The position numbers and the translations under genes were made by a program. Source: Lusitaniella coriacea LEGE 07157 (GTDB taxonomy: Bacteria > Cyanobacteriota > Cyanobacteriia > Cyanobacteriales > Spirulinaceae). From it: 64,000 bases of DNA. This document shows positions 1-64,000 of this stretch, one piece after another. How positions within the stretch are numbered: position 1 is the stretch's first letter; each line of letters begins with the position of its first letter. Location: assembly GCF_015207425.1 (NCBI RefSeq), contig NZ_JADEWZ010000028.1, positions 1-64,000 of the forward strand, given 5' to 3'. The notes under the pieces were generated by a model. It searched no databases. It saw only the letters and a program-made list of their open reading frames with translations, and had not been told where the DNA came from.

Positions 1-211
1 CTACCTCAGTAGTGCTTTCAAACTATGATTTTATCTAGGTTCGGTGCGCTTTTGTTCGCTGTCGCGTTCTCGAGCGCATTTACTAATATAGCCACTCTCC
101 CCAGTCATGTCAACCCTAATCTTGAATTTTTTTTTGGGACAACCTCTATCTACCTCCTCGCCTGCCTTTTGTGGGAAAATTAGTTTTGGAGTTTGGAGGG
201 TAAGGAGAATT
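1..211. other. 5' flank of glyQ, nothing recognised
   Basis: No gene, RNA or clear promoter was recognised in the first 211 bases. The glyQ reading frame stays open upstream to base 107, but that stretch does not resemble the family and is probably untranslated leader. Confidence 0.4.
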
Positions 212-1084
212 TTGACGAGTTTTCAGTTTGTTATTTCTACTTTGAATGAGTTTTGGAGCGATCGCGGCTGTTTAATTGCTCAACCTTACGATACGGAAAA
301 AGGGGCGGGGACGATGAATCCTCATACCTTTCTGCGTGCAATTGGATCTGAGCCGTGGTCTGTGGCTTATGTGGAACCGTCTCGAAGACCGACGGATGGG
401 CGCTATGGCGAGAATCCCAATCGCTACCAGCATTACTATCAATATCAAGTTTTGATTAAGCCATCCCCTCCTAATATCCAGGAGGTTTACCTCGATTCCT
501 TGAGTGCGTTGGGAATTGCAGTTGAAGATCACGATATTCGTTTTGTTGAGGATAATTGGGAGTCTCCAACGTTAGGTGCTTGGGGAGTGGGTTGGGAAGT
601 TTGGCTTGATGGGATGGAAATTACCCAATTTACTTACTTTCAGCAGTGTGGTGGCATTGATTGCCGTCCAGTGTCTATTGAGATTACTTACGGTCTGGAG
701 CGATTGGCGATGTATCTTCAGGATGTGGACGCGATCGCGAAAATTCAGTGGAATGACCGCATTAGTTATGGCGACGTTCACCTTCAGGGAGAAGTGGAAC
801 AGTGTACTTACAATTTTGAAGCATCCGATCCCGACCTACTCTTTAAGCTATTTGGTTTATACGAACAGGAAGCAAAGCAGTTAATCGATCAAGGTTTAGT
901 GCTTCCGAGTTATGACTATGTTCTCAAATGCTCCCACACCTTCAACTTGCTCGATGCGAGAGGGGTCATTTCTGTAACCGAGAGAACTCGTTACATTGGT
1001 CGGATTCGCAATTTGGCAAGACAAGTGGCACAACTTTATTTGCAGCAACGAGAGGCATTAGGATTTCCTCTATTAAAGGTATAG
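212..1084 (+). CDS. glyQ: Glycine--tRNA ligase alpha subunit
   Basis: Class II aminoacyl-tRNA synthetase catalytic subunit, which charges tRNA-Gly with glycine in the cytoplasm as part of an alpha2-beta2 enzyme. The sequence is nearly textbook throughout: [20 protein letters not shown] near the N-terminus, [14 protein letters not shown], then [20 protein letters not shown] and the glutamate-rich [13 protein letters not shown] block. I place the start at a TTG (212) because family members begin just before the FQxVIxTLNxFW block, and an AAGGAGA ribosome site lies 3-9 bases upstream (202-208). This gives 290 aa, the usual size; the 35 residues further upstream have no family likeness. The beta subunit (glyS) is not adjacent, as is common in cyanobacteria. 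comEC starts 13 bp downstream. Confidence 0.95.
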
Positions 1085-1097
1085 CGATTGAATTGAA

Positions 1098-3338
1098 ATG
1101 AATGCGACTCGATGGGTTATTCTCTGCTGTGCTTACGGTGCGAGCTTATTATCGACGGCTATTTTAGGGTTTCCGACGCGATCGGTTTCCTGGCAACAAT
1201 GGGGTGGATTAGCATTAAGTTGGGCAATTTTGGGAGTTGTTGCTGGATTCGTCGTACCGCGATTTTGGCGCATGAGTCCCCGATTGCCGATTTGGATTGC
1301 GGCGGGGTTGGTGGGTGCTTTAGCGGTTTCTCATTTGCAGTTGCGCGTCCCTCAAATGGCTCGGAACGATCTTAGTTTGCTGGTTCCTCAGCTTGAAGGA
1401 TTGGCAACAGTTCGAGGTCAAATTTTGAATATGCCAACCCTTAACCGCAAGCAAAATGTCCGTTTTTTGTTGGCAGCAGAGACGGTTAACGATCGCGCGA
1501 TTTCTGGAAAGGTTTATGTAACCGTACCATTGCTTCAAGGAACGGGTCTGGTTCCCAGGCAAGGCATTACGATTCGAGGAATTTTGTATCAACCCAAACC
1601 TGCCGCTCATCCTGGCGCTTTTGATTTTCAGGGCTTTTTAGCACGGCAAGGCGTTTTTTCAGGACTCAAGGGTTATTCAGTGGAGTCTTTGACAGAAGCG
1701 CCTTGGGGATGGTGGCAAATTCGATCGCGCATTATTCGCGCTCAAGTACGCTGGTTAGGCAGTCCGACGGGACAATTGGTGAGTTCGATTGTTTTGGGAC
1801 GGCGCGCAGTCGATCTTCCCGACGATATTCGAGAGGCATTTATTCAAGCGGGTTTAGCTCACGTTCTTGCCGCTTCTGGGTTTCACGTTTCTCTATTGCT
1901 GGGTGTCATTCTTGTGCTAACTCGCAATTTGGCAGGAGGAACGCGGTTGTGGATTGGGATGGTGGCGTTGAGCATTTATGTGGGTTTGACGGGCGTTCAA
2001 GCGTCGGTGATGCGAGCAGTTATTATGGGATGCGGCGCGCTGGTCGGGTTGGCAACGGAACGAAAGGTTAAACCCCTCGGATTGTTATTACTCGCGGCAA
2101 CGCTATTACTACTGTGCAACCCTTTATGGATTTGGGATTTAGGGTTTCAGTTGAGTTTCCTGGCAACATTGGGATTAATGGTGACAACTCCCAGGATTGT
2201 GGAAAAGTTGGATTGGCTGCCTCCCACAATTGCGACGTTAATCGCCGTTCCCCTCGCGGCTTCCCTGTGGACATTGCCGTTACTGCTTTACGTTTTTAAC
2301 ACCGTCGCAACCTACAGTATTCCGATCAATATTCTGACAACGCCTTTAATTTCTGCCATTAGTCTTGGGGGAATGGTTAGTGCGTTAGTGGCATTGATTT
2401 TTCCGCTTGCAGGCAGCGCGATCGCGTGGTTGCTCTATTATCCCGCACAAATCCTTATCGCGATCGTGCAATTTTTCACCCATTTACCGGGTCATTCTTG
2501 GGCTGTGGGAAAAATCGAACTGTGGCAATTATTCCTCGTTTATGGCGCAATTTTCCTAATTTGGCAGCTAAAGCACGTGCGTCGTTATTGGGGAGGAATT
2601 CTCTTATTTTGCATTCTATTGATTATTGCGCCCATTTACTACAACCATTTGACGCGCGTACAAATTACCGTGTTGCCGACCCAACCCTTACCTGCAATTG
2701 TATTGGAAGATCGGGGGAAAGTCAGTTTAATCAATAGCGGCGATGAGGATACGGTTCGCTACACCGTACTTCCTTTTTTACGCAATCGAGGAATTAATTC
2801 TCTGCATTTCGCGATCGATCCACAGTATGACCTACAACAGGGTTGGTCAAGTATTTTTGAGGATTTAAGCGTTAAAACCTTTTTCGCAATCCCAGAGCGC
2901 GAGAAAAGTGGCATAAAGGATACGAAAGGGGCAAAATACCAACCCCTCAAAGCCGGTCAAACCATTAAATTAGGTTCTGCTCTAACTCTAAAAGTAATGC
3001 ATACCTCGCCCTCTGTTTTTCAGTTAAAAACTCAAGAAGGACAATGGTTATTAGTCGATTGGCAAGTGCCACAACCTCAAAATCCAAACCCAACCATCCA
3101 GTCTGTCCCCATCGCGCAATCTGAAATATTGTTATGGTCTGGCGAAACCCTAAAACCCGAATGGTTAAAAACCATTCAGCCTAAAGTTGTGATTACCACT
3201 TCAGAAAAAACGGTGCCAGACCCCCAAAAACAAATTCAGTTATACGCAACAGAACGCGATGGTTCGGTTCAATGGCAATTGGGAAAAGGATTTGAAGCCA
3301 ACATTGAAACGACCGATCTCAATAACTCTATTCTCTAA
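1098..3338 (+). CDS. comEC: ComEC/Rec2-family DNA uptake channel protein
   Basis: Polytopic inner-membrane protein of natural transformation, thought to pass single-stranded DNA into the cytoplasm. The order is: N-terminal membrane helices (about 5-70), a soluble OB-like segment (about 90-200, containing HPGAFDFQGFLARQGVF, typical of DUF4131), then the Competence domain with many helices (about 215-520) including the signature GLAHVLAASGFHVSLLLG. The C-terminal 230 residues sit where ComEC proteins carry a metallo-beta-lactamase-like domain, but the metal motif HxHxDH is not present (LHFAIDPQYDL stands there), so this domain is probably not a metal-dependent nuclease. Length 746 aa is normal. 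It directly follows glyQ and could be co-transcribed. Confidence 0.9.
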   Translation: MNATRWVILCCAYGASLLSTAILGFPTRSVSWQQWGGLALSWAILGVVAGFVVPRFWRMSPRLPIWIAAGLVGALAVSHLQLRVPQMARNDLSLLVPQLEGLATVRGQILNMPTLNRKQNVRFLLAAETVNDRAISGKVYVTVPLLQGTGLVPRQGITIRGILYQPKPAAHPGAFDFQGFLARQGVFSGLKGYSVESLTEAPWGWWQIRSRIIRAQVRWLGSPTGQLVSSIVLGRRAVDLPDDIREAFIQAGLAHVLAASGFHVSLLLGVILVLTRNLAGGTRLWIGMVALSIYVGLTGVQASVMRAVIMGCGALVGLATERKVKPLGLLLLAATLLLLCNPLWIWDLGFQLSFLATLGLMVTTPRIVEKLDWLPPTIATLIAVPLAASLWTLPLLLYVFNTVATYSIPINILTTPLISAISLGGMVSALVALIFPLAGSAIAWLLYYPAQILIAIVQFFTHLPGHSWAVGKIELWQLFLVYGAIFLIWQLKHVRRYWGGILLFCILLIIAPIYYNHLTRVQITVLPTQPLPAIVLEDRGKVSLINSGDEDTVRYTVLPFLRNRGINSLHFAIDPQYDLQQGWSSIFEDLSVKTFFAIPEREKSGIKDTKGAKYQPLKAGQTIKLGSALTLKVMHTSPSVFQLKTQEGQWLLVDWQVPQPQNPNPTIQSVPIAQSEILLWSGETLKPEWLKTIQPKVVITTSEKTVPDPQKQIQLYATERDGSVQWQLGKGFEANIETTDLNNSIL

Positions 3339-3395
3339 AGTTCTGGTCAATTGCACCCAAAACTCAGTAGAATAGCTAGGATACGCTCTAAACCT

Positions 3396-3482
3396 GGAGA
3401 GGTGGCAGAGTGGTTGAATGCGGCGGTCTCGAAAACCGCTAAGGCGGCAACGTCTTCGAGGGTTCAAATCCCTCCCTCTCCG
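3396..3482 (+). tRNA. tRNA-Ser (anticodon CGA), copy 1
   Basis: An 87-nt class II tRNA. Acceptor strands GGAGAGG (3396-3402) and CCTCTCC (3475-3481) pair perfectly, with discriminator G. The anticodon stem GCGGT/ACCGC encloses loop CTCGAAA, giving anticodon CGA (reads UCG). There is a long variable arm (about AAGGCGGCAACGTCTT) and a T-loop GGTTCAAATCC. CCA is not encoded. An identical second copy lies 1138 bp downstream. Confidence 0.96.
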
Positions 3483-3528
3483 TTTTCCATTAGCTCTAGA
3501 ATTTGTGTTATTCAGCTAGAGATACGCT

Positions 3529-4554
3529 ATGACTGAAAGCAAGCACAAAGCTTACTCGTCACACATCCTGAACCCTGTTGAGTCCATTCGCAAGCGACCT
3601 GGAATGTATCTTGGCAGTACGAATTTCTTTGGCTTCGTTCAATACCTTGTATCCGCGTTCGATCTCATGCTCGATTGTGGAGCGACGTGGCTCGAATTTG
3701 AAGTGGCAGAGAACTTTAAAATGTCTTCCGATGCCTGCATTCCAACGTCCTTCAACGCTCGTCAGTTGCTGGAGCCATTTGAAGCAATTGGCAAGTTTGA
3801 ATATCAGCACGCTCCTGATGCAATTGTACTCATGGCTCTCTCACAAGAGTTCCGGGTCACCATTAACGATGGTGAAACACAAACCGTGCTGGCAACAGAA
3901 TATGGCGAGCGAGAATTGCTCCAACGGGAGCCGGCAATCACTTCAAAAGTCGGCACTGTCTTAGAATTCTCTCCCGACTGTTATATCTTCTCCGTTGTTG
4001 AAGTATCGTCAATGGTTGTTCATAGCTACTGCAAGCGAACTGCCTGTCTTCATCCGGGTGTGGCGTTTCGCATTAAGATCGGCGACGAGGTAACGGAATA
4101 CAGGTCTAATGATGGCATTTGCGATTTCTTTGCTGCAATTTCAACCCCCTACCAGATCCTTCACCAGCCAATTCACATTCATGAATCTAATGGCGACCTC
4201 ACAGTCGAAACTATTTTCACTTTTCACAGTTGGACAGAGAACCGAATCTGGTCATTCGCTAACAAGGGTCGCGTCCCAGATGGCGGCACGCATGAAGCTG
4301 GAATGCTGGATGCAATCGCCCAACTGCATAATCGGCACACGGATTCGGCTGTAGGCGTACTCGCCGTACTCGCCATCGAATATCCTCACGTAACCTATGA
4401 GGGCTGTATCAAGGCGCGTATTGGCAATCCCGAACTACGCGATCGCGTCTGCAAGCTTGTTACCACTGGTTTGGAGCATTGGGTTCGCGATAATGTACAA
4501 GAGGTTGAATACCTCAAGACGATCGAACGGTTCCAGTTCGCTGATGTTTGGTGA
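3529..4554 (+). CDS. GyrB-like protein with degenerate ATPase motifs, no TOPRIM
   Basis: A 341-aa protein colinear with the N-terminal half of DNA gyrase B/ParE (GHKL ATPase plus transducer). It opens with ESIRKRPGMYLGST, matching the GyrB AVRKRPGMYIG block. Later it has SFANKGRVPDGGTHEAG, like the GyrB SFANxxxTxxGGTHExG, and near the end ARIGNPELRDRV, like TKLGNPEVR. Key ATP residues are lost. The N-box Glu/Asn (normally ExxDNSxDE) is replaced by AFDLMLDCGA, the DGRGIP box by SSDACIP, and the GGLHGVG lid is missing. It stops where the TOPRIM and C-terminal domains should begin. What I see is a probable non-ATPase gyrase relative. Function is unknown; a partner or modulator of gyrase is only a guess. 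It sits alone between two identical tRNA-Ser genes, suggesting acquisition as a unit. Confidence 0.75.
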   Translation: MTESKHKAYSSHILNPVESIRKRPGMYLGSTNFFGFVQYLVSAFDLMLDCGATWLEFEVAENFKMSSDACIPTSFNARQLLEPFEAIGKFEYQHAPDAIVLMALSQEFRVTINDGETQTVLATEYGERELLQREPAITSKVGTVLEFSPDCYIFSVVEVSSMVVHSYCKRTACLHPGVAFRIKIGDEVTEYRSNDGICDFFAAISTPYQILHQPIHIHESNGDLTVETIFTFHSWTENRIWSFANKGRVPDGGTHEAGMLDAIAQLHNRHTDSAVGVLAVLAIEYPHVTYEGCIKARIGNPELRDRVCKLVTTGLEHWVRDNVQEVEYLKTIERFQFADVW

Positions 4555-4565
4555 TGGAAGTCTAG

Positions 4566-4620
4566 TGGTTCGTCAATCTCGATCTTGTGCGTTGAGGCTG
4601 ACACGGTGATGCGGAGACGG
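4566..4620 (+). repeat. Dispersed repeat R2, left module
   Basis: Bases 4566-4596 (starting TGGTTCGTCAA) match 15954-15984 at about 27 of 31 positions and also align with 24355-24385. The following TGACACGGTGATGCGGAGA matches 38051-38069 exactly. The repeat runs directly into the second tRNA-Ser. Confidence 0.7.
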
Positions 4621-4707
4621 GGAGAGGTGGCAGAGTGGTTGAATGCGGCGGTCTCGAAAACCGCTAAGGCGGCAACGTCTTCGAGGGTTCAAATCCCTCC
4701 CTCTCCG
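4621..4707 (+). tRNA. tRNA-Ser (anticodon CGA), copy 2
   Basis: Base-for-base identical to the tRNA at 3396-3482 over all 87 nt, with the same acceptor pairing, CGA anticodon and long variable arm. Identity stops exactly at both gene ends; the flanks are unrelated. It ends 16 bp from the 3' end of the convergent sdhA gene. Confidence 0.95.
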
Positions 4708-4723
4708 TACATTATTGACGCTT

Positions 4724-6451
4724 TTAATACTTCCGTTCCTTGGGTTCAAAGCGATTGATACTCACATCCATGTATTCAATCTCAATGCCCGCAGGGGAAT
4801 AATAAGCCAGAGTGTGTTTGAGGAATTGTTTGTCATTCCGATTGGGAAAATCTTCCCGCGAGTGCGCGCCGCGACTTTCTTGACGCTTCAGGGCAGAAGT
4901 TAAGATTGTTTCGCCAACAATGGTTAAATTTTGCAATTCCAGCGCTTCTAGTAACTCTGTATTCCAGCAGGTATCTTTGTCGTCGAGATAAATTTGCCCA
5001 TACTGTTGCTGGAGTTGGCGTAACCGTTTCAAGCCTTCCTGCATAATTTCTGCGGTGCGAAAGACTCCGCAATGTTCGCTCATGCAATCTTGGAATTCTT
5101 GGCGAATTTTAGCAATACGAATCGTTCCATTTTGATTTAAAAGGGATTGAATGCGTTCTTTTGCAGCGTTGAGATAGGATTGGGCATTAACATTAGGAAG
5201 TTTGCGGTTCTGTACGCATCCAGCAATGGTTTTACCCGTTCTTCTGCCATAAACCACACATTCTAAAAGGGAATTACTACCCAAGCGGTTTGCCCCATGA
5301 ACGGAGACACAGGCACATTCCCCAGCAGCGAAGAAACCTTCTACCAGGCTGTCCGCAGAACGGCGTACTTGCCCGTCAGTATTGACAGGGATGCCTCCCA
5401 TTGAGTAATGGGCAGTGGGGCGCACGGGCATTGGTTCATCTACTGCATCAATATCTAAGTGTCGGTGGGCTTCTTCCCAAGCAAAGGGAACGCGCAGCAT
5501 AATACTTTCCCGTCCCATGTGGCGCAAATCGAGATGAACAAAGGTTCCGCCAGGACTGCCATCGGGATGAATACCACGTCCGGCACGAATTTCAAGGGTG
5601 ATGGCGCGGGAGGTGATGTCGCGGGGGGCAAGTTCCATTTGATTGGGGGCATAATCTTCCATGAAGCGCTTGCCGTCACTATTGCGCAGGTAGGCTCCTT
5701 CCCCCCGAACGGCTTCGGAAATGAGTACGCCAACGGGATACAATCCTGTGGGGTGAAATTGAACGAATTCCATGTCTTCTAGGGGTAATCCCGCGATCGC
5801 GCACATGGCTAATCCATCCCCCGTTGAGGCATAGTCATTAGAAGTTGTATTAAAGACTCTACCGTAGCCCCCAGTTGCGAACATCACTGCTTTCGCCCGA
5901 ACGACTTCTAAGGAACTATCGAGAATGCGGTACATAACAACGCCTTTCGCCGTATTCTCTTCGAGAATCAGTTGCAAAACGTACCATTCTTCATAAACGC
6001 GCACGCCGTAGCGTCGCAAATTGTTGACCAATTCGTGTAGAATCGCGTGTCCGGTTTTATCGGCAGCATAGCAGGTGCGCTTGTGGGAGTGTCCCCCAAA
6101 TGCGCGTTGGGCAATGCGCCCGTCGGGGAGACGGGAGAAAAGAACGCCCAGATGTTCTAAGTCAATGACCACATCCGGGGCTTCTTGAGTGAGAATTGCA
6201 ACGGCATCTTGATCTGCGAGGTAGTCGGAACCTTTAACCGTATCGAAGGCGTGGGCTTCCCAACCATCTTCAGGATCGACGTTTCTTAGAGTTGCTGCCA
6301 TTCCCCCTTGGGCGGCGACGGAGTGAGAGCGGATGGGGTGGGTTTTGGCAACAATGGCAACGTCAATGCTGGGGTCAGTCTGTTTGATTTCGAGGGCAGC
6401 ACGGCAACCAGCTAAACCACCGCCAACAATAATAACGTCGTGTTCGAGCAT
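4724..6451 (-). CDS. sdhA: Succinate dehydrogenase/fumarate reductase flavoprotein subunit
   Basis: FAD-containing catalytic subunit that oxidises succinate to fumarate, feeding electrons into the thylakoid or plasma-membrane quinone pool. The N-terminal Rossmann motif is VIIVGGGLAGCRAALE. The flavin-attachment region HPIRSHSVAAQGG contains the histidine that normally binds FAD covalently. The substrate loop HPTGLYPVGVLISEAVRGEG and the catalytic-arginine block GANRLGSNSLLE are present, as is HYSMGGIPV. The length of 575 aa is normal. The iron-sulfur and membrane-anchor genes are not adjacent, which is usual in cyanobacteria. The start is the first ATG, directly before the FAD motif. The gene follows the dihydroorotase-like gene on the same strand after 98 bp. 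Confidence 0.93.
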   Translation of the reverse strand: MLEHDVIIVGGGLAGCRAALEIKQTDPSIDVAIVAKTHPIRSHSVAAQGGMAATLRNVDPEDGWEAHAFDTVKGSDYLADQDAVAILTQEAPDVVIDLEHLGVLFSRLPDGRIAQRAFGGHSHKRTCYAADKTGHAILHELVNNLRRYGVRVYEEWYVLQLILEENTAKGVVMYRILDSSLEVVRAKAVMFATGGYGRVFNTTSNDYASTGDGLAMCAIAGLPLEDMEFVQFHPTGLYPVGVLISEAVRGEGAYLRNSDGKRFMEDYAPNQMELAPRDITSRAITLEIRAGRGIHPDGSPGGTFVHLDLRHMGRESIMLRVPFAWEEAHRHLDIDAVDEPMPVRPTAHYSMGGIPVNTDGQVRRSADSLVEGFFAAGECACVSVHGANRLGSNSLLECVVYGRRTGKTIAGCVQNRKLPNVNAQSYLNAAKERIQSLLNQNGTIRIAKIRQEFQDCMSEHCGVFRTAEIMQEGLKRLRQLQQQYGQIYLDDKDTCWNTELLEALELQNLTIVGETILTSALKRQESRGAHSREDFPNRNDKQFLKHTLAYYSPAGIEIEYMDVSINRFEPKERKY

Positions 6452-6549
6452 TTGGGATCGGCACAGTGAGTGTTCTTTTTTTTATCGTGACTTAGATAGC
6501 GCGTTCTGGGGGATGAATCGGGAAACTTCGTTACAAACAAAATTTAACG

Positions 6550-7818
6550 CTATTTTTGATTTTTCGGATGCCACACTTGAATTGCGCGTCCTTTAATCTC
6601 TTTTCCCAACCAATAGGTATTGTGACTGAGAGATTGCAGGGTTTGAGGGTTAACGTTCCAGGTTTGATGGGGATCGAATAAAACTAACTCTGCCGATTCT
6701 CCCACAGCACAACGCAGGGGGGGCTGCTGAAGGCAGCGCAGGGGTGCCGTACTCAAGCGATTCCATAGTGTTAGTGCGGACCATTCGCCGGTTTCAACGA
6801 ATCGATGCCACAACAGAGGAAGGGCAAGTTCCAATCCAATTGCGCCGCAGGGTGCGTCAGCAAAGGCAACGGTTTTCTCGGCATAGGTGAAGGGTGCGTG
6901 ATCGATCGCGATCGCGTCTAGGGTTCCTTCTCGAACTCCTTGAATTAAAGCCGCGCGATCGTTGGGATTGCCAAGGGGAGGATCGAGGCGCAAATTGGGA
7001 TCGTAACTCCCCATCTCTTCGGTGGACAAGAGTAGGTGCAACCAAGTGACGCTAGCAGTAATCGGTAAACCGCGCGATTTCGCTTCTGCAATCAACTCAA
7101 CGCCTCGTGCAGTTGAAACGCGCATCAAATGGACGTTTGCGTGGGTTACAGCAATGATTTCTAGTAATGCCGCGATCGCGGCGGCTTCAGAAATTGCCGG
7201 ATCTCCAGGCAAACCGGAACGAATCGATAGTACGCCCTCTCGCATTACACCTTCTCCCCGTAGCGCGCGATCGGTTGCCACTAAAGCAAGGGGTTTTCCT
7301 AAAGGTGCTAAATACTCCAAAATCTGACGAAGTACGCCAAAATTCGAGATCGGGCGACCATCTGTAAAACCAATACAATGGGCAGCACTTAACTCCGCCA
7401 ATTCGGTCATTTGTTGCCCTTCGAGGTTTTGAGTTGCCGCACCCCAAAAATAAAAACGGGCTGTGTTAGGGGGTTGCTTTTTACGCAAGCGTTCTAATAC
7501 CGATGGATTATCAATAGGAGGAATGGTGTCGGGTAATAGAGCAATGCGCGTCACACCTCCCGCAAGGGCTGCTGAACGCAGGCTATCAAGGGTTTCCCGC
7601 TCTTCGCGACCGGGTTCGCCACTGCGAGCATAAAGCTCGACTAAACCGGGCGCAAGGATTAACCCTCGGCTGTCTCGCACGGTCGTTTCTTGAGGAATAT
7701 CAACAATTTTGGGCGAAATCTCGCGAATTTTTCCCTCAGCAATCCAAATATCCGCCACGCGATCGGTTCCAGAAACCGGATCCAGGACTCTCACTTGTTC
7801 TAGGAGTTCGCTACCCAT
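6550..7818 (-). CDS. Dihydroorotase-like amidohydrolase, metal-ligand motif missing
   Basis: 422-aa member of the cyclic amidohydrolase family, annotated as dihydroorotase (PyrC, pyrimidine synthesis) in cyanobacteria. The fold signals are clear: GLILAPGLVELYARSGEPGREERETLDS at the N-terminus, GVTRIALLPDTIPPIDNP, a central TDGRPISNFGVLRQIL, and IAIDHAPFTYAEK near residue 305. The zinc-binding HxH that should follow the APGLVD position (DxHxHxRxPG) is replaced by ELYARSGEPG, so both first-site histidines are absent; the late Asp of DHAP is retained. This looks like the non-catalytic, structural dihydroorotase homologue described as partner of aspartate carbamoyltransferase in some bacteria. 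Whether it is active here is unknown. Confidence 0.8.
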   Translation of the reverse strand: MGSELLEQVRVLDPVSGTDRVADIWIAEGKIREISPKIVDIPQETTVRDSRGLILAPGLVELYARSGEPGREERETLDSLRSAALAGGVTRIALLPDTIPPIDNPSVLERLRKKQPPNTARFYFWGAATQNLEGQQMTELAELSAAHCIGFTDGRPISNFGVLRQILEYLAPLGKPLALVATDRALRGEGVMREGVLSIRSGLPGDPAISEAAAIAALLEIIAVTHANVHLMRVSTARGVELIAEAKSRGLPITASVTWLHLLLSTEEMGSYDPNLRLDPPLGNPNDRAALIQGVREGTLDAIAIDHAPFTYAEKTVAFADAPCGAIGLELALPLLWHRFVETGEWSALTLWNRLSTAPLRCLQQPPLRCAVGESAELVLFDPHQTWNVNPQTLQSLSHNTYWLGKEIKGRAIQVWHPKNQK

Positions 7819-7964
7819 AAATCACTACGCATTTAAATCGCGAGCTAGGGCTGATGCAAAGGGATCGGATTTCCTCTGAAAATGCAAGCCAATCTGGGGG
7901 GAATAGGAAGACGTGCAGCGTTGATACCAATCGATTCAATCGTAAAGGGAGATGCATATTCCGC

Positions 7965-8492
7965 TTAACTCGAAGTCACTAAACGCTTGCGCAAGGATTC
8001 TACCCGACGCTTTGCCGTTGCATTTTTAGGTTCGTATTTCAAGGATTCTTCATAGACTTCTACTGCTTGAGCAATTAACTTTTTCTGTTCGTAAACGTGA
8101 CCGAGATTATTTAACGCAATGACGTATTCAGGATTGTACTTAATGGCTTCTTTATACTGACGAATTGCCAAGTCGTGTTGCTCGTTTGCGAAGTAAGCAT
8201 AGCCAATCCCATTATAGATTAAGGCTTTATTTTCTGGGATTATTTCTTCTGCTTTTAAGGCTTTATCAAATGCTTTCGTCGCTTGAGTAAACATTTTTTT
8301 GTCTAAAAAAATACTGCCTAATTCGTAATATTCTAAAGCAGTTCCCTTTTCTTTTTTGAGTTTATTTTGGAGTTTTGAAAGTTTGCTTTCCTTGCGCCGA
8401 ACTTTAAAAATCTGAACTAAAATAACCCCGGATGCGATAGTCAATAATCCGAGCAATATAGAGATATAAATTGTGGGAAGAGTTTCATTCAT
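7965..8492 (-). CDS. Membrane-anchored tetratricopeptide repeat protein
   Basis: A 175-aa protein with one N-terminal membrane helix (about 6-28, IYISILLGLLTIASGVILVQ), a basic linker (KVRRKESKLSKLQNKLKK), then about three TPR units (about 50-160). The consensus is visible in ALEYYELGSIFLDKKMFTQA, ALIYNGIGYAYFANEQHDLA and VIALNNLGHVYEQKKLIAQA. TPR arrays bind protein partners; none can be named here. The basic linker suggests the repeats face the cytoplasm. Similar small TPR proteins occur widely in cyanobacteria, some linked to photosystem assembly, but I cannot assign that role. Confidence 0.85.
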   Translation of the reverse strand: MNETLPTIYISILLGLLTIASGVILVQIFKVRRKESKLSKLQNKLKKEKGTALEYYELGSIFLDKKMFTQATKAFDKALKAEEIIPENKALIYNGIGYAYFANEQHDLAIRQYKEAIKYNPEYVIALNNLGHVYEQKKLIAQAVEVYEESLKYEPKNATAKRRVESLRKRLVTSS

Positions 8493-8523
8493 GGTTTAAA
8501 AATCAACGATTCGGTTATTTCAA

Positions 8524-9306
8524 TTAAGACAGTCCCCAATGGACAATTCTCTCCTGCAACCAACCGGATTTTTGCCAGCGTAGCAGCGCCCGATCGACTT
8601 GAAGGTATAGTTCGCTGTATTCCAATCCCTTGGGCATCGCAATACACAGGGCTTTTCCCGGCAAACGAACGGGTAAGAGGCGATAAGTGGGATATTCTTG
8701 AATCCAGCCGGTTAAAAGGGTTCTATCGGCGGCAAAAGCATCAATTTCCCCGATTTCCAGACGATCGCGCGCCTCTTGATAAGACTCAACGCCCACCAGG
8801 CGCGCTTTGGGAAATTCATAACGAATGTCCGCGATCGTACTCGATCCTTGCAAAACAGCAATCTTGCCTGTTGCTAAGTCCCCTCGACTTTGTATTTTGG
8901 GGTTGCGGCTGACCAATCCCGTGCTGTTTAAGTAATAATATCGGCTCAGGTTAACCACGCGATCGCGCACTTCCGTCGCACTCAGGTTAGCAACAACCAG
9001 ATCGACTTCTCCCTGAAGCAATAGGGGTAAGCGATCTTGATTCCTCACAGGGCGAAACTCCACAGCATCGGGACTCCCCAACCACTCTTGAGCCAATTGT
9101 CGGGCAATATCAATCTCTAAGCCTTGCAAGTTGCCGCGATCGTCGGTGAATCCTAACGGGCGCAAGTTATCTTTAACTGCCACAATGAGCTTGCCCCGAC
9201 GGTTAATTTCTGCCAAACTGGCAGCCGAAACCGGATCGCACAGAAAATAGGACGCGCCCAATAGCGCGATCGCGCAACTCAAACTGGCAATTTTCTGCTT
9301 TAGCAT
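8524..9306 (-). CDS. Periplasmic amino-acid-type substrate-binding protein
   Basis: 260-aa solute-binding protein of the SBP_bac_3 family (polar amino acid ABC transporters). A Sec signal peptide is visible (hydrophobic core CAIALLGASYFLC, likely cleavage near VSAAS). The mature part starts with LAEINRRGKLIVAVKDNLRPLGF and has the ligand-site motif GLEIDIARQLAQEWLG, VDLVVANLSATEVRDR, KIAVLQGSSTIADI and EIGEIDAFAADR. No permease or ATPase gene is adjacent, so the transport partners are elsewhere or the protein acts in sensing. Ligand unknown. It lies 31 bp upstream of the TPR gene on the same strand. Confidence 0.87.
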   Translation of the reverse strand: MLKQKIASLSCAIALLGASYFLCDPVSAASLAEINRRGKLIVAVKDNLRPLGFTDDRGNLQGLEIDIARQLAQEWLGSPDAVEFRPVRNQDRLPLLLQGEVDLVVANLSATEVRDRVVNLSRYYYLNSTGLVSRNPKIQSRGDLATGKIAVLQGSSTIADIRYEFPKARLVGVESYQEARDRLEIGEIDAFAADRTLLTGWIQEYPTYRLLPVRLPGKALCIAMPKGLEYSELYLQVDRALLRWQKSGWLQERIVHWGLS

Positions 9307-9405
9307 TAGGACGCTTGGAAATAGCAGTGAGATTGAATAAACGCTCTCGGTTTCACCGAAAGAAAAGCGAGATTTCGGGTGCGACTGAAACCGCCCCCAT
9401 TCTCT

Positions 9406-9759
9406 TTACTTCGCCTGCTCTGCCAACTCTACCACTTTGCTAAAAGCTTCCGGATCGAGGATTGCAAGCTGCGCCAGCATTTTACGATTCAATTCGATAT
9501 TTGCTTTTTTCAATTTTCCCGTAAACTGGCTGTAACTCAAACCGTGCGATCTAGAAGCAGCATTGATGCGCGTAATCCAGAGGCGGCGAAAATCTCGCTT
9601 GCGATTGCGGCGATCGCGGTAAGCGTTCCGCAAAGCCTTCATCACCTGTTGATTCGCCGTGCGGAATAACTTCGAGTGCGATCCTCGAAAACCTTTCGCG
9701 AGTTTAAGAATTTTTTTGCGCCGTTTGCGCGCAACGTTTCCGCGCTTTACCCTTGCCAT
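9406..9759 (-). CDS. rplT: 50S ribosomal protein L20
   Basis: 117-aa primary 23S rRNA-binding protein needed for early assembly of the large subunit. It has the highly basic N-terminus [20 protein letters not shown], then [20 protein letters not shown] and the globular part [19 protein letters not shown]. Start and length match the family. It lies 46 bp downstream of rpmI in the conserved rpmI-rplT pair; infC is not beside them. Confidence 0.98.
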
Positions 9760-9805
9760 AATTTTTTCCTAGGTTTTTCAATCAAATTTTCTTCAACAAT
9801 CCACC

Positions 9806-10006
9806 TTACATATAAGGCATCATCAAGCGAACGTTCGGCGCATCGCGCTCGTCAACCAAAGATAGATTGGAGAGGCGACGGCGCTTGCGTTCGGCACTTT
9901 TGCACTGTAGTAAGTGGTTTTTATAAGCCTTACGACGGCGAATTTTTCCCGTTGCCGTTGGGCGAAAGCGTTTAGCGGCAGCTCTTTTGGTTTTCAGCTT
10001 GGGCAT
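9806..10006 (-). CDS. rpmI: 50S ribosomal protein L35
   Basis: 66-aa basic ribosomal protein with the usual start [20 protein letters not shown] and the [13 protein letters not shown] stretch. First gene of the rpmI-rplT operon. The 253 bp upstream, shared with the divergent Band-7 gene, should hold its promoter and any L20-responsive leader, though no such structure could be verified by eye. Confidence 0.97.
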
Positions 10007-10259
10007 TGACTTGTCTCAATTCGACACAATTCATCATTCTACTATTAACCTCTCGGCTACAGCAAGCTTGCACCGATTTAAATTTTCCGTAGTGGGGGGT
10101 TTTGCTTTCAGGACTCGCGCCCCTCTCCCACATGGGGAAATCTACCTTTATGATAGAAGGAGACGCACGTCGATCGAGTCCGTTCGAGGTCATGTTTTCG
10201 GCAACCGTCCCAGACCTCGTTTTTCCTTATCCACTCCATTGCCAACGGCGGTTTTCAAA

Positions 10260-11081
10260 ATGCTAAATTACCTTCTCTACAGCATTATTACCCTTGTTTT
10301 AGGGGGATTGGGCTATTCTTTAGCTTCCATGAGAATTATTACCGAAGGAAATGAAGCGCTAGTCGAACGATTGGGGAAGTTTCAGAGAAAATTGGAACCC
10401 GGACTAAATTTTGTGACTCCTTTCCTCGATTCGATTGTGGTGGAAGAAACCAATCGAGAAAAAGTACTCGACGTTCCACCGCAAAATACAATTACCCAAG
10501 ATAACGTGTCTTTGAAAGTGGATGCGGTTGTCTATTGGCAAATTATCGATCTCGAAAAAACTTTTTACTTGGTTGAAGATGTTGAGGAAGCGATTGAGAA
10601 TTTAGTCCTCACGACGCTACGTTCGGAAATCGGTCAACTGGATTTGGAAGATACTTACTCCTCCAGAGATAAAATCAACAAAACCCTTTTGCAGCAACTC
10701 GATGAAGCAACGGGAAATTGGGGCGTGAAAGTGACGCGGGTTGAAGTCAAAGAACTCACTCCCGCACAAAATGTCATGGAATCCCTAGAACTCGAACGGG
10801 CAGCGAAAAGTAAGAAAAATGCAGAAATCATGGAAATGCAGGGAACGCAGCAATCCATTGAAATGATTTCCGACGCGATCGATCGCAACAAAAATCGCAA
10901 AGAGGTTCTTAGCTTTTTAACTCTTCAGCGCTACGTTGAAGCCTTGGAGAAATTGGGCGATAGTTCCAATGCGAAGATCGTGTTTATGGATCCTAAAGCT
11001 TTGAATGAAGCCGTTGCCGAGCTGATGGATGGGGAAGTTCCATCAGATTCAGCCGGGGGGATCGATTTGAGTAACAATTAG
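10260..11081 (+). CDS. SPFH/Band 7 (stomatin-like) membrane protein
   Basis: 273-aa member of the stomatin/prohibitin superfamily, membrane scaffolds that form large oligomers and often interact with proteases. There is an N-terminal membrane hairpin (LLYSIITLVLGGLGYSLASM), then the SPFH domain with ITEGNEALVERLGKFQRKLEPGLNF, TQDNVSLKVDAVVYWQI and TTLRSEIGQLDLEDTYSSR, ending in a helical oligomerisation region rich in Glu/Lys (ELERAAKSKKNAEIMEMQG). The frame is open upstream to 9987, but the family start is the ATG at 10260 and the extra residues overlap rpmI. Divergent from rpmI. Confidence 0.9.
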   Translation: MLNYLLYSIITLVLGGLGYSLASMRIITEGNEALVERLGKFQRKLEPGLNFVTPFLDSIVVEETNREKVLDVPPQNTITQDNVSLKVDAVVYWQIIDLEKTFYLVEDVEEAIENLVLTTLRSEIGQLDLEDTYSSRDKINKTLLQQLDEATGNWGVKVTRVEVKELTPAQNVMESLELERAAKSKKNAEIMEMQGTQQSIEMISDAIDRNKNRKEVLSFLTLQRYVEALEKLGDSSNAKIVFMDPKALNEAVAELMDGEVPSDSAGGIDLSNN

Positions 11082-11167
11082 GCATCCATTGAGATACCAC
11101 CCCCTGTTCTTGCAAGAAAGCTTGAGGCTACATCAGTCCAACAGGAGAAAATAGATAGAATTGCCCC

Positions 11168-11665
11168 TTACTGTTTGATGTGAGGGGTTAAATTTTGGGA
11201 TTGAATAATTTCCTGTAATAGTCCCTCGCAAGCGTCTAAGAGTAAGTCGATGACGTAATTGAAGCCTTCTTTCCCTCCATAGTAGGGATCGGGAACTTCG
11301 CGATCGCGGTGGCGCGAAGCAAAATCGCAGATTAGCTGCACCTTATTGCGATAGTTCCCGTCCACATCTGCGAATAAAATATCGCGATAATTATCGCGAT
11401 CCATCGCCAGAATGAGATCGAACGCTTCAAAATCCGTTGCCTCAAACTGTCGCGCTTTTCCCTCTAAAACGATTCCGCGTTCCTTTGCCGCAGCCCGCAT
11501 CCGTCGGTCGGGAGAGGAGCCGATATGATAGCTAGACGTACCCGCAGAATCGCAGGAAATCCGATCGCTCAAACCCGCCTGTGCTATTAAATGGTTCATG
11601 ATATTTTCCGCCGAGGGAGAACGGCAAATATTACCAAGGCAAACAAAAAGTAACTTGTACGACAT
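11168..11665 (-). CDS. Low-molecular-weight protein-tyrosine phosphatase
   Basis: 165-aa cytoplasmic phosphatase removing phosphate from tyrosine (and possibly arginine) residues. The N-terminal P-loop is FVCLGNICRSPSAE, with nucleophile Cys9 and Arg15. The general-acid Asp lies in EVPDPYYGG near residue 130. Size and architecture fit LMW-PTP such as Wzb or SynPTP-type enzymes. No tyrosine kinase or exopolysaccharide gene is next to it. A short gap separates it from the convergent Band-7 gene. Confidence 0.92.
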   Translation of the reverse strand: MSYKLLFVCLGNICRSPSAENIMNHLIAQAGLSDRISCDSAGTSSYHIGSSPDRRMRAAAKERGIVLEGKARQFEATDFEAFDLILAMDRDNYRDILFADVDGNYRNKVQLICDFASRHRDREVPDPYYGGKEGFNYVIDLLLDACEGLLQEIIQSQNLTPHIKQ

Positions 11666-11975
11666 CGATTGCTCAAAATTAAGATTCCAACCTCAGTGAT
11701 ACTCAATCAAAGGAACGGTTGTCTAGTTTCTCGATCCTGAAATTCGTGCGCGATCGCGTAAGAGGGAAAGAATAAACGAATAAATAACACGACAAAACCA
11801 CTCTACGCTCTTTCATATCCTTGCAACTTGCGTGTTATTGTTTTTAACGTTCGCTCGGCATCTATCACAATTCTTACTCTCATAGGGATCGCGCCCTCCA
11901 GGGTTCGAGTCGTTTTGCTCTTGGAGTTTCATCGGCACGCGACCGTTATAATGTACGCTTTCAGAACAATTCTCT
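11666..11975. promoter_or_regulatory. Divergent intergenic region, candidate promoter
   Basis: 310 bp between two divergently transcribed genes. A TATAAT hexamer at 11947-11952, 24 bp before the start at 11976, is a candidate -10 box for the rightward gene. No convincing -35 hexamer sits 17 bp upstream. One HIP1 site lies near 11750. Nothing else was recognised. Confidence 0.35.
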
Positions 11976-13388
11976 ATGTTTAAATCCCGTCGAAATTCTT
12001 TTAAAACTCACCGCAGCCCTTACTACAGCCGACGCAAACGCCGACTTCCCTCCCCGTGGCTGATACTTGCCGCGATTCCTCTGTTCTTAATTGCCGTCGA
12101 ACTGCTTGCCCGTTCCGCGATCGCGGTATCTGGAAAAAGTCAGGAATTAGCGCGATATAAAGGCGAACCCGCCCTCGTCACTGCCTACCGCCTCCAATTC
12201 CTCTCTAACGATCGCAAACCCTACACCGCCTTGCCCGATCGCGGCGAACTCAAAGCCAAACACAGTATGGCTCTTGGCTATGAACTCGTGGGCAAACAAA
12301 AAAATAAATATTGGGCAATTGACGAACAAGGATTTCGAGACGAAGAACCGCTTCCCTTAGAAAAACCTAAAGATGAGATTCGGATTTTTATCCTAGGCAA
12401 CTCCACAGCTTTTGGCAAAGGGAACCAGAGCAATGCTGCAACCATTGCGCCGAAACTCGAAACCTTGATGAACGAGCGCATTGCAACCCAGAAAAAATCC
12501 CCCGATAGCTATCGCCCCGATGCCTTAAGCTTTTATAAACCCGAACGAGACAAAGCCCTCGCCCTTCCTCCAAAAATTCGCCCTGGAACTTACCGAATTG
12601 TCAACGCAGCCGTTCCGGGTTACACCTCCGGCAATCACCTCGCCCAACTTGCCCTACAAATTCTCCCCTACAAACCCGATGCCATTATCGTCCTGGGCGG
12701 TTACACCGATTTGATGTTACCCAGCGATAAAACAGCGACGAATATTCCTCAACTCGATCGCTTTCTCGCCAACGCATCCGGACATTATCGGGCGGCATTA
12801 AGCCAGTCTCTGCGGGAGTGGTTTGCCAATAGTGCTTCTTATAAAGTCTGGCAATATTGGATTCTTAACCCCGAACCCTCCCTTGCAGAAAAAACCCTAG
12901 GCATGATGGAGGAAAACAAATCTCTCGATCGCCATCTTGCTGGAGATGATGAAGAATTGCAACGTCGCGTCGATCGCTACTACCAGAACTACAAACAGAT
13001 GGTTCAATTGTGCGCGGGTGCTGGAATTCCCTTGGTATTAGCGCTTCAGCCAGAAGTTACGGGAAATTCCCCAGAAAAGCTGGAAGACGAGGAAAAAGAA
13101 ATGCTCGAAACCTTGGGAGATGGATACCAGGAAGGGATCGAGGAAGGATACGCGCAGTTAACAACGGCTCACGATCGCTTGAAAAAGGCTTATCCGAATA
13201 ATGTTTATATCTTCAATTTTCACAAAATGAGTGTTCCAAAGAGCGGCAGCGACACCTCTGAAGCGATTTTCTCCGATCCGATTCATTTGAGCGAAGATGC
13301 GAATATAGAGCTGTCAAAGCGCCTTTACGATGCGGTGACGGGGATTCCGAAAATGCAATTGACCCCGAAAAATTTTGACCTGAAGTGA
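11976..13388 (+). CDS. Membrane-anchored SGNH/GDSL-like hydrolase
   Basis: 470-aa protein with a very basic N-terminus (MFKSRRNSFK...SRRKRRLPS), one membrane helix (about 27-51), and an extracytoplasmic SGNH-hydrolase-like domain. Block I is FILGNSTAFGKG with candidate nucleophile Ser143 (GNS in place of GDS). Block II is NAAVPGYTSGN, block III IIVLGGYTDLM, and block V DPIHLSE supplies the Asp and His. Such proteins deacylate or acylate cell-envelope polymers; the substrate here is unknown. The spacing between blocks is long compared with small GDSL esterases, with an insertion (about 155-195) rich in basic residues and prolines. Confidence 0.78.
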   Translation: MFKSRRNSFKTHRSPYYSRRKRRLPSPWLILAAIPLFLIAVELLARSAIAVSGKSQELARYKGEPALVTAYRLQFLSNDRKPYTALPDRGELKAKHSMALGYELVGKQKNKYWAIDEQGFRDEEPLPLEKPKDEIRIFILGNSTAFGKGNQSNAATIAPKLETLMNERIATQKKSPDSYRPDALSFYKPERDKALALPPKIRPGTYRIVNAAVPGYTSGNHLAQLALQILPYKPDAIIVLGGYTDLMLPSDKTATNIPQLDRFLANASGHYRAALSQSLREWFANSASYKVWQYWILNPEPSLAEKTLGMMEENKSLDRHLAGDDEELQRRVDRYYQNYKQMVQLCAGAGIPLVLALQPEVTGNSPEKLEDEEKEMLETLGDGYQEGIEEGYAQLTTAHDRLKKAYPNNVYIFNFHKMSVPKSGSDTSEAIFSDPIHLSEDANIELSKRLYDAVTGIPKMQLTPKNFDLK

Positions 13389-13694
13389 CTGGGGCTTCGC
13401 CCTTAAAGGCAAAGGGCAGTGTGACCCTTGCTCCTGCACGGTTTTGATAACCTAGGCAGTGATGGTCTACTGCTCCTCTCTTAAGATACAAGGCAGAAGA
13501 AAGGGGGACGATGACTAAACTGATTGCGATAACTCTGAACTTTCTTACAATTGGGAAGAGTTAATGTTCTTCTCTCTTCTATAACAGTTGGGACATTTCG
13601 CAAAGCTATAAGCTAGAAATCGTCTAGTTTTGGCTGATGCCTAACTGCGGATTGCTGAGTGCTTACTGCTATACCACCGAGCTTTAAATTTTCT
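13389..13694. repeat. Intergenic region with dispersed repeat R3
   Basis: 306 bp without a gene. Bases 13588-13673 (GGGACATTTCGCAAAGC...GAGTGCTTACTGCTATA) match 57041-57107 on the same strand and 41907-41982 in reverse. Just after the previous stop codon, GGGGCTTCGCCC could form a small hairpin, but no T-run follows. Confidence 0.6.
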
Positions 13695-15953
13695 ATGTCT
13701 CATCCTCTCTACGTTGCATTTATTTGGCATCAACACCAACCCCTCTATAAATCCTGTGAGACTTCGCCTAGGGCTTCTGGTTCGCTCAAGAATTATTATT
13801 TACCGTGGGTGCGATTGCACGGAACTAAAGATTATTTGGATTTAATGCTGATTTTGGAGCGCTATCCCAAGCTGCATCAAACGGTTAATTTGGTTCCTTC
13901 TCTGATTTTGCAACTAGAGGATTATATTGCTGGGGAAGCGATGGATCCCTATCTGGAAGTGGCGCTAATGCCAGAGGAAAGGCTGAATGGAGAGCAAAAG
14001 AAGTTTATCCTAAAAAGTTTTTTTGATTGCTATCATCGCACGATGGTCGATCCCCATCCCCGTTACGCCCAGTTGTATCAACAGCGTCAGGACAAAGGAA
14101 TTGATTGGTGTTTGGATAACTGGCAGGCAAACGATTACGGCGATTTGCTAGCTTGGCATAATTTGACGTGGATCGATCCGATTTTTTGGGATGATGAAGA
14201 AATTGCCGGTTGGTTAAAACAGGGAAAAGGATTTACGTTGCGCGATCGCGAACAAATTTACCGCAAACAACGAGAAATTATCTCTCGCATCGTTCCCCAA
14301 CACAAAAAGATGCAGGATGCGGGGCAGTTGGAAGTGACGACAACCCCTTACACGCACCCGATTTTACCCCTCCTTGCGGATACGGATTCCGGGCGCGTTG
14401 CCATCCCGGAAATGACCTTACCGCAACAGCGTTTTCAATATCCCCAAGATATTCCCCGACATCTGCGCAAAGCTTGGGAAATGTATAAAGATCGCTTCGG
14501 CAGAACGCCGCGTGGCTTATGGCCTTCAGAGCAATCGGTTAGCCCTGCGATCCTGCCGGATATTGCCGCCCAAGGCTTTGAGTGGATTTGCTCCGATGAA
14601 GCGGTTTTGGGCTGGAGTTTGCGTCACTTTTTCCATCGAGACGAAACGGGAAATGTGTTTGAACCAGAACTGCTCTATCGTCCCTATCGCCTGGAAACGC
14701 CCCAGGGCGACCTGTCTATCGTCTTTCGAGATCATCGCCTCTCGGATCTCATTGGCTTCACTTACGGGGCAATGAATCCCAAACAGGCGGCTTCTGACCT
14801 TGTGGGACATTTGGACGCGATCGCGCGATCTCTTAAACACCGACAGCCCCAAGACGGCACAACTCTTGCCCAGCCTTGGCTTGTGACCATCGCCCTCGAT
14901 GGCGAAAACTGTTGGGAATACTACCAAAAAGATGGTTTGCCCTTCCTCGAAGCCCTCTACCAACGCCTCAGCAATAAGCAAGATATCAAACTCGTTACCG
15001 TTGCGGAATTCCTCGAACAATTTCCCCCCACAGAAACCCTCCCCGCCGAGCAATTACATAGCGGTTCTTGGGTGGATGGCAGTTTCACCACCTGGATTGG
15101 CGACCCCGCAAAAAATCGTGCTTGGGATTTACTCACCGCAGCGCGACGGGTTCTCGCTCAACACCCAGAAGCCACCGAAGAAAACAATCCCGACGCTTGG
15201 GAAGCCTTGTACGCAGCAGAAGGATCGGATTGGTTTTGGTGGTTTGGAGAAGGACACAGCTCGAACCACGATGCCATGTTCGACCGCTTGTTTCGCGACC
15301 ATCTTCGAGCCTTATATCGCGCTCTCAATGAACCCATTCCCCCCACCCTAGAGGAGGATGTTGAATCCCACGAAACCCAGGAAGAAGAACACCTTCCTCA
15401 AAGTTTTATTCACCCCTACATTGATGGGAGAGGCGACGAACAGGATTGGGATAAAGCCGGACGGATTGAAATTGGTGGCGCGCGGGGAACAATGCACCGT
15501 AGCAGCGAGGTACAACGGTTATTTTACGGACTGGATCACCTCAACTTTTACTTGCGTTTAGACCTCAAAGCAGGAGTCAAACCCGGTAAAGAACTCCCTT
15601 CAGAGTTGCATCTATTTTGGTTTTATCCCGATCTGACAATGCTTAATAGTGCCGTTCCTCTCGTTGGCGTTCCTGATGTTGCTCCTGCGAACTATCTTTT
15701 CCACCACCACCTCGGCATTGATTTGTTAACAGAATCGGTTTGGTTGGAAGAGGCATGGGAAGGCCATGAATGGCACCCGCGAACCAGCCGCGCGAGTGTT
15801 GCTTTCGATCGTTGTCTGGAATTAGCCGTTCCCTGGGCAGATTTACACATTGAACCGGACTCTTCCCTGCATTTAATTGCAGTCTTTGCGGATAATGGCA
15901 AGTTTCACAGCTATTTACCGGAAGATCGATTCATTCGATTGCAAGCGCCTTAA
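13695..15953 (+). CDS. Glycoside hydrolase family 57 protein
   Basis: 752-aa enzyme of the GH57 alpha-glucan-active family (amylase, branching enzyme or glucanotransferase types). The N-terminal motif HQHQPLYK, the mid motif GLWPSEQSVSPAILPDIA carrying the candidate nucleophile Glu, and WICSDEAVLGW and LDGENCWEYY are GH57 landmarks. The C-terminal 200 residues (from about 555, beginning around SFIHPYIDGRGDEQDWD) form a separate beta-rich module. The start is set at ATG 13695, which gives MSHPLYVAFIWHQHQPLY as in homologues; the frame is open 12 codons further upstream but lacks similarity. Probable role: storage glucan metabolism. Exact specificity cannot be read from sequence. Confidence 0.88.
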   Translation: MSHPLYVAFIWHQHQPLYKSCETSPRASGSLKNYYLPWVRLHGTKDYLDLMLILERYPKLHQTVNLVPSLILQLEDYIAGEAMDPYLEVALMPEERLNGEQKKFILKSFFDCYHRTMVDPHPRYAQLYQQRQDKGIDWCLDNWQANDYGDLLAWHNLTWIDPIFWDDEEIAGWLKQGKGFTLRDREQIYRKQREIISRIVPQHKKMQDAGQLEVTTTPYTHPILPLLADTDSGRVAIPEMTLPQQRFQYPQDIPRHLRKAWEMYKDRFGRTPRGLWPSEQSVSPAILPDIAAQGFEWICSDEAVLGWSLRHFFHRDETGNVFEPELLYRPYRLETPQGDLSIVFRDHRLSDLIGFTYGAMNPKQAASDLVGHLDAIARSLKHRQPQDGTTLAQPWLVTIALDGENCWEYYQKDGLPFLEALYQRLSNKQDIKLVTVAEFLEQFPPTETLPAEQLHSGSWVDGSFTTWIGDPAKNRAWDLLTAARRVLAQHPEATEENNPDAWEALYAAEGSDWFWWFGEGHSSNHDAMFDRLFRDHLRALYRALNEPIPPTLEEDVESHETQEEEHLPQSFIHPYIDGRGDEQDWDKAGRIEIGGARGTMHRSSEVQRLFYGLDHLNFYLRLDLKAGVKPGKELPSELHLFWFYPDLTMLNSAVPLVGVPDVAPANYLFHHHLGIDLLTESVWLEEAWEGHEWHPRTSRASVAFDRCLELAVPWADLHIEPDSSLHLIAVFADNGKFHSYLPEDRFIRLQAP

Positions 15954-16083
15954 TGGTTCGTCAAACTTGCTCTTGTGCATTGAGAGCAACGATCTCTAGC
16001 GCGATCGCGCTGGGGATCGATTAGACGTAAATAATGTTAAATTTATTTGCTACAGTTCTCTCTATTGTTGTAAGTAATTTTAG
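15954..16083. repeat. Dispersed repeat R2 left end abutting a stop codon
   Basis: TGGTTCGTCAA begins at the base after the TAA of the GH57 gene. The 31-bp copy (15954-15984) matches 4566-4596. The remainder up to the next gene is AT-rich and includes one HIP1 site. Confidence 0.6.
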
Positions 16084-16341
16084 ATGATGGAATTAAAATT
16101 AAATTCAGTCTATCGGCATCATAAAGGAAAATATTACAAAACTCTTCTAGTTTGTTGGAACGCAAGCAATTCTAGTTCGCCATCAAATAAATTAGTGATT
16201 TATCAAACATTATATGAAGATAAAGAATACGGCAATCAATCAATATGGGCTAGACCGATAGAGGAATTCCAAGAGCTTCATGATGGCGTTAATCCAAGAT
16301 TTGAGTTTGTTTGTGAATTGCCTACAGCAATTACATTGTGA
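16084..16341 (+). CDS. DUF1653 family small protein
   Basis: 85-aa protein matching the DUF1653 pattern: VYRHHKGKYYKTLLVCWNA near the start, LVIYQTLYEDKEYGNQSIWARPIEEF in the middle, and a Pro-Arg-Phe ending (NPRFEFVCEL). The family is a small beta-rich module of unknown function. Two adjacent ATGs (16084, 16087) could both start it. The gene stands alone between repeat remnants. Confidence 0.8.
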   Translation: MMELKLNSVYRHHKGKYYKTLLVCWNASNSSSPSNKLVIYQTLYEDKEYGNQSIWARPIEEFQELHDGVNPRFEFVCELPTAITL

Positions 16342-16702
16342 AAGTTTGAAATAAACTTCTTTCTAGAAGAGACAGTTTAAATGCATAACGGCTTATCGCT
16401 TTTTGGGAGTTCGACATTAAGTTATAAGTTTTTGTAATATGAAAGATAATTTATATTGAACTGTGAGAGTTTGAGTGAATTGACGCGATCGCGCCCACTT
16501 CTAGACACCGTTTTATTTTGCGAAAAACCTCGCTTTGAGGGCATTTCCACCCTTATTTTAAGATCGCGCGATCGCGCGGAAAATCCCCTAGCGGAAAATA
16601 TAGCAACTGACCACAGCAAAAATTCTTACGTTTTTGTGCGGAGTTCTCACAAATAAAGGTGAGAATAAGAGATGGAGAGATATAAAGTACCATCACAACT
16701 TC
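16342..16702. repeat. Intergenic region with a solo R1 terminus
   Basis: 361 bp without a credible gene. Bases 16376-16395 (TTTAAATGCATAACGGCTTA) match one end of the MITE-like element R1 (40211-40230) at 18 of 20 positions, without the other end nearby. The rest holds two clustered HIP1-type palindromes near 16485 and 16565. Confidence 0.5.
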
Positions 16703-19048
16703 ATGAGACTGCTACTGGTTGAAGATGATGAGCTACTCGCTCAGGATTTGCGAACTGCGTTAAGCGAACAGAATTATGTGGTTGATATTGCCAACGATGG
16801 TGAGGAAGGTTGGGATTACGCCCAGTCTTTCACCTATGACTTAATGCTTCTCGATGTCAGCCTTCCCAAGTTAGATGGAATCGACCTGTGTCGGCGACTG
16901 CGCAACGAGCGCTACAATAACCCGATTCTCCTGCTGACCGCGAAGGATGCCAGCGAACATAAAGTAATGGGATTAGATGCAGGCGCTGACGATTATGTGG
17001 TCAAACCCTGTACGATTCCCGAACTCTTTGCTCGCATTCGCGCGCTGCTGCGCCGCCGTAGCGACTCTGGCGCGCCGATCTTGTGTTGGGGAGAGTTGCA
17101 ACTCGAACCGAGTTCCCGCGAAGTTACCTATCGGGACAAATCCTTAAACCTTTCCCCCACAGAATACCGCTTGCTGGAGCTATTTATGCGCAATCCCAAG
17201 CGGGTTTTTAGTAAAAGCGCGATCCTCGAACATTTGTGGTCTTTTGACGATCCGCCCAATGAAGATACCATTCGCGCGCATATTAAAGGGCTGCGACGCA
17301 GAATTAAGGCAGCAAAGGCAGAAGATGTGATTGAAACGGTTTATGGGGTGGGATATCGCCTCAAACCCTTACCCGAACATAAACCCCAGAAACAAGAGCA
17401 AACCCTTGCCGCCGTTGCTCAAGCCTGGGAGCGCTTCAAAAAGCCCACCCTAGAGCGCCTGGGTGCCGTTGAAGACGCGATCGCGGCTTGGAAGGGGGAA
17501 ACTCTCACAGAAGATGCACGCGCCCTAGCAGAGCAGCAGGCGCACAAATTAGCAGGGTCTTTAGGGATGTATGGGTTTACCGAAGCCTCTCATTTCGCTC
17601 GCGACTTGGAGTTGGGACTAGAAAAACTTAAAGAGCGCGATCGAACGCAAGTTAGCGATTTGCAAACCCTAGCGACGCGCTTGCGCCAGGAATTGGAACA
17701 ACCCAGGAACGAGAGCCAATCCCTTGAAGGAGAAGTCACGCAGACTTCAATAGCCCTGCACCCTGGCAATCGATTAGAATCGTCGCCCCTTTTACTCGTG
17801 GTAGATGACGATCGCGTGTTAACCAAAGCCATTCAAAGCGAGGCTTCCCATCGAAATCTTCGCATTAAAGTGGCAGACACGATCGCCCACGCACGCATGG
17901 CAATCGAGCGAGAAGTACCGAATATCATCCTGCTCGATCTCACCTTTTCCAACGAATCAAGCGAAGGAATCTCCCTGCTCAAAGAATTAAAAGAACACCA
18001 TCCCACAATTCCCGTTCTTGTTTTTACATTGCGAGATGGCTTTAGCGATCGCGTGAATGTTGCCCGTTTGGGAGGGAAAGCGTTTCTGGTAAAACCCATG
18101 AAACCCGCTCAAATCCTAGAAGCTGTGGCAGACGTGTTGAAATATAGCTGTCCCCCAGAAGCAACGGTTCTAGCCGTTGACGACGATCCCATGCTCCTAA
18201 GCGGACTCGAACAATTTCTTGCTCCTTGGGGAGTTAAACTACAAACCCTAGAAGATCCCCGCGAATTCTGGGAAACCCTCGAAGCTTCGCCGCCGGATTT
18301 GCTCATTCTCGATGTGGATATGCCCCATATTAACGGCATCGAACTGTGTAAAGTGGTTCGCAACGATAGTACTTGGCATCAACTGCCCATTCTCTTTCTC
18401 TCCGCTAAACGCGATCGCGAAACGGTTCATCGCATTTATGAAGCGGGTGCGGATGATTACATTTCCAAACCCGTTACCGAACCGGAATTAGTCACGCGAA
18501 TTTTTAATCGTCTAGAACGCACTCGCCTCCTGCGCAGTTTAGCCGAAACCGATCCCCTAACCGGCGTTGCCAATCGCTCCCGTGCCGAGCGCGAATTGGA
18601 TCGCTATCTGCGCCTCGCCCAGCGCTACGATCGACCCCTATGCCTTGCCCTACTAGATTTAGACGGTTTCAAAGCGATTAACGATCGCTACGGTCACTCC
18701 ACGGGAGATCGCGTCCTCCAGCGTATCGGTCAATTGCTGCGGATGACTTTTAAAAGCGAAGATATCGTTTCTCGGTGGGGCGGGGCAGAATTCGTAATCG
18801 GAATGTATGGATTCGATCGCAACGAAGGCATCCAGCGCCTCGAAGAACTCCTGGAAATCGTTCGCAACGAGGTTTTTCCCATTGCAGGGCAAGAAAAGCC
18901 CTTACAGGTCACAATCAGTGCTGGCGTGGCAGAGTATCCCAAACAGGGAAGCGACTTGCAAGCCCTCTATCAAACAGCAGATGCCGCCCTCACCCGTGCA
19001 AAAATACAAGGGCGCGATCGCGCGGCGCTCTCTTTTGAAGATAGTTAA
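16703..19048 (+). CDS. Multidomain response regulator: REC-wHTH-Hpt-REC-REC-GGDEF
   Basis: 781-aa regulator. Domain order: OmpR-type receiver (1-120; LLLVEDDELLAQDL, phospho-Asp in LLDVSLP, VVKPCTIPEL); winged-helix DNA-binding domain (about 130-225; NLSPTEYRLLELFMRNP, VYGVGYRLK); Hpt-like domain (about 245-345; QQAHKLAGSLGMYGF with candidate His); receiver 2 (about 365-490; LLLVVDDDRVL, ILLDLTF); receiver 3 (about 495-615; VLAVDDDPMLL, LILDVDMP); and a GGDEF domain (about 625-780). The signature is WGGAEF, where the third residue of GG(D/E)EF is Ala, so cyclase activity is doubtful. The start is ATG 16703, directly before the receiver. It converges on the EAL gene, suggesting a c-di-GMP regulatory set. 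Confidence 0.9.
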   Translation: MRLLLVEDDELLAQDLRTALSEQNYVVDIANDGEEGWDYAQSFTYDLMLLDVSLPKLDGIDLCRRLRNERYNNPILLLTAKDASEHKVMGLDAGADDYVVKPCTIPELFARIRALLRRRSDSGAPILCWGELQLEPSSREVTYRDKSLNLSPTEYRLLELFMRNPKRVFSKSAILEHLWSFDDPPNEDTIRAHIKGLRRRIKAAKAEDVIETVYGVGYRLKPLPEHKPQKQEQTLAAVAQAWERFKKPTLERLGAVEDAIAAWKGETLTEDARALAEQQAHKLAGSLGMYGFTEASHFARDLELGLEKLKERDRTQVSDLQTLATRLRQELEQPRNESQSLEGEVTQTSIALHPGNRLESSPLLLVVDDDRVLTKAIQSEASHRNLRIKVADTIAHARMAIEREVPNIILLDLTFSNESSEGISLLKELKEHHPTIPVLVFTLRDGFSDRVNVARLGGKAFLVKPMKPAQILEAVADVLKYSCPPEATVLAVDDDPMLLSGLEQFLAPWGVKLQTLEDPREFWETLEASPPDLLILDVDMPHINGIELCKVVRNDSTWHQLPILFLSAKRDRETVHRIYEAGADDYISKPVTEPELVTRIFNRLERTRLLRSLAETDPLTGVANRSRAERELDRYLRLAQRYDRPLCLALLDLDGFKAINDRYGHSTGDRVLQRIGQLLRMTFKSEDIVSRWGGAEFVIGMYGFDRNEGIQRLEELLEIVRNEVFPIAGQEKPLQVTISAGVAEYPKQGSDLQALYQTADAALTRAKIQGRDRAALSFEDS

Positions 19049-19071
19049 ATATTAAATATTAATTTGAACGG

Positions 19072-20163
19072 CTATTCCACTAGAGCATAGCGATCGAGGG
19101 ATATACCTTTAGTCAGGAGTTCCGACGCATCATCAGCAGTCACGGGTTGCGAGAAAAGATACCCTTGAATTTGGTGACAACCGAGTGCCTCCACCTGCGC
19201 CAATTCCTCCGGCGTTTCGACTCCTTCGATAATCGCCTCCAAACCCAAACCCATCGCCAAATGAAGAATGCCTTTAATCATGAACCATTGTTCCTGGCGA
19301 ACAAAAGAACGATCGACCTTCAACAGCTTTACAGACAACTCATTCAGGCGAGACAGACAAGAATAGCCCGTGCCAAAATCATCGAGGTATAGGGGAATAT
19401 CTAAATCCTTGAGTTCGTGTAACGTGGTCACTGCGGTTTGAGAATGTTCAAACAAAGCCGTTTCAGTAATTTCCAATCGCAAACTTCCCGGCGCGATCGC
19501 GGTTTCTTCGCAGATTTGGCGCACTTTATCCACCAAATCCGGATCTAACAACTGTAACGCCGAAAGATTCACGCTGATCCACAAAGGTTTAGAACGAGGG
19601 AAGCGATCTTGCCACTGGCGCAACTGCTTGCAAGCGCGCTCCAATACCCACAATCCTAAATCGTGGATGAGTTGATTTTCTTCCGCAATGGGAATAAACT
19701 CCGTGGGCGAAACAGACCCTCGAATGGGATGATCCCAGCGTAACAGGGCTTCAAACCCTTGAATCATATTGGTTTTGCTACAAACAATCGGTTGATAAAC
19801 CAGCTTGAATTCTTGGCACTCCCACGCCAAGCGCAAATCGTCCTCCAACAAAAAACGCTCCATCTCGCTAGAGGAGACAATTTTCATCGACGTACTCTTG
19901 TCATTTTCAATCGCTGTCGTGAAGCGTACCAAACGATCGGCATTCTTCGCCGCAATTCTTAGAAGCCGTTGACCCTTATCGGTTTCAGGATCGACTTTTC
20001 CACTCAACAACAAACCAATCGCTCCCTTGATTGAAGTGAGCGGCGTTCGTAATTGATGGCTAAGGAGAAACGTCAGATCGCCAGAATCTTCTGTTTCGGG
20101 TAGACAGCACCTCTGCTCTTTAGGTTGTTCCATAATATTCTGATTAAAGGTTAAAGGGTTCAT
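19072..20163 (-). CDS. HisKA-EAL protein (probable c-di-GMP phosphodiesterase)
   Basis: 363-aa fusion. Residues about 27-95 look like the dimerisation/H-box part of a histidine kinase (LLSHQLRTPLTSIKGAIGLL), but no HATPase follows. Instead an EAL domain starts near residue 115. Its catalytic set looks complete: GFEALLRW, WISVNLSALQL, RLEITETALF, YLDDFGTGYSCL, LLKVDRSFV, EGVET and HQIQGYLFSQP. It should hydrolyse c-di-GMP to pGpG in the cytoplasm. The orphan H-box could dimerise with, or be phosphorylated by, the kinase encoded next door, whose own H-box is very similar (ELRTPLTSIRGSLGLL). Convergent with the GGDEF regulator with a 23-bp gap. Confidence 0.88.
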   Translation of the reverse strand: MNPLTFNQNIMEQPKEQRCCLPETEDSGDLTFLLSHQLRTPLTSIKGAIGLLLSGKVDPETDKGQRLLRIAAKNADRLVRFTTAIENDKSTSMKIVSSSEMERFLLEDDLRLAWECQEFKLVYQPIVCSKTNMIQGFEALLRWDHPIRGSVSPTEFIPIAEENQLIHDLGLWVLERACKQLRQWQDRFPRSKPLWISVNLSALQLLDPDLVDKVRQICEETAIAPGSLRLEITETALFEHSQTAVTTLHELKDLDIPLYLDDFGTGYSCLSRLNELSVKLLKVDRSFVRQEQWFMIKGILHLAMGLGLEAIIEGVETPEELAQVEALGCHQIQGYLFSQPVTADDASELLTKGISLDRYALVE

Positions 20164-20277
20164 AAGACGCTAGACATTAGGCTTAATAGATAATTGGTTA
20201 GAGTGACATTAATAACATTCAACTTAACCTATCTGTAGTCTAAAGTTGAATTGTGAAAAATATAAGAAGACTTGAGT

Positions 20278-23200
20278 ATGACCCATCGGGATAACGGGAC
20301 GGTTCAAAGAAGCATTTTAGTCGTTGACGATACACCCGCGAATTTACATCTTTTAGTCCGACTGCTCAGACAACAGGGATACAACGCGCGAGCTGCGATC
20401 AACGGGAATTTGGCGCTATCTGGGGCAAAGACCATGCCCCCGGATTTGATTTTGCTCGATATTATGATGCCTGATATGAACGGCTATGAAGTTTGCTCCC
20501 TCCTCAAAGCCGACGAACAAACCAAAGACATTCCCGTCATCTTTATCAGCGCCATTGACGATGCAATGGACAAGGCTCGCGCCTTTGCGGTCGGAGGCGT
20601 AGACTATATCCCCAAACCCTTTCAACAGGCGGAAGTCCTCGCTCGCGTTGAAAACCAACTGCGACTGCGTTCGGCACAGCAACAACTTCAATCTCAAAAC
20701 TTACGATTACAAAATTTTAGTGCGAGCCTCAAACAGCTTCATCGCTTAAATACAACCGCTTATAATCAGCTTGAAGCCCTTTTTTCCGATTATTTACAAA
20801 CTGGGTGCGAAATTTTAGGTTTTCCGGCTGGAATTATTAGTTTTATCGATCGCGAAATTTACAAAATTCATTCAATCCAATCTAATTTTGAATTTTTAAG
20901 TCCCAATCTAGAATTGAATTTAAAAGACACTTATTGCGCGGAAGTTGTCGAAAAAGGAAAAACCGTTATTTATCCCCTTGTTTCGGAAATTGTTGCATTG
21001 CGCGATCGCGCCCTCTACCAAAACTGGCACATTGAATCCTACATCGGAACCCCAATCTGGGTTAACAGCAGCATTTACGGAACCCTAAACTTTTGCTCCC
21101 CAGACAGAAAAGCACGGGATGCCAATAATGCCCACGCTCAGGAAATCATTGAATTAATGGCTCAGAGTTTGGGCAAGTGGATCGAATCCTATCACGCAGA
21201 AATGAAACGCCAGCGAGCAGAAGAAGAAACCCAACTACTACTCAGCGTGACCCAAGCCATTAGTCAAGCAGCGGATTTTTCAATGGCACTCGATGCGGCA
21301 TTAGAGCAAGTCTGCGAAGCAAGCGGTTGGAGTTATGGCGAAGCTTGGATTCCCAATCCCGATGAAAGCAAACTAGAATGCAGTCCAGCATGGTATTACA
21401 ACGACGATACCCAAGACGATTCGCAAATGCTGACTAAAATTCAGAAATTTCGCAAAGCCAGTCGAGGATTAACCTTTACCAAAGGGGTGGGATTGGTCGG
21501 GCGAGTTTGGGAACAAGCGCAACCAGAGTATATGCAAAACCCAGCAGCAGAGTCTGGGACGGCATTCGTTCGGTACGAAATCGCTCAAACCTGCGGAGTC
21601 ACATTAGGATTGGGCGTACCAATTTTAATGCCTCCGGTCTTCTCCCTGGGACAAGAGCAACCCGGACGAGTCTTAGCAGTATTGATCTTTTTCATGTTCG
21701 AGTCTTCTGTCCCTAAGTCCTATCCGGAAGACGAACGGTTAGCAGAATTAGTCTCCTCAGTGGCAACCCAATTAGGAACCGTCATGCAGCAAAAGCAAGC
21801 CGAGGCTCAACTGCGAGCGCTGTTTGCCGCAATGGACGACTTGGTTATTATCCGCAATCGAGCGGGACGCTGTTTGAATGTTGCCCCAACCAACACCACA
21901 AACTTAGAAAAACCTGCCGAGGAACTGCGCGGTACAACCCTGCACGACATTTTGCCCCAAGACACGGCGGATCTGCTGCTAGGGTGCATTCAGCAAACCT
22001 TGGACGGCAAACAAACAACAAGAGTTGAATATAGCGTGACAATTGGCGATCGCGAAGTTTGGCTTGATGCTCGACTCTCACCCCTCTCAAGAGACACCGC
22101 AATCTTTGTCGCAAGAGATATTAGCGATCGCGTGCAAGCAGAATCTCAACTGCAACAGTTAGCCGCAGAATTAGAAGAACGGGTCAAACAAAGAACCACT
22201 CAACTCCAAGAAGCCAACCAAATCCTTAGAGCCGTTTTAGACGCAGTTCCCGGTTTCGTTTCTTGGATTGGTTTGGACGCGACAAAACCCTCCCTAATTC
22301 AAGGGGAATCCCCCGTGCCAAACTTGCACTATTTGGGAGTCAATCGCCTTCTCGCCGACTCCCTGCAACTCCCCCCAGAACACTTCATCGGTCAAAACTT
22401 GGGATTCTTCACCCCCGATTCCTCCTTCACTAAATTTATGAATCGATTTTTCCTCGACGAGCGATCCTCAGATTCAGAGGTAATTAGAATTGAAGTCAAC
22501 CAAGAAAAACACGACTACCTAGTGGTCGCCCAGAAATATCAAAACAATACCGCAGCCGTTTCCGTCGGAATTGATATCACCCCACGCATTCAAGCAGAAC
22601 AAAAACTGCAAAATGCGTACCAAAAATTGCAACTCCTCTCGGAATTGACCCTGAAAATCCGCCAATCTTTGGATCTGCAAGAAATCCTCCAAATCGCGGT
22701 TTTAGAAGTGCAAAAACTCCTCAACGCCGATCGCGTGCTGATTGTTGAGATTGAATCCCAAGATTATGGGGTCGCGATCCAAGAAGCCGTTCTCCCCGGC
22801 TTACCTAAAGCGGAGAATCGATACCTCGACGTTCCGTGTACCCAAGAAAATACAGAGGCATTCCAGCAAGGTCAGTGCATCGTCGTCAATGATATAGAGC
22901 AGTTCAAAGGCACGCCCCAAGAACTTCAAAATTTGCAAGCCTTGCAAGTGAAAGCGAAACTCGTCATGCCCATCTTCATTCAAAAGCGGCTGTGGGGAGC
23001 GCTGATCGTTCACCAATGTTACCAACCGCGACAATGGCATAGCGACGAAATCGAACTTCTGCAACAACTCGCCGATCAAATTGGAATTGCCCTCTCCCAA
23101 GCACAACTCCTCAATCATTTAGAAGAATTGGTTGCCGAACGCACGGCAAAACTAAGACAGGCAAACAGCAGTCTTCAACAAGAGATCGACGTGCGCTTGC

Positions 23201-24354
23201 AGGCAGAAGCGGCATTGCGAGACAGTGAAAGGCAATTGCGCTTGATTGCCGATGCCCTTCCCGTCCTCGTTGCTTATGTCGATATCGACGAATACTACCG
23301 CTTTAACAATCAAGCCTACGAAGAATGGTTTGGAGTGCCTCTCAATCAAATTACAGGACGCTCGATGCGCGATGTTCTCGGCGAGAACTACTATCAATCC
23401 ATTCGAGAATCAGTTACCCTCGCTCTTTCGGGCGATCGCGTCAATTTTGAAATTCAAGCCCCAGAAATGAACGGGATCAGTCGCTACATCAGCATCACCT
23501 ACATTCCCGACTTCGGCAGCCAGCAACAGGTAAAAGGTTTCTTTAGCGTTGCCATCGACCTGAGCGATCGCAAAGCCATCGAGCAAATGAAAGATGAATT
23601 TCTCTCCATCGCCAGCCACGAACTGCGCACCCCCCTAACGTCAATTCGCGGTTCCTTAGGACTCCTCGCCACAGGTCGCCTGGGTGAATTATCCTCTCAA
23701 GGTCAACGGATGTTAGATATTGCTGTCAGCAATACCGACCGCCTCACGCGCCTGATTAACGATATTCTCGATTTGCAGCGCATCGAATCCGGTCGGGTGA
23801 AAATGGTCAAAAAAGCGTGTAACGCTGTGGATCTCATCGTGCAGGCCGCAGAAGCAATGCAAGCAATGGCGGATGAGGCGAGAGTCACATTGCACTTGCA
23901 AGTCGAGCATCAGATTTTTGTCGGTTCTGTCCCTCCCATTTCCCTGTGGGTCGATCCCGATCAGATTTTGCAAACCCTGACAAATTTAATCAGCAACGCG
24001 ATCAAATTTTCCTATCCAGAAGGAACGATTTGGATTGGAGTCAGCCAACAGAGCAGACTGAGCGATGATACTCTTTCAACAGCCTCTCCCGCTTCCCCAG
24101 AAGTCCTCTTTCAAGTTGTAGACCAAGGACGCGGCATTCCCAAAGATAAGTTAGAAAGTATTTTTGGACGTTTTCAGCAGGTCGATGCCTCCGATTCGCG
24201 AGAGAAGGGCGGAACGGGTTTAGGGTTGCCCATTTGTCGCGAAATTATTAAACAGCACGGGGGCAAAATTTGGGTTGAGAGCGTTCCCCATCAAGGAAGT
24301 ACGTTTTACTTTACCCTGCCCGCTCAACCGCCGGACGATTCCCCGGAAGAGTAG
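20278..24354 (+). CDS. Large REC-GAF-PAS sensor histidine kinase
   Basis: 1358-aa cytoplasmic kinase without obvious membrane segments. Order: receiver (about 10-130; ILVVDDTPANLHLLVRLL, LLDIMMPDMNGYE, IPKPF); coiled coil; GAF (about 170-310, containing FIDREIYKIHS); GAF (about 325-505); PAS (about 515-630); coiled coil then PAS (about 650-775); GAF (about 800-960; LQEILQIAVLEVQKLLNADR, a bilin-type GAF pattern, but no clear chromophore Cys motif); PAS (about 985-1115); HisKA (FLSIASHELRTPLTSIRG); and HATPase with GGTGLGLPICREI. A TTG two codons upstream (20272) could also start it, but the ATG has AGAAGA 8 bases before it. It is divergent from the HisKA-EAL gene with a 114-bp shared promoter region. 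Confidence 0.9.
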   Translation: MTHRDNGTVQRSILVVDDTPANLHLLVRLLRQQGYNARAAINGNLALSGAKTMPPDLILLDIMMPDMNGYEVCSLLKADEQTKDIPVIFISAIDDAMDKARAFAVGGVDYIPKPFQQAEVLARVENQLRLRSAQQQLQSQNLRLQNFSASLKQLHRLNTTAYNQLEALFSDYLQTGCEILGFPAGIISFIDREIYKIHSIQSNFEFLSPNLELNLKDTYCAEVVEKGKTVIYPLVSEIVALRDRALYQNWHIESYIGTPIWVNSSIYGTLNFCSPDRKARDANNAHAQEIIELMAQSLGKWIESYHAEMKRQRAEEETQLLLSVTQAISQAADFSMALDAALEQVCEASGWSYGEAWIPNPDESKLECSPAWYYNDDTQDDSQMLTKIQKFRKASRGLTFTKGVGLVGRVWEQAQPEYMQNPAAESGTAFVRYEIAQTCGVTLGLGVPILMPPVFSLGQEQPGRVLAVLIFFMFESSVPKSYPEDERLAELVSSVATQLGTVMQQKQAEAQLRALFAAMDDLVIIRNRAGRCLNVAPTNTTNLEKPAEELRGTTLHDILPQDTADLLLGCIQQTLDGKQTTRVEYSVTIGDREVWLDARLSPLSRDTAIFVARDISDRVQAESQLQQLAAELEERVKQRTTQLQEANQILRAVLDAVPGFVSWIGLDATKPSLIQGESPVPNLHYLGVNRLLADSLQLPPEHFIGQNLGFFTPDSSFTKFMNRFFLDERSSDSEVIRIEVNQEKHDYLVVAQKYQNNTAAVSVGIDITPRIQAEQKLQNAYQKLQLLSELTLKIRQSLDLQEILQIAVLEVQKLLNADRVLIVEIESQDYGVAIQEAVLPGLPKAENRYLDVPCTQENTEAFQQGQCIVVNDIEQFKGTPQELQNLQALQVKAKLVMPIFIQKRLWGALIVHQCYQPRQWHSDEIELLQQLADQIGIALSQAQLLNHLEELVAERTAKLRQANSSLQQEIDVRLQAEAALRDSERQLRLIADALPVLVAYVDIDEYYRFNNQAYEEWFGVPLNQITGRSMRDVLGENYYQSIRESVTLALSGDRVNFEIQAPEMNGISRYISITYIPDFGSQQQVKGFFSVAIDLSDRKAIEQMKDEFLSIASHELRTPLTSIRGSLGLLATGRLGELSSQGQRMLDIAVSNTDRLTRLINDILDLQRIESGRVKMVKKACNAVDLIVQAAEAMQAMADEARVTLHLQVEHQIFVGSVPPISLWVDPDQILQTLTNLISNAIKFSYPEGTIWIGVSQQSRLSDDTLSTASPASPEVLFQVVDQGRGIPKDKLESIFGRFQQVDASDSREKGGTGLGLPICREIIKQHGGKIWVESVPHQGSTFYFTLPAQPPDDSPEE

Positions 24355-24740
24355 TGGTCTGTTAATTTTGAATTGACGGGTTGAGAGTGACACGGAGAGG
24401 TCAGAACGCCTCTGAGGGAACCTCAGACAAGCCGACCTAGGGGAGACGGGGAGAGAGGGAGACACGGGGAAAAGAGCTGGGGAGGCTGGGGGAGTTTGGG
24501 AAGCTGGGGGAGCTTTCTTGAGACGCGGCACTTCGACACGCTCAGTGACCGGGAGACGCGGTGACGCGAAGATATTTATAATCTGTTCCCTGTTCCCTGT
24601 TCCCTGTTCCCTCTGATGACTGATAACTGTTATGGCAACTGCTATATCTTATGGGTTCGAGAAACGCTATATTTTTCCTCTAATTCCAAACAGGATTGAA
24701 GATTTCTAAAATCAAAAAAACGTAACGCGAGCAAATTTTT
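24355..24740. repeat. Repeat-rich intergenic region (R2 plus heptamer array)
   Basis: 386 bp without a gene. An R2 repeat begins at the base after the stop codon (24355) and includes a hairpin: CCTCTGAGG (24409-24417) pairs with CCTCAG (24421-24426), and outer arms AGGTCAG/CCGACCT lie at 24398-24404 and 24432-24438. Four tandem TGTTCCC units occupy 24584-24611, a short tandem heptamer typical of filamentous cyanobacteria. Confidence 0.7.
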
Positions 24741-25604
24741 ATGTTTAAACGACAGCCTACTGGCTCTATTGCCTGTCCGTCTTGCCGCAAACTGGTTGCA
24801 ATGGAGAAGAAAAAATGTCCCCATTGCGGGCGACGCAATCCGGGAATGTGGGGTTATGCTCGCACGTTTCAGCGTTTGGGTGCTGATTTAGGGTTTATTG
24901 AAATTGCGACTTGGGGGTGTATTGGACTGTATTTAATCAGTTTATTGATGGATATTCCCGGCATTCACGGAACCGGGATGGATATTCTCTCGCCGAGTCC
25001 TGTGAGTAACTTACTGCTCGGTTCGACGGGATCGATTCCTGTTTTTTTGGCAGGTCGCTGGTGGACGGTGCTGAGTTCGGGATGGTTGCACGGCAGTTTG
25101 ATTCATATTGCCTTTAATGTGGCTTGGATTCGCCATTTAGTGCCGGGAGTGGCACAAATCTATGGGGGAGCGCGTTTGGTCGTGATTTATACGGCTTCCG
25201 CGATCGCGGGTTCTCTTATCACCAGCGTTGCAGGGCAATACCTCAATGGCTTACCGGGAATTTTTCACGGTGCAAGTTTCTCCGTTGGCGCATCGGGGGC
25301 AATTTTTGGACTGTTTGGGGCATTGGTCGCTTACGGACAAGTTGTTAAAGGTTCCGCGATCGCGCAACAAGCTAAAATCTACGCCATTGTCCTCTTCCTA
25401 TTCGGATTTGTTTTTCCCAACACCGATAACTGGGGACATCTTGGCGGGTTTATCGGAGGATATCTCGCAGCGAGTTCCCCCTGGCTCACTTCCCGCTACC
25501 GCGAAGGTCATCGACATCTCATCGCCGCCATTCTCTGCTTGCTGGCAACTGCCCTCAGTTTTCCCGTCTCCGTCGTTCACGCCTTGTTCTTTCTTGGATA
25601 TTGA
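24741..25604 (+). CDS. Rhomboid family intramembrane serine protease with zinc ribbon
   Basis: 287-aa membrane protease that cleaves transmembrane segments of other proteins. The N-terminal 35 residues hold a zinc-ribbon pair (CPSCRKL and CPHCGRRNPG). Six or seven membrane helices follow. The catalytic Ser is in GASGAIFGLFGAL (about residue 184) and the catalytic His in NWGHLGGFIGGYL (about residue 231); the HGSLIHIAFN motif of the family is also present. Its 3' end overlaps the convergent Uma2 gene by 28 bp. Confidence 0.92.
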   Translation: MFKRQPTGSIACPSCRKLVAMEKKKCPHCGRRNPGMWGYARTFQRLGADLGFIEIATWGCIGLYLISLLMDIPGIHGTGMDILSPSPVSNLLLGSTGSIPVFLAGRWWTVLSSGWLHGSLIHIAFNVAWIRHLVPGVAQIYGGARLVVIYTASAIAGSLITSVAGQYLNGLPGIFHGASFSVGASGAIFGLFGALVAYGQVVKGSAIAQQAKIYAIVLFLFGFVFPNTDNWGHLGGFIGGYLAASSPWLTSRYREGHRHLIAAILCLLATALSFPVSVVHALFFLGY

Positions 25605-26248
25605 GTTCTTTTCACGATTTCATATAACGACTGCATCGCCTCAATTTCGTCCTCTTTCGCCTGACCCAAAAAGTCATACAGCCACTCTTTTGGCACTTGA
25701 GGAAATGTGGGACTCGCTTCCACTTCCCCATAAACCCCTTCCTGAAGCTGATAAATCCGCCAAACCTTGCCATTGAACCGCCAAAACTCCGGCACGCCAA
25801 TGCTGGCATAAAACTGATTTTTAGCAATATCTGTATGGGTGATGTCTACCTCAACCACCAAATCGGGAGGCGGATCTTTCGTAAAATCGACTTCGCGCCC
25901 TTTGACAAGGGGCTGATTTTGAATGTAGTAAGCATTATCGGGTTCCGCACCCTTCTTTAAATTTGGGTAATTCATCATCGTCGAACCCATCGTTTTCATC
26001 CGCAGTCCCGTCAGTTCGACCAATATCAGAATAAAGCGTTCGATCAGACGACCTGAAAATTCATGGGCTTCGAGTGGCACCGTAATTTCTAAGACTCCAT
26101 CATCGTAAGTTAAGCGAGAACCGCGAGATTGAGGCAACGCATCCAGAATTTGCAGGTATGCTTCCCAGGATAAGCCCCGAAGCACTGCCCGTTGTTCTCC
26201 AATGGGTTGTAACTCTGCTTTGGGTTCGGGTGCGGCAATAACCATCAT
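25577..26248 (-). CDS. Uma2/DUF820 family putative endonuclease
   Basis: 223-aa protein of the Uma2 (DUF820) group, PD-(D/E)XK-fold proteins extremely common in cyanobacteria. Visible features: LSWEAYLQILDALPQSRGSR, YDDGVLEITVPLEAHE, EPDNAYYIQN (Glu-Pro-Asp), PDLVVEVDITHTD (Asp-x-Val-x-Glu-Val catalytic core) and the FYASIGVPEFWRFN region. Biological role unknown. The frame is open further upstream, but the tandem ATGs at 26248/26245 place the start just after the stop of the transglutaminase gene (26265), making a 16-bp-spaced pair on the minus strand. Confidence 0.85.
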   Translation of the reverse strand: MMVIAAPEPKAELQPIGEQRAVLRGLSWEAYLQILDALPQSRGSRLTYDDGVLEITVPLEAHEFSGRLIERFILILVELTGLRMKTMGSTMMNYPNLKKGAEPDNAYYIQNQPLVKGREVDFTKDPPPDLVVEVDITHTDIAKNQFYASIGVPEFWRFNGKVWRIYQLQEGVYGEVEASPTFPQVPKEWLYDFLGQAKEDEIEAMQSLYEIVKRTQYPRKNKA

Positions 26249-26264
26249 GATGGAATCTTTGTGC

Positions 26265-28076
26265 TTACTCTGGTTGCAATTCTTCCAAAATTGTAAAACG
26301 GACGTGATTAATTGCCAGTTCTCCAATGGAAGCTTGCTCTTTGGTTAAAGGAAGTCCCTGACTCAACAACCGTTCGAAAGGAACGCCTTTCCCCATTTCT
26401 GCGTGATACCACGCCAATCCCATAAAAAAGCGGGTGGGATAGGGCCCCCCTTCGTTGGTGTCGTCGGGATTCGATTCCATTGGCAGCCAGCCAAAACCAG
26501 GGAGATAAAATTCCATCCAAACGTGGTTGAAATCCGGTTCGAGGGGAAGGTTGCGTTTCAAGGGATGTGGCGGACATTTGTAACGTCCCACTGTGCGGCA
26601 GGCAATGTTGTTGAGCCTTGCGAGAGCGAGGAGTACGCCTAAGTATTCGCCACAGGAACCAATGCCGCGATTGAGGGCAACGTCGGGGGGATCGATGTGA
26701 GGTTTAATCCCGTAGGAGAGGCGATCGTAAACGTAGTTGCGAATGCTGTACATTTGCCGCAAGATGTTGGTTTCTGTGCCAATGGCTTCTTTGGCTGCTT
26801 TGCGGATTGTTTCGGTTTCCATTGCTAAGTTGTCGTTATCGACGAGATAGCGATCGCGGAAATTCTCCGGTAAGGGGGGTAAATTTTCCCCATCTTTAGG
26901 AACAAATTGATATTTAATACTCCAAACTTCTAGCAGTGCTTTCCAACCAAAAACGTAGCGTTCGTTGGCGTTTAACTCATCGAATTGAAAAACGGCGATG
27001 CGCTGTCCGTCTTGGATTTCTTCGCGGAAGGGCAATCCAATGGGTTCGATCTTCCTCACTTTTTGGCGTTGGGTTTCGGCGGGGAGTGCCATACGCCATT
27101 CTAAATTTTTCAAGTCGATGGGATCGAGGGGGGACAATTCCTCGACGTAGGACATTTCCACGAGATAGCCGTTGGAGAGGGCGTAGCGATCGCGCGAATT
27201 GAAATGGTAATACAGAGGATGAATAAATGTGCGATCGCGGTACTGAAGTTCGAGATCGGCATTGGGGTTATCTCGAATATAAGGTTCGCGATCGGCGTAA
27301 GCAACGTAAAGGGTTGCATCTTCCCCTTCGGAATCGGAACCAAAAGCAAGACCGGTCGGATTCTCAAAAGGAGTCAAGACGCTAAAAAGAACGTCCCCTG
27401 TCGCGCGATCGAGGCAATACACCGTTTGTTCGGCACTATCGCACACCCATAATTCTTCATCTCGAACGGTGAGATTTTCTACCCCAATCCCCGGTGCGTA
27501 AAAGCGCGTAATTTCCTGTCCGGTTTCTCTGCTAAAAACCAGTATATAGCCTGCTTTTTCACAGGTAACGTAGATCGTCGATTTCCAAACTGCAATGCCA
27601 TTAGCGGGGTAGGCTAAACTCACAAAACGCTTGGGGTCAGTCTCACCCGATAAGGGACAGAAGAACACGCTATCGTCACGGGTAAACCAAAGGGTGTCTC
27701 CTTCGATGGCCAAACCCGTTACCCCCACGAAATCGCGCCAACGACTGGAATTGAGAACGGTTGTATTATCATTGAGGGGATCGACTTGGAGCAAGTAACC
27801 GTTAATCGTATCAATCGCCCATAACCGATTTTCATGGAACGTTATGCCGCGTAACGCTGCTGCCGCGATCGGTCGAATCGTTCTTGTTTTCCCCAGTTTG
27901 AGTACTGGAGTTTTTTCGGAGAATTGCGGTACAACAGAGATGGATGAATCGGGAATCATACTTAAAGGAAGTGAAGCTATTAATAGTTTAAGAACGCTTA
28001 GAGTTGAGTGAATGTTGGGAGGCAAACCTTTTGCCGATTTTCCCAGAGTACAATTAAGAGAAAAATTCCCAGCCAT
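26265..28076 (-). CDS. Beta-propeller-like protein with C-terminal transglutaminase domain
   Basis: About 603 aa. After a hydrophobic N-terminal stretch (LSVLKLLIASLPLS), residues about 50-300 contain repeated sheet motifs of the propeller type (GITFHENRLWAIDTINGYLL, GLAIEGDTLWFT, GIAVWKSTIYVTCEKAGYIL, NLTVRDEELWVCDSAEQTVY). The C-terminal part is a transglutaminase-like cysteine protease domain: Cys in GIGSCGEYLGVLLALAR, His in FNHVWMEFYLPGFGWLPME, and the following Asn/Asp. It is probably secreted or membrane-tethered. The start is uncertain: ATG 28076 has GGAA 8 bases upstream; TTG/ATG further out (28124) and inside (27959) are alternatives. Divergent from the DUF928 gene. Confidence 0.78.
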   Translation of the reverse strand: MAGNFSLNCTLGKSAKGLPPNIHSTLSVLKLLIASLPLSMIPDSSISVVPQFSEKTPVLKLGKTRTIRPIAAAALRGITFHENRLWAIDTINGYLLQVDPLNDNTTVLNSSRWRDFVGVTGLAIEGDTLWFTRDDSVFFCPLSGETDPKRFVSLAYPANGIAVWKSTIYVTCEKAGYILVFSRETGQEITRFYAPGIGVENLTVRDEELWVCDSAEQTVYCLDRATGDVLFSVLTPFENPTGLAFGSDSEGEDATLYVAYADREPYIRDNPNADLELQYRDRTFIHPLYYHFNSRDRYALSNGYLVEMSYVEELSPLDPIDLKNLEWRMALPAETQRQKVRKIEPIGLPFREEIQDGQRIAVFQFDELNANERYVFGWKALLEVWSIKYQFVPKDGENLPPLPENFRDRYLVDNDNLAMETETIRKAAKEAIGTETNILRQMYSIRNYVYDRLSYGIKPHIDPPDVALNRGIGSCGEYLGVLLALARLNNIACRTVGRYKCPPHPLKRNLPLEPDFNHVWMEFYLPGFGWLPMESNPDDTNEGGPYPTRFFMGLAWYHAEMGKGVPFERLLSQGLPLTKEQASIGELAINHVRFTILEELQPE

Positions 28077-28242
28077 TGACAAATTCCGTACTGGCTCGTT
28101 CGATTTTCTCAAACCCAGTCGCAATCCCTCAACTTATCAAACTTCTGGTTTTTTGCAATGCTCGGTGCGAACGTTTTTACTTCTCAATCCTCAATCCCGA
28201 ACCTCTATCCAACCCTGTCAAGTTGTACCCTATGATTTGGTT

Positions 28243-29052
28243 ATGTTGCATTTCTTCAAACGCGCGATCGCGAATCCCATTCAATACGCTGTAATCTCCA
28301 GCACGCTTGCGTTCCTTTCTTTAACGCCTGCTGTTTTTGCTCAGTCTATCCCAGAACGATGGGGAGAAGCGAATCAATATCAACCGCCACCCGGAATTGG
28401 ACAACCCATTCGCCGAGAGAGTGGGGGAACGCGCAGTCCCATGCCAGTTCGCATCAATCCTAATGCACAGAATCGTCAGAACGAATCCGAATCGGTTCTC
28501 TCGCGCCTTACAGCTTTGGTTCCGGTGAAAAATGAAGGTTTTGGGGTGACAATCCGGGAAAACCCCACGCTTTGGGTGTACGTTGCGTCTATCGAGAATC
28601 TGGAATCTCAGATCGTTGCATTTACGCTGTTGGATGAGGAAGGCAGAATTGTTTATCGCGCAAATCTTGAGAAGATAGAAACTCCTGGGTTAGTGTCGAT
28701 TTCACTCCCCGAAGACCTTGCTTTAGAATTGGATAAAGATTATTACTGGTTCTGTCGTATTGTGGATTCATCGTTGATTGAGTTGGATCACGCGATCGCG
28801 GAAGGATGGATTCGACGAGTCAAACCCCCTGCAACACTGGAAAATATTGCCTCTCTTCCTCCAGAACAGCAAGCACTGCACTACGCTGAGGCAGAAGTTT
28901 GGTACGATGCTCTCACCCTTCTCGCTCAACGCTATCAAGAAAATCCACGCGATCGATCCATTGAAATCGAATGGATAAAGTTATTGGAAGCAGCAGGATT
29001 GGGAGAAATTTCTCAGTTTAAATTTGCGAACCGCTTGCCTAATTCAGAATGA
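28243..29052 (+). CDS. Exported DUF928 family protein
   Basis: 269-aa secreted or periplasmic protein of the cyanobacterial DUF928 family. The signal peptide covers about residues 1-34 (AVISSTLAFLSLTPAVFAQ, cleavage after AQ). The domain body has LTALVPVKNEGFGVTIREN, PTLWVYVA, FTLLDEEGRIVYR, TPGLVSISLPE, DYYWFCRIV and EGWIRRV, all family landmarks. Function unknown. The frame is open upstream to 28012 but those residues overlap the divergent transglutaminase gene; ATG 28243 begins the signal peptide. It overlaps the next small gene by 4 bp. Confidence 0.87.
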   Translation: MLHFFKRAIANPIQYAVISSTLAFLSLTPAVFAQSIPERWGEANQYQPPPGIGQPIRRESGGTRSPMPVRINPNAQNRQNESESVLSRLTALVPVKNEGFGVTIRENPTLWVYVASIENLESQIVAFTLLDEEGRIVYRANLEKIETPGLVSISLPEDLALELDKDYYWFCRIVDSSLIELDHAIAEGWIRRVKPPATLENIASLPPEQQALHYAEAEVWYDALTLLAQRYQENPRDRSIEIEWIKLLEAAGLGEISQFKFANRLPNSE

Positions 29053-29246
29053 AAATTCCCCTGATTTTTATTGCAAAAGTCCTCTTTGCCTCCGCCGCAC
29101 TCTCATTCACAATTAAGTATGGCGGACGCTTTTTTCCCCTGGAAGCCACAGCAACTAACGCGATTATTGCGGTAACGCTTCCACCTTTCGCGATGATGTT
29201 GGTGCTATTTTGGCGATTGAGCAAGAATAGAGAATCATCATTTTAA
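29049..29246 (+). CDS. Small two-helix membrane protein
   Basis: 65 aa, with two hydrophobic helices (about 3-22 and 38-58) and a short basic tail. Its ATG overlaps the stop codon of the DUF928 gene (ATGA), which suggests translational coupling and supports it as a real gene. No family recognised. Confidence 0.6.
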   Translation: MKIPLIFIAKVLFASAALSFTIKYGGRFFPLEATATNAIIAVTLPPFAMMLVLFWRLSKNRESSF

Positions 29247-29362
29247 AGCTAATTCTTAAAGTAAAGATTCAATTCTCGCGTAGCAGATAACAGACAGAAC
29301 TGACAATTTTCTTGGCATTGTTGGCATTGGGAATCATTTCCTTCCGTTTGACGCGAGCTAAT

Positions 29363-30808
29363 TCACGTTTTCCAGAACAGTTTGAGTCGCGTACACAAAC
29401 TAACAAATAATGCAACAATTAGCGTATAAGTCAGACCCCTCAAAAACCCCAACCAAGGTATCTGAGTCATGTCTGCGATCTTGTTTTGCCATCCCGTTAG
29501 TTCGAGAATAGGCCAAAGGAGATTACCAAACGCGACGTATGCCATCATTGGATTTTTTCCATTATCAATAAATAGTTGCAACCATTTTTTTCGTTGGAAT
29601 ACATCGATAACAATCACAAGTGCAATTAAGAGAAAAAGAGACATTGCCGTTGTGACGAAAAAGTAACTCATCGTTGCTGAATCTTTCTTTATTCCGCCTT
29701 GATAGGGTTCAAAAGCAATTCCTAATGCGAGCCAATAACATCCCCAAAAATACATTTTCTTGAGTAATTTCTCTGTGTCGCTTCGCGCCGTTCTCACTAA
29801 CCCATAACCCATCAAACAGAGTCCAAAACTAATGAGAGCTGTTTGTTCGAGCCATCTTGCTTGCAACCCCACCAACAAGTTAAGATTTATCGACATCATT
29901 AAGATCGTAATTATCCCATAACGCCATTGACCCCACGTTGGTTGTTCTTCCGCTTTTTTTGCTCCCAACCAAGAAACAATCCAATCGCCGACTAATGTGC
30001 CAGGAATTGCAATAAAAAGATATTTTAAATAATCAAAATTAAATAGCCAGGAAATTACATCAATAGAAAAGTTTTGCGTAATCCATCCATCATCATTGAA
30101 AGATAAGAGCAGTGGAAATAAACACCCCAAAAACCCCAATCTTAAGATAGCATCACGGCGCGTCAGTAACCAAATTAATGAAGCGAACACAACAAGGTTT
30201 GCCAGGATTAAGAGAATGATATCGCTGCGGTAAAACGCAAATGATTGAGAGCGTTCGTCTTGGGGATATTGCAGTGCAGTTAAAAACAAAATTCCCATTG
30301 TCCATCCTCCCACTGTCGCGATTGTTCGCGACCATTGAGGCAAAGACTTTGGGAATTGTCCGAACATTAAAAACAAAAGAAAAAAACCGATTAAACCGAA
30401 TTTCCATTTATAAGCAACGGGATCGGTTGTTATAACAAAAGGACGAAAATGTTGAACGACAATGGCAAAGGAAGCTAAAAGAAAACCTCGCTTGAGAATT
30501 GAGAAAATAACTTGTTGTTTTGTTCCTCCTTTTTCCATCCGACGAGACTGTGCTAATGGAATCGCTGCACCAAGCGTAAAGATGAAAAAAGGAAAGACTA
30601 AATCCACCCAAGTGAGTCCGGGTAAATTGGGATTGAATTGATGGTTGGGTGGCGGAACTTGAGCGTGATACATCCAAGTCGGTAATGCACCACCAAAGGG
30701 AATCGTTCCAGATAGCACCATTGCTAATATTGCAATTCCTCTCAGTGCATCTAAGGCATCTGCTCGCTTTTGAAGAACTATTTTTTCGGGTTGGAGTTCA
30801 GTTGTCAT
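29363..30808 (-). CDS. DUF5009/heparan-acetyltransferase-like membrane acyltransferase
   Basis: 481-aa polytopic membrane protein. The N-terminal KRADALDALRGIAILAMVLSG is the signature of the acyltransferase-type families DUF1624/DUF5009 related to heparan-alpha-glucosaminide N-acetyltransferase, followed by WVDLVFPFFIFTLGAAIPLA. About ten to eleven helices fill the rest, with FIDNGKNPMMAYVAFGNLLWP near the C-terminus as in DUF5009 proteins. It may acetylate a cell-envelope sugar with acetyl groups taken from cytoplasmic acetyl-CoA; substrate unknown. A gap of 116 bp separates it from the convergent small membrane gene. Confidence 0.82.
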   Translation of the reverse strand: MTTELQPEKIVLQKRADALDALRGIAILAMVLSGTIPFGGALPTWMYHAQVPPPNHQFNPNLPGLTWVDLVFPFFIFTLGAAIPLAQSRRMEKGGTKQQVIFSILKRGFLLASFAIVVQHFRPFVITTDPVAYKWKFGLIGFFLLFLMFGQFPKSLPQWSRTIATVGGWTMGILFLTALQYPQDERSQSFAFYRSDIILLILANLVVFASLIWLLTRRDAILRLGFLGCLFPLLLSFNDDGWITQNFSIDVISWLFNFDYLKYLFIAIPGTLVGDWIVSWLGAKKAEEQPTWGQWRYGIITILMMSINLNLLVGLQARWLEQTALISFGLCLMGYGLVRTARSDTEKLLKKMYFWGCYWLALGIAFEPYQGGIKKDSATMSYFFVTTAMSLFLLIALVIVIDVFQRKKWLQLFIDNGKNPMMAYVAFGNLLWPILELTGWQNKIADMTQIPWLGFLRGLTYTLIVALFVSLCTRLKLFWKT

Positions 30809-31479
30809 AAGAGCTGATTTCTAAAATCCATCTTAAGGTGAATGTTACTGACGGAAGTCGTCATTAAAATGATGGTCTTATTGGACTTTGATGCTAGCAG
30901 GTAACATCTCAAAATCTGCCCGATTCATAGAGCAAGGACGCTGCCAGCGTGCGGGTAAGCTTTTATGCATTTAAATTGTGACTTAGGGTGGACGCGGAGA
31001 AACGGTGATACGGAGAGAGATTAACGACTTTGATATAGAGCGCCCGATACCCAATTTGAATGTGTTTTAGCGTATGGCTGTCAATCCTCAGATGAATGCT
31101 ATTGGCGCGTAGAGCGTCTGGCAGTAGCTTATTCCATACTCTGGAGCCTTTTCCATCGATTCGGGTAGGATTGCAGTGCGAACATTTCCTTGAGGATTTT
31201 GGCTCGATTTGTCATAGTGAAGGAGTAGTTTTTTTGTCTCTAAGGTTCTAATTCTCTCATATCAATCCTTAGAGTCTTTTTTTCTTCCCTTATTTCAGTG
31301 CCATTTATCTTAAGGTACTTGACATCGAAAAAGTAGCACTCAGAGTCACATAATTTGCCCAATCATAAAAACTCAAGTAGTCGCTACACAATTTACAAAA
31401 AGTTCTTGTTTCTCGTTAAGAGCGCTAATGAAAATCGCTTTTTAACTAATAGTTCAAAGAGTTTCCAGGAGATCGAAAA
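30809..31479. repeat. 671-bp gene-free region holding MITE-like element R1
   Basis: No credible gene. Contains the R1 element described at 30956-31074. The rest shows no gene or clear promoter; GTTTCCAGGAGATC just before 31480 supplies the ribosome site of the next gene. Confidence 0.6.
30956..31074 (-). mobile_element. MITE-like element R1, short copy (119 bp)
   Basis: Reverse-orientation relative of 40031-40230. Termini TAAGCTTTTATGCATTTAAA (30956-30975) and TTGAATGTGTTTTAGCGTA (31056-31074) are imperfect inverted repeats. The internal AGAGCGCCCGATACCCA block matches the other copy. It has no coding capacity. The outer TA could be the target duplication typical of IS630/Tc1-type elements. 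Confidence 0.6.
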
Positions 31480-32682
31480 GTGACGTTTGGTAAATGGCTT
31501 GGCTTCGTTACATTAATTGTTTCCCTCTATATTTTGTGGAAAATTCATCAACTGGTTCTCTTGGTTTTAACGGCGGTCATTCTTGCCAACGCAATGAGTA
31601 TGTTGGTGACAACGCTGCAAAAGCGTCTTTCCCTGAAGCGCGGTATTGCGGTCTTGCTTTCAACAATTTTGGTCATTTCTGGTTTAGTTGGCTTATTTTG
31701 GATTATTGTGCCATCTTTTACCGACCAATTTCAACAGCTTGCTCTGCAAGTAATCCAAAGTTTAGAACGTCTCAATATTTGGCTCCTGAAACTTGAAGAA
31801 AGACTCGATCCTCGTTTTATTGAAGCACTTCCCAATCTCAACGAGTTAATCGCTCAACTTCGACCGCTGATCAATCAAATTTTTGGTCAGGGATGGGGTT
31901 TATTTTTTAACACTATCGGAGGATTACTCAATGTTTTATTAGTTCTTGTTTTGACCTTGATGCTCCTGGCAAACCCCACTCCTTATCGCCAAGGTTTTAT
32001 TCGCCTATTTCCCTCTTTCTATCGGCGGCGCGTCGATGAAATCCTGCACCTTTGCGATGAAGACTTGCAGGGATGGTTGTTGGGGGTGTTATTTAATATG
32101 AGCGCGATCGGAATTCTCAGCTTTTCCGGATTACTTCTTCTTGGAATTCCCCTTGCTTTTTCCCAAGCGATCCTCGCCGCAGTTTTAACTTTAGTTCCTA
32201 ATATCGGCCCTGTCTTAAGTGTTATTCCACCGATGGCAATTTCTTTTCTTGAAGAACCTTGGAAACCTATTGCTGTCCTTATTTTATACTTTGGAATTCA
32301 ACAGGTAGAAAGTAACCTCTTAACGCCCTTTGTGATGGCAAGGCAAGTTGCCTTACTCCCCGCTATCACTTTACTCGCTCAAGTCTTTTTCGCGACCACT
32401 TTTGGCTTTTTAGGATTATTCCTGGCTTTACCTTTGACGGTCATCGGTCAAGTTTGGGTTAAAGAAGTTTTGATCAAAGATATTTTAGATGAATGGCAGT
32501 CAAACAAAAAACTAAAAATGCAGCCGATTCCCGATAATCTCTCCTCTGAAGCTTTGGAAACCTCGCCAAAACTGGAGAGTGAAGTAAATAAAAATGATGC
32601 TTTTTTACCTTCTGATGAGTCAGAGCATTTATCCTCACCCTCTCCCCAGGAAGAATCTTCAGATTCAGAGCAATGGGAGTAA
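31480..32682 (+). CDS. AI-2E family transporter (PerM/YdiK-like)
   Basis: 400-aa membrane protein of the AI-2 exporter superfamily, whose members export small solutes or exchange ions. About eight helices: an N-terminal pair (FVTLIVSLYILWKIHQLVLL), a long amphipathic segment (about 65-140), and a C-terminal bundle with LVPNIGPVLSVIPPMAISFL and PFVMARQVALLPAITLLAQV, both family signatures. The last 60 residues are an acidic, serine-rich cytoplasmic tail. The start is GTG 31480 with AGGAGA 7-12 bases upstream. Substrate unknown. Confidence 0.88.
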   Translation: MTFGKWLGFVTLIVSLYILWKIHQLVLLVLTAVILANAMSMLVTTLQKRLSLKRGIAVLLSTILVISGLVGLFWIIVPSFTDQFQQLALQVIQSLERLNIWLLKLEERLDPRFIEALPNLNELIAQLRPLINQIFGQGWGLFFNTIGGLLNVLLVLVLTLMLLANPTPYRQGFIRLFPSFYRRRVDEILHLCDEDLQGWLLGVLFNMSAIGILSFSGLLLLGIPLAFSQAILAAVLTLVPNIGPVLSVIPPMAISFLEEPWKPIAVLILYFGIQQVESNLLTPFVMARQVALLPAITLLAQVFFATTFGFLGLFLALPLTVIGQVWVKEVLIKDILDEWQSNKKLKMQPIPDNLSSEALETSPKLESEVNKNDAFLPSDESEHLSSPSPQEESSDSEQWE

Positions 32683-32769
32683 TGAAAATTGAATTTTCTA
32701 CTATTTCTTTCTCTTCTAAATCTTGCTAATTAAAAACAGGGGGTATGAGAAGCGTTAGCATACTGGTTA

Positions 32770-34443
32770 TCAGGTTAGATCGAACGTTTTGTCGTCGATC
32801 GCCGCCATTTCCCAACGACGAAACCAGCGCGATCGCGCGCAACCGACGATCGTCACTAGCGGGAGAACCAGCAGCAGGCTCAACTGTCGAACGACCAAAC
32901 CGCCCTGACTGGCGAACAATTCCAGAAGTCCGTCGGTGGCGCGTTGGTGCAGCACGATGGCGAAAAGTCCCAACAAGATGGACAACCCGGCAATCTGCTG
33001 AGAAGAAACTCGACCCACACTGACTTGGAACGGACGGCGCAACCACCGCACTCCCAAGACGGCGACCCATTCGATCGCCCCAAAAGTCGCCCCTGGTCGG
33101 AGGAATTCCCACAATACCAATAGGACAAACAACCCACTCAATTGCAGTTCTAGCGTATGAACGGGGAAAAACGCTGCTTTGATGAATGGAGCGACCCAAT
33201 AGCCACTCCACAAGAGCCATTGACCGATTAATTGGGGCAAACCAACCAAATAGATGGGTTGCTGCCACAGTTCTCCCAGACCGCAAATCCAAGTTGGCAG
33301 CAGCATGGCAAATTCAAAGAGAAGGGCGTATAAACCTAGCAGTCGCAAAGCTTTGAGGAATATTTTTCGATCGCGCAAGGCATAATTGCTAGCGAGCAGG
33401 AGAACGTAGCTAAATAGGAGGAGATTGGCAGCAATCTCTGACGATTTCGTATCGAAATATCCCCACAGGGCAATTGTCACCATCGCTCCAAAAGCAGGAT
33501 TGCCATACCGCCAGAGTCTTCGCCATCGAGAACCCGCAACCCTGCGATCGAGTTGCCCGATTCCCCAGATGCCCACCCCCAATCCTCCTGCGAATGCCAG
33601 TTCCCAACCCAATATCCATCCCGGCAGCACCAAGGATACATCCTGGGTTTCGATCGCGAACGATTGCCGAACCCAACGAATGACCGCAGCAGTTAATCGC
33701 CCGTCGTAGGGTGCGAAAACGTGGTCGGCTGTGGCGGAGATCGCAAGCTGGCGCGCTGTTCCCGCAGCAAAATCTCCGCAGATGTCCCAATCTAAACAAG
33801 TGATGTCCGGGCTGGCAGTGGCTGCTTGCATCGCGATCCGTATATCGCGAGGGGAGTTCATTTGGTCGTAAACCCCCACCCCAAAAAATAGGTTCCTGGG
33901 GGCGGTTGACGTTGCCGTTCCAGACATACTCAGAACCACCGTCGCCCGTAATTGCGGGTCGATTTGTGCCAATTGTAGGGCCGTTGTGCCGCCCATAGAG
34001 TGACCGCCAATGCCGATACGAGTGGGGTCGAGGCGTTCGGGTCGATCGCGAATCCAAGCCAATACCGATCGAGCATCTTCGAGGGTACTGGTTTCTAAAC
34101 TTTCGATGGATTTTTCAGCAGTGGAGAGAGGGTAAGATTCTCCAAATCCGCCAAAGTCGAAGGTTAGTGCGGCAATTCCGTGTCGCGCCAGTTCCATCGC
34201 CAAGGGTGCGGTTGTAGCTTTGCTGTTATTAACCCCGTGACCCAACACCATTACGGGGTAAGGTGTCAGCACGCCTCTTGGGGTATATAGTTTGCCGAAG
34301 ATCGCGCGATCGGTTTCTAGAGGAATCGCGATCGACTCAGAAGCGATCTGTTTTCCAGGATTGAAGGCAATACATAACCCAAATCCAATTACCAACAGCA
34401 GCCAACTCAACAGAAACCAACGAGAAAAATCGGGTGTTCTCAT
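32770..34443 (-). CDS. Alpha/beta hydrolase with C-terminal membrane domain
   Basis: About 557 aa. N-terminal membrane helix (WFLLSWLLLVIGFGLCIAF), then an alpha/beta hydrolase domain (about 35-260): VMVLGHGVNNSKATT (oxyanion region), ALTFDFGGFGES, nucleophile elbow GIGGHSMGGTTALQLA, and a late His in ATADHVFAPYDGR. The remaining 300 residues hold about seven to eight membrane helices (LLFSYVLLLASNYAL, LLFEFAMLLPTWICG, and others). The fusion is probably a membrane esterase or lipase-like enzyme acting outside the cytoplasmic membrane; substrate unknown. ATG 34443 is preferred over an in-frame TTG at 34491. Confidence 0.78.
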   Translation of the reverse strand: MRTPDFSRWFLLSWLLLVIGFGLCIAFNPGKQIASESIAIPLETDRAIFGKLYTPRGVLTPYPVMVLGHGVNNSKATTAPLAMELARHGIAALTFDFGGFGESYPLSTAEKSIESLETSTLEDARSVLAWIRDRPERLDPTRIGIGGHSMGGTTALQLAQIDPQLRATVVLSMSGTATSTAPRNLFFGVGVYDQMNSPRDIRIAMQAATASPDITCLDWDICGDFAAGTARQLAISATADHVFAPYDGRLTAAVIRWVRQSFAIETQDVSLVLPGWILGWELAFAGGLGVGIWGIGQLDRRVAGSRWRRLWRYGNPAFGAMVTIALWGYFDTKSSEIAANLLLFSYVLLLASNYALRDRKIFLKALRLLGLYALLFEFAMLLPTWICGLGELWQQPIYLVGLPQLIGQWLLWSGYWVAPFIKAAFFPVHTLELQLSGLFVLLVLWEFLRPGATFGAIEWVAVLGVRWLRRPFQVSVGRVSSQQIAGLSILLGLFAIVLHQRATDGLLELFASQGGLVVRQLSLLLVLPLVTIVGCARSRWFRRWEMAAIDDKTFDLT

Positions 34444-34673
34444 GCCAAAACTCGCATACGGATAGTATCCATTTTGCCATCGCCTTTTCAAATTCAGGAT
34501 CGTAAGGACTAAGCTGGAGTCCGCGTTCCGTTTCCCCGAAATGATTTTCTAAGTTCTTCAAATCGGAGTTGAAATTCCTCGATATACATCGTTCCTATTT
34601 TCCCGAAGCTCGTCGATCGCGCAAACAATGCAAGACATCCTTTACCTTAACTGAAATTGTCTCCCCGCCAACT

Positions 34674-37600
34674 TCATAAAAAACTCAGTTGCACGTAAGG
34701 ATGCGTCTCTAAATCCCCTACGAGATGACCAAACCCTTCTTCATCCGGATAGCGATCGAAACTGCCATCCCAAGCTAACCAGCGTTGAAAGACTTGAAAG
34801 CGTCCGTCGTCGGGACGTTCGATTTGGTAGACGCGAATGCGCTTTTTCCCCTGGCTTTCGATGCGCGTGTATTTTAAGCTGTAGCCGATGGGTTCGAGGA
34901 AGCGGCGAACGAGGGTGACGGGACTGGAGTTTTTCGCTAACCCGATGCGTGCAATAGATTTAATTGTCGAGCGGTTACTGAGGGCAATTTCCGCCATTTT
35001 GGTTAAATCGGGGTCGGTATTGCGCAATTCTCGCCCTTCATCTTGGAGTAAGACGGGAATGCCCAATCGTTCCATCGTACCGACGATCGCGCCCAGTTGA
35101 GATCGGTTGAAATCTGGGAGAAAAATGCTGCCTTCTCCTTGTTCGATCAGTTGTCTGGCGACGGTTGCATCTCGTTCGGCGAGGTGTCCCCGCCCGACGG
35201 TGAGAAAGTAGTGGAGGCGCAATTTGTGATACCATCCTTCGTCGTCTTTGATGACGAGTTCTGGGGTGACGGGAATGCCGTAGCGCAATCTGAGGTCGTG
35301 TTTGCGTTGGGATCGCCGTTCTCTGATGGTTTTGACCATGCGCTTTTTGAGGGCTTGGTATTCATTTTCTCCTAAATCCGGGGCGTTCGCGATCGCGTGG
35401 CATTCCTGTTGATAGTTTTGTTCTCTGACCTCGTTGATGGCTTCCGTGAGGTTACAGGGGGCGTTTTGGGGTTTTTCTTTTTTCCCCTTTTCCAGGGAAA
35501 TATCTCGCACCTGATGCCCTTCTGCGCGCAATGCACCGAGGACGGATTCGCGATATTGCAACATTGAAGCATTCAACCGCACGGCAAACCGCGCCCAACA
35601 GAGTAAAGATTCTGCCTGAAACCCCGTATCGAGGTCGTCGAGGGCGGCAAAATCGGACTGTTGCAGGAGGCGAATGTTAAGCTGGGTGAGTTTTTGACCG
35701 GAATTGAGCAATCCGGGAATTGAGGTGGAACCGTTGCCAATTTTATTAAACCCGTATGCGGCAACCCAAAGATGGCGGGGAATATTCGCTCGAATGCGTC
35801 CGATGGCTTGGCGCACGGAGTTTTCCCCTTGAATGCCTTGCGCGATCGCCCAAACGGAGGTGAAATGATCTTTGAGGTCGATGCTCACTCCGGTTTCGAT
35901 GGAAGGACTGGCGAGAACGATATCGTAGTTGGGAAGGACGCGATCGAGTTGTCCAATGCAACCATGGGCTTCGCGATCGCGTTCGGCTAAAGATTCGGAG
36001 TCGATGCGTAAAATTCTCGCCTGGGGAAATTGCTGTTTTAAGTAGGCTTCGAGCGATCGCGTTCCCCATTGACTAGTGAGTTTTTGGGCGGAAAGGCAGA
36101 CAAAGGGTTTCCCCCCGTCGCGAATGTGTTGTTCGAGGTCTTTAACGAGGCGTTTGGGCGTACTTTCGGGATAGTTATAAACGTCCCACGCTTCAGTTTT
36201 ATTGGGTTTCCAGTCATTTTGAATAATGAAGGGCGCGCGATCAATCCCCGCCAAAGTTTGCAAATAATCAAGAGAAACATCGCTCAAATCCGCATCGGCG
36301 AGATAAACTTGACCGTTTCCCCCCAACACGTTTTGCATCAAGATTTTCAGGGATTTGAGAATCGCAACCCGGCGATCGCGGCAAGTGTTAGAGTTGAGTC
36401 CGTGCCAAAGTACCTGTTCCACTTCGTCGATAATCACCACTCCATCCGACCATTGATTGGCGTTAAATTGAGCCTTGGAGTTGGGGTGCAGGGAGTCAAT
36501 ACACAACCCATAACCGAGGGTTGCACCGCCTTCGGATTGTTTGACTTCGGTGATATAGTTCAGCCCGAAACGCTGACACAGGGATTGGACTAATTGGACG
36601 CGATGACCGATAACCAATACCCATTGTCCTCGCACGAAGGCTTGCTGCACAATGCTTTCGAGGAGTTGGGTTTTTCCGGTTCCTTTGGGAGATTTGATGC
36701 CGATCAGTTTTGCGGTTTGAGGAATCGCGATCGCGTTTGGGTTGTTATTTGCTGCAACTTCACTTACACCAATTCTTGAGGACGATGCGCTCAATCTCTG
36801 GATGGTGGGCATTGCCCACCCTACTTGTTCCTCCTCTCCGTGTCGATCCGACACTATTCTCTGTTCCCTATTCCCTAATCCAGGCAAATATCGACAATTA
36901 AGCTGAATATTCGGCGCGTAAGTAAGTTGGTTGAGAGCCTTTGCCTTCCAGGTTTCCAGGGGGAGGGCTTCTTTATAAGCGCGATCGAAAACTTCTTGTC
37001 CTCGCAAGGCAATTAAATCGTCCACACCCTTTGCCCATTGGGAATTCCAGGTAACAACGCTGACAGGACACCCTTCTTTTTGCAGGAGGTATCCGGTGTG
37101 GCGAATGGCGGCGCTAACTGCCTTAATGGTGTTGGGTTTAGTGTCTTGGTCAAAAACAATATAAATCGGTCGTTCGGGGCGCGCCAGAACTTGCAGTTGG
37201 GGAATGAGGTGAGATTTGCCTACGCGATCGCCCCATTCGTTGCGGGGAACGCGATAGCCGCCATTGACTCCCGGAAGCGCGATCGCGGCGTACCCAGCCG
37301 TGAGCAATGCACCCGCCTTTTTTGCTCCTTCGGTGATACACAGGGGAATCTGGGGACGATCGCTCAACCATTTCCAAAATCCGCGATCGGGGCGATGGGG
37401 CGTGATATCTTCCGGGAGAATGGTTTGGTTGTAGCGTTGGGCAATTTTCTCCCAAAGGGGTTGAGGAACGCGCAGAGCAAATACGCCGGTTGGGGCTTTG
37501 GGGGGATGTTCGTATTTGATTGGTTTTGCGCGATCGCGCGACAGACGCGGTTGTTCCGGTTTAAAACAGCCCCAAATATCCTCCTCCCCCGTAAGCAAAT

Positions 37601-37805
37601 TAATCCCCGAACACCACCAACCGCCCTGTTCCACGTGTTGGTAGCGCTTCAAAATGGGATCGCGAACGCGCCCGTCATTTCGCCGAGGAATTGCATCGGA
37701 GTACAGTAAATATTCATAGGGACGATTGCCCTCTAGCGGGGTAACGTTCAATCGAGTCAGTCGATCGTCAACGCAACTCGCGTTCCACTCTTGCAAGAAA
37801 TTCAC
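34674..37805 (-). CDS. CyRepA1-type plasmid replication protein (primase-helicase)
   Basis: 1043-aa protein resembling the cyanobacterial plasmid initiator family CyRepA1. The N-terminal third includes a DUF3854/TOPRIM-like region (about 120-290; PLCITEGAKKAGALLTAGYAAIALPGV, IYIVFDQD). A helicase-type ATPase follows: Walker A SPKGTGKTQLLE (about 370-380), Walker B VVIIDEVEQVLWH (about 455-465), and a motif VI-like QAIGRIRAN. The C-terminal 300 residues are basic and helical. A linker (about 318-336) contains residues encoded by inserted repetitive DNA. Such proteins initiate replication of cyanobacterial plasmids but homologues also sit in chromosomes. Here all neighbours look chromosomal, and no partition gene is nearby, so its present role is open. 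Confidence 0.82.
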   Translation of the reverse strand: MNFLQEWNASCVDDRLTRLNVTPLEGNRPYEYLLYSDAIPRRNDGRVRDPILKRYQHVEQGGWWCSGINLLTGEEDIWGCFKPEQPRLSRDRAKPIKYEHPPKAPTGVFALRVPQPLWEKIAQRYNQTILPEDITPHRPDRGFWKWLSDRPQIPLCITEGAKKAGALLTAGYAAIALPGVNGGYRVPRNEWGDRVGKSHLIPQLQVLARPERPIYIVFDQDTKPNTIKAVSAAIRHTGYLLQKEGCPVSVVTWNSQWAKGVDDLIALRGQEVFDRAYKEALPLETWKAKALNQLTYAPNIQLNCRYLPGLGNREQRIVSDRHGEEEQVGWAMPTIQRLSASSSRIGVSEVAANNNPNAIAIPQTAKLIGIKSPKGTGKTQLLESIVQQAFVRGQWVLVIGHRVQLVQSLCQRFGLNYITEVKQSEGGATLGYGLCIDSLHPNSKAQFNANQWSDGVVIIDEVEQVLWHGLNSNTCRDRRVAILKSLKILMQNVLGGNGQVYLADADLSDVSLDYLQTLAGIDRAPFIIQNDWKPNKTEAWDVYNYPESTPKRLVKDLEQHIRDGGKPFVCLSAQKLTSQWGTRSLEAYLKQQFPQARILRIDSESLAERDREAHGCIGQLDRVLPNYDIVLASPSIETGVSIDLKDHFTSVWAIAQGIQGENSVRQAIGRIRANIPRHLWVAAYGFNKIGNGSTSIPGLLNSGQKLTQLNIRLLQQSDFAALDDLDTGFQAESLLCWARFAVRLNASMLQYRESVLGALRAEGHQVRDISLEKGKKEKPQNAPCNLTEAINEVREQNYQQECHAIANAPDLGENEYQALKKRMVKTIRERRSQRKHDLRLRYGIPVTPELVIKDDEGWYHKLRLHYFLTVGRGHLAERDATVARQLIEQGEGSIFLPDFNRSQLGAIVGTMERLGIPVLLQDEGRELRNTDPDLTKMAEIALSNRSTIKSIARIGLAKNSSPVTLVRRFLEPIGYSLKYTRIESQGKKRIRVYQIERPDDGRFQVFQRWLAWDGSFDRYPDEEGFGHLVGDLETHPYVQLSFL
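36804..36820. repeat. Perfect palindrome inside the Rep coding sequence
   Basis: GGTGGGCATTGCCCACC is a perfect 8-bp-arm inverted repeat with a one-base centre, in frame in the linker of the replication gene. It matches a palindrome that is widely dispersed in cyanobacterial genomes. Heptamer-like TTCCCTATTCCCTAAT follows at 36864-36879, still in the coding frame. Confidence 0.75.
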
Positions 37806-38564
37806 GGCGTTTTGGTCTGAGATTAGCGGATATGTTCTACCTTAAGACACTATATCTGGGGGGTAGGTAGAATAATTCTAGAGACAAGACACTAGATATG
37901 GCAAGTTTAAATTATTAGTAACGACCGTATGGAATATCAAAAGATATAGAGAAGAATAACGATTTAGGCAATATAGCGGCGCTACACATAGACCTTAAAG
38001 CATTGCCCGCCTACTCATACGATATCTATTTGAATCGCCATAGTTGGGACTGACACGGTGATGCGGAGAGCGGTCGGAACGCCTCTGAGGGAACCTCAGA
38101 GGACGCAAGCCGACCGAGGAGATGCGGAGAATTTTTACAATGTGCAATTTGAAAGATTTGATATGACACGGAGACACAGGGAATTTTTATAATGGGCAAT
38201 TAGAAGGATTTGATATCAGAAGCGTAACTTTTGCAATCGCATACTCTCGACTGCGTAACGCCATGAAAAAATCTAGCTCAATAGCGAATCCTTTGAGCCG
38301 AGAGGACAAGAGCCTCAAGGGTTATTCTAAATTTAGCGTCGCTCTAAATTGCTAGTAAACCGCGTCTAGCTTGAAAACCTTAGTTTTAGGAATCCACCGA
38401 AAGATCCTCTAGGCTGAAGACTGTAGGTTTTAGAGCATCCCGAAAAAACTCCAGGTTTCGACGTGGATGCGGTTTAGAAGGAGATTTTCTCGATAAATAG
38501 CAAATCCACAATCTTCCCCCTTACCGGATTAAGGGAGATGTCAGAGAAGAATCGCACAAAAGGA
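37806..38564. repeat. 759-bp repeat-rich region upstream of the Rep gene
   Basis: No credible gene. Contents in order: two 16-bp near-identical sites 42 bp apart (37844-37901); an R2 repeat with a nested hairpin, outer arms CGGTCGG (38071-38077) and CCGACCG (38110-38116), inner arms CCTCTGAGG (38082-38090) and CCTCAGAGG (38094-38102); two 36-bp direct repeats (38129-38164, 38181-38216) that also occur inverted at 62865-62900; a short hairpin AATTTAG/CTAAATT (38330-38350); and a 27-bp sequence (38356-38382) found identically at 61983-62009. Confidence 0.75.
37844..37901. promoter_or_regulatory. Paired 16-bp sites upstream of Rep, possible iterons or operator
   Basis: AAGACACTATATCTGG (37844-37859) and AAGACACTAGATATGG (37886-37901) agree at 14 of 16 bases. 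Their 42-bp spacing is four DNA turns, so both would face the same side. The first lies 39 bp upstream of the Rep start. Binding is inferred, not shown. Confidence 0.4.
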
Positions 38565-39320
38565 TTAAGAAGAAGGCGTATCTTCTGAAGACGAATCCTC
38601 CTCACCAGAAGCTTCCGGTGCAGGCTCTTCCGTTGGCGTTGCAGGCTGCTTTTCCAAAGCGCGTTTTTGCTTGCGCTTCCGTTCTGCTTGCAGCGCGTCT
38701 TCAAGCACCGCCTGGACTTGATCCATCTTTTCCAAATTGCTGCGGTAGAGATCGAGGTCTTTTTGAACCTTATCCGTCGATAACTTTAAACTCTCACACA
38801 GTTCTTGGAGGATTGAATTGCGCTGCTTCTCATCGTTCACCACCTCTGCATCTATTTGTTCGAGAAGCGAGTACAACCCAATCGCAAACAGACGACTATA
38901 TTTGAAAGAATCATTAAAAGCAATCTCCTTAAAGCGCTCGTAGAGATTGCTCGCACTCCCTTGGGAAACAAGCGAACTGTTCCAAGAGGAAATTTGCTCG
39001 ATAGATAAACCTTGAACTGAGTTTTTTAAATTTTCTGCATCTTGTCGATAGGTTTGGGGATCTCCTTGAACCGCTTGGCACAAAGCATTAAAAATTGAAG
39101 ATAAATCTTGCTCTGGGCGATAGCCTCGCATAAAGCGATCGAAGGAGGTTACAACGCCTAAAGCATAAATAGGATCGTAGCGAAAGTTGACATTCACAGA
39201 GAGCAGATGCATCTCTACCATCAACTCCTCAACCACTCGTCGGTAGACGGAGTTAATCGGGCGGGTATGATGAGCGTAAAATTTACGCTTTGTGTCGGAG
39301 ACAGTACGAACTTGATCCAC
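38565..39320 (-). CDS. thf1: Thylakoid formation protein Psb29/Thf1
   Basis: 251-aa protein of the Psb29/Thf1 family, which acts in photosystem II biogenesis and repair and stabilises FtsH protease complexes at the thylakoid. The family core is clear: RTVSDTKRKFYAHHTRPINS, VEELMVEMHLLSVNVNFRYD, PIYALGVVTSFDRFMRGYRP and IFNALCQAVQGDPQTYR. A helical coiled-coil tail (LYRSNLEKMDQVQAVLEDAL) ends in an acidic, Glu/Ser-rich stretch. The GTG at 39320 places the start where homologues begin (MxxxRTVSD). A TTG at 39380 keeps the frame open 20 codons more but that extension lacks similarity. No strong ribosome site precedes either. Confidence 0.93.
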   Translation of the reverse strand: MDQVRTVSDTKRKFYAHHTRPINSVYRRVVEELMVEMHLLSVNVNFRYDPIYALGVVTSFDRFMRGYRPEQDLSSIFNALCQAVQGDPQTYRQDAENLKNSVQGLSIEQISSWNSSLVSQGSASNLYERFKEIAFNDSFKYSRLFAIGLYSLLEQIDAEVVNDEKQRNSILQELCESLKLSTDKVQKDLDLYRSNLEKMDQVQAVLEDALQAERKRKQKRALEKQPATPTEEPAPEASGEEDSSSEDTPSS

Positions 39321-39418
39321 AGAGTAGAGATTATAGAGATACAGCAATCCTATTGTCTCGCTTAAAGACTCCTTTGCCAAGGGTTAACATCTTCGACTCC
39401 CTCGGTTGTGGTATTTCA

Positions 39419-39880
39419 TTAAGTAATGAGAGTATCGGTCGAATGGTCGTTTTCTAGGCGGTGCTGTTGCTGTTGCACAGAAGGCGTTGTAACGGGTTCG
39501 CCAACTTCTCCGGATTTAATGTGAATTTGAATTTGCGGCCCAGAACTCGCGAGGCGAACGACCATCCCATCAATCACAACGGCTTTATTAATTCGCTTCC
39601 CGTCTAAATAGGTGCCATTTGCCCCTAGATTTCTAATCTCCCATTGAGAATCTTTGCGTTGAATCTCGATATGATGCCGAGAGACAACTGCACTGTAGAG
39701 AATAACCTCGTTATCTGTCGAGCGCCCAACCCGAATTCGCGATTTCGGGTCAAAAGTCCAACTTTGGACGGGGACAGCTTGGAGTGGATGCAGCAGGGTC
39801 AAAGTAATCACTGATGTTTCATCTTTCAAGGATGTGGGAAAGTCAGCCTTGATGGTTCTCTTTTCAGAGACAGCAAGCAA
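39419..39880 (-). CDS. FHA domain protein
   Basis: 153-aa forkhead-associated domain protein, expected to bind phosphothreonine peptides in the cytoplasm. The FHA core covers about 30-120: RIRVGRSTDNEVILYSAVVSRHHIEIQR (Arg, Ser and His of the phosphopeptide pocket) and NLGANGTYLDGKRI. The tail is Gln/His-rich. The start is uncertain: TTG 39880 opens the longest frame; a GTG before ITLTLLHPLQ is another candidate. An ATG with a strong AAGGAG site at 39908-39913 lies just upstream but in a frame that stops after three codons. Confidence 0.85.
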   Translation of the reverse strand: MLAVSEKRTIKADFPTSLKDETSVITLTLLHPLQAVPVQSWTFDPKSRIRVGRSTDNEVILYSAVVSRHHIEIQRKDSQWEIRNLGANGTYLDGKRINKAVVIDGMVVRLASSGPQIQIHIKSGEVGEPVTTPSVQQQQHRLENDHSTDTLIT

Positions 39881-40233
39881 CCAACGCTTATTCTGACATA
39901 ACTGGCTCTCCTTGACCAGTTCAAAAGCCTGACGGAGATTTCAGTAAAGTCCTTTATAGCACTACATCAACACATTGGGATAAGGGGTTTAAACCCTTTT
40001 TTCAAAGAAGATTTAAGGTTTTTGTCAAGTTAAGCTAAAACACATTCAAGGTGGGTATTGGGCGCTCTGTAGCAAAGCCGTCAATCTCTCACCGCGTCAC
40101 CCCTAGGTCAGCATTCCCTTGCTAGGTCGGCGTTCCCTTGCTAGGTCGGCGTTCCCTTGCGTCTTTCGCCGACGCGGGTTCCGACCTCCCCGTGTCAGCC
40201 TCAGTCATAATTTAAATGCATAGCAGCTTATCT
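39881..40233. repeat. 353-bp intergenic region largely made of element R1
   Basis: Holds the leader of the FHA gene (AAGGAG and a three-codon ATG frame at 39888-39899) and the long R1 copy (40031-40230), which ends 3 bp before the stop codon of the neighbouring hydrolase gene. Three tandem 19-bp units (40103-40159, each CTAGGTCRGCRTTCCCTTG) lie inside R1. Confidence 0.65.
40031..40230 (+). mobile_element. MITE-like element R1, long copy (200 bp)
   Basis: Left end TAAGCTAAAACACATTCAA (40031-40049); right end TTTAAATGCATAGCAGCTTA (40211-40230), whose reverse complement begins TAAGCT and matches the left end at about two thirds of positions. The interior GGGCGCTCTGTAGCAAAGCC block is shared with 30956-31074. 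It contains an R2-like insertion with three 19-bp tandem units. No coding capacity. Confidence 0.6.
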
Positions 40234-41841
40234 TCATAGCAAGGGCAATTGAATTTGAGATGCGCGATCGCGCTCAACAGTTATTGTAATAATTTGCCGA
40301 TCGATTAAATCTGTCTCGCCAGGAAATGCCCCCATTCCAGGATTGATAGCATAGGCGGGAAAACAAGTCGCACTCAAGCTGAGGCGCAAGCAGGTTCCTT
40401 TCTTTAAGGTCGTACAAGTTGCCTGAAGGGGTATTTTCACAGGTCTTTGAGGGAAATCAACTCGAATATAGCCTTGGGTAAAGTTGTAAACCCGACCGTC
40501 GGGATGGACTTCCGATAAAATCCCACAGAGATCGAAACTGGGAACGTCTGCCGTGCAGTCAATTAAGATGAATCCTTGTCCAACAACGGTTATTGCCTCA
40601 ATTAAGGGTTCGGAGGTATAGGTGAGGACATCTGTGCGACAATCGATGCCAGAGCGCTCGAAAGACCCCGCAGGAATCGATGGGTGACCGCCTAATGAGG
40701 GGACGGGTCGCCAAGGATCGCTGACTAAAATATCTTCTTGGGTTTGGGGGTCGGGCGTGAGAAGGAGTTGACCGGATTTATCTTGAATGCTGGCTAATCC
40801 ATCGCTTGCTAAATAGTAGGTTCGGTAATTGTCTTGGGCAATCGTTTCAAAAGAACGCCATTGATTAGAACCCATTTCAAAATAACGCACGGGCGGTTCT
40901 TTGAGAATGCCGTTTTCTTTGCCTTTGAGGAAGCAATCGAACCAGCGGATTTGTAGGGAATCAACGGGACTGGCGGCGGCTGCACCATAATCGATCTCTC
41001 CAACTTTGCGACCCCAAGGAAGGTGCGCCCAGGGTCCGATAATTAGGGATTGGGGACTGTTGGTTTTTGCCATTTGCTGGTAGAGGTTCAGGGTTCCGCG
41101 CAAATAGGGGTCGAACCATCCGCCGATGTGTAATTGAGGCAGGTTGATCGCGTCTAAGGGAAGAATTTGGGATTGCCAATCGCGATCGAATGTTGGGTGC
41201 GCCAGCCATCGCTGGTAAAAGGAACCGGGACAATGGGTTTGGAAGGCTTTTTGAAAGGCGGGAGTGGGGGTGTCGAAGGGGAGATGGCGCGAGGCTTGGT
41301 GGAGGATTTGGTAAGCGGCGCGATCGCGCTTGAGGCGAGCAGTTTCTGCGGCGAGTTGTACCGCCCACCCCAAGTTGGCTTGCAGGCAAAATGCTCCGTT
41401 CTCGTAAGCCCAATCGCTGTAGAGGTTGTAACCCACCATTCCCGGACATAGGACTTTGAGGACTGGGGGGCGGCTAGCGGCGGCGTAGAGTTGCGTCATT
41501 CCTTGATAGGAGAAGCCATACATTCCCACTTTTCCGGTGCTTCTGGGAAGTTGAGCCGCCCAAGTGACCGTATCGAATCCATCTTCTACTTCCCCCATAA
41601 AGGGATTGAATTCTCCCTCGGAGGTTCCCCGTCCGCGCACGTCCTGAATGACAACGATGTAACCTTGCTTGGCGTACCAGGTGGGATGGGCATAAACAAC
41701 GGTGGACGCGATCGCGCGCCCGTAAGGTTGGCGCATTAATAACACCGGAAACGTTCCCTCTTCCCTAGGACGATAAATATCCGAGTCCAATCGCACGCGA
41801 TCGCGCGTCAACATCGAGGCGGTTTCCTTGATTACACTCAT
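40234..41841 (-). CDS. CocE/NonD family hydrolase (X-Pro dipeptidyl-peptidase type)
   Basis: 535-aa serine hydrolase. N-terminal domain: VRLDSDIYRPREEGTFPVLL, RQPYGR, VIQDVRGRGTSEGEF and the nucleophile elbow GMYGFSYQGMTQLYAA with Ser111. A later Asp is likely in HIGGWFDPYLRGTLNLY, and His in GPWAHLPWGR. The C-terminal jelly-roll of the X-Pro family (from about 330; ILVSDPWRPVPSLGGHP, LTYTSEPL) is complete. Members are acyl esterases or aminopeptidases; substrate unknown. Length is normal. Confidence 0.9.
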   Translation of the reverse strand: MSVIKETASMLTRDRVRLDSDIYRPREEGTFPVLLMRQPYGRAIASTVVYAHPTWYAKQGYIVVIQDVRGRGTSEGEFNPFMGEVEDGFDTVTWAAQLPRSTGKVGMYGFSYQGMTQLYAAASRPPVLKVLCPGMVGYNLYSDWAYENGAFCLQANLGWAVQLAAETARLKRDRAAYQILHQASRHLPFDTPTPAFQKAFQTHCPGSFYQRWLAHPTFDRDWQSQILPLDAINLPQLHIGGWFDPYLRGTLNLYQQMAKTNSPQSLIIGPWAHLPWGRKVGEIDYGAAAASPVDSLQIRWFDCFLKGKENGILKEPPVRYFEMGSNQWRSFETIAQDNYRTYYLASDGLASIQDKSGQLLLTPDPQTQEDILVSDPWRPVPSLGGHPSIPAGSFERSGIDCRTDVLTYTSEPLIEAITVVGQGFILIDCTADVPSFDLCGILSEVHPDGRVYNFTQGYIRVDFPQRPVKIPLQATCTTLKKGTCLRLSLSATCFPAYAINPGMGAFPGETDLIDRQIITITVERDRASQIQLPLL

Positions 41842-41906
41842 TTTTTATCCCCAAGTTTGACAGCCCGTCTTTTGACAAGCGTTTCCCCGTTACTCAGAAT
41901 CGAAGG

Positions 41907-41982
41907 TTATAGCAGTAAGCAGTCAGGTGTCACCAAAAGATTAGCCATTTCTAGCTTGTCGCTTGGTGAGATGTCCTAACGT
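41907..41982 (-). repeat. Dispersed repeat R3, inverted copy
   Basis: Reverse complement of the repeat at 13588-13673 and 57041-57107 (shared blocks AAGCTAGAAAT-like and GCTTACTGCTATAAC). It fills most of the gap between the CocE-type gene and the pentad-repeat gene. Confidence 0.6.
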
Positions 41983-42027
41983 CTATTCGTAGTGTTATAT
42001 CCTAAAATTTCGCCGCAGACATTACCC

Positions 42028-42357
42028 ATGCACGACGATTTTCACAAACCCAAACTCATTTCCATTGGCATTACACCGTTGGGTATTATCTCCATTGGCG
42101 TTGTCCCAATGGGCGTTATCTCCATTGGCATTGTCCCAATGGGCGTTATCTCCATTGGTTCGGTGGCAATGGGACTGATCTCAGCAGGTGCAGTGGCAAT
42201 GGGAGGCGTAGCGATGGGCGCGCAAACGATGGGCATTGTCAGCATCGGACAAATGGGCATGGGGAACGTGCGCGTTCCGCTCAATTTCGAGCATCATCAC
42301 CATCACACCGACACGCCGAAATCAACCGAAACTCAACCACCACAAGCTGCACCATAA
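42028..42357 (+). CDS. Glycine-pentad repeat protein with His tail
   Basis: 109-aa protein. After a short polar start (MHDDFHKPK), residues about 10-79 are fourteen consecutive five-residue units with Gly in the last place: LISIG, ITPLG, IISIG, VVPMG, VISIG, IVPMG, VISIG, SVAMG, LISAG, AVAMG, GVAMG, AQTMG, IVSIG, QMGMG. The regular pattern predicts a beta-helix or membrane-active stack. The C-terminus has FEHHHHHTDTP, a possible metal site. The DNA carries matching 30-bp tandem repeats, which also opens a meaningless frame on the other strand. The frame extends to 41992 but ATG 42028 begins the repeat protein proper. Function unknown. Confidence 0.75.
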   Translation: MHDDFHKPKLISIGITPLGIISIGVVPMGVISIGIVPMGVISIGSVAMGLISAGAVAMGGVAMGAQTMGIVSIGQMGMGNVRVPLNFEHHHHHTDTPKSTETQPPQAAP

Positions 42358-42366
42358 CCTGTAAAT

Positions 42367-42669
42367 CTAGATCAACTCAATTTCTCCGCGATGCTTAAAT
42401 TGGGTCTGTAAAAGGCGTAAAATTCGCTCCTCTGCACCAGCCACTAATTGAGCTTCGGAACGAAACGGAATCCCATCAGGGATCGAAAAGGATTCAGAGG
42501 ACTTGGGCTGTTGTACCAATTCTAGGGCTTGGGGTGTCGAAGCATTCTGCGTTAATGGCGTTTCACGAGTATCTGCCTGAGACGCGGGAAGATGCTGTAC
42601 GGGTTCGAGGGCTAAAACCACGAGAAATGAGGTAAGAACAAGGATACTGAAATCAAATTTTTGGCGCAT
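42367..42669 (-). CDS. Hypothetical secreted or anchored protein
   Basis: About 100 aa with an N-terminal hydrophobic segment (FSILVLTSFLVVLALEP) fitting a signal peptide or anchor, then a polar, Gln/Ser/Pro-rich region, and a short helical end (EERILRLLQTQFKHRG). ATG 42669 begins the hydrophobic segment; a TTG 15 codons upstream (42714) is less likely. Convergent with the pentad-repeat gene, 9 bp apart. No family recognised. Confidence 0.5.
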   Translation of the reverse strand: MRQKFDFSILVLTSFLVVLALEPVQHLPASQADTRETPLTQNASTPQALELVQQPKSSESFSIPDGIPFRSEAQLVAGAEERILRLLQTQFKHRGEIELI

Positions 42670-43001
42670 GGCATCTGCTAACGGTGAAACGAGCTTAAGG
42701 TACAAGTCTATCAAAAGTTAAATTTAGTTCCTCTCGATATGCAAGGGTAAATATACTCGCTTGCCCGACAAAGCAGCCCTCTTTTCCATTAAGAATTTTG
42801 ACTAGGCGGTTCTCAATCCGAGAAGAGAGTCACTATCATCGGAAGTGATTAGTGGAGAATCGACTTATTTATAACAACTGCATGACGTGTAATTGAATTT
42901 TGCAACATCTACTTTCAAAGTATTGCCTGTTTCACCTTGAAAATGGCAATAATTCATGAAATTTGCTAATGGCAACGCGATCGGAAACCAGGGAGTTAAT
43001 T

Positions 43002-43940
43002 ATGGAACCGCCAAACTTGTCGATTGAAGAAGAAGAATTTGAACCGTGCGAACATTACAATCAACTCGAACCCGATACCGCAGCAGCTTTCACGCGATCG
43101 CTTCCTTCTGGTTCGATGATGGTCAAACAAGTGTCCAGTTGTTCGACCTCCGTCGTTAATGGACTTTCCAAACAAATTATTGATGAAATGAACGCAATTG
43201 TCCCCGGTGTTCTCGTCACATTTGATAGCTTTAACGTGAGTATTGGTCCTGCGGTGTGGCCCTACTTGCAACAACCCGCTAAAGAAGCGTTAGGGCGCGC
43301 GATCGCGGATAGGGGTCAAACCCTCAGCGTCAACTCCGCCTACCGCACGATCGCGCAACAACTGATCCTCTACAACCATTCCCTGCGCCGTCGCTGTGGC
43401 ATCAGCATCGCAGCCCGTCCCGGCAGAAGCAACCATCAAAGCGGACTCGCAGTTGACATCAACGATCCCCAAGGGTGGCGACCCTTCCTCGAACGCCAAG
43501 GCTGGAGTTGGTTGGGACGCAAAGATCCCCCTCACTTCAACTACGTCGGCGGCGGAACCCAAGACATTCGCAGTTTAGCCGTCCTCGCCTTCCAAAAACT
43601 CTGGAATAAAAACAACCTCAACAGCCAAATTACCGAAGACAGCGCCTACGGACCCCAGGTTGAATCCTGCCTCAACAAATCCCCCATTGAAGGCTTTGGT
43701 GCAACTCCTCCCGGCGGCGGTTCGAGAACCCTGCGACTCAGCACCCCCCGCATGGAAGGAGACGACATACGCGAAATTCAACAAGCTTTAGCAAGCGCGG
43801 GTTTCCAACTCGATCTCGATGGCGTGTACGGATCCGGAACTGCCGCGGCTGTTAAAGAATTTCAAGCTAAAGAAGGTCTAGAAGCCGATGGGATTTTCGG
43901 TCCCGCAAGCCGGACTAAACTGCTCAAACCAAAACTCTAA
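43002..43940 (+). CDS. VanY-type D-Ala-D-Ala carboxypeptidase with peptidoglycan-binding domain
   Basis: 312-aa zinc peptidase trimming peptidoglycan stem peptides. The catalytic domain (about 75-185) has LSVNSAYRTIAQQLIL, the zinc motif SNHQSGLAVDIND (His and Asp ligands) and PPHFNYVG (third ligand). C-terminal peptidoglycan-binding modules follow: a weak one around LAVLAFQKLWNKN and a clear PG_binding_1 repeat (DIREIQQALASAGFQLDLDG, AAVKEFQAKEGLEADGIFG). No signal peptide is visible, so export is unclear. ATG 43002 has GGGAG at good spacing; the frame is open to 42963. Confidence 0.88.
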   Translation: MEPPNLSIEEEEFEPCEHYNQLEPDTAAAFTRSLPSGSMMVKQVSSCSTSVVNGLSKQIIDEMNAIVPGVLVTFDSFNVSIGPAVWPYLQQPAKEALGRAIADRGQTLSVNSAYRTIAQQLILYNHSLRRRCGISIAARPGRSNHQSGLAVDINDPQGWRPFLERQGWSWLGRKDPPHFNYVGGGTQDIRSLAVLAFQKLWNKNNLNSQITEDSAYGPQVESCLNKSPIEGFGATPPGGGSRTLRLSTPRMEGDDIREIQQALASAGFQLDLDGVYGSGTAAAVKEFQAKEGLEADGIFGPASRTKLLKPKL

Positions 43941-44195
43941 AAGTTCGCGTCCAGTTGTGGCTTTTAGATCGGGAATGGCAACTTAGAAAGCATCCAGAAA
44001 CCCCCAACAGACTTTAATACGTTATCACTGTAAAACTTCGCCAGCTACCCCCTTATGCAGGGGGTCTGGGGGAGGCATCCCTCCCCCGGTGGGGGGTTTG
44101 GGGGGCGAGTCCCCCGATACAGCTCTCGGTTTTAAGCAGAAAGTTATTCTTTGTTTGCATTTAGTTCACATCAGACGTTATTCATAACTTAAATA
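43941..44195. repeat. G-rich tandem hairpin region upstream of the caspase gene
   Basis: Bases 44048-44115 contain three adjoining inverted repeats: CCCCC/GGGGG (44048-44052, 44060-44064), GGGGGAGG/CCTCCCCC (44068-44075, 44080-44087), and GGGGG/CCCCC (44101-44105, 44111-44115). Four runs of five to six G on the plus strand could also form a quadruplex. It ends 80 bp before the caspase start. Confidence 0.65.
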
Positions 44196-47100
44196 ATGAC
44201 TCGTAGCATCTACGCATTACTCGTCGGCATCGATGAATACGTTAGCCCCATCCCGCCCTTACAAGGGTGCGTTAACGATATCAAAGCCATGCAGGACTAT
44301 CTCGAAGGGCGCGTTGCCACAGGCGACGATCGCGTCCACATCAAAACCCTATTTAACCAAGAAGCAACCCGTCAGGCGGTTATTGAGGGATTTCGCACCC
44401 ACCTTTGCCAAGCTACCGCAGAGGATGTCGCCCTGTTTTGCTACTCCGGACATGGCGCGCAAGAACAAGACCCACCGGAGTTTTGGACGATTGAACCCGA
44501 TCGAACCAACGAAACTCTCGTCTGTTACGACAGCCGCAGTGCCAACGGGTGGGATTTAGCCGACAAAGAACTTGCCAAACTCATCGCCGAAGTTGCCGAG
44601 AAAAATCCCCACATCACCATCGTTCTCGACTGCTGTCATTCTGGCACTGGAACCCGCGACCTGGATGTCGCCACGCGCCAAGCTCCTATCGACACGCGAT
44701 CGCGCCCCGTTGAAAGTTTCATCTTTTCTATTGCCGAAGCCAGCCAACTCACCGGAACCCGCAGCCTCGAAGACAACGCCACTGGGTGGTCACTCCCCCA
44801 AGGCAGACACATTCTCCTCGCCGCCTGTCGGGAAATCGAACTCGCCAAAGAATACAACGCGAGCGGTCAGCGCCGGGGAGCGTTTTCCTACTTCCTCCTC
44901 GATACTCTCAAAAAAGCCAACGGTAGTCTCTCCTATCGCGACCTCTTCAAACGCGCCAACGCCCTCGTCCAAGCCAAAGTTTCCGCCCAATCGCCACAAC
45001 TCGAAGCCACCCTCTCCGGCGATCTCGACCAACCCTTTTTAGGCGGGGCAATTCCCAGCCGAACCCCCTACTTCACCCTCAGCCATCACAAAGAATACGG
45101 CTGGGTTATCGATGGCGGCGCAGTTCACGGCATCGCTCAACCCACAGCAGACGAAACCACCTTCCTCGCTCTCTTTCCCTTCGACGCTCCTCCCGAACAG
45201 CTCAAACAACTCTCCGCCTCTCTGGGAGAAGCAGCCGTCACCGAAGTGATGCCCCAACTGAGTAAAGTGCGCCTGGAGGAAATTGAAAATCCCGATACCG
45301 AAACCACCTTCAAAGCCGTCATTACCAGCCTTCCCTTGCCCCCCAAAGGCGTATTTATTACCGGGGACGAGTCAGGGGTCGAATTAGTAAGGAAAGCCCT
45401 TCAAGAAGCCGCTCCCCAACAGCAGCCCTCTCTCTACGTGCGGGAAGTGGAAACCCCCGAAGCCGCAGACTTTAAACTCCTTGCTCGCAATGGCGAATAT
45501 TTAATTACCCGACCCACCGACGATCGCCCCTTAGTCGCGCAGATTCAAGGGTATAGCCCAGCCAAAGCCGTCAAAGCTATTGAGCGCCTCGAACACATCA
45601 CCCGTTGGACGAACATTGTCGAACTCTCCAGCCCCGCAAACAGCCGCATTCGACCGGACGCAGTGCAACTGTCCGTTTATCAGAATGGAGAAGAATTACA
45701 AGGGACAGATATTCGCCTGGAATATTGTAAGGAAAATGGTCGCTGGCTAGAACCTCAATTTAAAGTTAAGCTCGCCAATACAAGTAACAAGCCGCTATAC
45801 TGCGCCCTGTTAGATTTGACCGACACCTATGCTGTTAGCGCAGAGCTATTAGCATCGGGTGGCGTTTGGTTGCAACCGGGCGAAGAAGCCTGGGCTTTAG
45901 GGGGCGAGGCTATTTACCCCACCGTTCCGCAAAAGCTTTGGGAACAGGGAATTACAGAAACGCGAGATATTCTTAAACTGATTGTGAGTACGGCTGAATT
46001 TGATGCGACTTTGCTCGAACAAGATGCCCTAGATTTACCCTTTGGCTCGAAAGCTGTACCGAAGCGGGGGAAAGGAACGCTTAACCGTTTAATGAGCCGC
46101 ACGCGATCGCGCGTTCTTCGTTCCAAACCCGAATCCGAAGTAGAATACGACGATTGGATTGGCACTCAAATTGGCATCGCTACCGTTCGTCCCCTCGAAA
46201 CCACCCCCATCCCCCAAGAAACTCCCATTACTCTCGGTCAGGGCGTAACCGTTCAGGGACATCCCCAACTCAACGCCAAAGCCCGCCTCACCACCGTCAC
46301 CCAAGCCACGCGAGACTTAGGAAATGACCTCATCCCGCCATTACTCAGATCGGCAGGCGTACAACCCTTCCAATTCAACACCAGTCGAGGGAATGACCCC
46401 GGACTGAGTGCCTTGGAATTGAGCGATATTGAAAACCCCTCAGTTGTCACCCCCGAAAATCCCCTCGTCCTCGAACTCGACGCATCCTTACAACCCAATG
46501 AAGAATTACTCCCCGTTAGTTACGATGGCGAATTTTTCCTCCCCCTCGGCGGCTGTCGCAGCACTCCAGAAGGAAAAACAGAGGTTCGCCTAGAACGCCT
46601 CAGCGACCCCATGAGCAAAGGATCGCGCAGTTTGGGCGGCTCAATTCGCATCTTCTTCCAAAAAATCGTCACCCAAAAGTTAGGACTAGATTTCACCTAT
46701 CCCTTACTCGCCGTCGCCAAAGTCAGCCCCGACGAAACCGTAACCTACGAAACCGATCGCGAACAAGTCCAAGCCAGAATTGCCTCAGCAGAGCGCATTC
46801 TCCTATTCGTCCACGGCATCATTGGCGACACCCAAAGCATGGTCAAAAGTGTACAACGGGCAAAAGTTAACGCAGAAGGACAAGAACGCCTCTTAATCGA
46901 CTGCTACGATCTCGTCCTCACCTTCGACTACGAAAACTTGCACACGCCTATTGAAGAAAATGCCCGACTGCTCAAACAGCGATTGGAAGCCATTGGCTTG
47001 GGGGAAAATCATGGGAAAACCCTGCACGTTGTCGCCCACTCAATGGGGGGATTAGTCTCTCGCTGGTTTATCGAACGAGAAGGCGGCAACCAAATCGTAC

Positions 47101-47927
47101 AGCACCTAATTATGCTGGGAACGCCCAATGGCGGCTCTCCCTGGTCGGTGGTAGAGGATTGGGCGCTGACTGCCCTCAGTTTGGGATTAAATGGCTTAAC
47201 AAAAATAACTTGGTCCGTTCCCGTTGTCGGACAACTCGTTGCATTAACGAAGCTTGCAGTTAAAGCCGTCGAAACCATTGACGTGTCTTTGGATCAAATG
47301 AACCCGGACTCGGACTTCCTCAAAAATCTCGCCAGCAGTCCCGAACCCGGAATTCCCTACACGATTCTTGCGGGGAATACCGCCCTCGCACCCAACGCTC
47401 TCGAACCAGAACCGGGCAAACAAACCAGTCCCCTTGAGCGATTGATGCAAAAGCTGTTCAACCGCGCGATGGAAAAACCCTTCTTCGGTCAACCCAACGA
47501 CATTGCAGTAACGGTGAAAAGCATCAAAAACGTCAGTGAGTCTCGCACTCCCCAACCCCAAATCCAAGAAGTAGGCTGCGATCATCTCGTTTATTTCAGT
47601 CACGAAGCAGGACTGACAGCATTAGCCGCAGCCGTTGCTAAAGAAATGCCCACTGCTCAACCCGAATCTCCTCCAGAACCAGAGGAACGCCCCCCCGTTA
47701 CCCCGACACCCATTGCAGAACCCGAAAGCAGCCGTTCCGCCGAACCCCCGTCTCCAAACATCCCAGAGGAAGTCACTCCTGTCGAACAAAAGGAATCGAA
47801 ATCGTGGATTGGCGTAACCACAATACTCATTGCTGTTGCAATTATCCTCAGTTTGTTCCTCTTCCAACAATTGCGCTTGAACCCATCTAACGAGCAACCG
47901 GAAGATCGGCAATCCTTGCTACTTTAA
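44196..47927 (+). CDS. Orthocaspase fused to alpha/beta hydrolase, C-terminal membrane anchor
   Basis: 1243-aa protein. Residues 1-280 are a caspase/metacaspase p20 domain: YALLVGIDEYVSPIPPLQGC, catalytic His86 in FCYSGHGAQE, catalytic Cys147 in VLDCCHSGTGTRDLD, and LLAACREIELAKEY. Residues about 290-640 are beta-rich, including a stretch like DUF4384 (LYCALLDLTDTYAVSAELL). Residues about 860-1110 form an alpha/beta hydrolase: ILLFVHGIIGDTQSM (oxyanion), nucleophile Ser949 in VVAHSMGGLVSRW, and IMLGTPNGGSPW, like PGAP1-type lipases. A Pro/Glu-rich stalk leads to a membrane helix (about 1203-1225) and a short tail. Orthocaspases cleave after basic residues; the fused hydrolase could be a substrate or partner activity. 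Both active sites look intact. Confidence 0.88.
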   Translation: MTRSIYALLVGIDEYVSPIPPLQGCVNDIKAMQDYLEGRVATGDDRVHIKTLFNQEATRQAVIEGFRTHLCQATAEDVALFCYSGHGAQEQDPPEFWTIEPDRTNETLVCYDSRSANGWDLADKELAKLIAEVAEKNPHITIVLDCCHSGTGTRDLDVATRQAPIDTRSRPVESFIFSIAEASQLTGTRSLEDNATGWSLPQGRHILLAACREIELAKEYNASGQRRGAFSYFLLDTLKKANGSLSYRDLFKRANALVQAKVSAQSPQLEATLSGDLDQPFLGGAIPSRTPYFTLSHHKEYGWVIDGGAVHGIAQPTADETTFLALFPFDAPPEQLKQLSASLGEAAVTEVMPQLSKVRLEEIENPDTETTFKAVITSLPLPPKGVFITGDESGVELVRKALQEAAPQQQPSLYVREVETPEAADFKLLARNGEYLITRPTDDRPLVAQIQGYSPAKAVKAIERLEHITRWTNIVELSSPANSRIRPDAVQLSVYQNGEELQGTDIRLEYCKENGRWLEPQFKVKLANTSNKPLYCALLDLTDTYAVSAELLASGGVWLQPGEEAWALGGEAIYPTVPQKLWEQGITETRDILKLIVSTAEFDATLLEQDALDLPFGSKAVPKRGKGTLNRLMSRTRSRVLRSKPESEVEYDDWIGTQIGIATVRPLETTPIPQETPITLGQGVTVQGHPQLNAKARLTTVTQATRDLGNDLIPPLLRSAGVQPFQFNTSRGNDPGLSALELSDIENPSVVTPENPLVLELDASLQPNEELLPVSYDGEFFLPLGGCRSTPEGKTEVRLERLSDPMSKGSRSLGGSIRIFFQKIVTQKLGLDFTYPLLAVAKVSPDETVTYETDREQVQARIASAERILLFVHGIIGDTQSMVKSVQRAKVNAEGQERLLIDCYDLVLTFDYENLHTPIEENARLLKQRLEAIGLGENHGKTLHVVAHSMGGLVSRWFIEREGGNQIVQHLIMLGTPNGGSPWSVVEDWALTALSLGLNGLTKITWSVPVVGQLVALTKLAVKAVETIDVSLDQMNPDSDFLKNLASSPEPGIPYTILAGNTALAPNALEPEPGKQTSPLERLMQKLFNRAMEKPFFGQPNDIAVTVKSIKNVSESRTPQPQIQEVGCDHLVYFSHEAGLTALAAAVAKEMPTAQPESPPEPEERPPVTPTPIAEPESSRSAEPPSPNIPEEVTPVEQKESKSWIGVTTILIAVAIILSLFLFQQLRLNPSNEQPEDRQSLLL

Positions 47928-48101
47928 TCTGAATCAAAAGCCCGAAACCCCGTCCGTAAATTCCTCACCTCCTGAGTGAGTATAAATACCAATTGCCGAT
48001 CGCGTAAAAATATTCGATCTCCATTTTTGGCTGTCTGTTTCTCCGAAAATCTTGTTAGAGTGAATGTCGTTGGGAACTGAAAGCATTAGAGAGGAAAAGT
48101 C

Positions 48102-49430
48102 ATGCGATCGCGCACCCTTCGAGAAGGTTCTGTCGGACTATTGATTCTCATTGGTTTAGGCTTATTTGGCATCATCACCGTCTGGCTGCGTGGCATAGAA
48201 TTCGGTCAAAAAAACTACCAACTCGCGATCGAATTTGCCAATGCCAATGGAATGTCTATCGGTTCTCCCGTTCGCTATCGCGGAGTCAACGTTGGCAAAA
48301 TCGTCAATATTGAACCCGGAACCAACGGCGTTAAAGTCATTGTCGAAATTAGCCCCGTTGATTTGCTCATTCCCAAAAATGCCACGATTCAAGCCAATCA
48401 ATCGGGGCTTCTCAATCAAGCTTCTGTTGACATTACTCCCCTTCAACCGCTCTCTCAAAGCGCTCTAGCTGAAAGTCCCATTGGCAAAGATTGCAATCCC
48501 GATCTGATCGTTTGCGAAAATGCAACCCTTCAAGGAGAAGCTGGCGCAACCATCGACGATTTACTCAACAGTACCGTGCGTCTCAGCGAAGTCTATGCCA
48601 GTCCGGAATTTGCGCAAAACATCAATAAACTCCTAGAAACCGTTGAAGTCACTGCCCTTGATGTCACCAAACTCAGTGCCGAACTCAAACTCCTCTCGCG
48701 TTCCGTGCGCGGACAAATTCCATCTCTATCCGGAAACCTGACACGCGGTACCGATACCTTAAACACAACAGCCCTCTCATTAGGTCAATCTGCCGATCGT
48801 ATCGCGGGAACCGTCGATTCAACTGCTCTTAACCTCAATGTCCTTTCCGCCAATCTGAATCGCTTAATTGAAGCCAATGGAGCGGATTTAGGCAGTACTT
48901 TGAACAGCGTGCGAGAAACGAGCGAAAGCTTGGATACGTTGCTCGTTCAACTGCAACCCACCGTGGCAGGTTTGAATACTGTCCTTCAACCCCAAGAAGT
49001 TGAAAACCTGCGCAACTCCCTGAATATTCTAATCGACAACACCAGCGTGGCATCAGAAAATCTCCGCAACGCATCTAACAATTTAAATAATCCCTTCCTC
49101 GCGCTCTCGCTGCAAGAACTCCTCAACTCCGCTAGAGAAACCTTTGAAAACGCGCGCAAAATCACCGCAGAGATTGACGAAATTACCGGAGATCCAGAAT
49201 TCCGCAATAATCTCCGCAACCTCGTCAACGGCTTAGGGGATTTACTCTCCTCCACCCAAGAATTAGAACATCACATTCAATTGGCTGAAGCTCTCGAAGA
49301 ATCCCGCAAGCGCGTGCAAGTCCTTGAAGAACAAATCCTCGTGCAAAAACAACAACACTCTAAAACCGCCCCTCCTCCCCCTAAAACCCCATCTCCAATC
49401 CGCGAACCTCAAGTTTTGCAACCGGAATAA
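48102..49430 (+). CDS. MlaD/MCE family lipid-transport protein
   Basis: 442-aa periplasmic substrate-binding subunit of an Mla/TGD-type lipid ABC transporter. The N-terminal anchor is SVGLLILIGLGLFGIITVWL (about 10-30). The MCE domain covers about 38-115: QLAIEFANANGMSIGSPVRYRGVNVGKIV and IPKNATIQANQSGLLNQASVDI. A long helical region (about 150-370, many Asn/Leu/Ser repeats) and a coiled-coil, proline-rich tail follow, as usual in cyanobacterial homologues. The ATPase and permease genes are not adjacent. It stands 174 bp downstream of the caspase gene on the same strand. Confidence 0.9.
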   Translation: MRSRTLREGSVGLLILIGLGLFGIITVWLRGIEFGQKNYQLAIEFANANGMSIGSPVRYRGVNVGKIVNIEPGTNGVKVIVEISPVDLLIPKNATIQANQSGLLNQASVDITPLQPLSQSALAESPIGKDCNPDLIVCENATLQGEAGATIDDLLNSTVRLSEVYASPEFAQNINKLLETVEVTALDVTKLSAELKLLSRSVRGQIPSLSGNLTRGTDTLNTTALSLGQSADRIAGTVDSTALNLNVLSANLNRLIEANGADLGSTLNSVRETSESLDTLLVQLQPTVAGLNTVLQPQEVENLRNSLNILIDNTSVASENLRNASNNLNNPFLALSLQELLNSARETFENARKITAEIDEITGDPEFRNNLRNLVNGLGDLLSSTQELEHHIQLAEALEESRKRVQVLEEQILVQKQQHSKTAPPPPKTPSPIREPQVLQPE

Positions 49431-49433
49431 TGA

Positions 49434-49694
49434 GGGATCGTTCTTCGTGATAAGTTCCAACTGACAGACGAGCAAATTAATGGCGCTTTATCTTACCTTG
49501 AAGCTCATCGATCTCAGATAGAAGTGGAGTATCAAGACGTTTTACGCACTAGAGAAGAGATTCGTCAGTATTGGGAAGAATACAATCGCGATCGCGTTGC
49601 TCGAATTGCAAAGATGCCGCGAAAGCCCGAAACAGAGTCTCTTTGGGCAAAACTTGCGGCGCAAAAAGCGCAGCGTTCCGCAGAGAAACAATGA
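49434..49694 (+). pseudogene. DUF433-like antitoxin, N-terminally truncated
   Basis: An open frame of 86 codons directly after the MCE stop codon, without an ATG near its beginning. Its translation (FQLTDEQINGALSYLEAHR, EEIRQYWEEYNRD, ESLWAKLAAQKAQR) resembles the C-terminal part of DUF433-type antitoxins; the DNA-binding N-terminus is missing. It ends overlapping the ATG of a toxin-like fragment (ATGA), as in intact toxin-antitoxin operons. Confidence 0.6.
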
Positions 49695-49753
49695 CCTTCT
49701 TCGTAGACTACAATCTTGACGGCTATACTCTTGTTTTCCTGGGTATTTTGACT
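49691..49753 (+). pseudogene. DUF5615/Mut7-C-like toxin, 5' fragment
   Basis: The ATG at 49691 overlaps the antitoxin stop. Its first 21 codons (MTFFVDYNLDGYTLVFLGIL) match the start of PIN-like DUF5615 toxins; the similarity then breaks off abruptly, 19 bp from the 3' end of the opposite-strand 58-aa gene. A deletion remnant. Confidence 0.55.
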
Positions 49754-49771
49754 AGAAAACCGCGATCGCGC

Positions 49772-49948
49772 TCAAACTTGCGGATCGACCTTAGAATCGG
49801 GAATTTCGGGAGAATGCTGGATTTCCTGCAAGTTGTAACCTTGACGGTTGAGCTGTCGGACAAACTGAGTCGAATCGCTCTGTTCTTGGGTTTTAGGGGA
49901 TTTTTCAGCAGCAGCTCGATTTTTTCTTAATTTAGCTTGTCGTCCCAT
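49772..49948 (-). CDS. Conserved 58-aa cyanobacterial small protein
   Basis: Read directly from the minus strand: it begins MGRQAKLRKNRAAAEKSPK, then QFVRQLNRQGYNLQEIQHSP and ends PDSKVDPQV. The basic N-terminus and the RQGY...SPE.P pattern recall a small protein family I believe recurs in cyanobacteria, function unknown. It overlaps the 3' end of the upstream histidine kinase gene by 22 bp, and GAGGA lies 10 bases before its ATG, so it is probably translated from the same transcript. Confidence 0.65.
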   Translation of the reverse strand: MGRQAKLRKNRAAAEKSPKTQEQSDSTQFVRQLNRQGYNLQEIQHSPEIPDSKVDPQV

Positions 49949-51714
49949 GATTTTGCCATCCTCGTACTGGACTTAAAGGGTTCGATCTTTGATGATTTTT
50001 TGCCGATTTGAATTTGGATTATCAATTCGGTTCCTTTTCCTGGAGTTGAACAACATCTTAGCTTACCGCTATGTCGTTCGGTCACGATTTGATAAGCAAT
50101 TGCCAGTCCCATTCCCGTTCCTTTGCCGATAGGTTTGGTGGTGAAAAAGGGATTAAAGATTTGTGGTTGAACGGATTCGGGGATTCCCATTCCATTATCC
50201 GCGATCGCGATTTCCACCCAACCTTTATCAATGACGGACGTGCGGATGCGAATTTGAGGCGAGTCTGTTTCAGGATTGATTCTACTCTCTTCTAATGCTT
50301 CAATCCCATTTGCCAAAATATTCATAAAAACCTGATTTAATTGTCCCGCAAAACAGTCCACCAAGGGAAGCATTCCATACTCTTTGACAATCTCAATTGC
50401 CCGTAACTTGTTGTTCCCTCGGAAGCGATGTTGCAAAATCAACAGAGTACTGTCGATTCCCGCGTGAAGATCGACTGTTTTAAACTCAGACTCATCCATG
50501 CGCGAAAAGGTTCGCAGAGATAAAACAATATTGCGAATGCGCTCAGTTCCAACCTTCATTGAAGTCAGAATTTTTGACAAATCTTGCGATAGAAAATCCA
50601 GATCGATCTCTTCAATTTTTGACTCGATCTCCGGCACGTACTTACGACAATGATACCGATACAGTTCGATCAGTTTAAGTAAATCTTCAGCGTACTCAAT
50701 TGTATGAGTAATATTGCCGTGAATAAAGTTAACTGGATTATTGATTTCGTGGGCAATTCCGGCAACTAATTGCCCCAAACTCGACATCTTTTCTTGTTGA
50801 ACCAACTGTGCTTGAGCCTGCTGGAGTTCCTGTAAGGTTTGTTCTAATTTCTCTTTTTGTTCCTTAAGAGAAGCTGTCCGCTCTCGAACGCGATTTTCTA
50901 GAGTTTCATTTGCCTGTTTGAGGGCGATTTCGCTGGCTTGCAGCGTCTCTGTATCCGCTTGAATGCGCTTTGCCATTTGGTTAAAAGCTTTCGCAATTTG
51001 AGCCAATTCGTCAGAACCTCCAATTTTTGCACGGATAGAAAGCTCTCCCTTGGCAAAATTATGGCTAGCTGCGACTAACTTAGCCGCGCGCCGAGTGAGG
51101 GTTTTCTCAAAAAAGAACCAAATGGCAATACAAAATATTCCCAATCCCACAGCAGCAGAGAGGGAGCGTTGCAAAGCATCTTTCAAAGCGCGTTGTTTGA
51201 GTAGGGAGAGATCGTACTCCAGCCAAAGAGTGCCGATGCGAGACGGACGCAACTCCCCCGGCACCATTTTCAGAGGAACGGGGTAAATTGCCCAAATTTT
51301 TCGCTTATCTTCCGAGAGAAGGATTTGTCCGGACAGGGTTTCCCGAACTTGTGTAAAAGTGAGTTCGCGATTTGCAGCCGGTGTATTTTGGAGCGCGCGA
51401 TCGCGCAGTTCATAACGAGTGGCTAAAAGAACGCGATTTTTTTCGTCATACAAAACGCTTAAGCGAAGATTGACATCGTTCCGCATCTTGCTAATCGCAA
51501 CTTCTGCCTGCTCGACATCGCCGCGACGGTAAAGATATTCCAGCATTCCCGAAAGTCGATCGCCAGCAAACCGAGCATTATCGCTAACATCCTTCTCCAC
51601 TCGACGAAAAGATTGCACCGTTTCCCTTTGAACGATCGCACCCACCAGCACTGTCCCAAAGATTAACAAAATTGTTGGAATGGAAAACTTTAACGAAAAG
51701 GGAAACTGCTTCAT
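49927..51714 (-). CDS. Membrane sensor histidine kinase with HAMP
   Basis: 595-aa two-component kinase. TM1 near residues 8-28 (IPTILLIFGTVLVGAIV), a periplasmic sensor region (about 30-185), TM2 (SAAVGLGIFCIAIWFFF), HAMP (TRRAAKLVAASHNFAKGELSIRA), a long coiled coil (about 260-305), then the H-box GIAHEINNPVNF (His about 320) and a HATPase with DNGMGIPES and GTGMGLAIAYQIV. The ATG at 51714 directly precedes the first membrane helix; the frame is open to 51759. It lies 47 bp downstream of the binding-protein gene on the same strand, probably in one operon. No response regulator is adjacent. Confidence 0.9.
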   Translation of the reverse strand: MKQFPFSLKFSIPTILLIFGTVLVGAIVQRETVQSFRRVEKDVSDNARFAGDRLSGMLEYLYRRGDVEQAEVAISKMRNDVNLRLSVLYDEKNRVLLATRYELRDRALQNTPAANRELTFTQVRETLSGQILLSEDKRKIWAIYPVPLKMVPGELRPSRIGTLWLEYDLSLLKQRALKDALQRSLSAAVGLGIFCIAIWFFFEKTLTRRAAKLVAASHNFAKGELSIRAKIGGSDELAQIAKAFNQMAKRIQADTETLQASEIALKQANETLENRVRERTASLKEQKEKLEQTLQELQQAQAQLVQQEKMSSLGQLVAGIAHEINNPVNFIHGNITHTIEYAEDLLKLIELYRYHCRKYVPEIESKIEEIDLDFLSQDLSKILTSMKVGTERIRNIVLSLRTFSRMDESEFKTVDLHAGIDSTLLILQHRFRGNNKLRAIEIVKEYGMLPLVDCFAGQLNQVFMNILANGIEALEESRINPETDSPQIRIRTSVIDKGWVEIAIADNGMGIPESVQPQIFNPFFTTKPIGKGTGMGLAIAYQIVTERHSGKLRCCSTPGKGTELIIQIQIGKKSSKIEPFKSSTRMAKSWDDKLN

Positions 51715-51761
51715 TATCTTTATCTTTCGATCCTCTCTAGCTTGCTTGCGAATTGACAAAC

Positions 51762-52799
51762 TTACAATGCTTTGACAAGGCGATCGTCAAGCAAGTTTGC
51801 CGGATCCACGGGTTTGGACAGCAGATCGTTGTCCATCATAATCGCAACCAGTCGTCGAGCCGTTTTTAACAGCAAGGGATTCTCCCCTCCCAGCAATGTT
51901 TGATTTTCTTGTATATCCGGACTGCGCAAACCCTCAAAGGATTCGAGGAATTGCTCTGGGGTAATTTGAGTGCGAGGAGCGACTCGCTCGGCACTCTCTT
52001 GGGGATGTTTTTTGAGATACTCACGCGCCTCAAAATGTCCTTTAACCAATGCCTGAGACGCTTCTGACTGCGTTTCCAAGACCGATTGGCGGACAACCAA
52101 AGTATCGACAATTTCCCCTGGGATTTGAGAACTATCAAAGATTTGTTTCGCGCCAGTCTCCGAAATGCGAGTGCGAGCAGCACCGAAGGTGACAACCGCA
52201 TCAATTTCCCCATCTTTAAAGGCACGTTCGTGTTCGGAGAGTCCGAGGGGGACAACTTCAATGTCATTCGGGGTCAGGTCTGCCAGTTCTAGGGCGCGCG
52301 AGATGGTGTATGCTCCTAGGGCGTTGGCTTCTACGCCCACCCGCTTGCCTTTCAAGGCTTTGAGGTTGAGAATCTCCGGTTTTGCTAAAATGACATCTCC
52401 TCCCTCTGAGAAGTCCATTATCGTTACGATGCGCACATCTGATTGAGTGGTTGCTAATGTTAGCGCTTGATCGAGGGTGCTTGCCATTGCTTCGACGTTG
52501 CCATTTCGATAGGCTCGCATTTCTTCGGCGGCAGAGGGGAAATCAATGAGTTCGATGGGGGTGTTCTCGTAGTGTCCCAGGCTGCGTGCGAGGTATAGCG
52601 TTTCGTAACCGGGCCAAGGATTGATAGCGACTCGCAGGGGTGAGGCGGGTGCGGTATTGCAACTGGTGAGGAGAGATAAGCTAAATAGAAGAGCAAAGGG
52701 AAGAATAACGATCTGTTTTCGGACTTTCCAGCACCATTTACTCCAGAAGGAGCGGTTTTCCTGTAAGGACGACCAAAATTTCATCGCAATTGTTTTCAA
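51762..52799 (-). CDS. NitT/TauT-type substrate-binding lipoprotein
   Basis: 345-aa binding protein. The N-terminus is long and basic, followed by a hydrophobic core (ILPFALLFSLSLLTSC) with lipobox LLTSC, so it should be lipid-anchored outside the cytoplasmic membrane. The mature part has RVAINPWPGYETLYLARSLG, SAAEEMRAYRNGNVEAMA, LKGKRVGVEANALGAYTI and EIDAVVTFG, typical of the nitrate/sulfonate/taurine binding superfamily. No permease or ATPase is nearby; the next gene in the operon is a membrane histidine kinase. It may present a ligand to the kinase instead of a transporter. Ligand unknown. Confidence 0.87.
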   Translation of the reverse strand: MKTIAMKFWSSLQENRSFWSKWCWKVRKQIVILPFALLFSLSLLTSCNTAPASPLRVAINPWPGYETLYLARSLGHYENTPIELIDFPSAAEEMRAYRNGNVEAMASTLDQALTLATTQSDVRIVTIMDFSEGGDVILAKPEILNLKALKGKRVGVEANALGAYTISRALELADLTPNDIEVVPLGLSEHERAFKDGEIDAVVTFGAARTRISETGAKQIFDSSQIPGEIVDTLVVRQSVLETQSEASQALVKGHFEAREYLKKHPQESAERVAPRTQITPEQFLESFEGLRSPDIQENQTLLGGENPLLLKTARRLVAIMMDNDLLSKPVDPANLLDDRLVKAL

Positions 52800-53116
52800 T
52801 GTAATTGGAACTCAACAGGATCTAGCGTTCCCAATTTATTGTGTAAATTAATACTTTCAGAACATCTTTTATTCTCGAAAAGTACAACTTTTGGCTAAGG
52901 CTGGGCGAGTTTTGAGCAATGGATATTGGTGGGTTGAGATTTCTGGGAAATTGGGAAAAGCTGCCCCGATCGCGTCCCAATCGGTAATTTGAAATCATTA
53001 ACGGAATCGTTGTCGCGCGATCGCGAAATTTTCTTCTGCGGCTTCCTTTTAAGTCTCCAGCGATACTATAATATTGCTTGCTTGGTGTGGGGCAACAATC
53101 TCGATCGCGCGTTTTA
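52800..53116. other. 317-bp gene-free region
   Basis: Upstream of the binding-protein gene and downstream of the hypothetical gene at 53117. AT-rich, with HIP1 sites near 53020. A short open frame from 52989 runs into the opposite-strand gene and has no coding features. No repeat or promoter recognised. Confidence 0.4.
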
Positions 53117-53578
53117 TTATTTCGCTCCTATTGACTTAGAAATAGTATTGCCACTCAATATTTGTATATTAACCTGTTTATTTGAACGGTACTGACGTGC
53201 AAAGTTGACCAGCTTATCCAAGACTTTCGCTATTATCTCAGCCTTTTGCCAAAAACCTCCCTTTGCGTCAAATTTCAAAACGACATATTCTGAAATCAAG
53301 ACATTAAACTCATCGTTTGACTGTTGTCTTAGTTCAATAGTTACTTTAAAGTTTTTATAGGTAACATCAAAATCAAGCAATTGCAGATTGCAAGGTAAAT
53401 CTTCTTTGACGATTAGCTCATTCTCAGCCTCTCTGGATACCTCATTCGCAAGTTTTAATGCGCTGCTATAACTTTTGTCCTTTACACTTACAGTCAGAGG
53501 AAATACAACCCAATCTGTTTCTGCTCCTAAAGGCAAATCTGTTTGATAGGAAATTCCTTCAGAGAATTTTGATAACAT
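53117..53578 (-). CDS. Hypothetical protein
   Basis: 153 aa, no signal peptide or membrane helix. Moderately hydrophilic with alternating strands (VVFPLTVSVKDKSYS, NLQLLDFDVTYKNFKVTIEL, NVLISEYVVLKFDA) and a C-terminal helix (AEIIAKVLDKLVNFARQY). AT-rich compared with its neighbours, which hints at recent acquisition. I do not recognise a family. It is divergent from the polysaccharide deacetylase gene with a 130-bp gap. Confidence 0.55.
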   Translation of the reverse strand: MLSKFSEGISYQTDLPLGAETDWVVFPLTVSVKDKSYSSALKLANEVSREAENELIVKEDLPCNLQLLDFDVTYKNFKVTIELRQQSNDEFNVLISEYVVLKFDAKGGFWQKAEIIAKVLDKLVNFARQYRSNKQVNIQILSGNTISKSIGAK

Positions 53579-53708
53579 CCTAACTCCTTATGATTCTCGA
53601 TGTAAATGGTTTCGCCATAGTAATATCTAGTTTATCGTGACTCAACAACTCTTTTGACAGATCGTTTATCTCTTTATTTGGAGTTGTACGCTCGTTCTAT
53701 AAATTCAA

Positions 53709-54584
53709 ATGTCTCTAATATTGAAATCTTTCCTTAAGTCAAAAAAAATAATAACTTTGTCGATTGCCTTCTTTTTCGGTATATTGTTAACCCTGGCAAT
53801 CTATAAAACCACCGTTATTGAAATTCCCGTTTTTGGCTTTCACGATATTGTGGATCTCGAAAACTCCCAAGAGCAGCCGCCAAATCGTCCTTTAGCCAAT
53901 GAAGATTTTAGCAAACAAGACTTAGCCACTTTTATTGAATATTTAGTCAAGAAAAACTATTGGTTTCTTTCTAGCCAAGAACTATACGATTATTTTTTGC
54001 GAGAGGACAAACTGCCTCTTCCCAAAGAACGCAAAAAAAAGAAGCCAGTTCTATTAAGTTTTGATGATGGTTACCAAAGCGCCCACAATAACATTTTAGC
54101 TATCCTAGAAGATATTGAAAAACGTTACAACAAAAAGATTAAAATTGTCTGGTTTATTAATCCCGCATTTATGGGGAAAGATGGCAGTCAGCTCGCCCAC
54201 GCAAGCTGTCAGGAGCTGCGAGTAGGTGTTGAAAAAGGCTACTACGATATTCAATCTCACGGACTCCATCACGAAAATCTGATTTTACTCGATCCTAAAA
54301 AGTTAGAGATTGAACTTGCTGAATCTCAAAAACAATTGAAAGATTGCACGGAAACTCTCGATTCCTCACAAAACTTTGCGACTCATATTGCCTACCCTTT
54401 TGGTGCAGTTAATCCGCAAGTAGAGAAAGAAACAGCTAAATATTATTTATCTGGCTATCTCTACAACAGTCGAATCTTACGACCCTCTCGTCTCAAAAAT
54501 CGCTATTTAATTCCACGACTTACGGTTAATAAAAAAACAACCCTCGCCAAACTGAAACTCTTAGCCGCAGGTGGATGGTTATAG
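53709..54584 (+). CDS. Polysaccharide deacetylase family protein
   Basis: 291-aa membrane-anchored NodB-type deacetylase. N-terminal helix (about 13-30, IITLSIAFFFGILLTLAIY). The catalytic domain has VFGFHDIVD, the metal motif PVLLSFDDGYQSAHNN (catalytic and metal Asp), and QSHGLHHENLILLD supplying two metal histidines, then IAYPFGAVNPQVE. It should remove N-acetyl groups from a cell-envelope polysaccharide on the periplasmic side. Length and order fit the family. It is AT-rich like the neighbouring hypothetical gene. Confidence 0.87.
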   Translation: MSLILKSFLKSKKIITLSIAFFFGILLTLAIYKTTVIEIPVFGFHDIVDLENSQEQPPNRPLANEDFSKQDLATFIEYLVKKNYWFLSSQELYDYFLREDKLPLPKERKKKKPVLLSFDDGYQSAHNNILAILEDIEKRYNKKIKIVWFINPAFMGKDGSQLAHASCQELRVGVEKGYYDIQSHGLHHENLILLDPKKLEIELAESQKQLKDCTETLDSSQNFATHIAYPFGAVNPQVEKETAKYYLSGYLYNSRILRPSRLKNRYLIPRLTVNKKTTLAKLKLLAAGGWL

Positions 54585-54656
54585 ACAGCTTATTCGCCGT
54601 AACCCAGCAAAAATAGGGTTCTCAAGCACCTTGAGATAGATTTTAGAAATCAGCTT

Positions 54657-55607
54657 TTAACGAGGAACGGGAACTTTTTGTAATAAAGAAGCAATAACAG
54701 CATCGAGCTGAAGACCGTCGAGTTGCGCTTCGGGTTTGAGAATCAGGCGATGGCGCAGTAAAGGCACTGCCACCGCTTTCACGTCGTCGGGGGTTGCAAA
54801 ATCGCGCTCGTCCAACCATGCTTGTGCTTTCGCCGTTTGCAACCACGCTACAGCCGAACGAGGAGAGGCACCGAGGGCTAAATCTGGATGTTTGCGCGAT
54901 CGTTGTACCAACTCTAATAAATAATCCATCAAATTATCCTCAACTTTTATGCCCTGAACGACCTTGCGAGCGCTCAAAATTTGCGCGACAGTGGCAATAG
55001 GTTTAATTCTTTCTAAATCTAGGCGTTTGGCACGAAACCCGTTTTGTACGTTGAGGAGCATCTGCTTTTCAGCAGCAGGTTCGGGGTAGTCTACCACCAG
55101 TTTGAAGAGAAAGCGATCGAGTTGGGCTTCCGGGAGGGGATAAGTTCCCTCAAATTCTAAGGGATTTTGGGTCGCGATCGTCCAAAAGAGTTCCGGTAGG
55201 GGGAGAGTCTCTCCATCTAGAGTAATCTGACCTTCTTCCATCGCTTCGAGAAGTGCTGCCTGAGTTTTTGGCGGCGTGCGGTTGATTTCATCGGCAAGGA
55301 GAACTTCTGTAAAGACAGGGCCCTTTTTTAGAGTGAAACTGTGATTGTTGATATCGAAAATATTGGTTCCCAAGATATCTGAAGGCAAGATATCGGGGGT
55401 AAGTTGAACGCGACGAAAATCCGCTTGAATCAGTTTGGCAAAGACTTTAACGAGAAGGGTTTTGCCCGTTCCCGGAACGCCTTCTAAGATGATGTGACCG
55501 CCACTGAGCAGCGCCACAAGCAATTGTTGAATGAGGGTGGGTTGACCGACGATAAATTTATTAAGCGCTTGACTGAGACGGTTAAAAATCGTGTGGGCTT
55601 GGCTCAT
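54657..55607 (-). CDS. MoxR family AAA+ ATPase
   Basis: 316-aa AAA+ chaperone-type ATPase. Walker A in GHIILEGVPGTGKTLLVK, Walker B in EVLLADEINRTPPKTQAALLEAM, sensor I in FWTIATQNPLEFEGTYPLPEAQLDRF, and a sensor II region GASPRSAVAWLQTAKA. The family start MSQAHTIFNRLSQALNK sits at ATG 55607; the frame is open to 55691 with two further in-frame ATGs. It follows the DUF4350 gene on the same strand, the usual MoxR-operon pairing; the DUF58 partner is not in view. Role: assembly or activation of membrane or metal-dependent complexes, target unknown. Confidence 0.92.
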   Translation of the reverse strand: MSQAHTIFNRLSQALNKFIVGQPTLIQQLLVALLSGGHIILEGVPGTGKTLLVKVFAKLIQADFRRVQLTPDILPSDILGTNIFDINNHSFTLKKGPVFTEVLLADEINRTPPKTQAALLEAMEEGQITLDGETLPLPELFWTIATQNPLEFEGTYPLPEAQLDRFLFKLVVDYPEPAAEKQMLLNVQNGFRAKRLDLERIKPIATVAQILSARKVVQGIKVEDNLMDYLLELVQRSRKHPDLALGASPRSAVAWLQTAKAQAWLDERDFATPDDVKAVAVPLLRHRLILKPEAQLDGLQLDAVIASLLQKVPVPR

Positions 55608-55703
55608 ATTGGCATTGGCGTAGCGTTCAGCTACCATCCTACCCGAACGCGAGTTAAAAGCTTTCTGCTTGGGGAAGTGCCAAGACTTCATGCCGCCTAA
55701 ACA

Positions 55704-56924
55704 CTAGGTTCGAGAGCGTATCTTCTGCCATTTCTGCAACCAAACTAACAATTCTGTCTCCTTGAGGCGGCGTTCCTGCTGTTGCACGCGCAGGACTTGT
55801 TGGAGTTCTTGGGGAAATTTGCCTGTTTGTGCTTTCCATGCTGCAAGCAATTGTTTGGGTTCGAGGGGGATTTTTCCCAATCCCAATGCCTGTTGCAGTT
55901 GAAGTTGTTCTTCTTTACCCAATACTTCAAGAATAAATTCGCTACTCTCAGCTTTGTGCAATACTCCTGCCAATCCTTCAATATAGGCTTGACTATTGTT
56001 GGGGGTTGGAGAGGAGAGGGTTTTGGGTTGTCCGAAGCGATGATTGCCACCCCAAAGGGCAACCAGAAGTAGAATTAAACCTTGAATAAAAGCGGTCAAA
56101 AGGGGCGTTTTTGCCCAGTAATTCAGAAGATTTCCTTGTGTTTCCCCTTCAATGTCTTCGCTATCTTTGTAGCCGTGGCTGTATTCGTCTACCCAAATTT
56201 GATGGGTGGTTTGGGTGTCAATAAGGGGAACCCCCGCAATCCCCCCTGAAGATTCAAAGGGGAAAGGTTGTTGAGACGGTTCCACTAAAACATTAGATGG
56301 AAATTGGATCGATAATGTTTCCTGGGGTTCTTCTTGGGTGACGAGTAAGGTCAAAAATTCGGCGTTGCCGGGATAGTCTTGATAGGCGTTGGCGGCGAGG
56401 TGAGGGGTGGTGGCGTAAAGGATTTGTCCTTTGCCAATAGGTTCTAGCCAAACGACGGCACCAAACCGATCCCCTAGGAGAGTTTTTTGTCCTTCTTCTG
56501 CTCTACGTGCGGTATCAATTTTGACGCTTCCCACAGGGCTTTCCTGACGACTGCTGAATGGGGCTTCTGTGACGCGCTGGCGAATGCCGAGAAGAATGAG
56601 CGTGTTGCCTTGAGTGACCCACTGACGCTCTTGGGAAGATAAAGATAGGGGTTGGAGAGTGCTGTTGACGCGCAGAAAGGTGTTGTTGATGGTTTGTTTC
56701 TGGGATTTTGCTAAATTCTCAAAGGGTTTTTGCCAGCGTTGAATGGGGGTTCCTCGATTTTTGATAGAAGCGTACCACGCACCGTAACCGTTAGGGGCGC
56801 GGCTGTAGGTCGAACCGCTATTGCTTCTGCCGCCTCTGCTGGGTGCGGCAATAAGGGTTATGAAAATGATAGCGATTAGCGCGATCGCGCCCAGCAAAAT
56901 CAATCTTCGTTTTGAGAGTTTCAA
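55704..56924 (-). CDS. DUF4350 domain membrane protein
   Basis: 406-aa protein with an N-terminal helix (LILLGAIALIAIIFITLIAA), a DUF4350 extracytoplasmic domain (about 30-215; YSRAPNGYGAWYASIKNRGTP, NTLILLGIRQ, GKGQILYATTPHLAANAY) and a second helix (LTAFIQGLILLLVALWGG, about 275-292) with a cytoplasmic helical tail. This is the standard architecture of the partner gene upstream of MoxR ATPases in cyanobacteria. Confidence 0.88.
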   Translation of the reverse strand: MKLSKRRLILLGAIALIAIIFITLIAAPSRGGRSNSGSTYSRAPNGYGAWYASIKNRGTPIQRWQKPFENLAKSQKQTINNTFLRVNSTLQPLSLSSQERQWVTQGNTLILLGIRQRVTEAPFSSRQESPVGSVKIDTARRAEEGQKTLLGDRFGAVVWLEPIGKGQILYATTPHLAANAYQDYPGNAEFLTLLVTQEEPQETLSIQFPSNVLVEPSQQPFPFESSGGIAGVPLIDTQTTHQIWVDEYSHGYKDSEDIEGETQGNLLNYWAKTPLLTAFIQGLILLLVALWGGNHRFGQPKTLSSPTPNNSQAYIEGLAGVLHKAESSEFILEVLGKEEQLQLQQALGLGKIPLEPKQLLAAWKAQTGKFPQELQQVLRVQQQERRLKETELLVWLQKWQKIRSRT

Positions 56925-57219
56925 AGGCGCTCTCTCCTTAAGGGATCTAAGGGCAAGCCGGCAAATTTGATTATAGGCTTTTGTGCAGTCTTAACGCACG
57001 GGTCAAGCATTTAGCTTTTGGAGATAGCACTATGCATAGATGTTAGGGCATCTCACAAAGCTACAAGTTAGAAATAGCCAGTTTTTTGCTGATGTCTGAG
57101 TGCTTACATCTAACTTAAGAGAGACTAACGAACATTTTTCTTTATTTCGTAAGAGGGATTCAATAATTCGAGCTTATTTTTATTGTAGGAAGAGTAGTTA
57201 AAGAAAAGGAAGTATTTGT
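56925..57219. repeat. Intergenic region with dispersed repeat R3
   Basis: Bases 57041-57107 match 13588-13666 on the same strand and 41907-41982 inverted. AAGGAAG 8 bases before 57220 is the ribosome site of the next gene. No other feature seen. Confidence 0.55.
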
Positions 57220-58041
57220 ATGACTCTTGTCAACATTAGTGATTTTTATCCTGACTATAAAGAACGAATTTTTGATAATCAAGATATCAAGAATTATAGT
57301 GTTTATAGCGATACAGGAGATAAAGTTGGTGGCGTTCATGACCTTCTTGTCGATGAGTCGGGTCGTTTCCGCTATCTCGTAATTGACACGGGATTTTGGT
57401 TCTTTGGCAAGCAGGTTTTACTCCCAGTGGGTCGCGCGCGAGTAGACCACTCCCGCGATCGCGTCTATGCGGTAGGAATGACCAAAGAGCAAGCCGAACG
57501 GTTGCCTAAGTATGATTCTGATATGACCATCGACTACGACTACGAAGAACGAGTCAGAGGAGTTTATCGCTCGACTGCCACGCAACCAACTTATACTCCC
57601 GACACCTATAAGTACGACAACGACCCCACTTTGTACGACGTAGATGAAACAAATCATCAGAAATTCAAGTTGTATCAGGAACGTCTGATTGCTGACAAGG
57701 ATCGTTACAAAGCCGGTGAAGTTGCTGTTGGCAAAAACGTTGAAAGTAAGACAGCAAACGTTGCCGTTCCTGTTGAGAACGAGCGAGTTGTTATCGAACG
57801 CACAACGCCAACCGGTACAACCCCTGTTACGCCCGGTGCCACTAACTTCAAAGAGGGAGAAGTTGCACGGATGGAAGTCTACGAAGAGTCTGCAGAAATT
57901 GATAAGCAAGCTTTCGTCAGGGAAGAAGTGGAAGTTCGCAAAGAAGTCGATCGCGACACCGTAGAAGCAAGCGAAACTATTCGCCGCGAGACGCTAGATG
58001 TCGATACACATGGTAATCCTGTCGTGAATAAGAATCGCTAG
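57220..58041 (+). CDS. PRC-barrel and DUF2382 domain protein, copy 1
   Basis: 273-aa soluble protein. Residues about 15-95 form a PRC-barrel (VYSDTGDKVGGVHDLLVDES, FRYLVIDTGFWFFGKQVLLP, YAVGMTKEQAERLPKYD). The C-terminal 100 residues are DUF2382-like, with alternating acidic and basic strands (VPVENERVVIERT, ARMEVYEESAEIDKQAFVRE, EEVEVRKEVDRDTV). Such proteins are often stress-induced in cyanobacteria; mechanism unknown. A related gene follows 164 bp downstream, so the pair may be a divergent duplication. Confidence 0.85.
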   Translation: MTLVNISDFYPDYKERIFDNQDIKNYSVYSDTGDKVGGVHDLLVDESGRFRYLVIDTGFWFFGKQVLLPVGRARVDHSRDRVYAVGMTKEQAERLPKYDSDMTIDYDYEERVRGVYRSTATQPTYTPDTYKYDNDPTLYDVDETNHQKFKLYQERLIADKDRYKAGEVAVGKNVESKTANVAVPVENERVVIERTTPTGTTPVTPGATNFKEGEVARMEVYEESAEIDKQAFVREEVEVRKEVDRDTVEASETIRRETLDVDTHGNPVVNKNR

Positions 58042-58205
58042 TATTGAGGATTGGAAGGGAAAAATTAGAGTTGCTTTATGTCGTTACTTTACTTGCCCTT
58101 CCAATCTTTTTAGGAGAATGCGCAATATTTCACATCGAACGCTTCTGAAATGAATTTTTGTCCGTTCTCTATTTTATATTTTAAGTATAGGAATTAATCG
58201 TATTT

Positions 58206-58964
58206 ATGGATAGCCACGAGTCGGAGCAGAATAATAACCCCTCCCCACCCTCAGCGCAAAACTTTGCAGAAGAGTTGGTCGGGTTTGCTGCTATTTCCCA
58301 ACAAGATCGAATTATCGGTCGAGTCGAACGAGTCTTTCGCGATGACAACCGCCTCAACTTTGTCATTTCGCGATCGGGGGATTGGAATAGTGCGCCCTTG
58401 GTATTGTTATCTGGGGAACAGATCCAAGCGATGGATCGAGAAGCGCGATCGCTCTATGTGGATCTCTCCCCAACAGAACTCGCACAGTTACAACCCTACA
58501 ACTCAGATACCCTAGCCGCCGCAGATGGGTCGAAAATTGCCGAAAAGCACAATATTCCTCTCCTTGAGGAAAAGTTAGTCGTCAAACGCAGCAGGCGGAA
58601 AATTGGCGAGGTTGTCGTTCGCAAAGAAGTCGAAATCCATACGATCCAAGTTCCCGTTCGGCGAGAAAAGTTAGTGGTCGAGCAAATTGGCGGGGGAACG
58701 AAACGACTTGCAGAAATTAATTTAGGAGAGGAAGAGATTGTCGGAATTGAATATCGAACGGCTGCTCAAACCAATGGTTTATCTACGCTTCAGAGAGAAT
58801 TTCTCTCGCCTCGTACCGCCAGTCAAGCACTGGACGCGATCGCGCGCCATCAGCCTCACGGATGCCAAAAAGTGCGCGTAGAAATAGTTGTAGACGATCC
58901 AGAATTGAAGCAAGAGTATCAAACCTTGCTCGATCGCGTCGTTGAGGAAAACGGAGTAAGCTAA
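58206..58964 (+). CDS. PRC-barrel-like and DUF2382 domain protein, copy 2
   Basis: 252-aa soluble protein related in layout to the preceding gene. N-terminal barrel-like segment (about 30-110; DRIIGRVERVFRDDNRLNFV, LLSGEQIQAMDREARSLYVD). The DUF2382-like part starts near 115: IPLLEEKLVVKRSRRKIGEV, VRKEVEIHTIQVPVRREKLV. A further helical domain (about 180-245) ends the protein. No signal or membrane segments. Role unknown; stress association is inferred from family context. Confidence 0.8.
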   Translation: MDSHESEQNNNPSPPSAQNFAEELVGFAAISQQDRIIGRVERVFRDDNRLNFVISRSGDWNSAPLVLLSGEQIQAMDREARSLYVDLSPTELAQLQPYNSDTLAAADGSKIAEKHNIPLLEEKLVVKRSRRKIGEVVVRKEVEIHTIQVPVRREKLVVEQIGGGTKRLAEINLGEEEIVGIEYRTAAQTNGLSTLQREFLSPRTASQALDAIARHQPHGCQKVRVEIVVDDPELKQEYQTLLDRVVEENGVS

Positions 58965-59114
58965 GAGACGCTCAAACTGTAAGATGTAGAATTGGAGAAG
59001 GGCAATATTCTTTGGGAATGCTCATCGCGATCGCGATCGCGCTTTTGTTAGGAGAAGTCGTAAAGACATCGAAGATATCTGGTAGTCTACCAAGGAAACA
59101 ATTCTTTTCCTTTG

Positions 59115-60536
59115 ATGTACGAGAAAATTACTCCCCCCACGGTTGGCTCTAAAATCACCTTCAAAGACGGTCAACCCATCATTCCCGACGATCCCATCAT
59201 CCCCTTCATTCGAGGAGACGGGACAGGCGTTGATATTTGGCCCGCAACAGAAAAAGTTATTAATGCTGCGGTACAAGCGGCTTACGGCAACAAGCGCAAA
59301 ATTAATTGGTTTAAAATCTATGCCGGAGATGAGGCGTGCGAAAAGTACGGCACGTATCAATATTTGCCCCAAGATACCCTAAACGCCATTGAAGAGTATG
59401 GCATTGCAATCAAGGGTCCTCTTACAACTCCTGTGGGCGGAGGAATTCGCTCATTGAATGTGGCGCTGCGGCAAATTTTTGAACTGTATGCTTGCGTTCG
59501 TCCTTGCAAGTATTACTCCGGAACCCCCTCACCCCACAAATCCCCGGAAAAGTTAGATGTCATCGTCTATCGGGAAAATACCGAAGATATTTATTTAGGG
59601 ATTGAATGGCGCGAAGGGACAGAAATGGCGCAAAAAATCATTCACCTACTCAATACCGATTTAATTCCCGGCACACCCGAACACGGGAAGAAGCAAATTC
59701 GCCTCGATTCTGGAATTGGGATTAAACCGATTAGCAAAACGGGATCGCAACGATTGGTGCGCCGCGCGATGCAACACGCCCTGCGTTTACCCCCCCACAA
59801 GCAACAGGTAACGCTGGTGCATAAGGGCAATATCATGAAGTACACCGAGGGCGCGTTTCGCGATTGGGGTTACGAACTCGTGACAATGGAGTTTCGCGAT
59901 AAGTGCGTGACAGAACGAGAATCCTGGATTTTGGATAATCAACAGAAGAATCCCGATTTGAGCGTTGAGGAAAATGCCCGTCGAATCGAACCGGGATACG
60001 ATGCGCTGACTCCCGATAAACAGCAAAAAATTTGTCAAGAAGTTCGGGCGGTTTTGGACTCTATTGGGGAGAGTCACGGGAACGGAAAGTGGCAGCAAAA
60101 GGTGATGGTGAACGATCGTATTGCCGATAGTATTTTCCAACAAATTCAAACACGCCCCGATGAGTATTCGATCCTTGCAACAATGAACCTCAATGGGGAT
60201 TACCTTTCCGATGCTGCGGCGGCAATTGTTGGCGGTTTGGGAATGGGTCCAGGGGCGAATATTGGGGATAATTGCGCGATTTTTGAGGCAACTCACGGAA
60301 CTGCACCGAAACACGCTGGATTGGATCGGATTAATCCGGGTTCGGTGATTTTGTCTGGGGTGATGATGCTGGAGTTTATGAAATGGCAAGAAGCGGCGGA
60401 TGCGATTAAGAAAGGAATTGCTCGCGCGATCGCGGACAGGGCAGTAACCTACGATTTAGCCCGTTTAATGGAACCCCCAGTCGAACCGCCTTTGAAATGC
60501 TCTGAGTTTGCCCAAGCGATTATCGATCGCTTCTAA
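59115..60536 (+). CDS. icd: NADP-dependent isocitrate dehydrogenase
   Basis: 473-aa TCA enzyme converting isocitrate to 2-oxoglutarate, the carbon skeleton for nitrogen assimilation. Landmarks: [16 protein letters not shown], substrate serine in [57 protein letters not shown], the C-terminal [19 protein letters not shown], and [20 protein letters not shown]. An insertion of about 45 residues ([20 protein letters not shown] onward) relative to enterobacterial enzymes is the cyanobacterial form. A TTG one codon upstream is an alternative start. The 3' coding end is duplicated in part at two places downstream. Confidence 0.96.
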
Positions 60537-60578
60537 TAGCAGGGGCTATGCATTTTTTGCAACGGAATTCCTTACAAG

Positions 60579-60608
60579 GGCTGAGATAATAGTTATTTCA
60601 GCCTTTTA
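60579..60608 (+). terminator. Rho-independent terminator of icd
   Basis: GGCTGAGATAA (60579-60589) pairs with TTATTTCAGCC (60593-60603) over 11 positions (one G-T) around a three-base loop, followed by TTTTAT. Placed 42 bp after the icd stop. It could also serve the convergent lipoprotein gene in part. Confidence 0.75.
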
Positions 60609-60640
60609 TAGGTAGTCTAGTAGCAAAAGAAGAAGCCGCC

Positions 60641-61156
60641 TTAGTCAACACTCTCAATTGCTTTAACAGCAAGATAAGGTTTTCCGGCATAAGCTTCTAC
60701 AACTTCTGGATCTAGCGTGACATTGTAAGCTGACTTAATAGCAGCCTCATCTATCTCCATCACTTCACCAGTTACCTCAATGTTGCTGCCAGATTCAGGG
60801 ATAGGTAGATCGGTAATCGCCAATATTTCTTCACCGCGTAACGACTCAACGTCGTAGATTGTAAACAGATTCGGTGTCAGACGTTCTGTTACTTTCGTAC
60901 TCACAGTAATTGTTTCGCCAATCAAATCGTTGACATCAGAATCTCCACCGCCAGCTTCAGCCTCTTCCGGAACCGCAGATTGCTCTGTCGGAACGGGCGC
61001 ATCAGTTTCGACTTCTTCAGGCGCGGGTGCATCAACTTCAACTTCTTCAGGCGTAGGTTTACAAGCAGCGAACGCTAGCATTGAGATAGAAAGTAGTGCA
61101 GTCCCTCCAAATTTCGCTACACGCCCGAATATGGAATGACTATTCAACTGTTTCAT
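60641..61156 (-). CDS. Putative lipoprotein
   Basis: 171 aa. Signal peptide with lipobox-like LAFAAC (Cys about 32). The mature part begins with an acidic low-complexity stretch in which PEEVE(V/T)DAP is repeated, then a compact beta-rich domain (about 78-171; IGETITVSTKVTERLTPNLF, EILAITDLPIPESGSNIEVT) of the OB-fold kind seen in small periplasmic proteins. I cannot assign a function. First gene of the accessory stretch downstream of icd, on the opposite strand. Confidence 0.7.
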   Translation of the reverse strand: MKQLNSHSIFGRVAKFGGTALLSISMLAFAACKPTPEEVEVDAPAPEEVETDAPVPTEQSAVPEEAEAGGGDSDVNDLIGETITVSTKVTERLTPNLFTIYDVESLRGEEILAITDLPIPESGSNIEVTGEVMEIDEAAIKSAYNVTLDPEVVEAYAGKPYLAVKAIESVD

Positions 61157-61289
61157 TAGAAATTTTTCCTTTGACTTTTTACAAACTCTACAGAACGCTA
61201 TATTTAAGATACTGCACCTAAAGACATATTTTTAGAATTCAGTCAGGGATTGACGGATTATCCACAACAAGTAAATCTAACAACTACCT

Positions 61290-61616
61290 TTAGCTCACCT
61301 CAACATCAACACCCTTAGTTTCGCTCGGAACATCAGCCATGATTTTGAGCTGCGCAAGACCATCAATGCCGACCTCGACTTGTAGCGAGACCCTTTCTGC
61401 ATTTAGCCTTTTTTCGCGAACTTTATCGCCAGCTACCTCCAGTACATTCAAAGCCTGGTCAACGGCAGCATGAATAGCTTCTTCCGTGACTTCACCAGCT
61501 TTGCCGTCCGCGATACGAGAAACCTGATTAGTTACCTCAGTTCCTGCTTTTTCAATGGTTTCGGTAACCTTCCCCACTAGGGCTTGTCCTTTTTTCGAGA
61601 TATTATCTACATCCAT
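61290..61616 (-). CDS. Hypothetical helical protein
   Basis: 108 aa without signal peptide or membrane helix. Mostly amphipathic helix (KGQALVGKVTETIEKAGTEV, AIHAAVDQALNVLEVAGDKV) with a C-terminal strand pair (RVSLQVEVGIDGLAQLKIMA). The composition resembles helical stress proteins, but no family was recognised. It lies 133 bp upstream of the lipoprotein gene on the same strand. Confidence 0.6.
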   Translation of the reverse strand: MDVDNISKKGQALVGKVTETIEKAGTEVTNQVSRIADGKAGEVTEEAIHAAVDQALNVLEVAGDKVREKRLNAERVSLQVEVGIDGLAQLKIMADVPSETKGVDVEVS

Positions 61617-62022
61617 TGGTTAAAACAGTACTGGATCCGCACTGACTTGTTGGTTACTTTAGAATTACTCAAATTCAAAAGCCACACATCACCCTTTAGA
61701 GTTAACTCTTAGGAAACCGAATGCGGGAAGAAGCAATGATGATGCTGGAGTTTATGGAATGGCAGGAAGCGGCGGATGCGATTAAGACAAGGGATTGCGC
61801 GCGCGATCGCGGACAGGGCAGTAACCTACGATTTAGCCCGTTTAATCATTGGCATACTGCCATCTGAGTTGGGGGCATCGTCATACAATGTTCCAATCTC
61901 TCAAAGATATTCCTACTCTTTTTTTCGGGGGGGGAAGTCATTGAGAAGCAAAAATTCTGTATAAAATGTCCATAGGGATAGATAAACCGCGTCTAGCTTG
62001 AAAACCTTAACTTTGAAAGCAT
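61617..62022. other. 406-bp region with icd scar 1 and the R4 repeat
   Basis: Contains the displaced icd fragment (61737-61846), a T7/G8 homopolymer junction near 61919-61935, and the 27-bp repeat R4 (61983-62009), identical to 38356-38382, which ends 13 bp before the next start codon. Confidence 0.6.
61737..61846 (+). pseudogene. Displaced icd 3' fragment 1
   Basis: About 110 bp nearly identical to icd bases 60361-60469 (codons for [19 protein letters not shown] through DLARLM), with a few substitutions and one added base that breaks the frame. It has no start of its own and ends abruptly. Confidence 0.85.
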
Positions 62023-62712
62023 ATGGGTCGGTGGCTTGGTAACGTCATTTATATCGACAGAAATCCGAACAATCCAGATAAAGGATGGGGATGGGTAGAA
62101 GTTGCAACGGAGGACATGAAACGTTTTGGTCTTTCCAATAAGCAGCCCACAATGAGGAGAGTAACTAAGACAAAAGAAATTACGACTACACGATATAAAG
62201 ACTCAATCCCATATACTGAAACCTATACTCACACCTATGAAAATTTTGTTCGTGTTCCATCTAGGGGTAAAGCTGGCGCGAAAAAATTCACACTGAATAT
62301 TGATGGGGAACTTATTACGATAAAAGCACAAAAATCTCTGACTATCCAAGCAATATGTGCATGGGTTAAAACTTGGGCAAGTTCAAATACCATGATTATT
62401 ACTCCAGGTAATAGAACGCTCTCTCTTGATGGTGAGAAACTGGCTCATCAAGCTCATTTTGTTTACTTTATTTTCAACAAAGATAGCAATGCGATTAAAA
62501 TAGGTCGGACGAAAGATTTGGAAAAGAGGATGAAGGCACTTCAAACATCCAGTCCAGCCGAACTGAAGCTGATTAAGTCAGTGCAGGTTAAAGGAAGCGA
62601 AGAAGCTCACAAACTAGAACAGTCTCTGCATAAACAGTTCAGTGAAATTAGATTGGCTGGAGAGTGGTTCAAGGCTGAAGCAAATCTTCTAGAGTACATC
62701 AGTCAGTTGTGA
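62023..62712 (+). CDS. GIY-YIG (T5orf172/MUG113-type) nuclease-domain protein
   Basis: 229-aa protein. Residues 1-140 are not recognised (start MGRWLGNVIYIDRN, with TRYKDSIPYTETYTHTYENF in the middle). The C-terminal 90 residues match the T5orf172 branch of GIY-YIG nucleases: FVYFIFNKDSNAIKIGRTKD (Y-F in place of GIY/YIG, then the KIGRT motif), MKALQTSSPAELKLIKS, and EQSLHKQFSEIRLAGEWFKA (catalytic Glu region). Such domains are common in phages and mobile elements. It is AT-rich and lies between two icd scars, which supports horizontal arrival. Confidence 0.78.
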   Translation: MGRWLGNVIYIDRNPNNPDKGWGWVEVATEDMKRFGLSNKQPTMRRVTKTKEITTTRYKDSIPYTETYTHTYENFVRVPSRGKAGAKKFTLNIDGELITIKAQKSLTIQAICAWVKTWASSNTMIITPGNRTLSLDGEKLAHQAHFVYFIFNKDSNAIKIGRTKDLEKRMKALQTSSPAELKLIKSVQVKGSEEAHKLEQSLHKQFSEIRLAGEWFKAEANLLEYISQL

Positions 62713-63116
62713 CAGTAGCGACAGCATAATAACCCGGCTGGAGCGGACTGAAGGGATATCTCGGTAGAGGATACAAAATTTTAGCAGCCGTTCAGCCGGA
62801 ACGTTAGAGCAATTTCTACTACATTAATCTCTTGGCAGCCTCTTTGAGCTTTTATCCGTAGGTGATATCAAATCTTCCTAATTGCACATCATAAAAATTC
62901 ACCGTGTCACCGCGTCTCCCTTTCTCCGTGTCAATCCTCACTTTCGAGCATTCAACCGGATTTTATATGGCGCGATCGCGGACAGAGCAGTAACCTATAA
63001 TTTAGCCCGTTTAATGGAAAGAAGCCAAAAACCAGCATCGCAAGGTCTTGGAATCCCCTTCCTCAAAGACACTCAGCGTAGCGAAGTGACTTAGGGAGAG
63101 GAGGATGTTAATATTG
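62713..63116. other. 404-bp region with inverted R2 repeat and icd scar 2
   Basis: Contains an inverted R2 repeat (about 62865-62940), including the 36-bp module found twice at 38129-38216, followed by the second icd fragment (62970-63018). No gene recognised. Confidence 0.6.
62970..63018 (+). pseudogene. Displaced icd 3' fragment 2
   Basis: 49 bp matching icd bases 60425-60473 ([16 protein letters not shown] codons) with three substitutions; the local frame still reads [16 protein letters not shown]. Confidence 0.75.
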
Positions 63117-64000
63117 CTATTCTTCCAGAGAACCCAACAACTCTCCCCAAGATTCAAGAATGATTTGTAGGGGTTGCGGTAATTTATCCCTGTCGTAGTC
63201 CGCAACGTTTGTGACTCCCCGTTGACTCATCAGGGTCATCCCGATAATATCTGCCGATCCCGGTGGTGGCGGGAAATTCAAGCCATCATAGCGGGTGAAA
63301 TTCTGCTGCCTGAGAGTGCGTTGAAAATTGCGAACCTGCTGGCGCGAAACCCGGTGCGTTTGAGGTTGTCCGTTCCCGATAAAACTCGATTGTCGCGTCA
63401 CTTTCCCATTCGACCAAAGGGTTATTTCGGTCATTCCCCCGACAAAACCACCAGAGGAAATTGCACGGAAGATTGCGCCTTTTGGCAGGGACGTTCGATC
63501 TTCATCGCGATCGCGATTGTTGGCAAGGCGACTCTCTGGAACGTTTAAACGCACGTCAGATCCGTTGGCATCGGTGTGATAAATCAGTCGGTTTTCTCCG
63601 CTTTCTACTGTCACCTTCCAGCCAAAAATTCCAATGTCCGGACAAGCGGCGCGATCGCGGTAAATCCCCAAACACCCATCCCAAGTACGACGCTGAACGG
63701 CTGTAACCCTCAGTCTTTCAGGGGAAAGTCCGGTTCGACGCGCGGCGGCATTGAGAACGGATTGTTTCACCGAAGTAGGGAATGCAGCAGTGTCTTCTGA
63801 GTTCACCCGACTGGCATTAACATTCAAACGCACTTCAGAATTATCTTGATTGGTGTGATACACCAACAGACTATTATCCGTCCCCTCGATCGCCACTTGC
63901 CAACCGAAAATAGCAATCTTCGTGCAGATTTGACGGGGATCTTCGTAGATTCCAAAGCATCCATCCCACACTTGTGGAAAGGCTTCGGTAATACGCAGTT
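63117..64000 (-). CDS. Protein with duplicated Cys-containing domain, 5' end outside window
   Basis: Partial gene; the frame is still open at the right edge of the window. At least 294 residues are visible. Two related units of about 95 residues follow each other: LRITEAFPQVWDGCFGIYED...FGWQVAIE...LLVYHTNQDNSEVRLN and LRVTAVQRRTWDGCLGIYRD...FGWKVTVE...LIYHTDANGSDVRLN, each with a conserved WDGC...C pair. The C-terminal 120 residues (FRAISSGGFVGGMTEITLWS, TRQSSFIGNGQPQTHRVSRQ) form a separate domain. The family was not identified. Probably extracytoplasmic, judging from the cysteine pairs, but the N-terminus is not visible. Confidence 0.7.
   Translation of the reverse strand, partial: LRITEAFPQVWDGCFGIYEDPRQICTKIAIFGWQVAIEGTDNSLLVYHTNQDNSEVRLNVNASRVNSEDTAAFPTSVKQSVLNAAARRTGLSPERLRVTAVQRRTWDGCLGIYRDRAACPDIGIFGWKVTVESGENRLIYHTDANGSDVRLNVPESRLANNRDRDEDRTSLPKGAIFRAISSGGFVGGMTEITLWSNGKVTRQSSFIGNGQPQTHRVSRQQVRNFQRTLRQQNFTRYDGLNFPPPPGSADIIGMTLMSQRGVTNVADYDRDKLPQPLQIILESWGELLGSLEE

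Follow-up and report, generated by a model that had tools for sequence, protein, structure and literature searches.

A predicted stand-alone pseudo-GyrB represents a conserved, patchily distributed, and apparently undescribed cyanobacterial protein family

Gyrase is one of the major targets of antibacterial compounds, and known proteins act on the N-terminal region of its GyrB subunit, among them protein gyrase inhibitors (accessible portion of PMC10886550). For example, Fic toxins modify GyrB at Tyr109 (accessible portion of PMC10886550), and the toxin Cpe1 cleaves GyrB at LHAGGKF (accessible portion of PMC12136450). In those portions of the two papers, none of the gyrase modulators MfpA, FicT, and Cpe1 (the last with its immunity protein Cpi1) is described as a homologue of GyrB; their likeness to the family described below is that it may act in the same part of gyrase biology. 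A planctomycete carries a shorter GyrB paralogue that retains Toprim (accessible portion of PMC8567305), and a Myxococcus xanthus protein named "DNA gyrase, B subunit, truncated" (PDB 3cwv, 369-residue chain) is TOPRIM-less, judging from its length and name. A search of open-licence papers, with subscription journals mostly outside its scope, returned no description of TOPRIM-less GyrB pseudo-ATPases, and the cyanobacterial family that we report is apparently undescribed.

The gene lies in a 64,000-nucleotide stretch of the cyanobacterium Lusitaniella coriacea LEGE 07157 (contig NZ_JADEWZ010000028.1, positions 1 to 64,000; the whole stretch is called the window here). It is an intact open reading frame (ORF) of 341 codons on the forward strand (3529..4554) and encodes a degenerate GHKL ATPase domain (residues ~1 to 185), a transducer domain (~196 to 327), and a C-terminal tail (RFQFADVW). 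The blocks RKRPGMYLG, GGTHEAG, and IGNPELR were all found. The sole Pfam match was the gyrase B transducer (PF00204; 50.9 bits, 1.6e-13; residues 196 to 327), scores against the NCBIfam GyrB/ParE models were far under the model cutoffs, and the nearest solved structures by sequence were ParE and GyrB chains. The AlphaFold2 model, for which 22 GyrB/ParE rows from viral contigs served as input, had a mean pLDDT of 83.7 and a pTM of 0.80; the low-confidence stretches were residues 1 to 12, 74 to 76, 82 to 95, and 339 to 341, and residues 82 to 95 (pLDDT, <50) correspond to the expected ATP lid region, i.e., the pocket loop. The top Foldseek match of the model was the ParE 43-kDa fragment (E 1.1e-31; TM 0.81), and VIA aligned the model with that fragment (Z 34.0; 324 residues; rmsd 3.5) and with the 43K fragment of Escherichia coli GyrB (Z 33.7). 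The initial annotation, made from the letters of the window, had called the protein colinear with the ATPase and transducer domains of GyrB, and AlphaFold, Foldseek, and VIA all bear this out: the protein is predicted to have the GHKL ATPase plus transducer fold of GyrB/ParE. The Myxococcus protein also matches it overall (VIA Z 28.3 over 315 residues; profile E 1.1e-13), but it ranks below many ordinary GyrB/ParE proteins in both the sequence and the structure rankings.

With the N-terminal 43-kDa half of GyrB/ParE, the family shares the fold, the order of elements, RKRPxMY, GGTH, the lysine of the QTK loop, and the transducer. Unlike GyrB/ParE, it lacks TOPRIM, the C-terminal domain, E42, N46, E50, R76, the lid, and Q335 (E. 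coli numbering). The absence of TOPRIM is as first annotated: in the window protein and in both orthologues presented below (i.e., those of genomes G725 and G818), the ORF stops before TOPRIM (EGDSAGG) and before the C-terminal GyrA-binding region. We compared the ATP site with a reference alignment of 75 full-length GyrB/ParE proteins, whose N-terminal half has 57 positions with conservation of 95% or more; the window protein retains 35 of these 57. Relative to the GyrB of the same genome (E. coli positions in brackets), E41 (E42) is replaced by S, N45 (N46) by L, Q339 (Q335) by C, and, in two alignments, D72 (D73) by S; E49 (E50) is a gap or C, depending on the alignment; R75 (R76) is absent; and G76 (G77) is C. 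Retained residues are K341 (K337), T166 (T165), and K102 (K103). The DGRGIP box reads SSDA-CIP in the window protein, and its G, R, and G are gone from all three proteins, as is the lid GGLHGVG, which is deleted or replaced in each. Each of the three has CIK at the QTK loop, where the K is thus the only residue retained. An aspartate, D68, is invariant across the three proteins and lies one residue off the D73 position, so the loss of the adenine-contacting aspartate is uncertain by one residue. The motif losses first annotated are thus upheld for the N-box Glu and Asn, the lid, and the G, R, and G of DGRGIP, and are left uncertain for its Asp. Conservation was lower at the ATP site (6 of 18 positions retained) than elsewhere (29 of 39; Fisher p 0.007), on a list of 18 positions that we take to form the ATP site and that was picked once the alignment had been seen; an alternative three-member alignment shifts Y108 from kept to lost, which gives 5 of 18. 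After GGTHLxGx, the basic (K/R) residue is replaced by L in the window and G725 proteins and is R in the G818 protein; this L speaks against simple DNA handling by every member. As a separate observation, the gyrB gene of the same genome (L002) and locus L008 have a long open frame in which a CFDGDT-like sequence follows EGDSAGG, an intein-like arrangement within TOPRIM.

A search of the class (388 genomes) identified two strong orthologues in other cyanobacterial families, both with E values of 5.5e-66 or better against the window protein. The G725 orthologue is about 55 to 56% identical (405.9 bits), and the G818 orthologue is about 40 to 42% identical (224.2 bits). The G818 gene sits on a 4.5-Mb contig; for the G725 gene, carried by a 10.5-kb contig of an assembly with 62% completeness, the host assignment depends on binning. 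Both orthologues lack E42, N46, E50, the lid, and Q335. Across the window, G725, and G818 proteins, respectively, E42 is S, S, and C, N46 is L in all, Q335 is C in all, and K337 is K in all. The degree of loss varies among members, since T165 (T, I, and V, respectively) and K103 survive in the window protein only. Of the 57 near-invariant GyrB positions, all three members retain 23, and a further 22 are retained by no member. Conversely, 35 residues are invariant in the three members and occur in <5% of the 75 GyrB/ParE proteins, including the R, Q, and W of the C-terminal RFQxAxW and residues of FHSWxE. The SDA at residues 67 to 69 and the QTK-loop lysine K295 (in GCIK, 292 to 295) are likewise invariant. 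The N-terminal dimer arm is missing in the G818 protein, and the arm region is partly retained in the other two. At the sequence level, the three proteins form a conserved, patchily distributed cyanobacterial family of predicted stand-alone pseudo-GyrBs.

Three carriers were found among about 1,060 distinct genomes searched at differing thresholds. The 12 other genomes of the same family yielded matches only in frames of at least 646 amino acids (aa) and no pseudo-GyrB, and in the order (388 genomes, E 1e-20) the window gene was the sole match, the 387 other genomes being without one. In the orders of the two orthologues, the gene was present in 1 of 6 and 1 of 29 genomes at the class-search threshold. 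The phylum search (386 genomes) returned, besides the window gene, nothing better than E 1.1e-17, with frames of at least 473 aa among the matches listed. In a further family (f6; 217 genomes, profile search), 178 genomes passed the cutoff of a profile that also detects GyrB; no member was recognised among the best matches listed, where a very divergent member could escape, the best 20 lying in frames of at least 637 aa and the shortest frame listed being 488 aa (G980). Searches with exact peptide patterns of the window protein gave no close homologue in genome contigs or viral contigs. No member was recognised among the matches listed by the phage, plasmid, and viral-contig searches, where those that covered most of the query had a best identity of ~28% or less; the phage and plasmid hits include pieces that look TOPRIM-less (e.g., H13, H14, and H70). 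The PADLOC antiphage defense models did not match the window protein up to E 10 or the orthologues up to E 1.

The differences between the window and G725 genes at codon positions 1, 2, and 3 were 0.36, 0.21, and 0.67, respectively. NG86 estimates gave a dN of 0.37 with saturated dS for this pair, and a dN of 0.62 with a dS of 3.03 for the window and G818 genes. In a simulation of neutral decay from the gyrB of the same genome, all 300 copies had lost their open frame at 0.5 substitutions per site, where identity was 37%. Together with the 35 of 57 GyrB positions retained, this intact frame goes beyond what chance would leave. Going by these comparisons, the family appears to be under purifying selection. 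The initial annotation had named two outcomes that would count against its reading; of these, a same-length homologue with intact ATP motifs did not occur among those examined, and an unconserved decayed remnant is made very unlikely by the orthologues and by selection.

The gene is solitary in the window, and the three members have no common neighbor. Seven of eight window neighbors tested had a Pfam match (e.g., glycyl-tRNA synthetase alpha, competence protein, and flavoprotein). In G725 the upstream neighbor is an Endonuclease_NS gene. Just before the G725 pseudo-GyrB lies a 128-bp, 88% copy of the 3' end of an esterase-like gene (L224:6562-6689 and 7975-8102), which is beyond the Endonuclease_NS gene from its source; because of this partial gene copy just upstream, the G725 site also appears rearranged, differently from the window. 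In G818 an ORF of 198 aa (L225:8417-9010) lies 30 bp upstream and is a possible operon partner there; it had no Pfam match, no plasmid match, and a best PADLOC E value of 0.034. Transposase-like ORFs were noted downstream of the G818 gene by reading translations. The codon score of the window gene was unremarkable (8th lowest among 30 window ORFs) and gave no sign of foreign codon usage. The gene probably arrived by horizontal transfer, which would fit members in three cyanobacterial families with different neighbors.

Stand-alone forms were also found in actinobacteria. A plasmid tblastn search returned TOPRIM-less proteins of ~390 aa on Streptomyces linear plasmids (L050, L051, and L052), annotated as "ATP-binding protein." Scanning with one of these as the query yielded 68 loci; the ORF was TOPRIM-less with a degenerate ATP site at 20 of them, and no ORF was scored at two (L202 and L221). 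Most of the transducer is also missing at L219, which is among the 20. Together, the 20 genome loci (among L154 to L219) and the three plasmid loci make 23 loci, with hosts in Streptomyces, Kitasatospora, Yinghuangia, and Catenulispora (e.g., WP_331742737.1). The proteins are 355 to 453 aa long (22 clustered loci; starts chosen mechanically). N46 is replaced in 23 of 23, the lid is altered, K337 is mostly R, and E42 is mostly retained; the only shared neighbor is a helicase-like gene (5 of 23). These forms thus resemble the cyanobacterial family in being TOPRIM-less, in their degenerate ATP site, and in mostly having no shared neighbors, but they differ in being nested in actinobacterial GyrB and in mostly retaining E42. 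Against the GyrB model NF004189, the L050 protein scored 443 bits versus 103 for the window protein. With 81 bits to the window protein, the best Streptomyces protein outscored every GyrB then compared; we considered whether the Streptomyces proteins belong to the same family and rejected this, as they group with actinobacterial GyrB.

In the maximum-likelihood tree, the three cyanobacterial members formed one clade (support, 100/100) on a long stem of about 1.8 changes per column. The tree rows were hand selected and included 17 of the 23 actinobacterial stand-alone loci (L154, L157, L190, L203, L206, and L219 were left out); these 17 formed one clade (99/99) within actinobacterial GyrB. The cyanobacterial family grouped with three viral rows and with L220 (98/94), a placement that carries a long-branch warning; with L072 and L220 removed, no supported set larger than the family contained it. 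The free trees do not join the family to the actinobacterial stand-alone clade. AU tests rejected neither a placement with cyanobacterial GyrB (p 0.318 for the window protein alone and 0.299 for the three members) nor one with the actinobacterial stand-alone clade (p 0.418 and 0.355, respectively). The actinobacterial forms may be either a parallel case or a distant sister of the cyanobacterial family. Predicted stand-alone GyrB halves with degenerate ATP motifs recur in bacteria, and the initial annotation, which had raised the recurrence of such dead-motif, TOPRIM-less forms, is confirmed on this point by the two orthologues and the separate actinobacterial clade.

Our tentative preference, which we hold to be somewhat short of probable, is that the family is an N-terminal GyrB half, dead as an ATPase, that has been kept for a noncatalytic role, with its binding target likeliest to lie in gyrase biology. 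A GyrB-type N-terminal half (ATPase fold plus transducer) would have shed TOPRIM and the main ATP hydrolysis residues, and selection would then have retained it for the new role. We infer that it works by binding: its GyrB-like surface, mainly that of the transducer, may modulate gyrase, or it may alternatively occupy an effector of the N gate (i.e., a T-segment mimic, a toxin, or another inhibitor). GyrB touches GyrA via TOPRIM and the C-terminal region; GyrA, one of the partners first suggested, is an unlikely target because that region is absent, whereas a gyrase inhibitor, also first suggested, or an attacker of gyrase may be bound. The genomic context, a lone gene in the window and a different neighbor in each member, points to no particular partner. 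The fold could instead have been reused outside gyrase biology, as a ligand or nucleotide sensor or a scaffold whose altered pocket (SDA, 67 to 69; GCIK, 292 to 295) binds a small molecule or a protein. The 35 family-invariant residues that are rare in GyrB (those of RFQxAxW and FHSWxE included), a pocket region that is conserved though altered (invariant SDA and K295), and the long stem branch would all suit such a reuse, which we consider a serious but rather improbable alternative; against it, the only part that Pfam recognises is the transducer, which is a mechanical part in gyrase. Catalysis of a cryptic kind would need D68 to stand in for D73 and other residues for E42 and N46. Every member has D68, one residue away from the D73 position, K337 is retained, and the pocket loop is modeled at low confidence, but with S, S, and C at E42, L throughout at N46, and no Gly-rich lid in any member, we regard an active ATPase as highly improbable.

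Two further readings keep the protein close to gyrase. It might be a dominant-negative inhibitor, used as a weapon by a phage or selfish element, that forms an N-gate heterodimer with host GyrB and blocks strand passage. The GyrB-like predicted fold, the sporadic accessory distribution, and the partly retained arm of the window and G725 proteins are in keeping with this. However, the N-gate dimer contact is made by the arm together with the ATP lid, and the lid is missing in all three members, as is the arm in G818; moreover, there is no antitoxin-like neighbor in the window, and no member was recognised among the phage, plasmid, and viral-contig matches listed, all of which makes such a weapon quite unlikely. 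Alternatively, the protein may be a decoy for attackers of GyrB that is itself neither cut nor modified and so shields gyrase, an idea suggested by residue losses that we find very doubtful. The double glycine of the Cpe1 site LHAGGKF (site from the accessible portion of PMC12136450) is absent in all three members, and the Tyr targeted by Fic toxins is absent in the G725 and G818 proteins; the window protein has Y92 or a gap there, depending on the alignment, and this disagreement weakens the decoy reading. These losses are equally explained by lost catalysis, because the residues lie in the ATP pocket or next to it. Lastly, a functionless, decaying fragment of a transferred gyrB would account for the extreme divergence and for the absence of the gene from the 12 other family genomes and the 387 others of the order (E 1e-20), yet the ORF is intact where no simulated copy stayed open, the change between orthologues is mostly at third positions with low dN/dS, and the losses are common to the three members, which leaves this explanation hardly credible. 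If the preferred reading of a binding role in gyrase biology is true, a conserved, apparently dead copy of the ATPase half of gyrase, present in cyanobacteria and, as a separate clade, in Streptomyces and its relatives, would be a novel mode of influencing or shielding the enzyme; alternatively, the family would be an example of a GHKL ATPase become a pure binding protein. For genes of this kind, labels such as "ATP-binding protein" or "gyrase B" may give a wrong impression.

As first annotated, two identical tRNA-Ser genes enclose one gene: tRNA-Ser(CGA) copy 1 (3396..3483, forward strand) and copy 2 (4621..4708, forward strand) are exact 88-bp repeats (100% identity), and the pseudo-GyrB gene is the sole sizeable gene between them (the other ORFs, of 81 to 128 aa, overlap it). 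Copy 1 lies just downstream of a comEC-like competence gene (1098..3338, forward strand), and copy 2 lies 15 bp from the 3' end of a convergent succinate dehydrogenase/fumarate reductase-type flavoprotein gene (4724..6451, reverse strand). A TAGAAT box was seen by eye 22 bp upstream of copy 1, and several relatives have TACAAT boxes 14 to 25 bp upstream; no promoter-like box was seen by eye upstream of copy 2. Thirteen family genomes, none of the same genus, were available for comparison of the site. In three of 11 relatives (L036, L037, and L042), comEC is just upstream of a single tRNA-Ser(CGA) and the downstream DNA differs; the other eight loci fetched have no comEC within about 1.5 kb. 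Since the comEC neighbor recurs in these relatives, copy 1 is probably in the older place.

Immediately before copy 2 is the left part (59 bp; 4562..4620, forward strand) of a dispersed, MITE-like repeat, which ends where the inner GGGGAGAG meets the 5' GGAGAG of the tRNA. Elsewhere in the genome there were 40 matches, every one of them to this end of the query. In 39 fetched stretches over those matches (L115 to L153), 37 left ends were present, along with 21 full elements of 83 to 263 bp that have inverted ends (CTAGTGGTTCGTCAA and ACTGACAGACCACTAG) and a GA-rich inner part of variable length. GGGGAGAG occurs within 130 nucleotides in four of the 37 other left ends, and GGAGAG occurs in 11. 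Because GGGGAGAG runs directly into GGAGAG, the left border of copy 2 resembles a short-homology rearrangement. A direct repeat of tRNA sequence at both ends is a trait that the bracket shares with elements integrated at tRNA sites. The initial annotation read the bracket and gene as if acquired together as a unit; this is not supported, as there is no tRNA near the orthologues (within the fetched 10.5 or 19.5 kb), no integrase or other mobility gene lies between the tRNA copies, and copy 2 meets a truncated repeat. At most, the bracket is what an insertion left behind after losing the rest of its content, and a simple duplication of the tRNA by template switching is possible; the best reading of the duplication around the gene is a local rearrangement or an insertion scar. 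A short repeat near copy 1, AGCTAG(A)GATACGCT, was set aside as too weak (6 of 1,000 shuffles in one of six comparisons). Elsewhere in the same genome, an array on the short contig C76 (about 2600 to 10424; part in L049) holds 34 of the 80 matches of the genome to the tRNA model RF00005.
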